Below, one piece after another: positions 1 to 52,010 of a DNA stretch of 52,010 bases (position 1 is its first letter; each line of letters starts with the position of its first letter). Made by a program: the position numbers and the translations under genes. A model generated the notes under the pieces. The model did not search any database, was not told where the DNA came from, and saw nothing but the letters and a program-made list of their open reading frames with translations. This DNA comes from Spirochaetota bacterium. GTDB lineage: Bacteria; Spirochaetota; UBA4802; JAGODF01. The stretch spans positions 305-52,314 of the forward strand of contig JAOAAF010000007.1 in NCBI GenBank assembly GCA_026419015.1, read 5' to 3'.

Positions 1-2
1 CC

Positions 3-716
3 ATGGGGTTGGTAATGGAGAACGATCGCTATTGCGTCTTAAGCGATATTCAGGGAATCGAAGATCATCTTGGCGACATGGATTTTAAGGTAGCGGGGAC
101 GGAAACGGGAATCACCGCTTTCCAAATGGATATTAAAATTGAGGGGATTACTCCAGCAATTATGCGCGAAGCGCTTGAACAAGCTCGTGAAGGTCGCCTT
201 CATATTTTAAACATTATGAAGCAGGTTGCAAAAGAGCCTGAAAAACAGCTTTCGCCTTTTGCGCCTCGAATAATGATAATCCAAATTCCGGTTGAAAAGA
301 TAGGCGACATTATTGGACCAGGTGGAAGAGTAATTAAAGGTATTGTTGAAGAAACCAAAACGGATATAAATATCGACAATAATGGAACAGTTACTATTTC
401 AGGTCCCGATCAAAAATCATTAGAAACAGCAGTCGAGATTATTCGTTCCATCACAGAGGAAATCGAAGTTGGTAAAATTTATCGTGGAGTTGTAAAGCGG
501 GTGATGGAATATGGTGCGTTTGTGGAGATTTTAAGGGGGAAGGAAGGATTGGTGCACATTTCGAAACTCGATCATAGGAAAGTGAATAATGTTAGCGATG
601 TATTAAAAGAAGGCGATACGGTCTATGTAAAGGTTGTTGGAATAGATAAATTAGGAAGAATTGATTTGAGTCGGAAAGATGCATTGGACTACAAAGGCCC
701 TAAAAATAAAATGTAA
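3..716 (+). CDS. pnp: Polyribonucleotide nucleotidyltransferase, C-terminal part (KH + S1 domains); 5' end outside the window
   Basis: KH motif IIQIPVEKIGDIIGPGGRVIKGI followed by S1 domain GKIYRGVVKRVMEYGAFVEILRGKEGLVHISKL. Confidence 0.95.
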   Translation: MGLVMENDRYCVLSDIQGIEDHLGDMDFKVAGTETGITAFQMDIKIEGITPAIMREALEQAREGRLHILNIMKQVAKEPEKQLSPFAPRIMIIQIPVEKIGDIIGPGGRVIKGIVEETKTDINIDNNGTVTISGPDQKSLETAVEIIRSITEEIEVGKIYRGVVKRVMEYGAFVEILRGKEGLVHISKLDHRKVNNVSDVLKEGDTVYVKVVGIDKLGRIDLSRKDALDYKGPKNKM

Positions 717-774
717 CAATGCTTCATTATGTTATAATCCGATTTTGTTGAAGGGATGACGGGAGAGGTGATTA

Positions 775-2031
775 ATGGTTGAAAAATACGCAACCGACAG
801 CGGTATGACCGTTATCCTTGAACCTATCGATGGTGTAATGTCCATCTCTGCAGGATTATGGGTAAAAGTTGGTTCACGCCATGAAGAGCCTTCGTGCTTT
901 GGGTATGCGCATTTTATCGAACACATGCTCTTTAAAGGAACAGAGCGATATAGCGCACATGATATTGCGCGTATGGTTGATAGGGTTGGAGGACAGCATA
1001 ATGCGGCAACAAACAGGGAATATACGTGCTATTACATCAATGTGATAAACGAACATTTGCCCCTTACTGTTGAGCTTCTTGCTGATATGTATTATTGTTC
1101 TCTTTTTGATTCGGAAGAGATTGAAAAAGAAAAGAATGTAATTCTCGAAGAAATTCGCATGTACGAAGATACCCCCGATGAACTTATCCACGATTATTTC
1201 ATAGAATCGGTACTTTCTGGTCATCCTTTAGCCCATCCTATTGTGGGCAATAGCGAAAATATAAGAAAGATCACAAAGAAAAAATTGATTGATTTTTTTA
1301 GCAATTTTTATTTCGATAAAAATTGCCTGTTTGTAATTGCAGGAAATTTTAATGTTGATCAGGCGAAGAGGGAAATAGATCGGAATTTTAATAAAAAGCA
1401 TGAGAAAAAATCTATAACCTTACTTCCAACGAAAATTGCAAGAGGGAAATCGTGGCGCCATATTCAGAGAAAACTTGAACAGGTGCATTTTTGTATAGGT
1501 GGCGAAGGCGTTAATCGAAAAGATGATGATAGATGGGTGTTGTATGTATTGAGCACTTATCTGGGTGGGAGCATGTCATCGCGTTTGTTTCAAATTATTA
1601 GAGAAAAAGAAGGATTGTGCTATTCTATTTATTCATTCCACTCAATCTATGAAGACACAGGGCTTTTTGGAATATATTGCGGCACGTCGCCGCAAAATTT
1701 CGATAGGGTTATAGATCTCATTCTCAATGAGTGCAGGAATGTGATAGAGAAAGGAATTCCGAAACAAGAATTGGAAGATACGAAAAGCTATATAAAAGGA
1801 AATATTGCGCTAAGCCTCGAAAGCACAGAAGTTCGGATGGGACAGTTAGCTCGAAATGAAATGAATTATGGGCGCTATATTTCGTTTCAGGAAATTGTTG
1901 AATGCATCGATCGGGTAACAGAGGATGATGTACTTCGGGTGGCTCATCGGCTATTACGCGAAAAGCCACTTACAATGGTATCAATAGGTAATCTCAATTT
2001 TAAAAATACTAATTTTGAATTTAGAATATAG
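775..2031 (+). CDS. M16 family zinc metallopeptidase (insulinase/PqqL-like)
   Basis: Inverted zinc motif in AHFIEHMLFKGTERYSAHDIARMVDRVGG; downstream of pnp, a common bacterial arrangement. Confidence 0.93.
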   Translation: MVEKYATDSGMTVILEPIDGVMSISAGLWVKVGSRHEEPSCFGYAHFIEHMLFKGTERYSAHDIARMVDRVGGQHNAATNREYTCYYINVINEHLPLTVELLADMYYCSLFDSEEIEKEKNVILEEIRMYEDTPDELIHDYFIESVLSGHPLAHPIVGNSENIRKITKKKLIDFFSNFYFDKNCLFVIAGNFNVDQAKREIDRNFNKKHEKKSITLLPTKIARGKSWRHIQRKLEQVHFCIGGEGVNRKDDDRWVLYVLSTYLGGSMSSRLFQIIREKEGLCYSIYSFHSIYEDTGLFGIYCGTSPQNFDRVIDLILNECRNVIEKGIPKQELEDTKSYIKGNIALSLESTEVRMGQLARNEMNYGRYISFQEIVECIDRVTEDDVLRVAHRLLREKPLTMVSIGNLNFKNTNFEFRI

Positions 2032-2114
2032 TACATGCGAAATGTTACGCAGAGATTTTTTGTTGAGTAAATTTTCGTATTTTACAGGTTAATAATTTTT
2101 TTGAGGTAAACGCA

Positions 2115-2519
2115 ATGGCGGGAAAAGGCGATGGCATCAATAGCACAATAGGTGAGGGATCCGTTTTTGAAGGGAAATTCTACATTAGCGGTTCCCTTCG
2201 GATTGACGGAAAATTTGAGGGTGAAATTAAAACAGAGGATGAACTCGTTGTTGGTGAAACGGGTAAAGTGAAAACGAATATCAATGCAAAATCGGTAGTG
2301 GTAGCAGGGACGGTAATTGGAAATATCAATGCGGAAGAAGAAGTGAGACTTCTTGAAACAGGCAGAGTGTTAGGAGATATTGTGACCCCAGTGTTAACTA
2401 TTCAACGAGGGGTAATTGCTCAGGGACATATTACTATCACTGGAGGGCAAAAAAAAGATGTTAAAAAGCTCATTGAAGATTCGTATGGATTAGAAAAAAA
2501 TTCCGAAAAAACAAAGTAA
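2115..2519 (+). CDS. Bactofilin (polymer-forming cytoskeletal protein)
   Basis: Repetitive beta-helical sequence GSVFEGKFYISGSLRIDGKFEGEIKTEDELVVGETGKVKTNINAKSVVVAGTVIGNI. Confidence 0.93.
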   Translation: MAGKGDGINSTIGEGSVFEGKFYISGSLRIDGKFEGEIKTEDELVVGETGKVKTNINAKSVVVAGTVIGNINAEEEVRLLETGRVLGDIVTPVLTIQRGVIAQGHITITGGQKKDVKKLIEDSYGLEKNSEKTK

Positions 2520-2593
2520 AGTATTAACGCTGATCGATAATATAAATAAAATGGTGTATTATTGGAGGGCAAGATTTTTATTTTTCAAAAATT

Positions 2594-3640
2594 ATGAAAA
2601 AATTATTTATTAAAAGTTTTACTATCAGAAAACTTACCATTTCGTTCATGTTCAATGAGTTATTGCTGGTATATCGCGGAAGTCATAAGATATATATAAA
2701 GCGATATCCCATTTTCGGAAAATTTAGTATTAAAGCGGCGATTTACGTATTGGTATGTTGTTTTGCATTCATGGGACTTTATGCATTTTCATCGATATTT
2801 CGAACAACACATATAAATGGAAATGAAATGATAAAGGAGCAGGCGCAGGTAGAAAGCGATCAAGAATTAATGCAAAAAATCGTACAGTCGCGCGAGACTG
2901 AGTATAGCGATCCAATAGAAATTCCTAAAAAGGTGGAAGTAAAACTTCATCGCGTAAAATCAGGTGAAACATTGAGCAAAATAGCTCGCATGTATGGTGT
3001 TTCAATGGAAACTATTTGTGGAAGCAATAATTTACAGTCATTTGATCTTGTTCCCGTTGGGTTGATGCTCAAAATACCATTGAAAGAAGGGATTTTATAT
3101 CGGGTGAAGAATAATGAAAATTTATCTTCTATTGCATCGCGTTTTAAGTTACCGGTTGAAAGAATAATAGCAGCAAATGAAATAAGAAATGTTGACTTCC
3201 TTCAACCCAATATGGATATTTTCATCCCTGATGCGAAACCCCAAAATTTAGTGCGCGGTTTTATTTGGCCAACGCTTCAAAAGCATGGAATTACAAGCGG
3301 TTATGGTTGGAGAAATCATCCAATTTTTGATGAGAAGCATTTTCATACTGGCTTGGATATATATTGCAAGTATGGCTGGATTCGAGCCGCGAAATTTGGC
3401 AAAGTGACGTATACAGGGTGGCTTGGGGGTTATGGGAAAACGATTATTATATCGCATCCCGGAGGATGGAAAACGCTGTACGGACATTTATCGCGGATTT
3501 CGGTAAAAACGGGGCAATATGTCAAACAGGGACAATTCATTGGAAAAAGTGGCAATACAGGGAACTCTACTGGGCCGCATTTGCATTTTGAAATTATCTC
3601 CAACGGAGAATACAAAAACCCACGTAAAATGATAAAATAA
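2594..3640 (+). CDS. Membrane-anchored LysM + M23 peptidoglycan endopeptidase
   Basis: N-terminal TM segment, two LysM-like repeats (HRVKSGETLSKIARMYGVS; YRVKNNENLSSIASRF), M23 motifs HTGLDIYCKYG and GPHLHFEI. Confidence 0.93.
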   Translation: MKKLFIKSFTIRKLTISFMFNELLLVYRGSHKIYIKRYPIFGKFSIKAAIYVLVCCFAFMGLYAFSSIFRTTHINGNEMIKEQAQVESDQELMQKIVQSRETEYSDPIEIPKKVEVKLHRVKSGETLSKIARMYGVSMETICGSNNLQSFDLVPVGLMLKIPLKEGILYRVKNNENLSSIASRFKLPVERIIAANEIRNVDFLQPNMDIFIPDAKPQNLVRGFIWPTLQKHGITSGYGWRNHPIFDEKHFHTGLDIYCKYGWIRAAKFGKVTYTGWLGGYGKTIIISHPGGWKTLYGHLSRISVKTGQYVKQGQFIGKSGNTGNSTGPHLHFEIISNGEYKNPRKMIK

Positions 3641-3695
3641 GAATGATTGCTTGAAAAAATTAATTTCTTCCCATGCGGGTGTGATGTTTAATGAT

Positions 3696-3720
3696 AAACG
3701 TATAATTTTATACGTTTTGT
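3696..3720 (+). terminator. Possible hairpin terminator after the LysM/M23 gene
   Basis: AAACGTATA...TATACGTTT self-complementary stem followed by a short T-rich stretch. Confidence 0.4.
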
Positions 3721-3901
3721 ATAAATGAATGCGCGTTTTGCGGTAGTGAAATAAAAATTATTTGCCTTTCCGGTTGCTCGCAGAAGTACATTGTAATGAA
3801 AAAGATGTTAATGTTCCACTTAAATAAAAATAAGGCAATGGTGTGGGATTGCAAAGGGAGAGTACCAGGAATTGTAAAATGAGCGCTGAGGAGTGGAGTG
3901 C

Positions 3902-4996
3902 ATGAAACATTTTATATTAGCAGGTATTCTGGTATCTTTACTGACAGTTTCATGTGTATATTTAGAAGAAGTTGATGAATTCGCAATAATTAGCTTTTTT
4001 ATGGGAGAGGTTAAGAAGAATGATATCCAAGTCAATATTGGGGATATCTTAAAAGAAAACGATGTAATTGTAACAGGAAAAAATTCGTTCTGCGATCTTA
4101 AAATAGGTTCGTCGATGATAAGGGTAAAAGAAAATTCTACGCTGCATCTTTCACGAATTTTGCGAAAAGAAAGCGCAGAAAATACGTTGTTGAGATTGGA
4201 CGTTGGAAAGCTTTTGTGCAAACCGAAAAAACTTGCAAAAAATGAGAGTTTCATAGTCACCACGCCAACTGTGGTTGCAGGAGTAAGAGGGACTTTATTT
4301 GCAGTTGAAGCTGATGTAAAAAAAACAACGCGTATAAAGGTTTATCGTGGGAGTGTGAAAGTATCGCTGCGAATTGAACCAATGGAAACGAAACTTGGAA
4401 TTGAACGCATCTACGAGGATGGTTCTACTCTTGAACAAAACGAAAGGGCAATTATTACCGAAGATGAAGTTAAAGCTGCAGAATCAAAAATTGAAAAAGA
4501 AATTGCGTTGTTATCAAATAAAAAGATTCTCGATGAAGATATCTTACTGCAAAAAATTCGCTCGTACATTGTATTGGAAAAGAGGAACATACAAAAATTC
4601 AGACCTGAGGATTTTGTAAAGGAACAAGAAGATTTAATTGCAGTTGAAAGTAGAAGTCCAGAAATAATGAAGGCGATACGAAAAGTAATTCGCCGTGAGC
4701 GAGATGAGCCAATGCCTGATGGCAGTTTGCTTATAACTCGATATGATTTTTATCTTATTAAAAATGGAAAAGTCGAAGGTGAATGGAAAATAATTGGCGA
4801 GCCTGTCCAATGGAGAGATAGAATATACATTGCGTCGAAAGATTACGTGTTTTGCGCTTCTGTGGATGGTCCACTTCGCTGGAGGAGAAAAATAAAAAAT
4901 AATGGAAGGGTTGAGTTAAAGGAAAATAATCTAATCGTGAATACCCCCGAAGGTGCAAAAAAATTAGATCTCATTAGTGGTGCGATAATCGAATAA
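3902..4996 (+). CDS. FecR-domain lipoprotein with C-terminal PQQ-like segment
   Basis: ORF 3893-4996. Start at 3902 gives signal peptide with lipobox LLTVSC; FecR motif TPTVVAGVRGTLFAVEADVKKTTRIKVYRGSVKV. Confidence 0.85.
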   Translation: MKHFILAGILVSLLTVSCVYLEEVDEFAIISFFMGEVKKNDIQVNIGDILKENDVIVTGKNSFCDLKIGSSMIRVKENSTLHLSRILRKESAENTLLRLDVGKLLCKPKKLAKNESFIVTTPTVVAGVRGTLFAVEADVKKTTRIKVYRGSVKVSLRIEPMETKLGIERIYEDGSTLEQNERAIITEDEVKAAESKIEKEIALLSNKKILDEDILLQKIRSYIVLEKRNIQKFRPEDFVKEQEDLIAVESRSPEIMKAIRKVIRRERDEPMPDGSLLITRYDFYLIKNGKVEGEWKIIGEPVQWRDRIYIASKDYVFCASVDGPLRWRRKIKNNGRVELKENNLIVNTPEGAKKLDLISGAIIE

Positions 4997-5016
4997 TCTG
5001 AAATCCACGATTTGGT

Positions 5017-5054
5017 AAATTTATCCCAGCTTGTATACGAGGGATGAATTTTTA
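5017..5054 (+). terminator. Putative rho-independent terminator after the FecR gene
   Basis: 11-bp stem AAATTTATCCC / GGGATGAATTT (one G-U pair), 13-nt loop, then TT. Confidence 0.5.
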
Positions 5055-5074
5055 TGTGTGCATTCAGTAAACAT

Positions 5075-5104
5075 TTGACAATTTGGTGGTATGTTTTTTA
5101 TTGT
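5075..5104 (+). promoter_or_regulatory. Possible sigma70-type promoter upstream of cimA
   Basis: TTGACA at 5075-5080; weak TTTATT/TTATTG -10-like hexamer about 17-18 nt downstream. Confidence 0.35.
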
Positions 5105-5159
5105 TTTATTTTTCTGATAATTTTTTGAAGGGTATTGCGAAAAAATAAAAATTGGGAAT

Positions 5160-6755
5160 ATGGAAAAAAGATCGATCATCATTTACGATACTACACTGCG
5201 GGATGGTTCTCAAAGCCTTGGAATTTCGTTTTCGCTGCATGACAAGCTTCGCATTACGAGCGAATTAGATAAACTAAAGATCGATTATATCGAAGGGGGT
5301 TGGCCGGGTTCTAACCCGAAGGATGACATTTTTTTTAAAGAAGTTCACAAATTAGAACTTTCCCACTCAAAGATATGTGCATTTGGTTCAACGAAACGTC
5401 CCAAAATCAAATATGAAGAAGACGGTCTCTTAAAAGCTTTGGTTTCTGCAGGTGTTCCAACGGTAACCATTGTGGCGAAATCATGGGATTTTCAGGTTAT
5501 CGAAGCACTTAGCATTAGCCTTGAAGAAAATTTGGAACTGGTGTATGGAACTGTTGCATTTTTGAAAGATAAGGGGTTAGAAGTATTTCTCGATGCGGAG
5601 CATTTCTTTGATGGTTTTCTTGCAAATCAGAATTATGCGATTGAAGTATTAGGCGCGGCACAGCGCGCAGGTGCTGATATGCTCGTGTTGTGCGATACAA
5701 ATGGTGGAACTATGTTGGGGGATGTGGCGCGGATTGTAAAATCTGTGTGTGAGACATTGACCACACCAATTGGTGTTCATTTCCACAACGATTCAGGGAT
5801 TGCTGTGGCAAATTCAATCTTAGCAGTGGAAGTGGGAGCAATTTCTGTTCAGGGAACAATGAATGGACTTGGTGAGCGTTGTGGAAATTGCGATTTAACC
5901 ACACTTATTCCAAATCTTGTATTAAAATTAGGATATGCATGCCATGCAGCGGATTCATTGGTGCATCTTACAGAAACAAGTAGGGTGATTAGCGAAATTG
6001 CAAATATTGCGCACAACGAACGCGCGCCGTATGTGGGAGATAGTGCATTTGCGCATAAGGGCGGCATACATGTATCGGCTCTGAGCAAAAACACAAAGAC
6101 GTATGAACACATTGATCCTGCGTTGGTGGGCAATCGCCGAAAAGTGCTCATTTCAGAACTTTCGGGCAAAAGTGCAATTGAATTTAAAGCGAAGGAAATG
6201 GGCATAAAAATGCCAAGCGATGTGCATCTTACAAAGGATATTCTGCGGCGCATTAAATGCCTTGAAGATAAAGGGTACCAGTTTGAAGCTGCAGAAGGTT
6301 CGTTTGAACTTATCATTCGCCGTGCAACAAAAGAATATGTGCCTTTTTTTATCCTCCACGGTTTTCGTGTCATCACCGAGAAACGGGAAAATAATGAAAT
6401 GGTTTGTGAAGCAACGATCAAAGTGGAAGTTGATGGTGTTGTGGAACATACTGCAGCGAATGGAAAAGGCCCTGTCGAGGCGCTTGATAATGCTGTACGA
6501 AAAGCGTTAGTGAAGTTTTATCCAACTATTCGCGAAATTCAACTGACCGATTATAAGGTCCGCGTGTTAAATGAAAAAGCTGGAACAGGTGCTGCGGTTC
6601 GAGTGCTCATCGATCAGAAAGGGAGGGGAAAACATTGGGGAACGGTAGGAGTATCGGAAAATATCATAGAAGCATCATGGCAAGCATTAATCGATGGAAT
6701 TGAATATATGCTGCTTAAAGAACTCGTGGATGGAAAAGATGGAAAAGAACACTAA
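5160..6755 (+). CDS. cimA: (R)-citramalate synthase
   Basis: IIIYDTTLRDGSQSLGISFSLHDKLRI, YIEGGWPGSNPKD, GLGERCGNCDLTTLIPNL, C-terminal LeuA-dimer-like domain; CimA type. Confidence 0.95.
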   Translation: MEKRSIIIYDTTLRDGSQSLGISFSLHDKLRITSELDKLKIDYIEGGWPGSNPKDDIFFKEVHKLELSHSKICAFGSTKRPKIKYEEDGLLKALVSAGVPTVTIVAKSWDFQVIEALSISLEENLELVYGTVAFLKDKGLEVFLDAEHFFDGFLANQNYAIEVLGAAQRAGADMLVLCDTNGGTMLGDVARIVKSVCETLTTPIGVHFHNDSGIAVANSILAVEVGAISVQGTMNGLGERCGNCDLTTLIPNLVLKLGYACHAADSLVHLTETSRVISEIANIAHNERAPYVGDSAFAHKGGIHVSALSKNTKTYEHIDPALVGNRRKVLISELSGKSAIEFKAKEMGIKMPSDVHLTKDILRRIKCLEDKGYQFEAAEGSFELIIRRATKEYVPFFILHGFRVITEKRENNEMVCEATIKVEVDGVVEHTAANGKGPVEALDNAVRKALVKFYPTIREIQLTDYKVRVLNEKAGTGAAVRVLIDQKGRGKHWGTVGVSENIIEASWQALIDGIEYMLLKELVDGKDGKEH

Positions 6756-7551
6756 TGCGATTGGTATATTCGATTCGGGTGTTGGTGGATTAACCGTCTG
6801 CAAGTCGCTAAAGGACATCATGCCAGCAGAGAACTTAATTTATTTTGGCGATACTGCACGATTCCCCTATGGAACTCGATCGAAAGAAACAATTATACGG
6901 TATTCGCGGGAAATTGTTTCGTATTTGGTATCGCGAAATGTAAAAATGGTCGTTATTGCATGTAACACTTCATCAGCAGTTGCACTCGATGTGTTGAAAG
7001 AAGAATTTGAGGTTCCAATTGTTGGTGTCATTAAAGCGGGTGCGCGCGCTGCATGTCGAATACAAACAAATGGCATTATTGGAGTAATCGGAACGCGTGC
7101 CACAGTCAATAGCCGTTCATATGAAAAGGCTATTTGCGAAATAGATCCGACCATTCAAGTATATCAACAGCACGCAACGATTTTTGTAGCGCTTACTGAA
7201 GAAGGATGGGTCGATGATGAAATCACGAGATTAGCTGCAAAAAAATACATTAGCGAAATGTATAACAAAAATGTTCGCACCCTTATATTGGGATGTACTC
7301 ACTTTCCACTTCTTAAAAAAGCCATTCTTGATGTATTTCCCGATCTTGTTCTTGTTGATTCTGGATACGAGGTTGCACTCGAAGTGCAACAGATGTTAAA
7401 AGAAAAAAATCTTGAAAATTCGGGAAATATGGGAAAAGTTGAACTCTATGCATCAGATATTACCGATACCCTTCAAATGTTGAAAAATATGTTTTTTGGG
7501 GAAAATGGGGCATCGATAAATAAACTTACTCTCAGCGGTGGAAAATTATGA
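6730..7551 (+). CDS. murI: Glutamate racemase; ATG at 6730 or 6739 preferred over the 6694 ORF start
   Basis: IGIFDSGVGGLTVCKSLKDIMPAENLIYFGDTARFPYG; VIACNTSSAV; LILGCTHFPLL. Confidence 0.95.
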   Translation: MEKMEKNTNAIGIFDSGVGGLTVCKSLKDIMPAENLIYFGDTARFPYGTRSKETIIRYSREIVSYLVSRNVKMVVIACNTSSAVALDVLKEEFEVPIVGVIKAGARAACRIQTNGIIGVIGTRATVNSRSYEKAICEIDPTIQVYQQHATIFVALTEEGWVDDEITRLAAKKYISEMYNKNVRTLILGCTHFPLLKKAILDVFPDLVLVDSGYEVALEVQQMLKEKNLENSGNMGKVELYASDITDTLQMLKNMFFGENGASINKLTLSGGKL

Positions 7552-8519
7552 AAAATAAACTCGCATGGAGCGCGGTGTTTTTATGCCTATTGCCAGTAAA
7601 AGGTGAGGGGTGGGAGCTTTTTGATAGAGTTATTGCAGTGGTAAACGATCGCCCCATTCTCGAAAGTGAGGTACACCAGCGTTTTGAGAGATTTATCCAA
7701 ATTCAACAGAAGAAAGGGAAAAAAATCCCACCATCAAAATTTTCGTATCATAAAAGCCGAGTGCTTGATTCGTTTATTGAGGATTCTCTTTTTGAACAGA
7801 TGGCAGAAGAGGAATCCATAATTGTGAGCGATGAGAAAATTGACGATCATATTGAAAAACTTATGAAGCGCTATAATATTAGTTCATTGAATGAGTTCAA
7901 AAATAAGATAGAAAAAAGTGAGAATATGAGCTTTGAGGAATATCGAGAACAGGTGCGCAAATCCATTATCCGAGAAATGGTGATGTCGCTGGCAGTAGGG
8001 GTCAATCCCCCTTCCGAACAACAAGCGCAGGAATGGTATAAGAAAAACATCGATAAAGTTGGATACGAATTTAATATTAACCATATCTTTCTTCGTTTGC
8101 GCAATAAGACGATAGCTGAGGAACGAAGAGTGAATAATGAGATGAAAGCGATTTTAGCAAAAATAAATAGCGGCATGTCTTTTGAAGAGGCTGCGAAGCG
8201 ATTTTCAGAAGATGTGAGTTCTAAGGGGAAAGGTGGAGCTTTAGGATGGGTGAAATTACATGAGATAGATCGCTTATTGGCAATGCAGATATTCGGGATG
8301 AATAAAGGAGGACAACTTTCTGGGATCATTAAATCGGGTGAAGGGTATCACATTGTAAAGTTCAATGGGAAAAGGCCGGTACCTTTTGAATCGATTAAGG
8401 ATATTATCTTTAGCATACTCTATAACGAAAGAATGAACGAACAAATGGAAAAATGGGCAGAACATAAACGCAAAGAATCCGATGTAAAAATTTTTATGGA
8501 TGACTATGTCTTAAATTAA
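7548..8519 (+). CDS. SurA-like periplasmic peptidyl-prolyl isomerase (parvulin)
   Basis: Signal peptide, SurA N-domain (DRVIAVVNDRPILESEVHQR), rotamase segment INHIFLRLR...FEEAAKRFSEDVSSKGKGGALGWV. Confidence 0.9.
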   Translation: MKNKLAWSAVFLCLLPVKGEGWELFDRVIAVVNDRPILESEVHQRFERFIQIQQKKGKKIPPSKFSYHKSRVLDSFIEDSLFEQMAEEESIIVSDEKIDDHIEKLMKRYNISSLNEFKNKIEKSENMSFEEYREQVRKSIIREMVMSLAVGVNPPSEQQAQEWYKKNIDKVGYEFNINHIFLRLRNKTIAEERRVNNEMKAILAKINSGMSFEEAAKRFSEDVSSKGKGGALGWVKLHEIDRLLAMQIFGMNKGGQLSGIIKSGEGYHIVKFNGKRPVPFESIKDIIFSILYNERMNEQMEKWAEHKRKESDVKIFMDDYVLN

Positions 8520-8551
8520 CTGTTTTTAGAACTCCACCGGGGAGGTTTTGC

Positions 8552-10033
8552 GTGAAAATTGGTGCGATAGTGTTGTTCCCGAAATCCATAAAAAAAGAAG
8601 AATTGTTTTTTCGTGGAACGTATATCCCAGAGGACATCCTTTTGAAATTAAAACGCATATCGAAAGTACGAGAAGTTTTTATGGTCGTTGGCAATGATTA
8701 TGATGGAGAAGTTCCGGTGGGCAGTGTAAAGATTGTTGGTAGTGAAGAAGGAGAAATGTTATTTTTAAAGAAGTTTTTTCGCAATTCTGATTTCGATCAC
8801 GCTCTGGTTGTCCATGCCGATTCGCCCTTTTTAGATTCTGAAATACTGCACGAAATGCTCCAGTTACATACCACATACCTTCCGGAATATACGTACTCTG
8901 AAAATGTCCCACCAGGATTTTGCGGAGAAATTGTCTCGAAAACGTTGATGGAAAGCGTACCAGATGAGGTGCAACCATCGATTTCGATTTCGTCGCTCAT
9001 TAAAGCGAATTTGCACAAATTCGATGTAGAAATATACTATTCCCACCCCGATATTCGCGACCGACGCGTTTCTTTTCGATCATCGGATCCCCGCGATAGG
9101 CGCATAATGGAAAGAATTGTCGAATTTTATGGAAGAATTCCACGATACAAGGACATTGGGGAAGTATTTCGTCAATTTCCGCAAGTCTTATATGTTTCTC
9201 CTTCGTATGTGGAAGTCGAGCTCACAGGAAAATGCGAGTTGGAGTGCATTTTTTGTTTTCGAAAGTCCTTTTCTGCCGAACATGGCAATATGGATCCTTC
9301 TATATTTCAAAAAATATTACAGGATATGCGCTATTTTCAATTGCCGTATCATATTTGCATTGGTGGTTCTGGCGAGCCGCTACTCCACCCACAGTTTTAC
9401 GAATTAATGGAGATGGCGCTGGCAGAAGAATCTGTCGCAACTGTAATAATAGAAACCAATGGAGTGTTAGCTGATGCAAATTTTGCACATTTTATTTCGA
9501 GAGCAAAAGAAAGAATTCGCGTAATTGTGAATCTTAATGGAATCGATGAAAAAACATATCTTTCGCTTCATGGAAAAGATTATTTTTCGAAAGTTGCATC
9601 AAATGTGGAACTTCTTCGAAATACCATACTGGAACCTGAGTGCCTTTATGTGCAAATTATGAAGATTAATGAAACGGAAAAATTTTTGGATGCCTATTAC
9701 GACATGTGGGAACAAAAAGGAGTGCCTATTATTCTCCAAAAACAAAATACATTTTTAGGCAGAATTCAAGATCGAAGGTATTCGGATCTTTCTCCAATTG
9801 AGAGAATTCCGTGTTGGCATTTACAGCGCGACCTGTATATCCTTTATGATGGGAAGGTATCATTTTGTAAGCAGGATGTAGAAGGTAAATTTAACCGCGG
9901 GAATGTGAAAGAGGTTTCATTAAAGGAAATTTTTGAAAATGGGATGTCGCATTTCGTTGAGAATTTTAAAGGAAACCTTTCCAAAAATCCCGATTGTGCC
10001 ATCTGCGATGAATGGTATACTTTTAATCTGTAA
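8552..10033 (+). CDS. Radical SAM/SPASM protein with N-terminal nucleotidyltransferase-like domain (spiro-SPASM type)
   Basis: GTG start after GGGGAGG; radical SAM motif CELECIFC (CxxxCxxC); C-terminal Cys cluster CW...FCKQD...CAIC; N-terminal HADSPFLDSEI and PPGFCGEIVS match the downstream SpsF-like protein. Confidence 0.88.
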   Translation: MKIGAIVLFPKSIKKEELFFRGTYIPEDILLKLKRISKVREVFMVVGNDYDGEVPVGSVKIVGSEEGEMLFLKKFFRNSDFDHALVVHADSPFLDSEILHEMLQLHTTYLPEYTYSENVPPGFCGEIVSKTLMESVPDEVQPSISISSLIKANLHKFDVEIYYSHPDIRDRRVSFRSSDPRDRRIMERIVEFYGRIPRYKDIGEVFRQFPQVLYVSPSYVEVELTGKCELECIFCFRKSFSAEHGNMDPSIFQKILQDMRYFQLPYHICIGGSGEPLLHPQFYELMEMALAEESVATVIIETNGVLADANFAHFISRAKERIRVIVNLNGIDEKTYLSLHGKDYFSKVASNVELLRNTILEPECLYVQIMKINETEKFLDAYYDMWEQKGVPIILQKQNTFLGRIQDRRYSDLSPIERIPCWHLQRDLYILYDGKVSFCKQDVEGKFNRGNVKEVSLKEIFENGMSHFVENFKGNLSKNPDCAICDEWYTFNL

Positions 10034-10042
10034 AGTGGTGCG

Positions 10043-10795
10043 ATGACGAAACCACGTGTGGTTGCAATAGTGCAGGCGCGCATGGCTTCGACGAGATTGA
10101 GCGGTAAAGCGCTACTCCCCCTTGCAGGGAAGCCAATTGTATATCGCGTGCTTGAGCGCGCAATGAGCATTCCGTCTGTGGATTGCGTTGTGTTAGCAAT
10201 ACCCCAAAAAAAAGAAGATGAAAAAATCATTGAAGCAGTTACCGACCTTTCGATTTCAATTTTTCAGGGTTCTGAGGAAAACGTTCTGGAAAGATTTTAT
10301 CTTGCTGCCGAAAAATTTTCTGCTGATATTGTGGTGCGCATTACCGCGGATAATCCTTTTACAGATGTCGAGTATGGCAATGAAACAGTTTTATGCGCAA
10401 TCGAAAATAAAAGCGATCTTTGTGCACCCCTTGGTCTTCCACTTGGATGTGCAGTTGAGGTGATTTCATTTGCTGCGCTTGAAATTGCACATCGATTGGG
10501 ACATCTGCCCTATCATCGGGAACATGTGAGCCCATACATAAAAGAACGGCCAGAAGAGTTTTCGATTGTTCGTTTTCCCGTTGCCATTGAACCCCGGTAT
10601 GCATCCTTGCGGCTTACGGTTGATACAGAGGAAGATTATCGACTTGCTTCGCTTCTATACGATGCGCTCTATAAAGGAAAGCCATTTCCATTACAACAAA
10701 CGCTTTCCTATTTGGATGCGCACCCGGAGTTGATTGAAATTAACAAACATGTCGCGCAACGGCCAATGACACATTATTCAGGCGGCTTCACGTGA
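10043..10795 (+). CDS. SpsF-type cytidylyltransferase
   Basis: VVAIVQARMASTRLSGKALLPLAGKPIVYRVLERA; GSEENVLERFYLAAEKFSADIVVRITADNPFTD. Confidence 0.9.
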   Translation: MTKPRVVAIVQARMASTRLSGKALLPLAGKPIVYRVLERAMSIPSVDCVVLAIPQKKEDEKIIEAVTDLSISIFQGSEENVLERFYLAAEKFSADIVVRITADNPFTDVEYGNETVLCAIENKSDLCAPLGLPLGCAVEVISFAALEIAHRLGHLPYHREHVSPYIKERPEEFSIVRFPVAIEPRYASLRLTVDTEEDYRLASLLYDALYKGKPFPLQQTLSYLDAHPELIEINKHVAQRPMTHYSGGFT

Positions 10796-11685
10796 TGTGG
10801 GATGTGTGGATTGTTACAGGAGTGAATGAGAATTTAGGAAGCGGCCATTTCCAGCGAATGGCAGCTCTTGCGTGGCGCCTTCGGCATCGATATTGCATGC
10901 GCGTTTGCATGCGGGTGATGCCATGCGTAGGAACAATCCCTCACGAAATACAGGAATTTATACAAAACGACGTGGATGGCGCACAACTCATCCTTCGCGA
11001 TATGCGCGATTCGTCAATTGAAGAAATTGCTTGGTTGAAAACGAAAGGGAAAGTATGCGTAATAGACGATAGAGGGATGGGAAGAAAAATAGCAGATTTT
11101 CGCATTGAGATATTGCCCCATTATGTAAAAACGGATGACATAATCGAAGGAAATTTTCTTTACGGATTTAATTTTATGAGGAGTCTTGAATTGATAGACG
11201 CTGAAACCGTTGAAAAAAATATCGATATCGCAATTTATGGGGGGAACAAACGTACAAAGGAACTGTTAATCTCACTTATTCCCGAGAATGCGAGGTATTG
11301 TCTGGTAGGAGGAGAAAAAATTTTTTTAGGCGAAAAAGGGATTTATGAACGCGCGGAGAATATCAACTATGCTTTTTCGCTATGTGCTTCGAAAGTGGCG
11401 CTAAGCCATTTTGGAATTTTTTTGTATGAGGCATCTTTGACAAAGTGTCATGTGGATTCGATTAATCCGACTGACTATCACTCGAGGCTCTCAGATTGTG
11501 CCCAAAATCGGATACGAATTACCAATTTTGGAACTTGGAATTCGCTTAACGTAAACGAAGCGCAAAAAACAATTCGATTGCAGATACAAAGACCAATATC
11601 ATGCGAAATATTCCCATCGCAGATTTTATCCACGGCGCTGGGGAGCATCGATGCATTTATTGAAGGGTTATTTGGAATGCTTTGA
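10792..11685 (+). CDS. PseG/SpsG-like nucleotide-sugar hydrolase or glycosyltransferase-like protein
   Basis: N-terminal LGSGHFQRMAALAWRLR (G-x-GHxxRxxxLA), CVIDDRGMGRK; overlaps upstream gene by 4 bp. Confidence 0.65.
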   Translation: MMWDVWIVTGVNENLGSGHFQRMAALAWRLRHRYCMRVCMRVMPCVGTIPHEIQEFIQNDVDGAQLILRDMRDSSIEEIAWLKTKGKVCVIDDRGMGRKIADFRIEILPHYVKTDDIIEGNFLYGFNFMRSLELIDAETVEKNIDIAIYGGNKRTKELLISLIPENARYCLVGGEKIFLGEKGIYERAENINYAFSLCASKVALSHFGIFLYEASLTKCHVDSINPTDYHSRLSDCAQNRIRITNFGTWNSLNVNEAQKTIRLQIQRPISCEIFPSQILSTALGSIDAFIEGLFGML

Positions 11686-12387
11686 GTGATTTTCTAACGC
11701 TTTGTTTACCATTGCAAGATGAATAGAAATATCGTTCGATTTTGGGTCAATAGCATGAGCTTTTTCGAGGTATTCCTTTGCCCGCGCAAAATCGTTCATA
11801 CAAAAGAGGACAAATCCAAGGGTATCTAAATATGCAGCATTTTGGGGATTTGCCGCGACAGCATCTTTCGCGAGCTGATATGCTTCTTTAATATTGCGAT
11901 TTGCTTTGGCATAGAGGTATGCAAGTGAATTTTTTGCAGAGATGTCGTAAGGATTAATTTCCAAAATTTTTCGATATAAATTTATTGCAGTCTCGCGTTT
12001 TCCTGCCACATCGTATGCATAGGCTGTTAAGTGAAGCAACACAAGGTCATCGGGTTGAAAATCCAAACCGCGTTCGCTATAGAGAATGGCTTCTTCGTAC
12101 ATTTGAAGTTTAATGAGAGAAAACGAAATAAGGCGTAGAATTTGAAGTATATCCACAGAAGTGTATTTGAGTTCTAAAACTTTGCGGAAATAGTCGATTG
12201 CTTCAATGTAGTTTTCCACACGGCACGAGGCGACACCTAAGTTGTACAGGATTTCTGGGTTTTGGGGATCAAGCGATAATGCGCTTTTAAGTTTTGCAAT
12301 TGCGGAGGTGAAATTTTTATTATTGAATTCTTTTAGTGCCGAAGAGAGAAATTTTTTCAACTGTATATTGATTTGTGCTTCGCTCAT
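11668..12387 (-). CDS. TPR repeat protein
   Basis: Tandem TPRs (AIAKLKSALSLDPQNPEILYNLGVASCRVENYIEAIDYFRKVLEL...). Confidence 0.88.
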   Translation of the reverse strand: MSEAQINIQLKKFLSSALKEFNNKNFTSAIAKLKSALSLDPQNPEILYNLGVASCRVENYIEAIDYFRKVLELKYTSVDILQILRLISFSLIKLQMYEEAILYSERGLDFQPDDLVLLHLTAYAYDVAGKRETAINLYRKILEINPYDISAKNSLAYLYAKANRNIKEAYQLAKDAVAANPQNAAYLDTLGFVLFCMNDFARAKEYLEKAHAIDPKSNDISIHLAMVNKALENHSKHSK

Positions 12388-12391
12388 TGTG

Positions 12392-13120
12392 TTACCTGAT
12401 GATTCTTAAAAATTCGTGATCTGTACAATCGAGCGAAAGGGGGGTAATTGAAATATATCCGTTTCGCAATTCAAATACATCGGTATTATCCAAGCCAATG
12501 GATTCAATAGATCCCGATAATTGTACGATTTTCGAAGAGTTGTTTTCGTTGTGCAGCAGGTATGTGTCGTTATATTTTCTCCTTCCAAGTGTGGTATATT
12601 TTATGCCTTTTATTTCATGTGATGGGATATTTGGGTAATTAATGTTAAAGAAAAAGGGAAGGCGACTGCGGTAACGCGTAATATCGCTAATAAAATGAAG
12701 TACAAATTGAGCTGCTTCGGAAAAGTAGCTCGAAGAGGTGAGGCAATCGAGAGAAACGGCTATACCATGAATGCCAAATATGCATGCTGTTCGCGCACCT
12801 GCTACGGTGCCAGAAAAATAAACATCGTCTCCGAGATTGGGACCATGATTTATTCCAGCAATAACGATATCGACGGGAGGGATAAAACCACCATTTAATC
12901 CAATGTTAACACAGTCTGCGGTATATCCATCTACGGCAAATTGGCGTTCGTGTATCGTATGGACGGCGATGTTTGTACGAACAGTAATTGCATTTGAACA
13001 GGCACTGCGCTCTTCGGTAGGTGCCACGACGAATACGTCATGTTCTTGCGAAAGGGCATAGTGAAGCGCTTGGAGCCCTTCTGCATTTATACCATCATCG
13101 TTAGTCAGTAAAATTGTCAT
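12392..13120 (-). CDS. surE: 5'-nucleotidase SurE; start at 13120 preferred over 13156
   Basis: MTILLTNDDGINAEGLQALHYAL; VVAPTEERSACSNAIT; GINHGPNLGDDVYFSGTVAGAR. Confidence 0.96.
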   Translation of the reverse strand: MTILLTNDDGINAEGLQALHYALSQEHDVFVVAPTEERSACSNAITVRTNIAVHTIHERQFAVDGYTADCVNIGLNGGFIPPVDIVIAGINHGPNLGDDVYFSGTVAGARTACIFGIHGIAVSLDCLTSSSYFSEAAQFVLHFISDITRYRSRLPFFFNINYPNIPSHEIKGIKYTTLGRRKYNDTYLLHNENNSSKIVQLSGSIESIGLDNTDVFELRNGYISITPLSLDCTDHEFLRIIR

Positions 13121-13231
13121 TGCAAATATATCAATTGTTTGGAATATGAGGTGCACAGGCTGTTGTGCTCCAATGACAATGTGGCAGGAGAAGGCTATTC
13201 ATTGCAAGATTAATATGGTGTATTCCTAACC

Positions 13232-14035
13232 GTGAAACGAATTATTGAACAGTTGCGAAGCATTGAAAAATTGCTTCATCGTTATGAATCTCTCGCGGTT
13301 GCTGTTTCTGGCGGGATGGATTCATCGTTTTTGGCATATTTAGCAAAAAATGCATTAGGCTCAAGGATGATTGCATTAATGGCGCACACACAATTTGGTA
13401 TTGCCCATGAAATGAATAATTTTGCCTCTTTTGCACAAAGAAATGACATTCCTTTATCTTTGGTTCATGTTGATATTTTTGCAAATGAGGATGTAATTCA
13501 AAATAATATCAATCGGTGTTATTATTGCAAGAAAGAGATTTTCAATGCGATTATTGCTCACGCCCGGCAAAAGGGATTTCATACGATTGCTGATGGCACT
13601 AATAGTTCTGATGAAAAGGATTTTCGGCCTGGGCGAAAAGCAATTGAAGAACTCAATATCGTTTCACCGCTTGCTGAGGTAGGCTTCACAAAGGAAGATA
13701 TAATCAATGCGGTGAATTATTTGCAGATTGAAATCCCAACCCGATATTCGAATTCTTGTTTAGCAACAAGAATCGAATATGGGACCAGAATAACTCATGA
13801 ACTGTTGCAGATAGTTCATGAAAGCGAAAGTATGCTTTGGAAGTTGGGGATTGAACCAGTACGCGTTCGCATTCACAGGGAAATTGCGCGGATTGAAACT
13901 GTGCCCCAAAATATACAAAAAATCGTTAATGACAATGAGATGCGAAAAGCTATAGTTTCTGAACTAAAATCTCGCGGGATTAAGCATGTAACCATAGATA
14001 TTGAAGGTTATCGCACTGGAAGTATGAATCGATGA
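13232..14035 (+). CDS. larE: LarE-family ATP-dependent sulfur transferase
   Basis: PP-loop VAVSGGMDSSFLAYLA, NRCYYCKKEIF, DGTNSSDEKDFRPGRKAIEEL, NSCLATRIEYG; GTG start. Confidence 0.92.
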   Translation: MKRIIEQLRSIEKLLHRYESLAVAVSGGMDSSFLAYLAKNALGSRMIALMAHTQFGIAHEMNNFASFAQRNDIPLSLVHVDIFANEDVIQNNINRCYYCKKEIFNAIIAHARQKGFHTIADGTNSSDEKDFRPGRKAIEELNIVSPLAEVGFTKEDIINAVNYLQIEIPTRYSNSCLATRIEYGTRITHELLQIVHESESMLWKLGIEPVRVRIHREIARIETVPQNIQKIVNDNEMRKAIVSELKSRGIKHVTIDIEGYRTGSMNR

Positions 14036-14066
14036 AAAGAAAGTTACATCTTTAGAAGTATTTTAC

Positions 14067-14094
14067 TTGACGCGAATAAAGTTTACAATAATAT
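14067..14094 (+). promoter_or_regulatory. Putative sigma70-type promoter
   Basis: TTGACG - N16 - TAATAT upstream of the 14173 gene. Confidence 0.55.
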
Positions 14095-14172
14095 GATGAT
14101 AGAATATTTTCATGGTTTATTAGCACAGATAGAAGGTGCGTACAAATAAAAACGTTAAAAGGGGTAAGAAAA

Positions 14173-14925
14173 ATGGGAAAGAGAGTTTTTGTTTTTGTGC
14201 TTGTAATTGCGATGTGTGGTAAGATGGAAATTTATGCACAGCAGGGGGAACCAAAAAAGACGTTTAATGAATTGTATCAACCATTGCCCGTGATTTTGAG
14301 ATTAAGTTACGAAAATTTTAGGAATATAAAGTTGTTACATGCAGCGATTTTAAATTATGGAGGCGGAGAAGAGGAGTTTGATCGACTCGTCGATGAGTAT
14401 GCTGAAGCAAGTTCGTTGTATTTCCGTAATGAATACATTCTTTCTGCGAACAAATTCACCGAAAATGAAAAAAATATTGCACAGGTAGCAGAAAAACTCG
14501 CAAAAAAGTATAAGGAAATAGCAGAAGAAATAAACAAAAAAACAATAAAAATGAAAGTGGCAGCAGATTTTCGATTTTCTTTGTTAGGCAGAAAAGGGGA
14601 TCTCCATGAAGGCGTTGATGAAGCAATAAGGAATGGTGGCTTTAGCCTTACAAAGGCGAACGATCTTTTTGCGCGTGCCCGATATATCGATGCGATTTAT
14701 TTCTATCGTCGTTCGAAAGAAAATAATTTCAAGGTATACGAAATTTTAAGTAAGCATTTTGAACAAAAGAAAAATGAAGCCATAAGGAGAGGGAAAAAAG
14801 AGGATATCGCATTTTTTGAGCGCGAAGAAAAAAGGTATCAACTTCCTGAAGAATATAAAAAGGATGTTATTGATAACAAAAATAAAGTATATCTCGCAGG
14901 TGGGGAGAGAGAGAAAGAAAAGTAA
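14173..14925 (+). CDS. Hypothetical exported protein, lysine/glutamate-rich helical
   Basis: ATG preceded by AAAAGGGG; signal peptide VFVFVLVIAMCGKMEIYAQ; no recognised domain. Confidence 0.75.
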   Translation: MGKRVFVFVLVIAMCGKMEIYAQQGEPKKTFNELYQPLPVILRLSYENFRNIKLLHAAILNYGGGEEEFDRLVDEYAEASSLYFRNEYILSANKFTENEKNIAQVAEKLAKKYKEIAEEINKKTIKMKVAADFRFSLLGRKGDLHEGVDEAIRNGGFSLTKANDLFARARYIDAIYFYRRSKENNFKVYEILSKHFEQKKNEAIRRGKKEDIAFFEREEKRYQLPEEYKKDVIDNKNKVYLAGGEREKEK

Positions 14926-14954
14926 TAAAAGCTGAAATCTTCTATTGAAGGTTT

Positions 14955-14990
14955 TAAAAAAAAGGCATGCAGGATAAATCTGCATGCCTT
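14955..14990. terminator. Strong hairpin terminator between convergent genes
   Basis: Perfect 11-bp stem AAGGCATGCAG / CTGCATGCCTT, 7-nt loop; A-run at 14956-14963 supplies a T-run for minus-strand transcription. Confidence 0.8.
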
Positions 14991-15004
14991 CGCTTTTCAT
15001 TTTG

Positions 15005-15526
15005 TTATATTGCGAGTTGAAGGTGTTGGCGGGAATGTCGAAGCACAAAATCGGGTACTATCCCGAGCCGTATATATTTTTCCTGCAATGCAGAGGGCAA
15101 ATGCTTAAAATCGCGAATTTTTCCTCTGCAGTTTTTTGACCCACAACGGCAATCCATCTCCCAATAGTCTTCTGCCATCGTTGTGGAATAGTCAAAAGTA
15201 ATTTCTTCGCCTTTATGGATGTGTTTGATTGCAAAGAGAAGGACTGAATTTCCAAAGATTTTAATCCCTGCGTTTGGGTTACAGGAATGATTTATGTAGT
15301 TATCGGGAGTACGGGTGGGTCCTAAAAATAGATTTTCGCTAATTTGGAGATAGTGATTGTTTTTTGGATTTAATCTTTTCTTATACTCCTCCATTGTGTA
15401 GATTTTTCCTCGGAATTCAATAATAAACGCATTCGGCTCAAAGTTCCTATTTGCAAAAACCGATTTGCCTTTATCGGTTATTTTTAGAGTTAGGTACGAA
15501 ATGTCAATGGACTGCTCACTATCCAT
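15005..15526 (-). CDS. SET-domain protein (putative protein lysine methyltransferase)
   Basis: SET motifs YINHSCNPNAGI and GEEITFDYSTT with post-SET-like CRCGSKNCRG; ATG at 15526 preferred over TTG at 15601. Confidence 0.85.
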   Translation of the reverse strand: MDSEQSIDISYLTLKITDKGKSVFANRNFEPNAFIIEFRGKIYTMEEYKKRLNPKNNHYLQISENLFLGPTRTPDNYINHSCNPNAGIKIFGNSVLLFAIKHIHKGEEITFDYSTTMAEDYWEMDCRCGSKNCRGKIRDFKHLPSALQEKYIRLGIVPDFVLRHSRQHLQLAI

Positions 15527-15769
15527 ATATACCCCATTGTTTCTTGTGTAAGATTCGCGTCTTTGTTTTAAAGACTGTTGGGTATTCCCAACACATAACA
15601 AGTTAAAAAAACGTCAATAAAAAAGTTAAAATCATCAAATACCTCTTTGCCGATTGCACCTCCTTTATATTAAATCTAATATGACATAATTTTTTTCCTG
15701 TATTTTATAGTAAAGTATAATAAAAAAATTGAAAATGGGTCACATTTTTTTTAAAAAATTTAAATTTTT

Positions 15770-16588
15770 TTATTTCACGGCATATATTTCCAACGTATCA
15801 GAAAAAGAAAGCCAATGAGAGACCTTTGCGTATATCCAGTTGAAAGGGTAAACTGAAGCAAGGTGGGGAAGAAAAAATCGTTCAGGGTGAATTCCACCTG
15901 GATATGTCATTATTTTAGAAAATTGTAATGATCGCAACAGGATGCGGACGCATCGTGGAGTAAAATTTATTCGATGATCAAGCGGATGGTTTTTAAACCA
16001 ATCGTTTTTATGGAAAAAAAACTGAGGGCCAAATGCAGAAGGGACAGAAAAGGCAAAAACCCCTCCTTTTTCTATTGCATCGCTTATTTTGGTAATTGCT
16101 CCTAATGGATTAGATAAATGTTCAATAAAATACCATGCGGTAATGACTGAATATTTTTTAGAGAGTTTCACATTTTCAAAACGGTCGTTTATTACGGGGA
16201 TGGCGTATTTTTTTTTACAATAATTGGCAGCTTCATGCGATATTTCGATTCCTGAAAGATTGGTAATGCCTTCGTCCATTGCCGATTTTAGGAAAAATCC
16301 GTATGCACAGCCGATATCCAATAAACTCGATATGTTCTTTGTAAGTGCTTTGATCCGTTGAATGCGTTTGCGAGAAAGATTATAAATGTTGTTGAAGTCT
16401 TCTACATATGTTTTTCCGTATTGGGCCTTATATTCGTCGGTAAAATATTTTTTGTCGTATTTGATTTCTCGATGAGTTTCATTGAATATCGCCGTGCAAA
16501 AGGTGCATTTGAAGAGAATCACATGGCCATTGTATAAGGGTTTAGTTTTTTTACTTTGGCAAATTGGGCATTCTTTTTGAATTTTCAT
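15770..16588 (-). CDS. Class I SAM-dependent methyltransferase with N-terminal zinc-ribbon-like Cys motifs
   Basis: MKIQKECPICQ...CTFC, LLDIGCAYGFFLKSAMDEG, SVITAWYFIEHLSNP; start 16588 avoids the overlap with the upstream gene. Confidence 0.85.
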   Translation of the reverse strand: MKIQKECPICQSKKTKPLYNGHVILFKCTFCTAIFNETHREIKYDKKYFTDEYKAQYGKTYVEDFNNIYNLSRKRIQRIKALTKNISSLLDIGCAYGFFLKSAMDEGITNLSGIEISHEAANYCKKKYAIPVINDRFENVKLSKKYSVITAWYFIEHLSNPLGAITKISDAIEKGGVFAFSVPSAFGPQFFFHKNDWFKNHPLDHRINFTPRCVRILLRSLQFSKIMTYPGGIHPERFFLPHLASVYPFNWIYAKVSHWLSFSDTLEIYAVK

Positions 16589-16592
16589 TGGT

Positions 16593-17093
16593 TTATGTAT
16601 TTTTTTTTCGCTTTTTTGCAGGTTCCACAACGATGTTGACTCCGCGAATTTTTGCTTTATCGAGCGATACGATAACGAGTTCGGCAAATTGTTCTGGCAC
16701 TTCGATAAAAGAGTAGGTGGAATGAATATCAATTTTTCCAATGTTTTTCCCATCGATCCCGGAACGCTTTACAATTTCACGGATGAGGTCTCCCGGTGTT
16801 ATTTTGTGATTTTTGCCAATGTTTATGAAAATGCGCGCGCGACCATCTTTTACATCTTCAAAAATTAGCTTTCCTGCCGGAGGATTGATAAAAATTTCTG
16901 AAGGATCAAAATCAAGGTCGGCGATATCGCCTAAATGCTCTTTAAGCAATGCAGCAGCGAGGAGGGTTTTTCCCTTAAAAAAGGGGAGATGTTTTGCCAA
17001 TTTTTTTACAAGCCTCACGTATTGCGACAGGTCGTCAGAAATGGCTGATTGCATAATTTTTTCAATTTTCCTTTTACTGTTTTTCATCAGCAT
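16593..17093 (-). CDS. Stand-alone DbpA-type RNA-binding domain protein
   Basis: ARIFINIGKNHKITPGDLIREIVKRSGIDGKNIGKIDIHSTYSFIEVPEQFAELVIVSLDKAKIRGVNIVVEPAK; no helicase core. Confidence 0.82.
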   Translation of the reverse strand: MLMKNSKRKIEKIMQSAISDDLSQYVRLVKKLAKHLPFFKGKTLLAAALLKEHLGDIADLDFDPSEIFINPPAGKLIFEDVKDGRARIFINIGKNHKITPGDLIREIVKRSGIDGKNIGKIDIHSTYSFIEVPEQFAELVIVSLDKAKIRGVNIVVEPAKKRKKNT

Positions 17094-17245
17094 CGGCTCC
17101 TTTCGATGATAGCTTTTTTATTACAATTCTTATGTGCTCGCATGAATAAAAGAATGGGTTTTTTCAATTTACTAGAAAAATAATAAAAAATATTTCAAGC
17201 ATAATAATTATTTTGTCAAAAAGATATTTAATAAAATGGATTGTA

Positions 17246-17911
17246 TTAATCCTGTTTGCACCGATAACCAACATTTCGTACTGTCTCGATAATGGTGCTA
17301 AATTCTTCACCCAATTTACTTCGCAAACGCCGGATATGAACATCTACAGTACGGGTACCTCCAATATAATCAACACCCCAAATTTTATTCAACAGTTCTT
17401 TTCGAGATATTACAATTCCCTTGTTTTCAACGAGATATCGCAATAGTTCGAATTCTTTGAAGGTGCATTCAATTTTTTCATCATTCAAGAAAACAGAATA
17501 TTCTCGTGTGTTTATCATGATATTTCCAGCAATCAAGATGTTTTCATCATTTGCAATATTTGCACGGCGAATGGCGATATTAATTCTTTCTTTGAGTTCC
17601 GTGCTTCTAAAAGGATATAAAATAAAATCTGTAAAAAACCATTCGGGTTTAATTTGTTTTTCTGATCCCTCAAAAACAATGAGCAGAACTGGAATTTTAA
17701 GAAGCTTTTTTCTTATTTTTGAGAGATAAAATTGTATGTTGTCGTACGAATTAAAAATTTCAATATCAACGAGAAGAATAATAATTTCATAAATGTTAAT
17801 TTTATCGATTGAAGAATATTCAACAGCGTCCAAATCGGATATTTTTTCATAAAAATCCTTTAAAAAATTCTTGTTATTCGATAAAATTCCAACTTTTTTC
17901 ATTATTAACAC
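17246..17911 (-). CDS. OmpR/PhoB-type response regulator with atypical receiver domain
   Basis: C-terminal winged helix CTFKEFELLRYLVENKGIVISRKELLNKIWGVDYIGGTRTVDVHIRRLRSKLG; receiver lacks the acidic pair. Confidence 0.88.
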   Translation of the reverse strand: MLIMKKVGILSNNKNFLKDFYEKISDLDAVEYSSIDKINIYEIIILLVDIEIFNSYDNIQFYLSKIRKKLLKIPVLLIVFEGSEKQIKPEWFFTDFILYPFRSTELKERINIAIRRANIANDENILIAGNIMINTREYSVFLNDEKIECTFKEFELLRYLVENKGIVISRKELLNKIWGVDYIGGTRTVDVHIRRLRSKLGEEFSTIIETVRNVGYRCKQD

Positions 17912-18121
17912 TTTTGTAACGTTATAGAAACCACTTTTTTGGTGAACAGTAAATAAAAATGGTATTAGTATAATATGAATTACGTTGGTTTACACTGAAA
18001 TACCTTTTGCAATTTATAAATTCTTATATTGATAAGTTGATGGGATATGCAGAAATTTTTCAAGCTTCTTTTTGTCTTGTATATCAATATGTTAATTTGT
18101 ATAAGTTTATCTCAATTGTAA

Positions 18122-18150
18122 TTGACATTGCTTTGTGGTGTTTGTATATT
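18122..18150 (+). promoter_or_regulatory. Strong sigma70-type promoter
   Basis: TTGACA - N17 - TATATT; first CDS downstream starts at 18339. Confidence 0.7.
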
Positions 18151-18338
18151 ATATCCCATGTTGTTCGAAAATAGTGTGTGTTAGAAAGGCTGTTTTTTCT
18201 CTATAAATTTAAAGAGGAATCGACTGAGTTTTTCTGAATTTTGTGTGCATATCATATTTAAGAAAAAACGAGCATGTATATTAAAACTGAGGCTGAGAAG
18301 AAAGTGAAAATATGTCATGCAGAAAGGGGGTAATGTAA

Positions 18339-18971
18339 ATGAAAAGATTTACAATTTTTGTAAGTTTTTGTTTGATGTGGTATGTGAGCTGTTCAACGAT
18401 CGATGTTGCGATTAATCAGCGAGTTGATGTGTCGAAGAAATTGGATAAGATAGTGGTGTTCCCATTTGAAATAAGAAATGCCCCGTGGGGTGATGAATTT
18501 TCAGATGCGGTAACACATCATCTGTTTAAAACTGGTCGAGTGGAAGTTGTCGAACGACAGGAATTGGAAAAAATATTAAAAGAACAAAAACTTTCCATGA
18601 CAGGAATTTTGGATTCAGATAAAACTGTAAAGATAGGAAAACTTTTAGGGGCAGATGTGATCGTAATTGGGAGGGGAACCGCTCTGGATTTGGGGAATGA
18701 TAGCCTCGAGAAAAAACACCTTATTGATACCTTTATGTTAAAAGTTGTCAGCGTGGAAACTGGTACACTGTTGATTACTGTCCGCAAAGAGCCAGGTATT
18801 GCATGGACGTGGTGGTATCGATTAAAGTATTGTTGTAGCCTAACTCTTTTCTACAATCGTTATGATGCATTGCTTGAAAGTTCTCGGTACGATGAAATTT
18901 CGCGCCAAATCGCCTCAAGGATTGTAGAAGCGTTGCAGGAAATCGAAATGAAACGACAAACGAAAATATGA
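18339..18971 (+). CDS. CsgG-family lipoprotein
   Basis: Lipobox WYVSC; KIVVFPFEIRNA...VEVVERQELEKILKEQKLSMTGILDSDKTVKIGKLLGADVIVIG; RBS AAGGGGG. Confidence 0.85.
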   Translation: MKRFTIFVSFCLMWYVSCSTIDVAINQRVDVSKKLDKIVVFPFEIRNAPWGDEFSDAVTHHLFKTGRVEVVERQELEKILKEQKLSMTGILDSDKTVKIGKLLGADVIVIGRGTALDLGNDSLEKKHLIDTFMLKVVSVETGTLLITVRKEPGIAWTWWYRLKYCCSLTLFYNRYDALLESSRYDEISRQIASRIVEALQEIEMKRQTKI

Positions 18972-19750
18972 AATGCGGTGATTTTCACAACTGCTGGCTG
19001 AAATTAGCACTTTTGCTTTTTCTAATTTACATTCCGTTTTTTGTGTATGCAATTGATTTTGATGAACTTGATCTTCCCCCAGCGGGAGCTCATAGTGGGC
19101 AAATGCTTTTAGGTTTTTTTGTGACTGCTGGCTTTGCAAGTGGTTCGCTCATTGATGCAGAGAAGGATTTTATTCGCAATTCAACATTTACGTTTGAAAA
19201 TGAAACGACGAAGCTCATTGAAGTATCGCATCTCCCTCTTTCGGTTGGACTCTTTTGCGAGTATATGCCCATCGATTATGTTGGTCTGCGGTGTCGGTTT
19301 CGCCGCAATTGGATCATCCAGCGGTCAACATTTGGCACTGAATATGCGAATGTACGTGAAATATTTTTTTCCGATTATTCGATTATCCTTGCACCAGCTT
19401 TTCATGTGACAAATAGAAAGCAATGGGACGTTAGCGTTGCGCCAATCGTCGGCTATGCATTTTATCAGTACCAAGCTGCGGCAGTTGCAGGAGAATTGCT
19501 TGAAAATACTGCAAGCCAAAAGCGTAAGGGTAAAGGGGTGGTGTATGGTTGTGAAATAGGTGGAACTATTTTCTTTAGTGGTGGTTTATTCGTTTCGCTT
19601 GGTTATGAGTGGATCAGAAATTCGGTTGAATACGCGGAAACTTTTTACATTAGCAATCCCCAAACTTCAGCAATATACCCCGATACATCTGGTGGAGATA
19701 TCCAGACTCATTCTGTGCTTATCGTTGTGGGATATGCATTTTCAAATTAA
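18968..19750 (+). CDS. Putative outer-membrane beta-barrel protein
   Basis: Signal peptide, alternating hydrophobic strands, terminal strand HSVLIVVGYAFSN; overlaps CsgG-like gene by 4 bp. Confidence 0.6.
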   Translation: MKCGDFHNCWLKLALLLFLIYIPFFVYAIDFDELDLPPAGAHSGQMLLGFFVTAGFASGSLIDAEKDFIRNSTFTFENETTKLIEVSHLPLSVGLFCEYMPIDYVGLRCRFRRNWIIQRSTFGTEYANVREIFFSDYSIILAPAFHVTNRKQWDVSVAPIVGYAFYQYQAAAVAGELLENTASQKRKGKGVVYGCEIGGTIFFSGGLFVSLGYEWIRNSVEYAETFYISNPQTSAIYPDTSGGDIQTHSVLIVVGYAFSN

Positions 19751-19857
19751 AGCGCATTCCCAAGTTATGTTTTGGGATAACAAAAAAGATAATTGAATAT
19801 AACAATAATTAAATTTTTTTATTGAAAATTTAAAGTGGCAAAGGGATGAACTAATTT

Positions 19858-20133
19858 ATGACGGAACTCATTTTAAGGGGCAGAGTTCAAGGCGTTTTTT
19901 GTCGTCATTATTGCAGCCAAACTGCGAAACGATTCGGATTACACGGATCAGCAACAAACTTATGGGATGGCAGCGTTCAAGTGATATTGGCGACCGATGA
20001 TGAAACGCTGATTTCTCAATACATTCAGGCGTTACAGAACAATCCATTTGGGATTCGGTTTTTTGGGAAAATAACTGATATTGAAGTGCACAGAAATTAT
20101 CAGGGAAGAATTGAAGGTGATTACGAGTTTTAG
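19858..20133 (+). CDS. acyP: Acylphosphatase
   Basis: LRGRVQGVFCRHYCSQTAKRFGLHGSATNLWDGSVQV. Confidence 0.93.
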   Translation: MTELILRGRVQGVFCRHYCSQTAKRFGLHGSATNLWDGSVQVILATDDETLISQYIQALQNNPFGIRFFGKITDIEVHRNYQGRIEGDYEF

Positions 20134-20744
20134 TTTAGTTCATTACTTTGAACTACTATGGGGCGTGGAACTTTCAATTTGTGTGAGAAGACGCGGGCGT
20201 ATTTCGTGAAAAGCTGATTGGTAGTAAGATGTAAAAATTCATCGAATTCCGTTTTTTGGACTAATTTCATATATTCATGTACTGCCATTTCAAAGTTTGT
20301 ATCGAAGGTTTTTTTGGAATGTCCATGGGCGCGCCCTTTTTCTCCAAATCGTCGAATATCTCCGTTAAAGAGGGGATGAATATGGTACAGTTCGTGAAAA
20401 ATGACACGCAATTTATCGATGCAAGGTAGATCTGTAAATCGGGGAATGTAAAAGTAGATGACGTAAAGAATGTGAATGCCATTTACTTCAATACGTGGCA
20501 TCGTATAGTATTTCCCATTAAAGTACATTAAATCTTTTCCATTTTCAAATTTCAAGGGGACAAGTTTTCCAAAGGTTGCCCCTTGGCTGCCAGCTCTGTT
20601 AGAAGCAGTGCATACGTGTAATTTTTCTGGAACGATGTGTGAAAACATATTGAAGTTTCGAACAATATCGGCAATAATTGCGTGAAGTGTTTCTGAAAGG
20701 TTGATGCTGCGAGGAGTTGAACGCATTTCAATGGATCCACTCAT
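20130..20744 (-). CDS. Putative HExxH metallopeptidase, uncharacterised family
   Basis: LRVIFHELYHIHPLFNGDIRRFGEKGRAHGHSKKTFD. Confidence 0.65.
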   Translation of the reverse strand: MSGSIEMRSTPRSINLSETLHAIIADIVRNFNMFSHIVPEKLHVCTASNRAGSQGATFGKLVPLKFENGKDLMYFNGKYYTMPRIEVNGIHILYVIYFYIPRFTDLPCIDKLRVIFHELYHIHPLFNGDIRRFGEKGRAHGHSKKTFDTNFEMAVHEYMKLVQKTEFDEFLHLTTNQLFTKYARVFSHKLKVPRPIVVQSNELN

Positions 20745-22447
20745 AGTTTTTCTGCATTGCTTACCAATTCTTCGGCATGTTTAATGGTGATGTCAGTTAT
20801 TTTTTCACCGGAAAGCATGCGCGCAATCTCTTTTATTTTTTCATTTCTGTCTAACCGACGCACTTGTGTTATTGTGCGATTGCCAGAAGTTATCTTGGAG
20901 ACGTTGAAATGAACATCAGACATTGCTGCTATTTGTGGTAGATGAGTGATGACCAGTACCTGTCGATTTTTCGAGAGAGATTTTAGCTTTTTCCCCACAA
21001 TTTCAGCAGTTCGACCACCAATACCAGCATCGACCTCATCGAACACTAAGCTTTCGACAATATCCGATGAAAGAAGCACATTTTTCAGCGCAAGCATAAT
21101 GCGGGACATTTCACCACCCGAAGCGACTTTACGCAATTCTTTAAGCTCTTCCCCTTCATTCGCCGCAATGAAAAATTCGACGCGATCGATGCCGTGTGGA
21201 TATAGAACATACCTCTTGCTATCTGCTTCAATATCGCCATCGGGATGGGTTTCACGACTAATGGAGACGCGGAAAGAGGTTCCGGCCATTGCAAGGTCTT
21301 TTAGCTCTGACATGACGCGCGATTCGAGCAATGCCGCCGCTCTTTTCCGCGATTCAGAAAGCTCTAACGCAACAGCCTTTGCTTCGCGTACGGCGTGCTG
21401 GTATTCAGTTTTAATGGTTTCCAACTGCTCTTCGCTGTGTGAAATTGCTTCAAGTTCTCTGCGCGATTTTTCTCCAAATTCGATTATTTCCTGAATGGTT
21501 GCACCATATTTCTTTTTCAATGAAGAAATAAGTGCTAACCGTGATTCTACTTCGTTTGCCCTTTCGGGAGAGAAGTTGATGCTGCGGGCGTAATCGCGTA
21601 AAAACGATGCAGCATCTTCTAATGAATACAGCGCTGAACGAATGCTATCGAGGGTATCGAGAATATTCGGGTCGTATTTCGAGACTGATGAGAGGGAATG
21701 TTCAACTTTTTTCAAGGAAGAAAGAATCCCGCCTTCACTTTTCAAAAGATCTGAAGCAAGGCGAATGTCGTTGAAGATTTTTTCGGCATTTGCTAATATT
21801 TGCGATTCGTTTTTTAGTTCTTCTTCTTCGTTAATTGAGAGATGTGCCGATTCTATCTCGTTTATTGCAAAGTTGAGATATTCGATGCGGCGCGCTTTTT
21901 CTCGTTCATCGGTCATTTGAGTGTTGAGCGCTTCTTTTAAACTAAAAAGTTTGTTGTAGAGTGCATTTATTTTTTCTAATAACTTTTGATGTCCCGCAAA
22001 GGCATCTAATATTTCGCGGTGTTTCGCTATGCGTATGATGTTTTGATGTTCGTTTTGTCCGTGAATATCAACTAAGTAATCTGAAATTTCCTTTAACCTG
22101 TTTATGGGAATTTGCATTGCATTAACAAAGCATCGGCCTTTGCCAGAAGAAAAAAGCTCTCGGCGCAATACCAATGTGTTGTCTTCACATTCAACGCCCA
22201 ATTCTTCTAATATTGCATTTACCTGTGGAGTTGAAGAAACATTAAACACAGCTTCGATTACTGCTTTGTCAAATCCGCTCCGAATCATATCGGTGGTCAT
22301 TTTTTCACCTAATACTGCGGAGAGCGCATCGATGAGAATTGATTTGCCTGCACCAGTTTCACCTGTAAGGACATTGAAACCATAATCAAATTTTAGTGCC
22401 AAATCTTCAATTAGCACAAAGTTTTTGATTCGCAGTTCCTCAATCAT
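20741..22447 (-). CDS. recN: DNA repair protein RecN
   Basis: MIEELRIKNFVLIEDLALKFDYGFNVLTGETGAGKSILIDALSAVLGEK; FDEVDAGIGGRTAEIVGKKL. Confidence 0.96.
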   Translation of the reverse strand: MIEELRIKNFVLIEDLALKFDYGFNVLTGETGAGKSILIDALSAVLGEKMTTDMIRSGFDKAVIEAVFNVSSTPQVNAILEELGVECEDNTLVLRRELFSSGKGRCFVNAMQIPINRLKEISDYLVDIHGQNEHQNIIRIAKHREILDAFAGHQKLLEKINALYNKLFSLKEALNTQMTDEREKARRIEYLNFAINEIESAHLSINEEEELKNESQILANAEKIFNDIRLASDLLKSEGGILSSLKKVEHSLSSVSKYDPNILDTLDSIRSALYSLEDAASFLRDYARSINFSPERANEVESRLALISSLKKKYGATIQEIIEFGEKSRRELEAISHSEEQLETIKTEYQHAVREAKAVALELSESRKRAAALLESRVMSELKDLAMAGTSFRVSISRETHPDGDIEADSKRYVLYPHGIDRVEFFIAANEGEELKELRKVASGGEMSRIMLALKNVLLSSDIVESLVFDEVDAGIGGRTAEIVGKKLKSLSKNRQVLVITHLPQIAAMSDVHFNVSKITSGNRTITQVRRLDRNEKIKEIARMLSGEKITDITIKHAEELVSNAEKL

Positions 22448-22462
22448 CGTTATATAACCCTA

Positions 22463-23338
22463 CTATCCTTTTTGGATGCCCCATCCTAATTTTTCGCGTA
22501 AGATTGAATAATAACATCTATCGGGATGGTCAACAATTTTGAGAGCATGTTTCGCTTTTTGTATGATTATTTTATCTTCCCCTTCGATTCTGAGAGCCTC
22601 TTGGCCATCAATTGTCAAAAGCAGAAATTCAAATTTGGAAATAACCTGCGCACTTACTATCGAAGAGATTGGAATAATCATGGGTCGAATTCCAAGCATA
22701 TGGGGGCATACGGGATTGACGATATATACGTGTGGAATGGTAGGCAAAATGATCGGACCGCCTGCAGAAAGAGAATATGCGGTGGATCCCGTTGGAGTGG
22801 CTATGATAATGCCATCGCCGTAATATTTGTTTAAAAAATTTCCATCTATTTCTATCGATAACTGGATTGGTCGCGAAAAAGCTCCTTTCGAAATCACCGC
22901 ATCGTTTAAAAATACATTTCGGCTGATTTCTTGTCCGTACCGAATATGAATGGCTTCAAGCATTATTCTTTCGCTTACAGTGAGTTCACCATTTAAAAAT
23001 TGGCTAAGGTAATGCGGTGCTTCGTGCGGGTTAAATTCGGTAAGGAAACCAAGTCTGCCTCTATTGATTCCAAAAATTGGTTTTTCAAGTTTATAAAAAT
23101 ACCTGCTCGCGCGCAGGAAAGTGCCATCGCCGCCTATGACGATAATAAAATCGGGATTGTTTGCATAATCGTCGGGATGTGCAATATTGTTTGCTAAACG
23201 CGCATCGTGTTGAATGATATCGTGATCGGGGAGCATTGTGATGATGGAGTACGATTCAAAAAAGTTAATGAGTTCTTTTATTAAATCTAACGAATTGCGA
23301 TCATCGGGGCGTATGAAAATTGATGTTTTTTGAGGCAT
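22463..23338 (-). CDS. nadK: NAD kinase
   Basis: IVIGGDGTFLRASRYF, GINRGRLGFLTEF, NDAVISKG, YYGDGIIIATPTGSTAYSLSAGGPI. Confidence 0.95.
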   Translation of the reverse strand: MPQKTSIFIRPDDRNSLDLIKELINFFESYSIITMLPDHDIIQHDARLANNIAHPDDYANNPDFIIVIGGDGTFLRASRYFYKLEKPIFGINRGRLGFLTEFNPHEAPHYLSQFLNGELTVSERIMLEAIHIRYGQEISRNVFLNDAVISKGAFSRPIQLSIEIDGNFLNKYYGDGIIIATPTGSTAYSLSAGGPIILPTIPHVYIVNPVCPHMLGIRPMIIPISSIVSAQVISKFEFLLLTIDGQEALRIEGEDKIIIQKAKHALKIVDHPDRCYYSILREKLGWGIQKG

Positions 23339-23344
23339 GGCGAT

Positions 23345-24589
23345 TTATGCTAAGGCACGATGGGCAATATCTTTTCGGTAAAATGCGCCATCGAAATTAA
23401 TTTTTTTAATTTCTTCATAAACCTTGTTACGCGCAATTAAAAGCGACTCCGCGCATGCTGTCACGTTCAGAACTCGCCCTCCTGAGGTAATAAGATGGCC
23501 ATCTTTTTGAGTAGTGCCGGCGTGGAAAATAAGTATGTCGGGGGAAAGGTTGTCGAGTCCCGTAATTATTTTCCCTTTTTCGTACGAACCAGGATAGCCG
23601 CCGGAGGCCATTACGACCGTAATTGCGTGGTAGGGTAAAAACTCAAGATTGAAATTTTTTAAAGAACCATTGATAGAAGATTCAAATAATGCACCGAGTT
23701 TGTTTTTAAGAAGGGGAAGCAATACTTGAGCTTCGGGATCGCCAAACCGAGCATTGAATTCGAGCACCTTTATTTCATCGCCCTTTACAATAATTCCTGC
23801 ATATAAAATTCCCTTAAACGGATAACCTTCATTTTTCATCCCTTTCACAATTGGGGTAAGTATTTCATTGTATACTCGTTCAAGGCGATCTTTCGTAATT
23901 ACGGGGGCGGGTGCGTAAGCACCCATTCCTCCCGTATTTGGGCCCTGATCGCCATCGAAAGCTCTTTTGTGATCTTGTGCGGCAATAAACGGTAGCACCG
24001 TATCGCCGTCACAAATTCCAAGCACCGATGCTTCCTCGCCTTCTATATAGTCTTCGATGAATACATCAGTATCATCAGAACAGTTTTCGAATATGAATTT
24101 AGTTGCTTCATCGCGATTAGTCGCAACGCATACGCCTTTACCCGCAGCGAGCCCGTCGAGTTTTATGACGATTGGGAAATTTTTTATTGATTTTATATGG
24201 GAAAGAATTTTATCGCGGCCTTTAAACTCGCAATAGGAGGCAGTAGGGACAGCGTATTTTCCCATTATTTGTTTTGCATATAGCTTGCTTCCTTCTAACA
24301 TCGCAGCATGCCGCGTTGGCCCAAATGTGGGAATCTTTTTTTCAGTTAGATAATCGACGATACCTGCCACAAGCGGTGCTTCAGGACCAATGATGACCGC
24401 ATCGATTTTCTTTTCGATGCACGCATTGGCAATCGATTCAAAATCAAAGGGGTCTAAAGGAATTCGATATTCGAGTGCTATGCCACCATTTCCAGGGGCT
24501 ACGTAAACTTCTTTTGCGCTTCCATCCTGCAAAAGTTTCCATGCAATGCAGTGTTCCCTTCCCCCAGAGCCGATAACTAAAAATTTCAT
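23345..24589 (-). CDS. purD: Phosphoribosylamine--glycine ligase
   Basis: MKFLVIGSGGREHCIAWKL, VAPGNGG, IGPEAPLVAGIVD, GGMGAYAPAPV, EFNARFGDPE; start at 24589. Confidence 0.96.
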   Translation of the reverse strand: MKFLVIGSGGREHCIAWKLLQDGSAKEVYVAPGNGGIALEYRIPLDPFDFESIANACIEKKIDAVIIGPEAPLVAGIVDYLTEKKIPTFGPTRHAAMLEGSKLYAKQIMGKYAVPTASYCEFKGRDKILSHIKSIKNFPIVIKLDGLAAGKGVCVATNRDEATKFIFENCSDDTDVFIEDYIEGEEASVLGICDGDTVLPFIAAQDHKRAFDGDQGPNTGGMGAYAPAPVITKDRLERVYNEILTPIVKGMKNEGYPFKGILYAGIIVKGDEIKVLEFNARFGDPEAQVLLPLLKNKLGALFESSINGSLKNFNLEFLPYHAITVVMASGGYPGSYEKGKIITGLDNLSPDILIFHAGTTQKDGHLITSGGRVLNVTACAESLLIARNKVYEEIKKINFDGAFYRKDIAHRALA

Positions 24590-24810
24590 ACAATTCTCCG
24601 CTAATGAATGCAAGCTATTAATACTTTTTCGTTAATACAATTATCTATTTTCGTATTGTTCCTTGTCAAAGAAAATTTTGTGCAATGATGATGTTCAGTT
24701 GGATCGAAATGCATTTCTGCAAGAAAGATTCGTATAAGAAAAACAATTGTCGGTACAAAAGAAAAGACCCTACAATTGATTTTATCGAATTTGATGATGG
24801 AAAGATACAG

Positions 24811-26373
24811 TTATTCTGCCATTTTGGCAGTGAGATTTGAAAGCTGTGCTGTGAGATTCATAATAGTATTACTTGAATGCGATATTTTTTCAGCGATGGT
24901 AACAATCTCCTGGGCGCTTTTCGCAATATCTGAAGTTGTTTGGCTTGATTCATTTGTTGCAATTTTTTGTTCAGAAGTTGCAGTTTCAATCGTTTTGCTC
25001 GATTCGTGAATGCGAATATTTAGATTTTTAATTGTTTTTATTGTCGTATCGATGTCCGAAATGAGATTCCTTACCCCAATGATCTCATTTTTTATTTTTT
25101 CGATAGCCACATTAAGCTTTTCCATCATTTCAACGGATCGAGTGATTTGGTTGTTGCTCTCATCGATGAGCGACTGATTTTCTTTAATAATCTTTTCAAT
25201 TTCCTTGGAGTTTTGTGTCGTTGCATCGGCAAGCTTTGATATTTCATCGGCAACAACGGCGAAACCGCGGCCTGATTCACCAGCGCGCGCTGCTTCGATC
25301 GCGGCATTAAGGGAAAGCAGGTTCACCTGGTCAGCAATGTCATTTATCACTTGAACAAACGAAGACATTTCTGCACTTTTATTTTTTAGTGTTTGGAATC
25401 TCTCCCGTGTTGACTTGAGGTGAGAGGACGATTGGCTTGAAAAATCGGTAACTTCGTTGAGGGTTTTGTTAATTTCCGATGAACTTTCTTGAACTTTATC
25501 GTTTACGAGTTTTAAATCGTTTACAGATTCAACTGTGATTTCGAGTTCTTCGTAAAGGGAACGCGCAATTTTGCTAATTGATTCCGAATTCGCTGCTAGT
25601 TCTTCAAGAGAAGCAGAAATCTGCTGCAGGGCGGATGCTTGATGTTGCGAAATATCGTTCATCGTATGTGTAATTTGTTCTTGTTCAGTTGCTTGAGAGT
25701 TTAGAATGGAGATAGATTCTCTTACTGCATGTGCGATTTCGCGAAGTTTAGATAAATTGTTTGCGGATTCGTTTTGTTTGTTAATAGCTAAAATGAGCAA
25801 AGCTTTAGTTGCACCAGCTCCCGATGCGGCTCCAAGACCGACCATAAAGAAAACAATAAAACGAACTAAAGTGTTACTTTTGGGCCCAGGTGGAATTAGT
25901 TCTGGTTTTACAATAAGTATTGCGATTTGTGTGATGATAATGAAAATTACAGTATAAATTGTAATTTTCCGATCAAAGTAAAAAACGCTTAATGCAAGCG
26001 CAATGTATGCAGAAGCAAAAAGCTCAGGAGCACCGAAAAATGAGTATTGAAAGACAAGTATAGATGTTAATGTACCTGTGATTGCGATGTATCCCGAAGC
26101 AATTTTCCCTTTAAATTTATTTGATAAGAGGTATGATAGCGCAAGAATTGAACTTGAAAGAATAAATTCAATGAGAATATCAGTGTAGGTAAGATACTGA
26201 GAACCTATTCCGCGCCATTTAATAACGGTCACAGCAATGTTTGCTAAGATCATGATAATTGCATATGTGATAAAAAGCCGTTTGTTGTTTTGGATGATGG
26301 TTTGAGAAAAAATTTCCGAATGTGTTAACGCATCGGAATTGTTTAATGATGCGGTTTCTCCATTTTGTCTCAT
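24811..26373 (-). CDS. Methyl-accepting chemotaxis protein
   Basis: Multiple TM helices; signalling tip [43 protein letters not shown]. Confidence 0.95.
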
Positions 26374-26490
26374 GATGAGTTCCTATGGTTTAATGTTGAA
26401 ATGTTAGATATAAAAAAATTGTCAGACCAGAAAACTTAAATACATTTTCAAATTTTGTATTATTTTCTCAATGCTTTTTTTAATTTCAAG

Positions 26491-26517
26491 AAAAATTTAA
26501 ATAAAGATTACCGATAA
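26491..26517 (+). promoter_or_regulatory. Candidate sigma28 (FliA)-type promoter
   Basis: AAAAATTT - N11 - ACCGATAA against consensus TAAAGTTT - N11 - GCCGATAA (13/16 by eye). Confidence 0.35.
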
Positions 26518-26598
26518 TTAAATATATATTATTATTTTGTATGGAAATGATAAAAATATATTGTAATATTATAAATAAAGTTTGTCATGAGTGAATAA

Positions 26599-27537
26599 TT
26601 GATGAGCACAACAACACCACAACGATTTCCACTTGCAGGGCTTTTTGTAATTTTCGCGGTTATGCTCATTGGCTCTTCGTTTATCACCGTGGGCTATTTT
26701 TATTTTGCTGTGCGCGACAGAATTACAACGGCGGTTGAAACCATAAAAAGCGTGGCAATACCATTGTGTGAGTCTCTTGTTGAGTTGGCAGCAATGAGTT
26801 ACAAATTGCGAGATTATTCTTCATTCAAGAGTCTTGTTCACACAAAAATTCATGAGAATATCATCGATGAGGCCTTTTTTGTATTAAAGGACGGAACAAT
26901 TGTTGCGCATTCAAAACGCGGGGTTGAAAATGAACTAAAGGGGAATATTTTATATGATGAATTTGCATATAATATTGATCTTATTTTAGCACCGCTTAGG
27001 GATAATTCGAAAGAAATGCGGATAATTAACTACAATATAATTGGTAAAGAAATACCATTTAAGCGGTACCAACGAATATTTTTGAAACATAAAATATATC
27101 GCGATATCGATTCGACGGGATGGTTGGTGACGAAGGCGGTGTTTATAGCGCAAAAAGGGAAAGAAGAACCTATCGGAACGGTGAATTTCCTGATAAGCAA
27201 AGAACGAATTTATAAAGAAATTTTTATTGTCGCGGATCATTCCAAAATGCTTATGGGAGCGTTGAGCATACTCTCGTTTATCGGTGCGTTAATTATATCT
27301 CTCTACATGTATGTGAAATATAGAAAATTAAAATTGTTCGTGGCAGATAAAAAAATAGATGATAAGATACCCCAAAAAGTAGAGGAAGTTGTTGCTTTTC
27401 CGCTTGATGAAAGTATTCTTGATGTATCATTTTCTGAAGAAAAAAACCGTGGTTTTGAGGAAAAGCCAATTAATATCGCAAAACCAATAAGGGATGCAAT
27501 TCCCGTGCGGAAACGCGCTTTTGGAGTACGGCAATGA
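26599..27537 (+). CDS. Two-TM membrane protein with Cache-like extracytoplasmic domain, no recognisable output domain
   Basis: TM near the N-terminus and TM MLMGALSILSFIGALIISLYMYVKY flanking a periplasmic region (AFFVLKDGTIVAHSKRGVENELKG). Confidence 0.65.
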   Translation: MMSTTTPQRFPLAGLFVIFAVMLIGSSFITVGYFYFAVRDRITTAVETIKSVAIPLCESLVELAAMSYKLRDYSSFKSLVHTKIHENIIDEAFFVLKDGTIVAHSKRGVENELKGNILYDEFAYNIDLILAPLRDNSKEMRIINYNIIGKEIPFKRYQRIFLKHKIYRDIDSTGWLVTKAVFIAQKGKEEPIGTVNFLISKERIYKEIFIVADHSKMLMGALSILSFIGALIISLYMYVKYRKLKLFVADKKIDDKIPQKVEEVVAFPLDESILDVSFSEEKNRGFEEKPINIAKPIRDAIPVRKRAFGVRQ

Positions 27538-28217
27538 TTCTTATTGATCATCAAGACATATCAGGGGGAAAAATTGCTCAGCTCACACTCCGCGGAAAGT
27601 TAGATACAGAAACTGCGGGGGATTTTGAATCGTTTGTTGCAGAACTGATCCGCAAAGGGCGCCGCTATTTTCTTATAAATATCGAGGAACTTGATTATTG
27701 TAGCTCTGCGGGAATTGGACTTTTGTTGTATTTGCAAAAGAAGGTAATCTCACATGGGGGATTGATAACAATTTCTGGCGCTTCGGATGAATTCATTACC
27801 ATTTTTTCGATATTTGGGCTCGATCGGATCATTGCGCTAACGGAAAACCCACAAGAGGGGATTTCGCTTCTTGAAAAAAATATTCAATTTAATCGAAGCA
27901 GCGGAAAGGAGAAGATGAATTTCCCTTCCTCCATAGATGGAATTCCGAGAAAAGTAGAAGTATATGAAATAAAAGATGAAGAGGAAAGTAAACTCTACAA
28001 TGAGCAGAGAGGAGATTACAATGGAAGAACACCTGTGGAACTCAAAGAAGTTGTTGTCGATGTTGAGCAGAAAGGAAGCGTCGATTTTGCTTCCCCCTTG
28101 ATTGTTGAGTGTGCCGAATGCGGTACCTTCACAAGAGTTGTGCGAAGCGGAGCATATCTTTGCCCTGAATGCCATGCGGAGTTTACTGTGGAAAAAGATC
28201 AGACGATTATTTTTTAA
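27534..28217 (+). CDS. STAS (anti-sigma antagonist-like) domain protein with C-terminal zinc ribbon
   Basis: LRGKLDTETAGDFESFV...YFLINIEELDYCSSAGIGLLLYLQKKV; C-terminal CAECGTF...YLCPECHAEF; overlaps upstream gene by 4 bp. Confidence 0.85.
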   Translation: MILIDHQDISGGKIAQLTLRGKLDTETAGDFESFVAELIRKGRRYFLINIEELDYCSSAGIGLLLYLQKKVISHGGLITISGASDEFITIFSIFGLDRIIALTENPQEGISLLEKNIQFNRSSGKEKMNFPSSIDGIPRKVEVYEIKDEEESKLYNEQRGDYNGRTPVELKEVVVDVEQKGSVDFASPLIVECAECGTFTRVVRSGAYLCPECHAEFTVEKDQTIIF

Positions 28218-28243
28218 TTATTTTAAGTAAAACAAAAATTAAT

Positions 28244-28273
28244 TTGACGTTAATCGGTTTACAGTGATACATT
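28244..28273 (+). promoter_or_regulatory. Putative sigma70-type promoter
   Basis: TTGACG - N18 - TACATT upstream of the 28317 gene. Confidence 0.45.
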
Positions 28274-28316
28274 AACAGCAAAGGGAAGTAATTGATTTTA
28301 TGTTAAGAGGGATATT

Positions 28317-28883
28317 ATGAAAGTGGTACACGTTTTAAAAAAAATTGAAAGCATCGATGAAGATATTCGCGAACTTCGAAAGCTTGAAAAATCGCTGGCG
28401 AAAAACAAATCATTTACCACGCCAATTTATATGTCAATAGAGAAGCAAATTAACATACTTTTAGGTGAGAAAATAAAGCTTATGGAATTGAAGATAGCAA
28501 ATCCACCAAAAGAATTTGCAGAGGAAGTAGAAGCAGAAACCCCATTGATTGGATTTCAGGAGGAAAAGAAGTCGACCAATGAAAAAAAACAAAAAGATTT
28601 ACAGTTAAAAGAAAAAAAAGTAAAGCAAAGAGGGAAAGTCGAGAAGGAAAAAGAGATTTCAGAAGAGTCGATACCCTTAGTCACGCAGGATTTTATTGAC
28701 CAGAAGATGAAAACCATTGAAGAATCGATTAAAAAAGAAAAAGAAGAGCCTGAAGGTGGCGATGTGCATATAAAGCTTCTTGATATTGCACTTGAAAAAG
28801 GCAGTATCAGCAAAAATGATATCGAAAATGAAAAAAAGAAAGTACGTTTTTTCAAAGATAATTTTCCTGGTGGGGAATATTGA
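28317..28883 (+). CDS. Hypothetical highly charged coiled-coil protein
   Basis: ORF with ATG after GAGGG; Lys/Glu-rich heptad-like composition; no known domain. Confidence 0.65.
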   Translation: MKVVHVLKKIESIDEDIRELRKLEKSLAKNKSFTTPIYMSIEKQINILLGEKIKLMELKIANPPKEFAEEVEAETPLIGFQEEKKSTNEKKQKDLQLKEKKVKQRGKVEKEKEISEESIPLVTQDFIDQKMKTIEESIKKEKEEPEGGDVHIKLLDIALEKGSISKNDIENEKKKVRFFKDNFPGGEY

Positions 28884-28903
28884 AACTGAAAATTATTCCA
28901 CGT

Positions 28904-31690
28904 TTATAAGTTCAATTGCGTTTGAGAAAAGCATTTCTCAAGAATGTATTCAACTTTAAATTTTTCAAAAAAGTATTGTGTGCTTGTTGTAGGAGGGATC
29001 TCAGTCCCTCTGAATGCAATCTCGCGTATAAGGGGATAAATGACAAATCTTTCCTTTTGTAATTCTAAGATTTTTTTCGCAACAAGAGATATTTCTTTTA
29101 ATATATATGGACCGCATGTGTGTTTTCCTGGAAGTGTAAATTGATAACGTAAAGGTTCTCCTTTTTTTTGATATACAACCAAACTGATTTGATCATCGGT
29201 TTCAAATTTTCCAATAAATTCTGCTTCGATGAGTTTTGTAATATCAGTGAAATTCGCATTTTCAAATTTATCTGTTTTTAGCTTAATAATTTTAAAATTG
29301 TCTTTTATAAGAATATCCCTTCCATGGGCCTTATTGATGGTAAGGCTAATTTTGTTGCAAAAATTGAAAAGGTTGAGCAAGCAAATGTCTTTATATTTTA
29401 TTGATTTGGTGCAAAAAAAGAGATTTCCTTTTTCATTTATAATATAAAATGAGATTGCCTGTGATGTTTCTTCTACTATAATTGTAAGTGCAAAAGGTTT
29501 GTAGTGTTGATATGTTGTTTGCAAAGTATTTAATCGTTGATCGTCACCATAAAAACGGTATGATATTTCAGCTTTTGGTTTTAGCGAAATAGAAGTGAGA
29601 AGTGCGGGAATAGAATTGAAGGATTCATAATTTATTGAGTTCCCGTCTTTTGTAAAAAGATAGTATCTGTTTCCAAATCGCGTAATAAAGCGGGTGTCGG
29701 ATTTCGAGCAATGTTCAATGAGATGATTGTAAGCGTCTTTGAAAGTTGCAATTATGTTTTTATAAAACTTTTTATAGGTTTCAGGTGAACAAATGAGTAA
29801 ATAATCATCAAAAGATTTATTAATTTTCATCGCATCTGAAAGGATTGTTTTTAATATATTTGGAAAATCTTGTTCCGAGTTATATTCTTTTAAAAATGAT
29901 TCACCCCAGCTCGTAACATAGAGGTGGTGTATTGTTTTTATTTCATCAGCATTTTCGATGTTGAAATTGATAATTAGCATGTTTACAAGATTAAAAGCTT
30001 CAGAGAGGTAATATTCATTTTTAATTTTTATTTTTTCGTTGGTAAAAAACGTCGAAATTAAATTGAGCAGTTCTATTACCGCATTTTGGTTTATGCGATG
30101 GTAACCGGATTGAAGGTTTAACCGGGTATATGAAGGAATGTAGATTCTGTTGAGCGCAGCCCATGCCAGAAGTTTAAGTAAGTTTGAATCTGTTTTAATC
30201 GTAGTAGCTACGAACGTATCGGATTCGCTTCGATCTCGCTTATAAAGTCTCCATTCAGGATTTTGGACACCATGGTTTAATGGTTCAATGTATAGGATTG
30301 GTTCGCCTGGGGTATCTTTAAAAGTGATATGGTGATCGATTTTGTCTTTCTCTCGCCGAAAGTGTGTTTTTATTTTTCGCGATAAGAGCATAAAATCCGA
30401 TTCCGAAATTTTTGTTTGAAGGTTCAATTGTGGGAGCTGTTGCGAAATATTTTGATAACTCAAAATCATAAATCGGGTAACTCTATCCCAGAATTCCATT
30501 ATTTTATTGAAATCCCAGTTATCAAAATTATCGAGATCTTTGATTTCTTTCATTGTCCATTTCCACTCTTTCGCATAGGAAAGCATTACTTTCACTTTAT
30601 ATGGGATATTTTTGGGATCTTTCACCCCAGCGTATTTTGAAATTTGTGGGTCTGCTTTTAAGTAGAGGTTAATTTTTAAAATATCAAGCAATGAAGGTTC
30701 GGAAATTGTTTTTGAATAATAGTCGTAGACTTCTCGAAACATGAAAAGATAGGAGTCCAATATCGTATCATCTATTTTCCCATCGAGTACATTTATTTTG
30801 ATTTTTTGAGAGAGAAGCGATGATCCTCCGCCAAAGAGGTATTTTTCAAGAACCCCAAGTTTGATTATCGATTTAAAAGGATTTCCCAACGATTTTATTA
30901 TTTGGAAAAGAGCTGATCCAAGAAAATCTTCTTTTGATATTTCATAAAGATTACCTAAATCGATGAAATCGTTTTCTTTCATCTCGGGAGGAAGTTGTGC
31001 ATATAATTTGTCGTATTCCGCATTTGTATTGTAAGGAACTACCCACCAGAATGGTATTTTCCCCGCAATAATTATTGAACTTCGAAAGAATTCGTCTTTC
31101 AATACAGCACCAATGGTGGTACCGAATGCTTCTTCTTCGTCTTCGGCAAAAATGTTATTGCGTATGCTTTCAATGTCATTTACAAAAAGGTGAACTGGTA
31201 CTTCGAGTTCGCTTGTTGCCCACTTTTGAATTGCTTCTACTTTTTGGGTAAATAGCAAAAGTTGCTGTGAACTAGTGCTGGATTTATCAATACATACCCA
31301 ATAATCGAAATCGGATTTTTTATTGTATGCAACAGTGCCAATGCTGCCCATCACCGCGAGCATTTGAATAAATGGGTGACGAGTATCAATCTCAACTTTC
31401 ACGGTAGGATATTTTGCTTTTATAAACTTTTTTGTCTCATCATCGGGGGTATAACCGACAATGCCTATAGGAACATCTCCTTCAATGTAACCGGGTAACT
31501 TTTTATGATTTATACTTAAAAGAAATGGGATAGCATTTACGATTCTTTTTACATTAATATTCGGCAATAATTCTTGAAATCTCTGGAATTTCAAAGAATT
31601 GAAATGCAAAAATTTTGATTTATTTTCTTGTATGATTTGTAAGACGTCCATTGAAATAAAATTATCAAATATTAATGAGTTTATGTACAT
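28904..31690 (-). CDS. Class I adenylate cyclase (start at 31651 also possible)
   Basis: MGSIGTVAYNKKSDFDYWVCID nucleotidyltransferase motif; DEEEAFGTTIGAVLKDEFFRSSIIIAGKIPFWWVVP; long class I-like C-terminal region. Confidence 0.87.
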   Translation of the reverse strand: MYINSLIFDNFISMDVLQIIQENKSKFLHFNSLKFQRFQELLPNINVKRIVNAIPFLLSINHKKLPGYIEGDVPIGIVGYTPDDETKKFIKAKYPTVKVEIDTRHPFIQMLAVMGSIGTVAYNKKSDFDYWVCIDKSSTSSQQLLLFTQKVEAIQKWATSELEVPVHLFVNDIESIRNNIFAEDEEEAFGTTIGAVLKDEFFRSSIIIAGKIPFWWVVPYNTNAEYDKLYAQLPPEMKENDFIDLGNLYEISKEDFLGSALFQIIKSLGNPFKSIIKLGVLEKYLFGGGSSLLSQKIKINVLDGKIDDTILDSYLFMFREVYDYYSKTISEPSLLDILKINLYLKADPQISKYAGVKDPKNIPYKVKVMLSYAKEWKWTMKEIKDLDNFDNWDFNKIMEFWDRVTRFMILSYQNISQQLPQLNLQTKISESDFMLLSRKIKTHFRREKDKIDHHITFKDTPGEPILYIEPLNHGVQNPEWRLYKRDRSESDTFVATTIKTDSNLLKLLAWAALNRIYIPSYTRLNLQSGYHRINQNAVIELLNLISTFFTNEKIKIKNEYYLSEAFNLVNMLIINFNIENADEIKTIHHLYVTSWGESFLKEYNSEQDFPNILKTILSDAMKINKSFDDYLLICSPETYKKFYKNIIATFKDAYNHLIEHCSKSDTRFITRFGNRYYLFTKDGNSINYESFNSIPALLTSISLKPKAEISYRFYGDDQRLNTLQTTYQHYKPFALTIIVEETSQAISFYIINEKGNLFFCTKSIKYKDICLLNLFNFCNKISLTINKAHGRDILIKDNFKIIKLKTDKFENANFTDITKLIEAEFIGKFETDDQISLVVYQKKGEPLRYQFTLPGKHTCGPYILKEISLVAKKILELQKERFVIYPLIREIAFRGTEIPPTTSTQYFFEKFKVEYILEKCFSQTQLNL

Positions 31691-31855
31691 TATTTAGAAT
31701 TAACGGATAATTTTGCAATAAAAAAGAAAATTTGGAGCATATTTTATATTTTATTTTGCTTTGTATGAGAGCTGTAGGCTACTATTTTTGTTAAAATTAG
31801 AATGCATTTAAAATCGTATTCTTAACAATTTGTAAAGACTCTTAAACACAAGGTG

Positions 31856-32869
31856 TTATTGAGATATTCGATTAAGATATGGTATGGGATCGACAAACTC
31901 TGTTCCAATTTGAACTTGGTAAAAACACTGATGCCGGGATGATTTACCCGTTTTTCCGACATATCCTATTATTTCCCCTTTTGAAACTTTATCACCTACT
32001 TCAACCGTAACCCGCTGGCAATGGGAATAGTGGGTCATAAATCCGTATTTATGATTTATAGAAACCGTGAGACCTAAAACCGGATCCCATCGAACATCAG
32101 TTACTTTGCCGGGTGCAGTTGCCCTAATTTCAGTTCCAGGAAATGCTGCAATGTCAATTCCAGGGTGAAATTCATTGCGGAAATTTAATGGAGAAGATCT
32201 CATACCGAAACGGGATATGATGTATCCATCCACTGGCCACGAAGAAGGTGTATTGTTAAGAATTTTTTTCCGCGTTTCAAGAAAGATTTTTATTTTTTTC
32301 AGAACATCTTTTGTTATTTTAAGTTCTCGTTCAATTTCTTCGATATTGAGAATCTCAATTGGCGGCGAGTTGGGATCTTCTATTTCATGTGGTGGTGAAG
32401 AGAGAGGATTGCCTCCTTTTGCCCAGAGGGAGTCGACATTGTTTTCTGGGGTTAAAGAATAGAGATAGGTGATTTCTGGTTTAAATTTTTGGAATATTTC
32501 ATATAATTTGTTTATCTCTTCGCGATATTTTTGAATTTGAATTTTGGAATTCGATTTATACATTTTTAACTTTGATACTTCCTTTACAGTAGACGTATGT
32601 TTCACAATCGCGATGGAAGTAATGGTGATTGAAAAAATTAATGTGACAAGTATAAAAGAGATGGTAAATTTCGTTACATGAAAATTAACGATTTTCTTTT
32701 CGGAATGGGGGATGAACATGATGGTGATTCGTTCATTCCCCTTTTTTTTAAATGATTCCCATAGAAGGAACAGTTTTCTTCTCTTTTCGTCAAAATGACG
32801 GTGAAGAAAATCGAGTATATTCGCTTGAAGATCTTTTAGATTCGATTCTTTAAATGGATTTAGTGCCAT
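31856..32869 (-). CDS. Membrane-anchored M23 metallopeptidase
   Basis: N-terminal TM, coiled coil, ISRFGMRSSPLNFRNEFHPGIDIAAFPGTEIRATAPGKV, THYSHC; final motif HQCFYQVQ departs from HxHFE. Confidence 0.88.
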   Translation of the reverse strand: MALNPFKESNLKDLQANILDFLHRHFDEKRRKLFLLWESFKKKGNERITIMFIPHSEKKIVNFHVTKFTISFILVTLIFSITITSIAIVKHTSTVKEVSKLKMYKSNSKIQIQKYREEINKLYEIFQKFKPEITYLYSLTPENNVDSLWAKGGNPLSSPPHEIEDPNSPPIEILNIEEIERELKITKDVLKKIKIFLETRKKILNNTPSSWPVDGYIISRFGMRSSPLNFRNEFHPGIDIAAFPGTEIRATAPGKVTDVRWDPVLGLTVSINHKYGFMTHYSHCQRVTVEVGDKVSKGEIIGYVGKTGKSSRHQCFYQVQIGTEFVDPIPYLNRISQ

Positions 32870-33296
32870 TTTCTCATCAACCGCGTATTTACAGAATCAC
32901 ACTGCATCCGATTTATAAATGTATTTTCCCCCAAGTGCACAATTATTCTCACCTTACGAATTACCCCAACGATTTATTATAAATGTATATATTTTATCTT
33001 ACATCAATATTTTCGGATTTTATAATAGCGTCAATAATTTTTTTATTGGTTAAATCGCTGTAATGTATTGTGGATTACGTGAAACCGCAAATGGTATTAT
33101 TGGGAATCTATTATGAAATAATTTTATAATAAGTGGTTGACATTAAATGTGAGCATTGGGGGCATATTATTTGTATGGATCGGATATGTAAATATTATCG
33201 AAATAAGTATATGACAGAAAAAATAAAAGTTTTCTTGAAAAATGAGCGGTATGGGGTTGGGGTTTTTTATCGATTTAATAAAGCATGGTGGGAATT

Positions 33297-34769
33297 ATGA
33301 AGGATCTTACAAAACTTTTCTATCCTACGTCTGTAGCGGTAATCGGTGCATCGGAACATATCCTTAAATGGGGGTCTATCATCATTTCAAATATTATGGC
33401 TGGCGGTTTTCAAGGCGAAGTATATCCTGTAACAACGAGCAGTGAATTGGTATATGGGAAGAAAGCGTATAAAACAATAGCGGAAATTGGCAAGCCAGTT
33501 GACTTGGTGGTTATTACCATTCCAGCCCATTCGGTGCAAAGCGTCATCGAACAATGTGCCTCTGTGGGAATAAAAAATGCGGTGATTGTGTCATCGGGTT
33601 TTAGCGAAACAAATGAAGAGGGGAAAAAGTTAGAAAGGCAATTAGCAGAATTTGCGCATGCAAAAGGAATGAACATTGTAGGTCCCAACACGATGGGGAT
33701 GGCAAATTTTAAAATCAATCTCCATGCGATGTTTTCACACGTACGCCTTTTTGCAGGTGGGATTTCTCTTATGGCACAAAGCGGTAATGTTGGGAATCAA
33801 ATTATGTATTGGGCAGAACAACAGCACATTGGTCTTAGTAAATTTGTTGGTTCTGGAAATGAAGCTGTTTTGCGCTGTGAGGATTATCTTGATTATTTTT
33901 ATCAGGATGAGGATACATCTGTCATCATTATGTATGTTGAGGGGGTAGATGATGGAAGGTCGTTTATGGAAGCGGCTCGAAAAACAACTGCTAAAAAACC
34001 AGTGGTGCTTTTGAAAGGTGGGAGAACAAGTATTGGTTCAAAAGCAGCGATGTCGCATACTGGAGCCTTAGCGGGGAGCATCCAGATTTTTCGTTCAGCA
34101 ATGGCACAGTGCGGAGTGTGTATGGTGGATACGCAATCGGAGCTTCTTACGTTGGCTGCTGCTTTTGATTCGATGCCATTGCCAAAAGGGAATCGTGTTG
34201 GAGTAGTCACATTAGGTGGCGGATGGGGGGTAATTACCGCAGATGAATGCGAAGAACACGGATTGTTGCTTCCACCGCTTTCAAGGGAATTAATGGCGAA
34301 GCTTGATGAGCGATTGCCGCATTTTTGGAGCAAAGGGAACCCTGTGGATTTGGTTGGCCAGCCCGATCCGCAGTTGTATAAAGATTCTGTTGAAATAATG
34401 GCTAGCTCTGATCTATACGATGCAATTATTGTATTGGGCATTATTAATTCGTTTAAATCGGTATTGCGGTTATATGAAGCTGCTATTCGGCTTGGGAAAG
34501 AAGTGAAAATGGATTTTGTGGAAATGGATAAACACCTCGATGGAATGCAATCTGCCTTTCTCGATAACATTGCAGAACTTATGGAAAAATACGAAAAGCC
34601 AATTTATCCCGTTGCACTTATTTCTCCCCCAGACCAGCCCGTGATCCATCGTTCTGAGAAGAAAGGGAAATACAGCGCAATGATTTTTAAAACACCAGAA
34701 GAAGCGGTAAAATGCTTGGCAAAGCAATTTCGTTATGCCGCATATTTAAAAAAATTAGGGAGGCTATGA
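33297..34769 (+). CDS. Acetate--CoA ligase (ADP-forming), alpha subunit
   Basis: CoA-binding VAVIGASEHILKWG; MSHTGALAGS phospho-His loop; start at 33297 preferred over 33285. Confidence 0.92.
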   Translation: MKDLTKLFYPTSVAVIGASEHILKWGSIIISNIMAGGFQGEVYPVTTSSELVYGKKAYKTIAEIGKPVDLVVITIPAHSVQSVIEQCASVGIKNAVIVSSGFSETNEEGKKLERQLAEFAHAKGMNIVGPNTMGMANFKINLHAMFSHVRLFAGGISLMAQSGNVGNQIMYWAEQQHIGLSKFVGSGNEAVLRCEDYLDYFYQDEDTSVIIMYVEGVDDGRSFMEAARKTTAKKPVVLLKGGRTSIGSKAAMSHTGALAGSIQIFRSAMAQCGVCMVDTQSELLTLAAAFDSMPLPKGNRVGVVTLGGGWGVITADECEEHGLLLPPLSRELMAKLDERLPHFWSKGNPVDLVGQPDPQLYKDSVEIMASSDLYDAIIVLGIINSFKSVLRLYEAAIRLGKEVKMDFVEMDKHLDGMQSAFLDNIAELMEKYEKPIYPVALISPPDQPVIHRSEKKGKYSAMIFKTPEEAVKCLAKQFRYAAYLKKLGRL

Positions 34770-35449
34770 TGAAAGAAATTATTATGAATGCAATTCAGAA
34801 AAAACAAAAGGCTCTTTCTGAATACGATTCGAAGCGCGTGCTATCCGATGTGGGTGTAACAATCACGAAAGAAATCCTTGTAAAGACCAAGGATGAAGCA
34901 TTAAAGGCTGCACGTGAAATAGGTTTTCCAGTTGCGCTGAAGGGATGTTCGGCCGAACTGATGCACAAAACCGAATATGGGATGGTGAAGATAAATCTTC
35001 ATACGGATGAAGAAGTCGAGCGAGCGTTTGATGAGCTTGTGAGCAAGGGAATGGAACTCGATGGCATATTGGTTCAGGAGATGGTAGATGGAGATCGACA
35101 ATTCGTGATTGGTCTTACCAGAGATGCGCAATTTGGTCCGTGTGTAATGTTCGGTCTGGGAGGAATTTTTACTGAGGTTCTTCATGATGTGAGCTTTCGC
35201 GTTGCTCCGATTACAATGGATGATGCATTGGAGATGATCGAAGAAATACGCGCCAAGGAAATTTTGGGTCCTTTTAGAGGAAGTCCTGCAGTTAATAAAG
35301 AAATGCTCGCAAAGGCTTTGGTGGGAGTAGGGAATTTAGGGGTAAAATATGACGAAATCGCCGAAATTGATATTAATCCCCTCATTGTTTGTGGCAATCG
35401 ACCCATTGCAGTAGATGCATTAGTGGTATTAAAACAATTGCCAAAGTGA
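34769..35449 (+). CDS. Acetate--CoA ligase (ADP-forming), beta subunit (ATP-grasp)
   Basis: FPVALKGCSAELMHKTEYGMVKINLHTDEEV; ATP-grasp EIDINPLIV; start codon overlaps alpha stop. Confidence 0.92.
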   Translation: MKEIIMNAIQKKQKALSEYDSKRVLSDVGVTITKEILVKTKDEALKAAREIGFPVALKGCSAELMHKTEYGMVKINLHTDEEVERAFDELVSKGMELDGILVQEMVDGDRQFVIGLTRDAQFGPCVMFGLGGIFTEVLHDVSFRVAPITMDDALEMIEEIRAKEILGPFRGSPAVNKEMLAKALVGVGNLGVKYDEIAEIDINPLIVCGNRPIAVDALVVLKQLPK

Positions 35450-35570
35450 CAATAATTTTTTTATTGCAAAAAAAAAAGAACCAATTTATGTGTCCATCCC
35501 GTGCGACTAAATATTGATGGTTTTTTAAAAGTCATCAGTATTAAAAAATGTTTAAAGAGGTTGTGGCGAG

Positions 35571-36770
35571 ATGAGCAAAAACCTTAAAGGAAATAGAGTG
35601 GGAATACTGTTTTCAGGTGGTCCTGCCCCAAGTGCAAATACAGTCATTTCTTCAACTGCACTCAATTTCCTCGATCATAATATTCCGGTAATTGGGTTTT
35701 ACCGTGGCTATGAGTTTATTCAAGATTTCAATATTTCCAATCCTCGGTTACGGAAAGGCACGCATTACGAAGAAATCACCTATGAAATCACCCGATTCAG
35801 AAACGATAGAGGAATTTATTTAAAAACATCAAGAGCCAACCCCGGAAAAGACATAAAATCAATGGAAGATTTAAAAAATCCTGAAAAAAACCAACGATTG
35901 AGAAACATCATCCAAGCATGTGAGTATTTGGATATTGGGGCTCTCATTTCGATTGGTGGTGATGATACGCTAAAAACAGCAAATTATTTGTATTTGATGG
36001 GTATGCCCATCATTCATATTCCTAAGACAATCGACAACGACTATTACGGTATTGCATGGACGTTTGGTTATTGGACTGCAGTGGATACCGCACAAAAAAT
36101 TATGTTGAATCTTAAGGCTGATGCACAGGCAACTGATAGTTTTTTTATTGTAGAACTTATGGGTAGGAAAGCGGGATGGATAACTTACGCCGCAGGTATT
36201 GCAGCAGAAGCTATTCTCATGATCTCGAGTGAAGATATTGATTCGGATGTTATGAATATCGATGAAGTGGTTGAGAAAATCACAGATACCATTATTGCCC
36301 GCGAGAATAACCGCCGTCCATATGGGGTAATTGCTATTGCGGAAGGCCTCGCGGATAAGCTACCGGATGGGTTAAAACCGACAGAAACAGATCGTCATGG
36401 GAATGTGATTTTTTCTAAGGCAAACATTTCTCAAATATTAGCTGATCGCGTGAAAAAACTTTATAAAGAAAAAACAGGGCTTGAAGTAAAAATTGTTGCG
36501 AAGCAAATTGGATACGAAACCAGAGCAGCAGCGCCAATAAGTTTTGATGTGGTTATGGGAAGCATGCTCGGATACGGAGCGTATAAATTTTATCGGGAAA
36601 ATATTTTTGGGGTAATGGTTTCGGTAACCGATAATTTCGATCTCAAAGCGGTTCCGTTTAATCAACTCATCGATGAAAAAACACTAAAGACAAAGCTGCG
36701 GCTTGTTCCAAAGGGAAGTGACTTTTTTACTTTAAAAGAAAGGCTTTCATATCGAAAAATTTGGGACTAA
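35571..36770 (+). CDS. pfp: PPi-type 6-phosphofructokinase (diphosphate--fructose-6-phosphate 1-phosphotransferase)
   Basis: GILFSGGPAPSANTVI, ISIGGDDTLKTAN, PKTIDNDYYG, ELMGRKAGW; GGDD motif rather than GGDG. Confidence 0.88.
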   Translation: MSKNLKGNRVGILFSGGPAPSANTVISSTALNFLDHNIPVIGFYRGYEFIQDFNISNPRLRKGTHYEEITYEITRFRNDRGIYLKTSRANPGKDIKSMEDLKNPEKNQRLRNIIQACEYLDIGALISIGGDDTLKTANYLYLMGMPIIHIPKTIDNDYYGIAWTFGYWTAVDTAQKIMLNLKADAQATDSFFIVELMGRKAGWITYAAGIAAEAILMISSEDIDSDVMNIDEVVEKITDTIIARENNRRPYGVIAIAEGLADKLPDGLKPTETDRHGNVIFSKANISQILADRVKKLYKEKTGLEVKIVAKQIGYETRAAAPISFDVVMGSMLGYGAYKFYRENIFGVMVSVTDNFDLKAVPFNQLIDEKTLKTKLRLVPKGSDFFTLKERLSYRKIWD

Positions 36771-36843
36771 ACCGGCGACATTAGTGCATAAATAAAAATT
36801 TATTAAATTAACAAAGAAGAAAAGAAAATTCTTGTTAAGCATT

Positions 36844-37470
36844 TCATTGTGCTCGCCGTTTACTTTCGTACTCTTTCATGTATTCATCGATAAGACGGCG
36901 ACTTCCCGCAGGTTCTTCTATTGGACGAAGTTTGAATTTTCGAACTATGTACTCTGCAACGGTTCGAACTGGAGAAGTTATGACTCGTTTGATTGCAGCG
37001 AAGAATTCTTGAAGTATTTCCAAAAATTTTCTACTCAATGGAGTTTTGATTCCAGATGGCCTGTTTGATAGTTTTTGTACGGTTGCAGAAATTGTTTCTT
37101 TGACTGTCTGCGATGGAGTAGCTGCTGGTTTTATTGGTGCATTTGATGTTTTTTTCCCGTAGATGCTTGGAATGGGATTGTAGATGTCGCGCACATAAAC
37201 CTTCGAGGGCATATAGGGGACTCGTTTTGGAATACGCCTTCTAAAAAAGAATAAAAAACCAGATTGACTCGATTTGTCAATAACGAAAAGGAAAAGATAG
37301 TAAATGTAGAGATAGAGGTTTGAAAATATTTGGAAAAAAGTTACCCAAATGTCTAAGAATGCAAAGAAAACTTCAGCGAGAAGTTTAAAGAAGTCCACCC
37401 ATTTGTAAAAGAAATTGAAAAAATTATCTATTGCATTGTTCGCAAACTGTTTTACGAGCGTGTAGTTCAT
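36844..37470 (-). CDS. Hypothetical membrane protein
   Basis: Aromatic-rich hydrophobic N-terminus (FFKLLAEVFFAFLDIWVTFFQIFSNLYLYIYYLFLFVI), basic C-terminus. Confidence 0.6.
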   Translation of the reverse strand: MNYTLVKQFANNAIDNFFNFFYKWVDFFKLLAEVFFAFLDIWVTFFQIFSNLYLYIYYLFLFVIDKSSQSGFLFFFRRRIPKRVPYMPSKVYVRDIYNPIPSIYGKKTSNAPIKPAATPSQTVKETISATVQKLSNRPSGIKTPLSRKFLEILQEFFAAIKRVITSPVRTVAEYIVRKFKLRPIEEPAGSRRLIDEYMKEYESKRRAQ

Positions 37471-37595
37471 AACCCACCTTTTATTGAGAATAAGTTATCA
37501 CTTTTTGCTTCAGATTAAAATCTTCCTATCAAGTGAATATAGAAACCAATTTTTGCGTCAATACATTTTCTTGTAAGGTTGAATTTTTACTGGCC

Positions 37596-39011
37596 TTAAT
37601 CTATCTTAATTTCCTGCGATGGCAACTTAAGTTCGTCATTCGCATCGGAAGATTCAACTGATGGGAGTTGATTTTCTGGTTCGCGAATTTTTGCAATTTC
37701 TTCTTCTGTTTCTTCTTTCACGGTTATTTCCTGCACTTCCTCAGATGGAGTACTAATTTTTTTTGCTTTTTCTTTTGTAGCGGTTGCCTCAAGTTCTACG
37801 TGTACCAGATCTCGCGATTTGTAGAAGTTTGCTTTTGACACTAAAAGGCTTGGATTTCTTATAGTAAGTTGTCCAAAATTAAATTCAAGATTTGTATCTT
37901 CTAATAATAATTCTGCCGTTTGGTCTTTTTGTGCTAATGTCACTCCTGCCGCTCGCAAGAGGTCTTCCACGGTGAAATTCAGTACGACAGGTTCTTTGCT
38001 TTTAAGAGAGATATTATCCTGGAGGAGTTTGTTTTCAATTAAGGCATATACGCGAGTAATTGGTTTGTTATACAATTTTGCTTCGAGATTTGTATAAGTA
38101 AACCATATTCGTTGGCTGATTGCCATAAATATTTTGTTAATTATCGCTGGAGATTTTGAAAGCACCCATGGGAGCGTTTCCTTGCGTATTGGTAGAAGTG
38201 AAGTTTTTCCTATGCAAATAGCCGATGCATTTCGCGGTTTTTCAGATACAATTGCAAGTTCTCCAAAAATATCTCCTTCACGAAGTACGGATAAAAGTAT
38301 TTCATTATTTTCATTTACTTTTGTAATTTTTACTTTACCTTCTTTTATGATATAAAGTTCTTCTCCTGGTTCGTGTTCACAGAAAATCATTTGACCATCT
38401 TGGTAAAGTTTGTACACACCACTTTTTGCTGGCGGTGTAAGTTTGGTAAGGCCACTTTTCGCAATTTCATTAATCATTGTTTGCGCCACATCTCTTTCAG
38501 AGCCGGTCGGATAAAGTTCAAGATAGCGTGTGAGCACGTATAGCGCGTGTTTATAAGCTTTCGTATTAAAATAATATTCACCAATGTTGAATAATTTCAA
38601 TTCATCGGGAACCAAAGATGTTTCGGTTTCTTTAAGCGAAAACATCATTTCATCGTACAAACGGAGTTCTTCTGCAAAGTAACGGATTATCTTGAGAGCA
38701 ATATCTGGATTTTTTTGAACCAAATAGATAAAGCGAGAACGGTTAACCGAAATGACGATTGAGTCTTTAAGCGCGAATGCCGATTCCATACGTGGACGGC
38801 GAATGAGTGCGCTGATGAAGCCAAAAATTTCACCATCGCTTATAGTGGTTTTGTATCGCTTAATTTTTTTGTTTTCTGTGACTAGTTCAATGGCACCTCG
38901 TTCGACGATGTATACCTCATCAACATCTTCATCGCCTTCCACATACACGTATGCGCCTTTTTTGAATAAGCTTTTTTTGGTTTCGCTCAATGTGCACCTC
39001 ACAGATTCCAA
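37596..39011 (-). CDS. Dual cyclic-nucleotide-binding-domain (Crp-like) protein
   Basis: CNBD1 around YVEGDEDVDEVYIVERGAIELV; CNBD2 around EPGEELYIIKEGKVKITKV...REGDIFGELAIVSEKPRNASA. Confidence 0.88.
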   Translation of the reverse strand: MESVRCTLSETKKSLFKKGAYVYVEGDEDVDEVYIVERGAIELVTENKKIKRYKTTISDGEIFGFISALIRRPRMESAFALKDSIVISVNRSRFIYLVQKNPDIALKIIRYFAEELRLYDEMMFSLKETETSLVPDELKLFNIGEYYFNTKAYKHALYVLTRYLELYPTGSERDVAQTMINEIAKSGLTKLTPPAKSGVYKLYQDGQMIFCEHEPGEELYIIKEGKVKITKVNENNEILLSVLREGDIFGELAIVSEKPRNASAICIGKTSLLPIRKETLPWVLSKSPAIINKIFMAISQRIWFTYTNLEAKLYNKPITRVYALIENKLLQDNISLKSKEPVVLNFTVEDLLRAAGVTLAQKDQTAELLLEDTNLEFNFGQLTIRNPSLLVSKANFYKSRDLVHVELEATATKEKAKKISTPSEEVQEITVKEETEEEIAKIREPENQLPSVESSDANDELKLPSQEIKID

Positions 39012-39550
39012 TACACTTGGAGATTGCTTTTGAGAGTATTTTTTATAGTTTCGCCTTTTAAAATTCCCACAATTTCAAGGGCAAAGGGAATCGCACATCC
39101 TGCTCCACGACCTGTAACAACTTTGGAATCGATAACGACAGGCTTATCTACTACCTGTGCACCTCGCAGTTCCGTTTCAAATCCAGGATAACAGGTAGCT
39201 TGCTTCCCGTGTAAAATATCCGCGTATCCCAACACCATGGGCGCAGCGCAGATGGCTCCCACAAGCTTTCCCCCTTTGTATATTGTTTTAAGAAATGCAA
39301 TGACATTCTCGTTGTTTTTCAAATTTTCGCTTCCCGGCATTCCTCCTGGCAAAATCATTGCGTCGAAAGTTTCCGGAGTACAATCATCGAGCGATAAGTC
39401 TGCGATTAAAGGGATATTATGTGAACCGTTCACAGGATTTTTTCCGATATGGGCAGTAACCACTTCGATGCCAGCGCGGCGCAACACATCGATAATTGAA
39501 ACCGCTTCAATTTCTTCAAAACCTTCGGCAAGGGGGACAAGTGCTTTCAT
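38999..39550 (-). CDS. DJ-1/PfpI family protein (YajL-like)
   Basis: MKALVPLAEGFEEIEAVSIIDVLRRAGIEV; ILPGGMPGSENL; GAICAAPMVLG nucleophile elbow. Confidence 0.93.
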   Translation of the reverse strand: MKALVPLAEGFEEIEAVSIIDVLRRAGIEVVTAHIGKNPVNGSHNIPLIADLSLDDCTPETFDAMILPGGMPGSENLKNNENVIAFLKTIYKGGKLVGAICAAPMVLGYADILHGKQATCYPGFETELRGAQVVDKPVVIDSKVVTGRGAGCAIPFALEIVGILKGETIKNTLKSNLQVYWNL

Positions 39551-39749
39551 ATTGATCTCCCATTTTTATAAAAATATCGTACAAGAATAATAATTTATCG
39601 AGTAATATTTTATTGGCAAACTCGCAGAAACGCAATTCATTTTTGAAAAAACTTTATAAAAAAGAATAGATTTGTGAAATAAAATCGCTTGCAAATTAGC
39701 TTCCTTGTTTTACAGTGATGAAAACAGTTGCGGTGCTGAAAGCTTGCTT

Positions 39750-40382
39750 ATGGCCGAACAAAAATTAAAAAACAGAGTCAGAAGTTTTGTAACCATCATC
39801 GGTGGCGTTGCATTTTTTATAGTATTAAAAACAGTTCTTGCGTATGGAACATTTCTTTCTATGATATTAGCATTGCTCGTGTTTATCGCACTTCGCATCG
39901 TGTGGCCAAAAAAGAAAAAAGAAAGCAGTGAAAAATCAGAAGTTGCAAACGATACTGGGATAAACCCGCGAGAAGCTCAGCGAATTATTGATGAATGTGC
40001 GGACAAAGTGCGCGAAATACGCGCAATGACCATTCGCATACGAAACAATGCGGTTGCAGAAGAAGTACGCGGCATTGCTCGGGCTGCGATGAATATCATC
40101 GATAATTTTCGTAAAGATCCAAAGGATATAAAGCGTGCGCGGCAATTCATTAATTATTATTTGGATGCTACTGTAAAAATTGTCACGCGGTATGTGGAGC
40201 TTTCAAATTCGTCATCAATTACTCCAGAAATCGAGAAAAGTTTAAAGAAAGTTGAGGACATTATGCATACTGTACGTCACACATTTGAGAAACAATATGA
40301 AATGCTTTTGCAAGATGATTTGTTGGATTTGGATACTGAGGTTGAGGTGTTGAAGAAGACGATGAAGTTGGAGGGAATGTAA
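39750..40382 (+). CDS. XpaC-like 5-bromo-4-chloroindolyl phosphate hydrolysis family protein
   Basis: Two TM then helical RQFINYYLDATVKIVTRYVEL...HTFEKQYEMLLQDDLLDLDTEVEVLKKTMKLEG; adjacent to TelA. ATG at 39750 preferred over 39705. Confidence 0.72.
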   Translation: MAEQKLKNRVRSFVTIIGGVAFFIVLKTVLAYGTFLSMILALLVFIALRIVWPKKKKESSEKSEVANDTGINPREAQRIIDECADKVREIRAMTIRIRNNAVAEEVRGIARAAMNIIDNFRKDPKDIKRARQFINYYLDATVKIVTRYVELSNSSSITPEIEKSLKKVEDIMHTVRHTFEKQYEMLLQDDLLDLDTEVEVLKKTMKLEGM

Positions 40383-40571
40383 AAGTAAATGGAGTTTTTG
40401 TTTTGACGAATTAAAAGGATGCTGGTGCGATTATATGATGGGGTAATTTTTATTGCGAGAGTATATTTATAATTTAAATGTCTTTCTTTATGAATCAATG
40501 TGAGATTTGCATATAGTTTTTTATTAAGTGCGTTTTAAGCAATGTATCCAAAAATTCAATAGGAGGAACCT

Positions 40572-41660
40572 ATGGAACTTGCAGCAATGTCGTCGAAAGA
40601 AGTGGTAAGTTTCGACAAGCTTACTCCCGAAGAAAAAGCGAAGGTGGAAGAAATAAAAAAATCGATCAATATAGAGGATTCGCAAGAAATCATTCAGTTC
40701 GGTGTGGGCACTCAAAGCAAAATCTCAAGCTTTGCCGATTCAATCTTAGAACAAATTCGAGCAAAGGATGCAGGAATTGCTGGCGAATTGCTTTCAGAGC
40801 TTATGGTGAATGTAAAAGAACTCGATGTGGAGAGCCTCTCGGAAGAGAGCACGCTTTCAAAAATACCCATCATTGGGAATCTTATGGACAAATTTAAGCG
40901 CTTTGCGGCTCGCTATGAGAAACTCAGCGTCCAGATTGAGAAAATAGTCGATGAACTTGCAAAAGCGCGGATGCAGCTTTTAAAAGATGTGACGATGTTC
41001 GATACGTTGTACGAAAAAAATCTTGAGTATTTGAAAGAACTCGATTTACACATTATTGCAGGCGAGTTGAAACTTAAAGAAATTCAAGAAAAAGTGCTCC
41101 CCGAGCTAAAAGCAAAAGCCGAAGCATCGGGCGATCCTGTCGATGCGCAAAAATTTCAAGATGTAAACCAGATGGTTAATCGCTTTGAAAAAAAGCTTCA
41201 CGATATGAAGCTTAGTCGAATGGTTGCCATTCAAACAGCACCGCAAATTCGACTCATTCAAGGGAATAACCAACTGTTGGTCGAGAAGATTCAAAGTTCA
41301 ATTCTCAATACAATACCTCTTTGGAAAAATCAGATCATTATAGCGATTGGTCTTTTTAAACAAAAGAAAGCGCTGAGATTACAGCAAGAAGTATCGAAGA
41401 CCACCAATGAACTTTTGGAAAAAAATGCAGAAATGCTTAAAACTTCAAGCTTGGAAGTTGCACGGGAGTCTGAGCGTGGAATTGTGGAAATTGAAACTCT
41501 TAAAAAAGTTCATAATGAGTTGGTTAGTACAATTGAAGAGACGCTGAAAATCCAAGAAGAAGGAAGGCAAAAGCGCAAGCAAGCAGAAGCTGAGCTTGCT
41601 CAGCTTGAAAGCGATTTAAAAAAGAAGCTCATCGAAATAAAAAGCGGAAAAAGCATATAG
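40572..41660 (+). CDS. telA: TelA/KlaA toxic anion resistance family protein
   Basis: IIQFGVGTQSKISSFADSILEQIRAKDAGIAGELLSELMVNVKELD; KMQL-like helical region; RBS AGGAGG. Confidence 0.88.
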   Translation: MELAAMSSKEVVSFDKLTPEEKAKVEEIKKSINIEDSQEIIQFGVGTQSKISSFADSILEQIRAKDAGIAGELLSELMVNVKELDVESLSEESTLSKIPIIGNLMDKFKRFAARYEKLSVQIEKIVDELAKARMQLLKDVTMFDTLYEKNLEYLKELDLHIIAGELKLKEIQEKVLPELKAKAEASGDPVDAQKFQDVNQMVNRFEKKLHDMKLSRMVAIQTAPQIRLIQGNNQLLVEKIQSSILNTIPLWKNQIIIAIGLFKQKKALRLQQEVSKTTNELLEKNAEMLKTSSLEVARESERGIVEIETLKKVHNELVSTIEETLKIQEEGRQKRKQAEAELAQLESDLKKKLIEIKSGKSI

Positions 41661-41740
41661 TTAATCTGGTGGTGCATTTATATTTTAAAATTGCTTGTTA
41701 TGCTTATTTATAGTTTCAATGATGAAAGGGGATGGAAATT

Positions 41741-42331
41741 TTATCCTTTGAAAAGCGAGTTGATATATTGCACTAAAAGAAGCGGATCGAATTCAAGCGG
41801 GTCAACCGATTCAAAAATACCTGCACTGAATACAATAAGTTGCGCAATTCTCCCAATAAAGAGTGGTTCGTAATCTGTTTTTCGTCGCGCAGGGTTATTG
41901 GCACGGGCATCGGAAATAATGGTGCTAAAAAGATTTAAGTGTTTTCGTAAATAGGTGCGCAACATTTCCATAATCCGCGGATCTTCGTATCCATAGAGAA
42001 GCAGGTTTATAAAAATACGAGAATTCTTTTTATCGAACACCAATTTCTCAATTACAAAAAGGGCAGAGATGCCAGCTCGTTCATCAGATTGGAGATTCCC
42101 TCGAATGACTTCCTCATGATCGCGCTCTAAGCTGGTAAAAAAATCTTCGATGAGGTCAATATACAAACCTTCTTTTGTTGGATAATAGTACAAAAGACCA
42201 CCCTTAGAAAATCCTGCTTCATCTGCAACATCCTGAACGGTAATTTGCGAATATACATTTTTTGAAAGGCAATTCTTTAATGCTTCGATGATATGTTTCT
42301 TTTTCGCCTGGATTTTTTCTTCTTTTGTCAT
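41741..42331 (-). CDS. TetR family transcriptional regulator
   Basis: N-terminal HTH ITVQDVADEAGFSKGGLLYYYPTKEGLYIDLI. Confidence 0.93.
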   Translation of the reverse strand: MTKEEKIQAKKKHIIEALKNCLSKNVYSQITVQDVADEAGFSKGGLLYYYPTKEGLYIDLIEDFFTSLERDHEEVIRGNLQSDERAGISALFVIEKLVFDKKNSRIFINLLLYGYEDPRIMEMLRTYLRKHLNLFSTIISDARANNPARRKTDYEPLFIGRIAQLIVFSAGIFESVDPLEFDPLLLVQYINSLFKG

Positions 42332-42647
42332 TTGATGTCAATTGTATTGAATTTAAAATAGAAGTTATAACTTCAAACAGTAAAAAATATTTAGTATAGA
42401 TTTTCAATCATTTTTTTCTAATTTTTGATTATATTTTCCCCGTGTATGAAATAAATATAGAAAATTTTGTGGTTTTAAATGCTCTTTATTATTAATATTT
42501 TTCGTGATTAAAGAGATATTATCCGATAAAAGTTTATAAAATTTTATTGATTAAGGGATAGTTTTTTGTTACCGATTATTAATAATGTATTTTTGTGAAA
42601 GAAATTATTTTAAAATTTGTAACAAATACCAAAAGTGGCGCAATAGT

Positions 42648-44459
42648 ATGAAAGGGTTAAACAAGAGTGGGTTGATCGGTTGCATAAGTCTTATGGTGCT
42701 TTTTTCTTATGGGATTGTCATGTCGCAGTTTTTGGAGTTGGATATTGAACGCATACCTCAGGAAGAAAGCAAAACTGCGAAGGATGAGCAAAAAAAAGAA
42801 AGAAGGCTTCCAGTATACGTTGCGCGCAATATAAAGGCTGAGAGAATTCCACAAATAGTTGGTGCGATAAAGATTACATGGGAAGCGGATCCGGGGTTTG
42901 ACGATGAATTTATTGTGGGAAGATCGCTAGAAGTTCCTCATTCTATGGAGAAGGCTCTCAATGCGAAATCGATTAAAGTGGTGCCCGCAGGAGCTGAAAT
43001 GAGTGCAATCGATTCAAATCTTCCCCCTGGCAATTACTATTATGTGGTGCTCGCGAAGCAAAAAGTGCAGGATCGCGATGTGGAATTGTTCCCAAATGTG
43101 AATTACACCACAGTCCCGGTTGTAATTGAACAAGAAAAAATCGAAATCCCAAAAGTTAAATATCCCGAACAGGTAACGCTCATTCATGCGATGGTAATTA
43201 ATCGAAACCAAGTACTCATCACGTGGAAAGGTATTCACCAATCAGGGGTGGTGTACAATGTGTATAGGGGGACAGAAGCTCTCAATTCTCCGTCCAAAAT
43301 AAAGAATGCAGATGTTATTGCACAATTGCCTGCAAATAAAACGAGCTATATCGATACGGGTATAAAAAAAACGGGGAATTATTTTTATGCAGTAACCACG
43401 AAGGATGTCGAAGGGAATGAGGATTTACAACTTGTTCCAGATCAAAGTTATACTGTTAATGGCGTTTTTGTCGCGATGCAGGCCCAGTATTTGGTTACAA
43501 ACATCTCTGCACAAATAATGACAAAAAAACTAGTAAAAATTAGTTGGAAGGAAAAAGTTCCAGAGCAAAAGGGCAGGTATTTGATTTATAGAGATAATAA
43601 GCCGATTTCTACTTCGGAAAAACTCGCAATGTCTGAACTTATTGGAAATACCTCAATGGGAAGAACTGAGTATATCGATGAAAATCCGCGAGAAGGGGAA
43701 AATTATTATGCAGTGTTAGGCAAGCTCGATGATGGCACGCTCGATAATGTGCTTATTGCAAAGGAAAATTATACCGTGGAACCAGTAATTGTTGGATTGC
43801 AATTACAAGTGGAATCGATTCGCGCAGAAGCAAAAGAGGGGAAGGTTGCTGTGCAATGGAATGTGAAAGGGAAAGGTGGAGAGAGAGAATATGCGTTAGC
43901 CCGCCTGGAAAATTTGGTTGAGAAAGCATCCGATATAAAACAAGGCAACATTATTGCTCACATTGATATCAATCAAAAAAAGTTTATAGATACTCCGCCA
44001 CCAGGAAAGTACTACTATGCGTTGGTGCCTAAGGAGAAACTGAAATGGGATGTCTATGAATTAGTTGAGGGATCGAATATTACCGATGAAGCGGTAATTG
44101 TAAGAGAAGATCAAAAGGAGAAATTACCAATTTTTGAAGAGAAAAAGATTGAAAAGACAATTTCTAAATCAGAACAAAAGAAATTTCCTCGCGTTGATGT
44201 TGATTCTGTTATACGAGACACTTTTTTCCAAGGAAGGTATAACGCTGCAATACGTAAGCTCGATTCATTGATAAAGGAAGGAATTGATGAAAAGGATGCG
44301 GCGAAGGCGCGGCTTTTTATTGGGAGGTCCTATATTGAAAAAGGCAGATATCGGAAATCGCTCGAATATCTTTTAAGAAGCGATGTAAAAGAGTATTACC
44401 CCGATGAAGCCAAATTCTGGAGTTCTTTTGCTATATCGAAGTTAAATGGAAGACGATAA
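42648..44459 (+). CDS. Exported protein with four tandem FN3-like repeats and a C-terminal TPR-like segment
   Basis: ORF 42585-44459; ATG at 42648 gives a signal sequence; repeated W...Y.VYR...YID...NYYYAV...NYT...V.V pattern four times. Confidence 0.8.
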   Translation: MKGLNKSGLIGCISLMVLFSYGIVMSQFLELDIERIPQEESKTAKDEQKKERRLPVYVARNIKAERIPQIVGAIKITWEADPGFDDEFIVGRSLEVPHSMEKALNAKSIKVVPAGAEMSAIDSNLPPGNYYYVVLAKQKVQDRDVELFPNVNYTTVPVVIEQEKIEIPKVKYPEQVTLIHAMVINRNQVLITWKGIHQSGVVYNVYRGTEALNSPSKIKNADVIAQLPANKTSYIDTGIKKTGNYFYAVTTKDVEGNEDLQLVPDQSYTVNGVFVAMQAQYLVTNISAQIMTKKLVKISWKEKVPEQKGRYLIYRDNKPISTSEKLAMSELIGNTSMGRTEYIDENPREGENYYAVLGKLDDGTLDNVLIAKENYTVEPVIVGLQLQVESIRAEAKEGKVAVQWNVKGKGGEREYALARLENLVEKASDIKQGNIIAHIDINQKKFIDTPPPGKYYYALVPKEKLKWDVYELVEGSNITDEAVIVREDQKEKLPIFEEKKIEKTISKSEQKKFPRVDVDSVIRDTFFQGRYNAAIRKLDSLIKEGIDEKDAAKARLFIGRSYIEKGRYRKSLEYLLRSDVKEYYPDEAKFWSSFAISKLNGRR

Positions 44460-44498
44460 AATTAATGATGAAATAATGGTTATCGCAAAGGAGAGGTA

Positions 44499-45821
44499 AT
44501 GATGAATTGGAAAATGATTTTTGGCATTATGCTTGTAATAATGGGTGTAGGACTTTTTGCATATTATGATCGATACATTCGCCCCGAGCGCGAAGCGCGG
44601 GAAATGCTCGCGGAAGCAAAAATTATCTTTGAACGAGGTGATGAAACTGCGGATAGGGAATCTATAAATCAAGCAATTGGTACGCTTTCGAAACTCATTG
44701 CGCGGTATCCCGATGCAAAAGTTGTTCCTGAGGCTTATTTTTACATCGGGCGTAGTTATGAGCGGCTCAATCTCTATCGTCTCGCACATTTAAAATATTC
44801 GCTAATTATACGAAATAAAGTTGGTAAAGTTTCTCCGGAACTCCGCGAAAATACTCTTGTGCGATTGGCTCATATTAATGTTCTCAAACGATATTCTGAG
44901 GAAGGCATCCATCAACTTTACACGTTGCTCAATAATTCATCGAATGGTGAACTGCGCGGTAGAATTTATTCAGAGTTAGGGCATGCCTATTTAAACATGG
45001 GTAAGTACGAACAGGCAAAGAGGATGTTTGATATTTCGCTTGCAGAGCATGGGGGGAATGAAGAGGCAATTTTAGGAAAAGCGCGCGCTTACAAACGAAT
45101 GGGTCACGATGTTGCGGCGTATAACATGTACGAGTATTTTCTAAGGTATTTTGGAGGCATAAGCCCTTATGCGGCAGATGTGAGGCGCGCATATAAAGAA
45201 CAAGCGTATTGGAGCGGGTTGAGAGAGTACCGCCATGGTCGTTATGATGGGGCAATCGGGTTTTTTGAACGAATTCTTCGGAATTTTCCAGATGATAGGA
45301 AGTCGGAATATGCCCTTTACTGGACAGGTGAATCGTATTTTGCGAAAAAAGATTATAATCGAGCAATTATGCATTTTGACCGTGTGCTGAATAATGGTTT
45401 CTACGAGAAAGATCAGGACGCACGGATAAAAAAGGGATATGCATATTTTATGAGCAAGCGATTTGATCTTGCAGCAAGGGAATTTCAAACATATCTGCGC
45501 GATTATCCGCGAGGGAAATACAGCGAAATCGCTCAGGAATGGAAAAACATGAGCACTAAAGAACTCCTTTATAAAATTGAATCACAAAAGTTACCAGAAA
45601 GTGTGGAAAGAGACGCACATATTCAGTCGAAGAAATCAGTTCCACGTCCTCATGAAGATGAGTTATTTGAAGAGGAAAAGGTAATTGAACCAAAAGTGGA
45701 AAAAGACAAGATGCCTGATTCGAAAAAAATTCAAGAACGATTCGATGACGATGAAGAGGTTGGTGGTTCGATTTTGCGCAATGGAAGAAAAATTGAATTG
45801 GATATCGTCACTGAATTGTAG
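44499..45821 (+). CDS. Membrane-anchored TPR protein
   Basis: N-terminal TM MIFGIMLVIMGVGLFAYYDRY; TPR units (SEYALYWTGESYFAKKDYNRAIMHFDRVLNN...). Confidence 0.85.
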   Translation: MMNWKMIFGIMLVIMGVGLFAYYDRYIRPEREAREMLAEAKIIFERGDETADRESINQAIGTLSKLIARYPDAKVVPEAYFYIGRSYERLNLYRLAHLKYSLIIRNKVGKVSPELRENTLVRLAHINVLKRYSEEGIHQLYTLLNNSSNGELRGRIYSELGHAYLNMGKYEQAKRMFDISLAEHGGNEEAILGKARAYKRMGHDVAAYNMYEYFLRYFGGISPYAADVRRAYKEQAYWSGLREYRHGRYDGAIGFFERILRNFPDDRKSEYALYWTGESYFAKKDYNRAIMHFDRVLNNGFYEKDQDARIKKGYAYFMSKRFDLAAREFQTYLRDYPRGKYSEIAQEWKNMSTKELLYKIESQKLPESVERDAHIQSKKSVPRPHEDELFEEEKVIEPKVEKDKMPDSKKIQERFDDDEEVGGSILRNGRKIELDIVTEL

Positions 45822-45824
45822 AAA

Positions 45825-46739
45825 TTAGTTGTGGCCATTATCAATCTCCTCTATTTTTTTGTATAGTTTTTCTGCCTCTGCCAACTTCCCAGATTTATAA
45901 TATATATCGGCCAGCAAGAGCAGAGCATCTTTGTTGTGAGGATTCAGCGACAAAGCGTTGTTTAAATTTAAAATTGCCATATCGAATAGGAACTTTTTAT
46001 TTTTGGAAAGAGGTGCAGTATAGTATAGGTTTCCAAGGCGGACAAATGCTAGTTCACAATCGGGACGGATATATGTTACTTTTTCAAGCCATCGAACTGA
46101 CTTTTGGTAATCCTTCATGCGAAGGTAAATTTCTGAAATTTTAAAATAAACATCCAGATGTGCAGGATTTTCTTTGACAGCTTTTCGATAACGTTCCAAA
46201 GCTTTCAGTTCGTTGCCTTCTGCATATGCTCGCTCTGCTTCAGTTAAAAATTTTGTAGCTTTTTCTTTTCCCAGATTATAACTTTTTTCGAAAAAGCGAT
46301 TAGCGGTTAGTGGGTCTTTTTGCAGCAAATAATATCGTACAAGCTTTAATAGCGCATATCGATGAGTGGGGTTAAGTTCAACTGCCTTCGAATAATGTTT
46401 TACGGAATTTGTGCTGGAATAAAAGTAGTCGTATAGGGTGCCAACTGCATAGTGTATGTCTGCTTGGGAAGGATTTATGGAAAGCGAAAGGAGGTAATAG
46501 TCAAGTGCAGTTTTCATCTGTTTTTTCTTCCGGTATATTTTACCTAACATATTTGCTGCCCGATAGTTGTTTGGGTTTGCCTTTAACGCTTTTTCAAAAT
46601 CTTCAATTGCAAATTGAAATTGTTTGTTGCGGTATAGTTCCATCCCTCTTCTGAAGAAAAATTCATCTTCTGTTTCTGTAGCAGCGAATGGATGAATAGA
46701 AAAAAGAATAATGCCAATTAAACAAATTTTCGAATTCAT
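45825..46739 (-). CDS. Exported TPR protein
   Basis: Signal peptide ICLIGIILFSIHPFAA; TPRs (AIEDFEKALKANPNNYRAANMLGKIYRKKKQMKTALDYYLLSLSINPS...). Confidence 0.88.
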   Translation of the reverse strand: MNSKICLIGIILFSIHPFAATETEDEFFFRRGMELYRNKQFQFAIEDFEKALKANPNNYRAANMLGKIYRKKKQMKTALDYYLLSLSINPSQADIHYAVGTLYDYFYSSTNSVKHYSKAVELNPTHRYALLKLVRYYLLQKDPLTANRFFEKSYNLGKEKATKFLTEAERAYAEGNELKALERYRKAVKENPAHLDVYFKISEIYLRMKDYQKSVRWLEKVTYIRPDCELAFVRLGNLYYTAPLSKNKKFLFDMAILNLNNALSLNPHNKDALLLLADIYYKSGKLAEAEKLYKKIEEIDNGHN

Positions 46740-46799
46740 TTAAGTTTTACCAAGAAAAATAGCGGTTATATAAAATATACTGCCTTTGTAATTTTTTAT

Positions 46800-46828
46800 T
46801 TGACAATTCTCAAGTAGAAAAAATACTG
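46800..46828 (+). promoter_or_regulatory. Putative promoter of tRNA-Phe
   Basis: TTGACA 46800-46805; AATACT (spacer 16) about 10 nt before the tRNA. Confidence 0.5.
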
Positions 46829-46837
46829 GAAATGTGT

Positions 46838-46910
<73 letters not shown>

Positions 46911-47011
46911 CATAATCTTTTGCGATTTTGTATAACCAAAACAAGCTGTGATCATGAAATGCGCAAAATTATATTAAAATATTAAAAAACTAATAAAAAG
47001 GAGCGGTTCGT

Positions 47012-47152
47012 ATGAAAAAAATTCTTTTTCTTATGTTGGTAGTTCTCGTCATTTCGGTAATTGGTTGCAAGCAACAACCACAACAACCTCCTGCAAATGA
47101 GCCTGCACCGGCAGTTGAGCAAGTTCCTTCTGAAGAAGCACCCGCAAAGTGA
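47012..47152 (+). CDS. 46-aa small lipoprotein (absent from supplied ORF track)
   Basis: MKKILFLMLVVLVISVIGCKQQPQQPPANEPAPAVEQVPSEEAPAK; RBS AAGGAG; lipobox VIGC; strong terminator directly downstream. Confidence 0.85.
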   Translation: MKKILFLMLVVLVISVIGCKQQPQQPPANEPAPAVEQVPSEEAPAK

Positions 47153-47177
47153 TTTAGTTATAACGTGATATTGCTAT

Positions 47178-47214
47178 AAAAGGGGAATTATTGAAAGGAA
47201 TTCCCCTTTTTATT
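47178..47214 (+). terminator. Rho-independent terminator
   Basis: 12-bp stem AAAAGGGGAATT / AATTCCCCTTTT with 9-nt loop and T-rich tail. Confidence 0.88.
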
Positions 47215-47337
47215 TTGTAATGTGGATTTGAAAAATTTGATTTATCGTAAAATAGTTAATAGAACTTCCCATAGGTCAATATTAAGTATATTTTTTGAAG
47301 GATCTTGTAATAATTTTGTTGACGATGAAGCGAACAA

Positions 47338-47355
47338 TGTGATGTTACTGTCACA
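47338..47355. promoter_or_regulatory. TGTGA-N8-TCACA palindrome, candidate operator
   Basis: TGTGATGTTACTGTCACA; lies about 18 nt downstream of a TTGACG hexamer (47319-47324). Confidence 0.4.
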
Positions 47356-47379
47356 TAACAAGCAAAGTTAAACTTGTAC

Positions 47380-47745
47380 ATGGAAGAAAAAATTGAAAAA
47401 ATTTCTGCGGATGAATCAACAGTAATAAATTACGTTGAGGAACTCCTCGCGCAAGATGATATCACTGCCACCAATGATATCGCAGGCTCTGAAAATTCTG
47501 AAAAACAAATTGCATTAGAGTTTATAAAATCGTATGTTCAATTTTTGCAGGAACTTGTGGAAAATGACTTAAAAAATAATCTCATCAGAAGCGATGTGGA
47601 AATTCGCGACCTTATCTCGCATGTGAACATCATGATGAAAAAAAGGTATGAAACGCCTTTTATAGTAATGGTGCGTTATAGCGTTTCCCATTATCGGAAT
47701 ATGCAATCTCGCTTGTTAGCAGAATTGGGCAAAGATAAACAATGA
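47380..47745 (+). CDS. Hypothetical helical protein
   Basis: ORF 47374-47745; ATG at 47380 preferred over TTG at 47374; no recognised domain. Confidence 0.65.
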   Translation: MEEKIEKISADESTVINYVEELLAQDDITATNDIAGSENSEKQIALEFIKSYVQFLQELVENDLKNNLIRSDVEIRDLISHVNIMMKKRYETPFIVMVRYSVSHYRNMQSRLLAELGKDKQ

Positions 47746-47789
47746 GCGCTATATTTTACTTACTAATGTTCAAAAACTTATAAAATCAT

Positions 47790-48731
47790 ATGTCCCGAGT
47801 AAATTTTTTAGAAAAGCAAGAAAGGATATTTAAAAATATCATTTCAGAACTTTGCTTGCCACAATCATATAAAGTTGTCTATCACCGTTCGACTCACGAG
47901 GTGCCAATGCCATCGGTTGATGCAATTTCCGATATTGTGGAAATGCTTCGTACAGTAATATTCCCGGGTTATTTTGGCAATTCGGAAATTCGGCTTGAAA
48001 CGATGCCGTATCATATTGGTGCAACTCTCGATCGAGTATTTTTGCTTTTTTCTGAACAAATAAAAAGAGGGTATTGCTTTTCATGTACTGAAAAAAACCA
48101 ACATATCACATGTGAAGAATGCGAAATGAAAGCGAAGGAAACAACGCTACGTTTTCTTGAAAAGCTACCGGAAATACGACGCCTTTTGACTACTGATGTG
48201 GTTGCCGCGTATGAGGGAGATCCTGCAGCTAAAAGCTATGGTGAAACCATTTTTTGCTATCCGAGCATTTATGCGCTTACGAACCATCGCATTGCGCATG
48301 AATTGTACAAACTCGATGTTCCCATCATTCCGCGCATAATAAGCGAGATGGCGCATTCGCGAACGGGGATCGATATTCATCCAGGAGCACAAATCGGAGA
48401 GCGCTGTTTTATCGATCATGGCACAGGGGTGGTGATAGGGGAAACCTCGATTATTCACAATAATGTGCGCATTTATCAAGGAGTAACGCTTGGCGCAAAA
48501 AGCTTCCCGCTCGATGAGAATGGAAATCCAATTAAAGGGATTCCGCGCCATCCAATTGTGGAGGACGATGTGATCATTTATTCAGGAGCAACTATTTTAG
48601 GCAGAATCACAATTGGTAAGGGTTCGGAAATCGGTGGAAATGTATGGCTTACGCATGATGTGCCTCCAGGGACGCGGGTTATCCAAGAAAAACCGGTTGA
48701 AAGCTTTTTTGGTGACGGTGCGGGAATATGA
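47790..48731 (+). CDS. cysE: Serine O-acetyltransferase
   Basis: Left-handed beta-helix GIDIHPGAQIGERCFIDHGTGVVIGETSIIHNNVRIYQGVTLGAKSF; IPRHPIVEDDVIIYSGATILG. Confidence 0.94.
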   Translation: MSRVNFLEKQERIFKNIISELCLPQSYKVVYHRSTHEVPMPSVDAISDIVEMLRTVIFPGYFGNSEIRLETMPYHIGATLDRVFLLFSEQIKRGYCFSCTEKNQHITCEECEMKAKETTLRFLEKLPEIRRLLTTDVVAAYEGDPAAKSYGETIFCYPSIYALTNHRIAHELYKLDVPIIPRIISEMAHSRTGIDIHPGAQIGERCFIDHGTGVVIGETSIIHNNVRIYQGVTLGAKSFPLDENGNPIKGIPRHPIVEDDVIIYSGATILGRITIGKGSEIGGNVWLTHDVPPGTRVIQEKPVESFFGDGAGI

Positions 48732-49189
48732 AAAAGGGATGCGATGAGATAAAAATTATAGAACAGTTTTGTGCGCTTCCCAATGAATCGCCTTTATCTC
48801 GTGATGAGTTTGCGCTTTTTTATGAATCGTTTGTGGATAGAGATGATTCGATGTTGCTTTCAAATGGCAAATCGTCCCACGTCTTTTATTTTACTTCGTA
48901 CGATCTCGTCGAAGAAATTATCGATGAGGATCCCCTCGTTTTTTTTGAAAATTTTGAAAACCGCGTACGATGTATAATAGTTTTTAACCCCCAAAAGGAC
49001 CACGTAACGGCATTTCTGGTGTTAGATCTGAAAGACGAAGAGCATAAACGATTTTTAAAAGAGCTATGCATAATGCAAAAGATCAATTTTCATTTTATTT
49101 CGTTGCTTTATGGCGACCTTTATAAGATGAAATCGTTCCTTATTGCCGTTCCTCCGTCTGCTCTTGAAATTGTCGAGAACGTTTTGTGA
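48728..49189 (+). CDS. Hypothetical protein, translationally coupled to cysE
   Basis: 4-bp overlap with cysE; no recognised domain. Confidence 0.65.
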   Translation: MKKGCDEIKIIEQFCALPNESPLSRDEFALFYESFVDRDDSMLLSNGKSSHVFYFTSYDLVEEIIDEDPLVFFENFENRVRCIIVFNPQKDHVTAFLVLDLKDEEHKRFLKELCIMQKINFHFISLLYGDLYKMKSFLIAVPPSALEIVENVL

Positions 49190-49537
49190 TATGAACGGTA
49201 TAGTTTCATTATGATGATCAGCTTTTAATTTGTTCGCATACGGTGTCGTGAAGTTTCGCCTCGAATCCCTCTTTATTTCATCGATTGACCTAAAGGTAAA
49301 TCGTTCATCAATAAGTCTAGTTTTGTTCGTTTATGTCGATTAAGCAAAACTGGAATTAAGCTCTATTCAGAAAATAGTTCAATAACTTAGAACTATCATT
49401 TTTTAAAATAATTCATTTAATAAATATTCAAAATATTTAATATTGTGTAAAATATAAAAAATTATGTCACAAAAAAGCTAAAATGATTAATTTTTTTACG
49501 AAAATTTTAAAAAAAGGTAATTAGTCATTAAATTCCA

Positions 49538-50797
49538 ATGAAAAGCCAACGGTGGTGTGCAGTTTTATTGTTATTGTGTGCATTAATTGGAACTGGTGCA
49601 ACCTTTCTCATTGCATATGAGCGCCACTTTCGTGAAATTATTTGGGAATTGAAATACCAAGAAAATTTTGTGTTATCAATGGCAAGCGCTCTCTGTGGCA
49701 AAAGGGATTCGTATGTAAGCTGTGAGCGCGTCGATAAATCGACCTATTCACATTTTCTATCGATTCCCCAGACGTCATGGGGAATGATGTATTTTACGCT
49801 GCTTTTGTGTGGAATCATTCCGTTGTTTGTGTTTCGAAATTCGCTTTATAATGATTATATACGCGTGCTTTTTTGGATGCTGCTAATTGGCACCGCGTAT
49901 AGCCTTTACATGTTTGCCGTAAGTATAATTTTTATTCGCGCGCTTTGTCCATTGTGTGTTGTGACCTATTGTGCGAATTTGACTTCTTTAGGTTTGGTGG
50001 TGAGCTATTTATGTCGTTGGAAATTGAACCCATTTTCATTGCGGGAAGCAGTGAGAGAATTTGGTGAAAAAATTTCATTACAAAGCTTGCGCGCGCTGGT
50101 GGCATTCAGTGCACTTTCCATAGGTGCTGCAATTCTTGTTGGGCTATTTTTGGATTATTGTGTTATAAAACTTAAGGAGAATGTTATTGAGGAAAGGAGG
50201 AATGCAATTATTGATAAAATAATTGATGAATTTTTGGCCGAGAAGGTTCATGATGTTCAACCTTCGTTTGTGTGTTCTTTCGGGAAAGCAGGTGCTCCGA
50301 TACTGATTGTTGAATTTTCCGATTTTTTATGTGGTCATTGTAAGAAAGCATCAGAAATCATTACGAAAATCGCTCAAGAATTTGGCGATTCTGTCCACGT
50401 AGTTTTTATGAATTTTCCGCTGGATTCGACATGCAATCGTGGTGTAAACAAGAATGTACATCCTGGCGCATGCCTCTTGGCAAAGGGTGCCATTTGTGCG
50501 TCAAAGCAGAACGAATTTCCAGTGTATTTGGAACATGCGTTTAATTTAGCTCCCAAAAATACTGATGTCATGCATATGCGTCAGCTTGCAGTGTTGTCGG
50601 CTCTCGATGTTCCACTGTTTGAAAGCTGCCTTGTGGCTCATGAAACGGAAATCGAGCTTCAAAAACAGATTGCTGAAGCGCAACGCTTAAATGTTCATGC
50701 AACCCCAACCATTTTCATAAATGGGAGGCACTTGAAAAAGTGGGGAAGCGTTGAAATTGTTCGAAAAGCTATACGGAAAGTTTTGGAAAATAAATAA
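49538..50797 (+). CDS. VKOR domain fused to DsbA/thioredoxin-like domain
   Basis: Multi-TM VKOR with LCGKRDSYVSCERVDKSTYSHFLSIPQTSWGMMYF and CPLCVVTYC; C-terminal VEFSDFLCGHCKKASEIIT. Confidence 0.92.
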   Translation: MKSQRWCAVLLLLCALIGTGATFLIAYERHFREIIWELKYQENFVLSMASALCGKRDSYVSCERVDKSTYSHFLSIPQTSWGMMYFTLLLCGIIPLFVFRNSLYNDYIRVLFWMLLIGTAYSLYMFAVSIIFIRALCPLCVVTYCANLTSLGLVVSYLCRWKLNPFSLREAVREFGEKISLQSLRALVAFSALSIGAAILVGLFLDYCVIKLKENVIEERRNAIIDKIIDEFLAEKVHDVQPSFVCSFGKAGAPILIVEFSDFLCGHCKKASEIITKIAQEFGDSVHVVFMNFPLDSTCNRGVNKNVHPGACLLAKGAICASKQNEFPVYLEHAFNLAPKNTDVMHMRQLAVLSALDVPLFESCLVAHETEIELQKQIAEAQRLNVHATPTIFINGRHLKKWGSVEIVRKAIRKVLENK

Positions 50798-50923
50798 ATG
50801 AAGATTTTTAATAACATTGTTGATGAACAAAAAAAATGATTTTAAGCCCATTTAATTGTTCATATGGAATAATTAGCTGATTCGCGCTGTGAGGTGGCTT
50901 TATACGACATGATTTATTGCATC

Positions 50924-50957
50924 GCAAAAAATTGGGGTGGTTACGCAAACCACCCCA
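50924..50957 (-). terminator. Rho-independent terminator of the acyl-CoA dehydrogenase gene (minus strand)
   Basis: 9-10 bp stem (T)GGGGTGGTT / AACCACCCC(A), 5-nt loop; A-run on plus strand gives a T-run for minus-strand transcript. Confidence 0.85.
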
Positions 50958-50969
50958 GTATTTTCCCGA

Positions 50970-51995
50970 TTATTGTTCCAATGCTCCAGTAAATATTGGG
51001 CTCGATGCCTTAACCACCGCAGATTCATCGGAGAGGATATAGTCGCACAGCGCAAAGAACTTCGTAAATTCAGCACCAAGCATAAACTGACCCGAGAGCA
51101 CTCTGCCCACATAGAACGCCGCTTCGCTGTTTTCTGCAATGAGAGCATCGAGTTCTGCACCTTTTTTATCGCCGATAAGCTCTTTCATTTTAGGTATTGC
51201 TACGGAAAGACCCCATAGGTGCATCCATGCGTGGGTAAGCGCTGTAAATGCTTTTTGAAGTGGGGTTGCGTTTGCGAAAATCATGAGAAATTTTCCATCA
51301 GCCATGTACTTTTTCATTTTTTCGACGGTTTCATCAATCTTCGCAAGGCCTTTTTTCATGTTTTCAACGTATTTTTCGTCAACAATACCCGTTGCCTTTG
51401 CGATGGTTTCCTGAATGCGCTTTTTGTACACACCATAGTTGTACTGATCTTTGTTCATTAAAAGTTTACGCATGGTAAGATCCATCGATTGGATGCCATT
51501 AGTGCCTTCGTAAATTTGTAAGATTTTCGCGTCTCGCGCATATTGTTCCACAGGATAGTCAGTGCAATAACCGTATCCGCCGTAAACCTGAATCGCTTCG
51601 CCTGTCACTTCCCATGCGGGATCGGTATTGCCCGCTTTGCAAATTGGAATAAGGAAATCGAGCAACCCTTGTGCTTCGTTCTTTGCTTCACCTTCTTCGA
51701 CATGGGTAAGATCTTCAAGCATTGCGCAGTAATACGTGAGGGTGCGCATTGCTTCCACTTTCGATTTCATCGATAAAAGCATGCGCTTCACATCGGGGTG
51801 ATTGATGATAGTAACTTTTGGTGCATCGGGATTAAGCATTTGGGTCACATCGGAACCTTGTACGCGGTTTCGCGCATAAGTAACCGCATGCATGTACGCA
51901 GCGCTTGATACTGACATCCCTTGGCTTCCCACATAAAGCCGCGCTTCATTCATCATCTGGAACATAATTTTCATCCCTTGCCGCTGTTGGCCCAT
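50970..51995 (-). CDS. Acyl-CoA dehydrogenase, C-terminal part; likely continues past the right edge
   Basis: EVTGEAIQVYGGYGYCTDYPVEQYARDAKILQIYEGTNGIQSMDLTMRKL; no start context near the right edge. Confidence 0.93.
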   Translation of the reverse strand: MGQQRQGMKIMFQMMNEARLYVGSQGMSVSSAAYMHAVTYARNRVQGSDVTQMLNPDAPKVTIINHPDVKRMLLSMKSKVEAMRTLTYYCAMLEDLTHVEEGEAKNEAQGLLDFLIPICKAGNTDPAWEVTGEAIQVYGGYGYCTDYPVEQYARDAKILQIYEGTNGIQSMDLTMRKLLMNKDQYNYGVYKKRIQETIAKATGIVDEKYVENMKKGLAKIDETVEKMKKYMADGKFLMIFANATPLQKAFTALTHAWMHLWGLSVAIPKMKELIGDKKGAELDALIAENSEAAFYVGRVLSGQFMLGAEFTKFFALCDYILSDESAVVKASSPIFTGALEQ

Positions 51996-52010
51996 TCGTA
52001 GGCGGTTACA

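Follow-up and report, generated by a model that had tools for sequence, protein, structure and literature searches.

A degenerate SpsF-like domain fused to a radical SAM/SPASM protein of spirochaetes and its possible link to flagellin glycosylation

Results

The gene at positions 8552-10033 of the analysed DNA (a 52,010-nucleotide stretch from a Spirochaetota bacterium, hereafter the window) encodes a spiro-SPASM protein in which an SpsF-like nucleotidyltransferase fold without its nucleotide-binding signature precedes a radical SAM barrel and a SPASM domain, and which belongs to a family where the radical SAM cluster motif has been lost repeatedly under purifying selection. Our leading explanation, held at close to an even chance, is that spiro-SPASM acts as a sugar-handling scaffold in a nonulosonate (flagellin glycan) pathway and that radical chemistry is a lineage-dependent extra.

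Domain anatomy of the protein

The features of the gene, all on the forward strand, are as follows.

8552-10033, +, whole gene (open reading frame of 493 amino acids), spiro-SPASM protein, TIGR04321
8552-9187, +, N-terminal pseudo-cytidylyltransferase domain, residues 1-212 (hhalign, AlphaFold, Foldseek)
8579-8617, +, residues 10-22, where the nucleotide-binding signature is lost, with PKSIKKEELFFRG instead of ARMxSTRLxGK
8819-8836, +, DSPFLD, residues 90-95, counterpart of SpsF DNPF (D90/D103 and P92/P105 aligned)
8909-8929, +, PPGFCGE loop, residues 120-126 (P120, G122 and E126 in common with P133, G135 and E139 of SpsF)
9050-9067, +, DIRDRR, residues 167-172, putative new site specific to the domain (D167, R172)
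9218-9649, +, radical SAM barrel, residues 223-366 (PF04055, E 1.7e-16)
9233-9256, +, CELECIFC, the CxxxCxxC motif of radical SAM proteins, residues 228-235, intact in the window copy
9812-10006, +, SPASM domain (PF13186, E 4.5e-9) with C421, C439, C482 and C485

The protein is a member of the NCBIfam subfamily TIGR04321 (E 2.5e-115; 386 bits, where the cut-off is 250), its residues 20-492 matching model positions 19-509 of 510, and Pfam places the SPASM domain at residues 421-485. PF02348 on the isolated N-terminal domain (N-domain) gave 13.4 bits, below the Pfam gathering score of 22.6. The AlphaFold model of the full-length protein (pLDDT 94.2, pTM 0.91) predicts that the three modules are packed as one rigid body, and among solved structures the radical SAM half is closest in fold to BtrN and anSME, with DesII and sactipeptide enzymes also among the nearest matches. 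By its CxxxCxxC cluster ligands, the window copy falls within the radical SAM superfamily. In the literature searched, we found neither a use of the names "spiro-SPASM" and "TIGR04321" nor experimental work on this family.

The N-terminal domain is homologous to SpsF

The initial annotation had proposed, by comparing motifs, that region 8552-9200 is a degenerate paralogue of the cytidylyltransferase encoded next door. Profile comparison and the predicted fold confirm the N-domain as a degenerate nucleotidyltransferase related to SpsF and joined to the radical SAM/SPASM half, with an extent (8552-9187) close to the one proposed. In hhalign, the profile of residues 1-205 aligned with the SpsF profile over 196 columns at a probability of 98.7 and an E-value of 1.5e-16 (18% identity); the score was 104.7, compared with a maximum of 23.4 among 100 column shuffles and 16.9 for a reversed profile, which rules out chance resemblance. 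The match persisted when the profile was built only from relatives near the window protein (E 5.6e-12), only from distant relatives (2e-11), or when the single window domain sequence was compared with the SpsF profile (E 8e-8). Searches in the other direction agreed: the neighbouring SpsF matched TIGR04321 at 5.5e-7 (its residues 28-231 aligned with model positions 20-226), phmmer with this single SpsF as query reached spiro-SPASM proteins from other spirochaetes (1e-6), and the SpsF HMM recovered 95 spiro-SPASM ORFs (best 1e-16).

The predicted structure of residues 1-212 keeps a GT-A-like nucleotidyltransferase fold, as had been anticipated (pLDDT 95.6, pTM 0.91). The top Foldseek match was a cytidylyltransferase of Leptospira borgpetersenii (6oew, TM 0.81), and by sequence the neighbouring SpsF is likewise nearest to 6oew in the PDB (E 4.8e-27); phmmer of the N-domain against PDB gave no match. 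A generic Rossmann or GT-A likeness was considered and set aside, as KdsB profiles scored 41 against 109 with only the first half aligned and other nucleotidyltransferases appeared at lower TM in Foldseek. Neither of the two outcomes that the initial annotation had named as refuting, a missing GT-A fold and profile scores like those of shuffled controls, was therefore observed. Two motif pairs noticed in the initial annotation fall on aligned columns, namely HADSPF/TADNPF (D90/D103, P92/P105) and PPGFCGE/PLGCAVE (P120/P133, G122/G135, E126/E139).

Loss of the nucleotide site and a new set of invariant residues

Thirteen residues are invariant in 55 SpsF rows (Q11, R13, S16, R18, K22, G76, R84, R99, T101, D103, N104, E160, and H161), and among the 119 non-redundant spiro-SPASM proteins only the counterpart of D103 remains (D90, 74%). 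As had been claimed, the signature itself is replaced: Q11, R13, S16, R18, and K22 (each 100% in SpsF) have no counterpart in the N-domain, and the pattern QARxxSxRLxxK is missing from the window protein and from all 119 distinct relatives, so that the N-domain is a pseudo-cytidylyltransferase. The adjoining loop retains P120, G122, and E126, with G122 present in 119/119. The domain has also gained an invariant set of its own among the 119 relatives (H106, N155, E160, D167, R169, and R172; position 155 of the window copy is His), of which D167 and R172 occur in every relative and are not found in SpsF. The conservation pattern is that of a pseudo-enzyme which has acquired its own conserved site, not of a decaying domain. 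Binding of CTP or CMP, which the initial annotation had envisaged, is unlikely given that nearly every invariant residue on the nucleotide and triphosphate side of SpsF is gone, and binding of a CMP-sugar is doubtful for the same reason.

Repeated loss of the radical SAM cluster motif

Of the 119 relatives, 42 have lost the CxxxCxxC motif, with many unrelated replacement residues, but every one has all four SPASM cysteines (119/119). When the tree is computed with the CxxxCxxC columns left out, at least 12 changes of the motif are required, 9 of which are forced by well-supported branches, and counting losses only from a midpoint root gives 17. A shifted or hidden motif in these sequences was also considered; only one of the 42 (L056) offers a variant, CxxxCxxxxC, which could still be a cluster site. 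A Treponema sequence with intact CxxxCxxC (L147) is nested in a well-supported group that includes cluster-less L024 and L030.

Across the full protein, close pairs within cluster-less lineages have a dN/dS of about 0.1-0.2, and after cluster loss the ratio is similarly low in the N-domain, the barrel, and the SPASM part (about 0.1 in all three), which rules out pseudogene decay. Thus, the protein is functional without the radical cluster, and considering also the loss of CxxxCxxC beside invariant SPASM cysteines, radical chemistry is optional. Conservation of the SAM-side residues G274, E275, E301, and T302 extends to sequences without the cluster ligands, and K397, P415, and H423 are examples of pocket residues that are likewise conserved. 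The four SPASM cysteines could hold a different metal.

Origin of the fusion

In a tree of 95 rows including 41 sampled N-domains and adjacent SpsF proteins, the N-domains form one clade (SH-aLRT 100) on a long stem outside the adjacent-SpsF clade (support 88). The initial annotation had invoked duplication and fusion; the fusion is upheld, but the domain is not a copy of the neighbouring gene in this genome. Recent local duplication is rejected by the tree, with the caveat that its branches are long and its deepest splits not firmly placed. The single clade on a long stem outside SpsF argues that the fusion is ancient and predates the radiation of the phylum. In a scan outside the phylum, nearly all of the best 80 of 519 matches were labelled spirochaete, and the family is likely restricted to Spirochaetota. 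One metagenome-assembled genome titled "Caldithrix sp." (L112) has a spiro-SPASM gene that branches among spirochaete sequences, and the bin is probably mislabelled.

Gene neighbourhood

The following neighbours of the gene are of interest here.

7548-8519, +, SurA-like peptidyl-prolyl isomerase, upstream neighbour (PF00639, E 2.7e-20)
10043-10795, +, SpsF-type cytidylyltransferase with an intact QARMASTRLSGK signature (PF02348, E 2.8e-31)
10792-11685, +, SpsG/PseG-like protein (assigned via family linkage)
15770-16753, -, methyltransferase encoded on the opposite strand 4 kb downstream, a free-standing relative of the portion fused to SpsG elsewhere

Apart from SpsF, no protein of the genome assembly matches PF02348 strongly (the second match is weak, E 2e-5). 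The SpsG-like protein of the window had no direct match to PseG or any other family in Pfam and NCBIfam; members of its family in Treponema-type loci are fused to a methyltransferase, and one of these gave a PseG match (E 3.4e-6 on L067:1366-3300). The stand-alone methyltransferase of the window is therefore a lead for a candidate further component of the system, as judged from this relationship. The SurA-like gene, which many loci also have upstream of spiro-SPASM, belongs to a cluster (c3) found in 22 loci.

Among the 86 loci with enough flank, 75 have SpsF no more than 2.2 kb downstream of spiro-SPASM and in the same orientation (59/63 with intact CxxxCxxC and 16/23 cluster-less), and its signature is intact in 69 of these 75; ORF starts in the loci of relatives are first-start guesses. 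Treponema-type operons contain, in addition to the SpsG-methyltransferase fusion, a gene between spiro-SPASM and SpsF and an ATP-grasp ligase. The former (cluster c5; L047:4121-5113 and relatives, 11 loci) is about 340 residues long and had no match in Pfam or NCBIfam, and its consensus GGFD..PFWQ.LDFG.R..MWG looks like a GT2 glycosyltransferase. The latter (cluster c7; L047:108-1775, L067:3-1604, and relatives) is of the L-amino-acid-ligase type, stands at the end of the operon, and could add an acyl group of the nonulosonate.

Two unusual arrangements were observed. In a 1.14 Mb genome (L069:7428-10013), SpsF, SpsG, and methyltransferase are joined in one 862-residue ORF that adjoins a cluster-less spiro-SPASM gene. 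TPASS_0285, which is listed only as an Fe-S (SPASM) protein (PMC4403809), may be the spiro-SPASM gene of this type. In three Brachyspira-like loci (L054, L055, and L068), a cluster-less spiro-SPASM gene has neither SpsF nor SpsG next to it, and two of them share the same 140-residue unknown gene directly 3' of it.

Distribution among spirochaetes and flagellin glycosylation

Among 296 spirochaete genomes surveyed, spiro-SPASM was above the cut-off in none of the 46 that either lack flagellin (15 genomes, families f45 and f49) or belong to family f39, a group of 31 small genomes, presumably Borreliaceae, that have flagellin but no NeuB. The remaining 250 flagellin-bearing genomes have a spiro-SPASM match in 247 cases, and in 227 it is above the cut-off. 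NeuB and MptE-like genes (PF01973, Maf superfamily) occur in nearly all genomes with spiro-SPASM; MptE-like genes were detected in 99 of 100 genomes, the exception being the sole f39 genome in that sample. With such genes nearly universal, the idea that the pseudo-domain is a missing flagellin glycosyltransferase becomes less needed.

A 450.2 Da glycan on FlaB of T. denticola has been described (PMC9481697), glycosylation of Leptospira FlaB1 has been reported (PMC13144727), and the glycosylation sites are substituted in FlaB of B. burgdorferi (PMC7431986). Taken together with the neighbouring genes and the co-occurrence pattern, which is a correlation across one phylum, these data point to a role of spiro-SPASM in the flagellin nonulosonate pathway.

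Discussion

A proposed sugar-handling scaffold and competing explanations

Under our leading explanation, spiro-SPASM would work together with live SpsF and SpsG to make or deliver CMP-activated nonulosonic acid for spirochaete flagellins. The pseudo-domain, no longer handling nucleotides, would hold the sugar or an SpsF partner, gripping it through the retained P-x-G...E loop and the new invariant His/Asn/Glu/Asp/Arg set, and would place the sugar against the barrel and the SPASM cluster. In lineages with intact CxxxCxxC, including that of the window, an extra 5'-deoxyadenosyl-radical step on the glycan might take place. In about a third of the sampled relatives this step appears to have been lost, so the constant job would be binding or scaffolding together with the SPASM cluster. 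Three points count against this explanation: the SAM-side residues are conserved without the cluster ligands, and a pure scaffold would need none of them; Brachyspira-like loci have no adjacent SpsF; and the SPASM cysteines could, as noted above, hold a different metal.

The initial annotation had suggested that the sugar is presented to the radical SAM site. This does not hold as a universal function because orthologues under purifying selection have repeatedly lost the cluster ligands, but it may apply to intact lineages such as that of the window. A stronger version, in which the pseudo-domain binds a sugar or CMP-sugar and passes it to an active radical SAM site for oxidation, deoxygenation, or other editing, with catalysis as the main function, is in our opinion unlikely. 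The nearest solved folds include BtrN and DesII, whose substrates are aminocyclitols and sugars, the window copy has intact CxxxCxxC, the SAM-side residues are conserved, and the gene is grouped with CMP-sugar genes; however, the 42 of 119 relatives without cluster ligands, the operon partners retained in 16 of 23 cluster-less loci with continuing purifying selection, and the loss of nucleotide-side residues, which makes CMP-sugar binding doubtful, all speak against it. We therefore rank sugar editing second and limit it to intact lineages.

SpsF-family cytidylyltransferases are dimers, and the pseudo-domain might instead pair with the live SpsF, acting in regulation or docking and coupling CMP-sugar synthesis to the downstream step. 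A dead paralogous domain beside a live SpsF in 75 of 86 loci, and a fold kept in a high-confidence model, favour such pairing, but loci without adjacent SpsF occur and the newly invariant positions may belong to a pocket and not to a surface, and we consider this account improbable. Least credible is a peptide- or protein-modifying SPASM maturase similar to anSME and sactipeptide synthases, whose GT-A-like domain would recognise a glycosylated or flagellar protein. Although such enzymes are among the best structural matches and the distribution of the family tracks flagellin, the constant neighbours are sugar-nucleotide genes and radical chemistry is dispensable, which leaves little probability for it.

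Implications

Returning to the scaffold explanation, it is conceivable, at somewhat under an even chance, that this is a phylum-wide family in which the cytidylyltransferase is dead everywhere and the radical SAM part is repeatedly dying, and which purifying selection keeps for a non-radical function dependent on the SPASM metal cluster and on the binding of a flagellar sugar. If true, a radical SAM family would have turned into a scaffold many times over. The independent cluster losses beside an invariant SPASM domain offer a natural experiment on auxiliary Fe-S clusters without radical chemistry. A named but unexplained spirochaete family gains a domain anatomy, a probable pathway, and a testable function, and would be linked to flagellin glycans, which are required for spirochaete motility. 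Anyhow, annotation as spiro-SPASM should not be taken as evidence of radical SAM activity.

Comparison with known systems

With BtrN and anSME, the window protein shares the barrel plus auxiliary-cluster architecture and the intact CxxxCxxC; spiro-SPASM differs from them in its leading pseudo-transferase and in that the catalytic cluster is gone in a third of relatives. Compared with SpsF/PF02348 and 6oew, the N-domain has the whole fold, a collinear alignment, the P-x-G...E loop, and, in most relatives, the first metal Asp, whereas G76, R84, R99, T101, N104, E160, and H161 of SpsF are absent from it together with the nucleotide signature. The window protein belongs to TIGR04321, although the name of this family refers to the phylum and the radical SAM/SPASM half and to nothing else. 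Finally, SpsF and SpsG as neighbours, and NeuB and MptE-like genes in nearly all the same genomes, link spiro-SPASM to the pseudaminic and legionaminic acid pathways (NeuB, SpsF/PseF, SpsG/PseG, and Maf), which to our knowledge have been described with no radical SAM or SPASM component.
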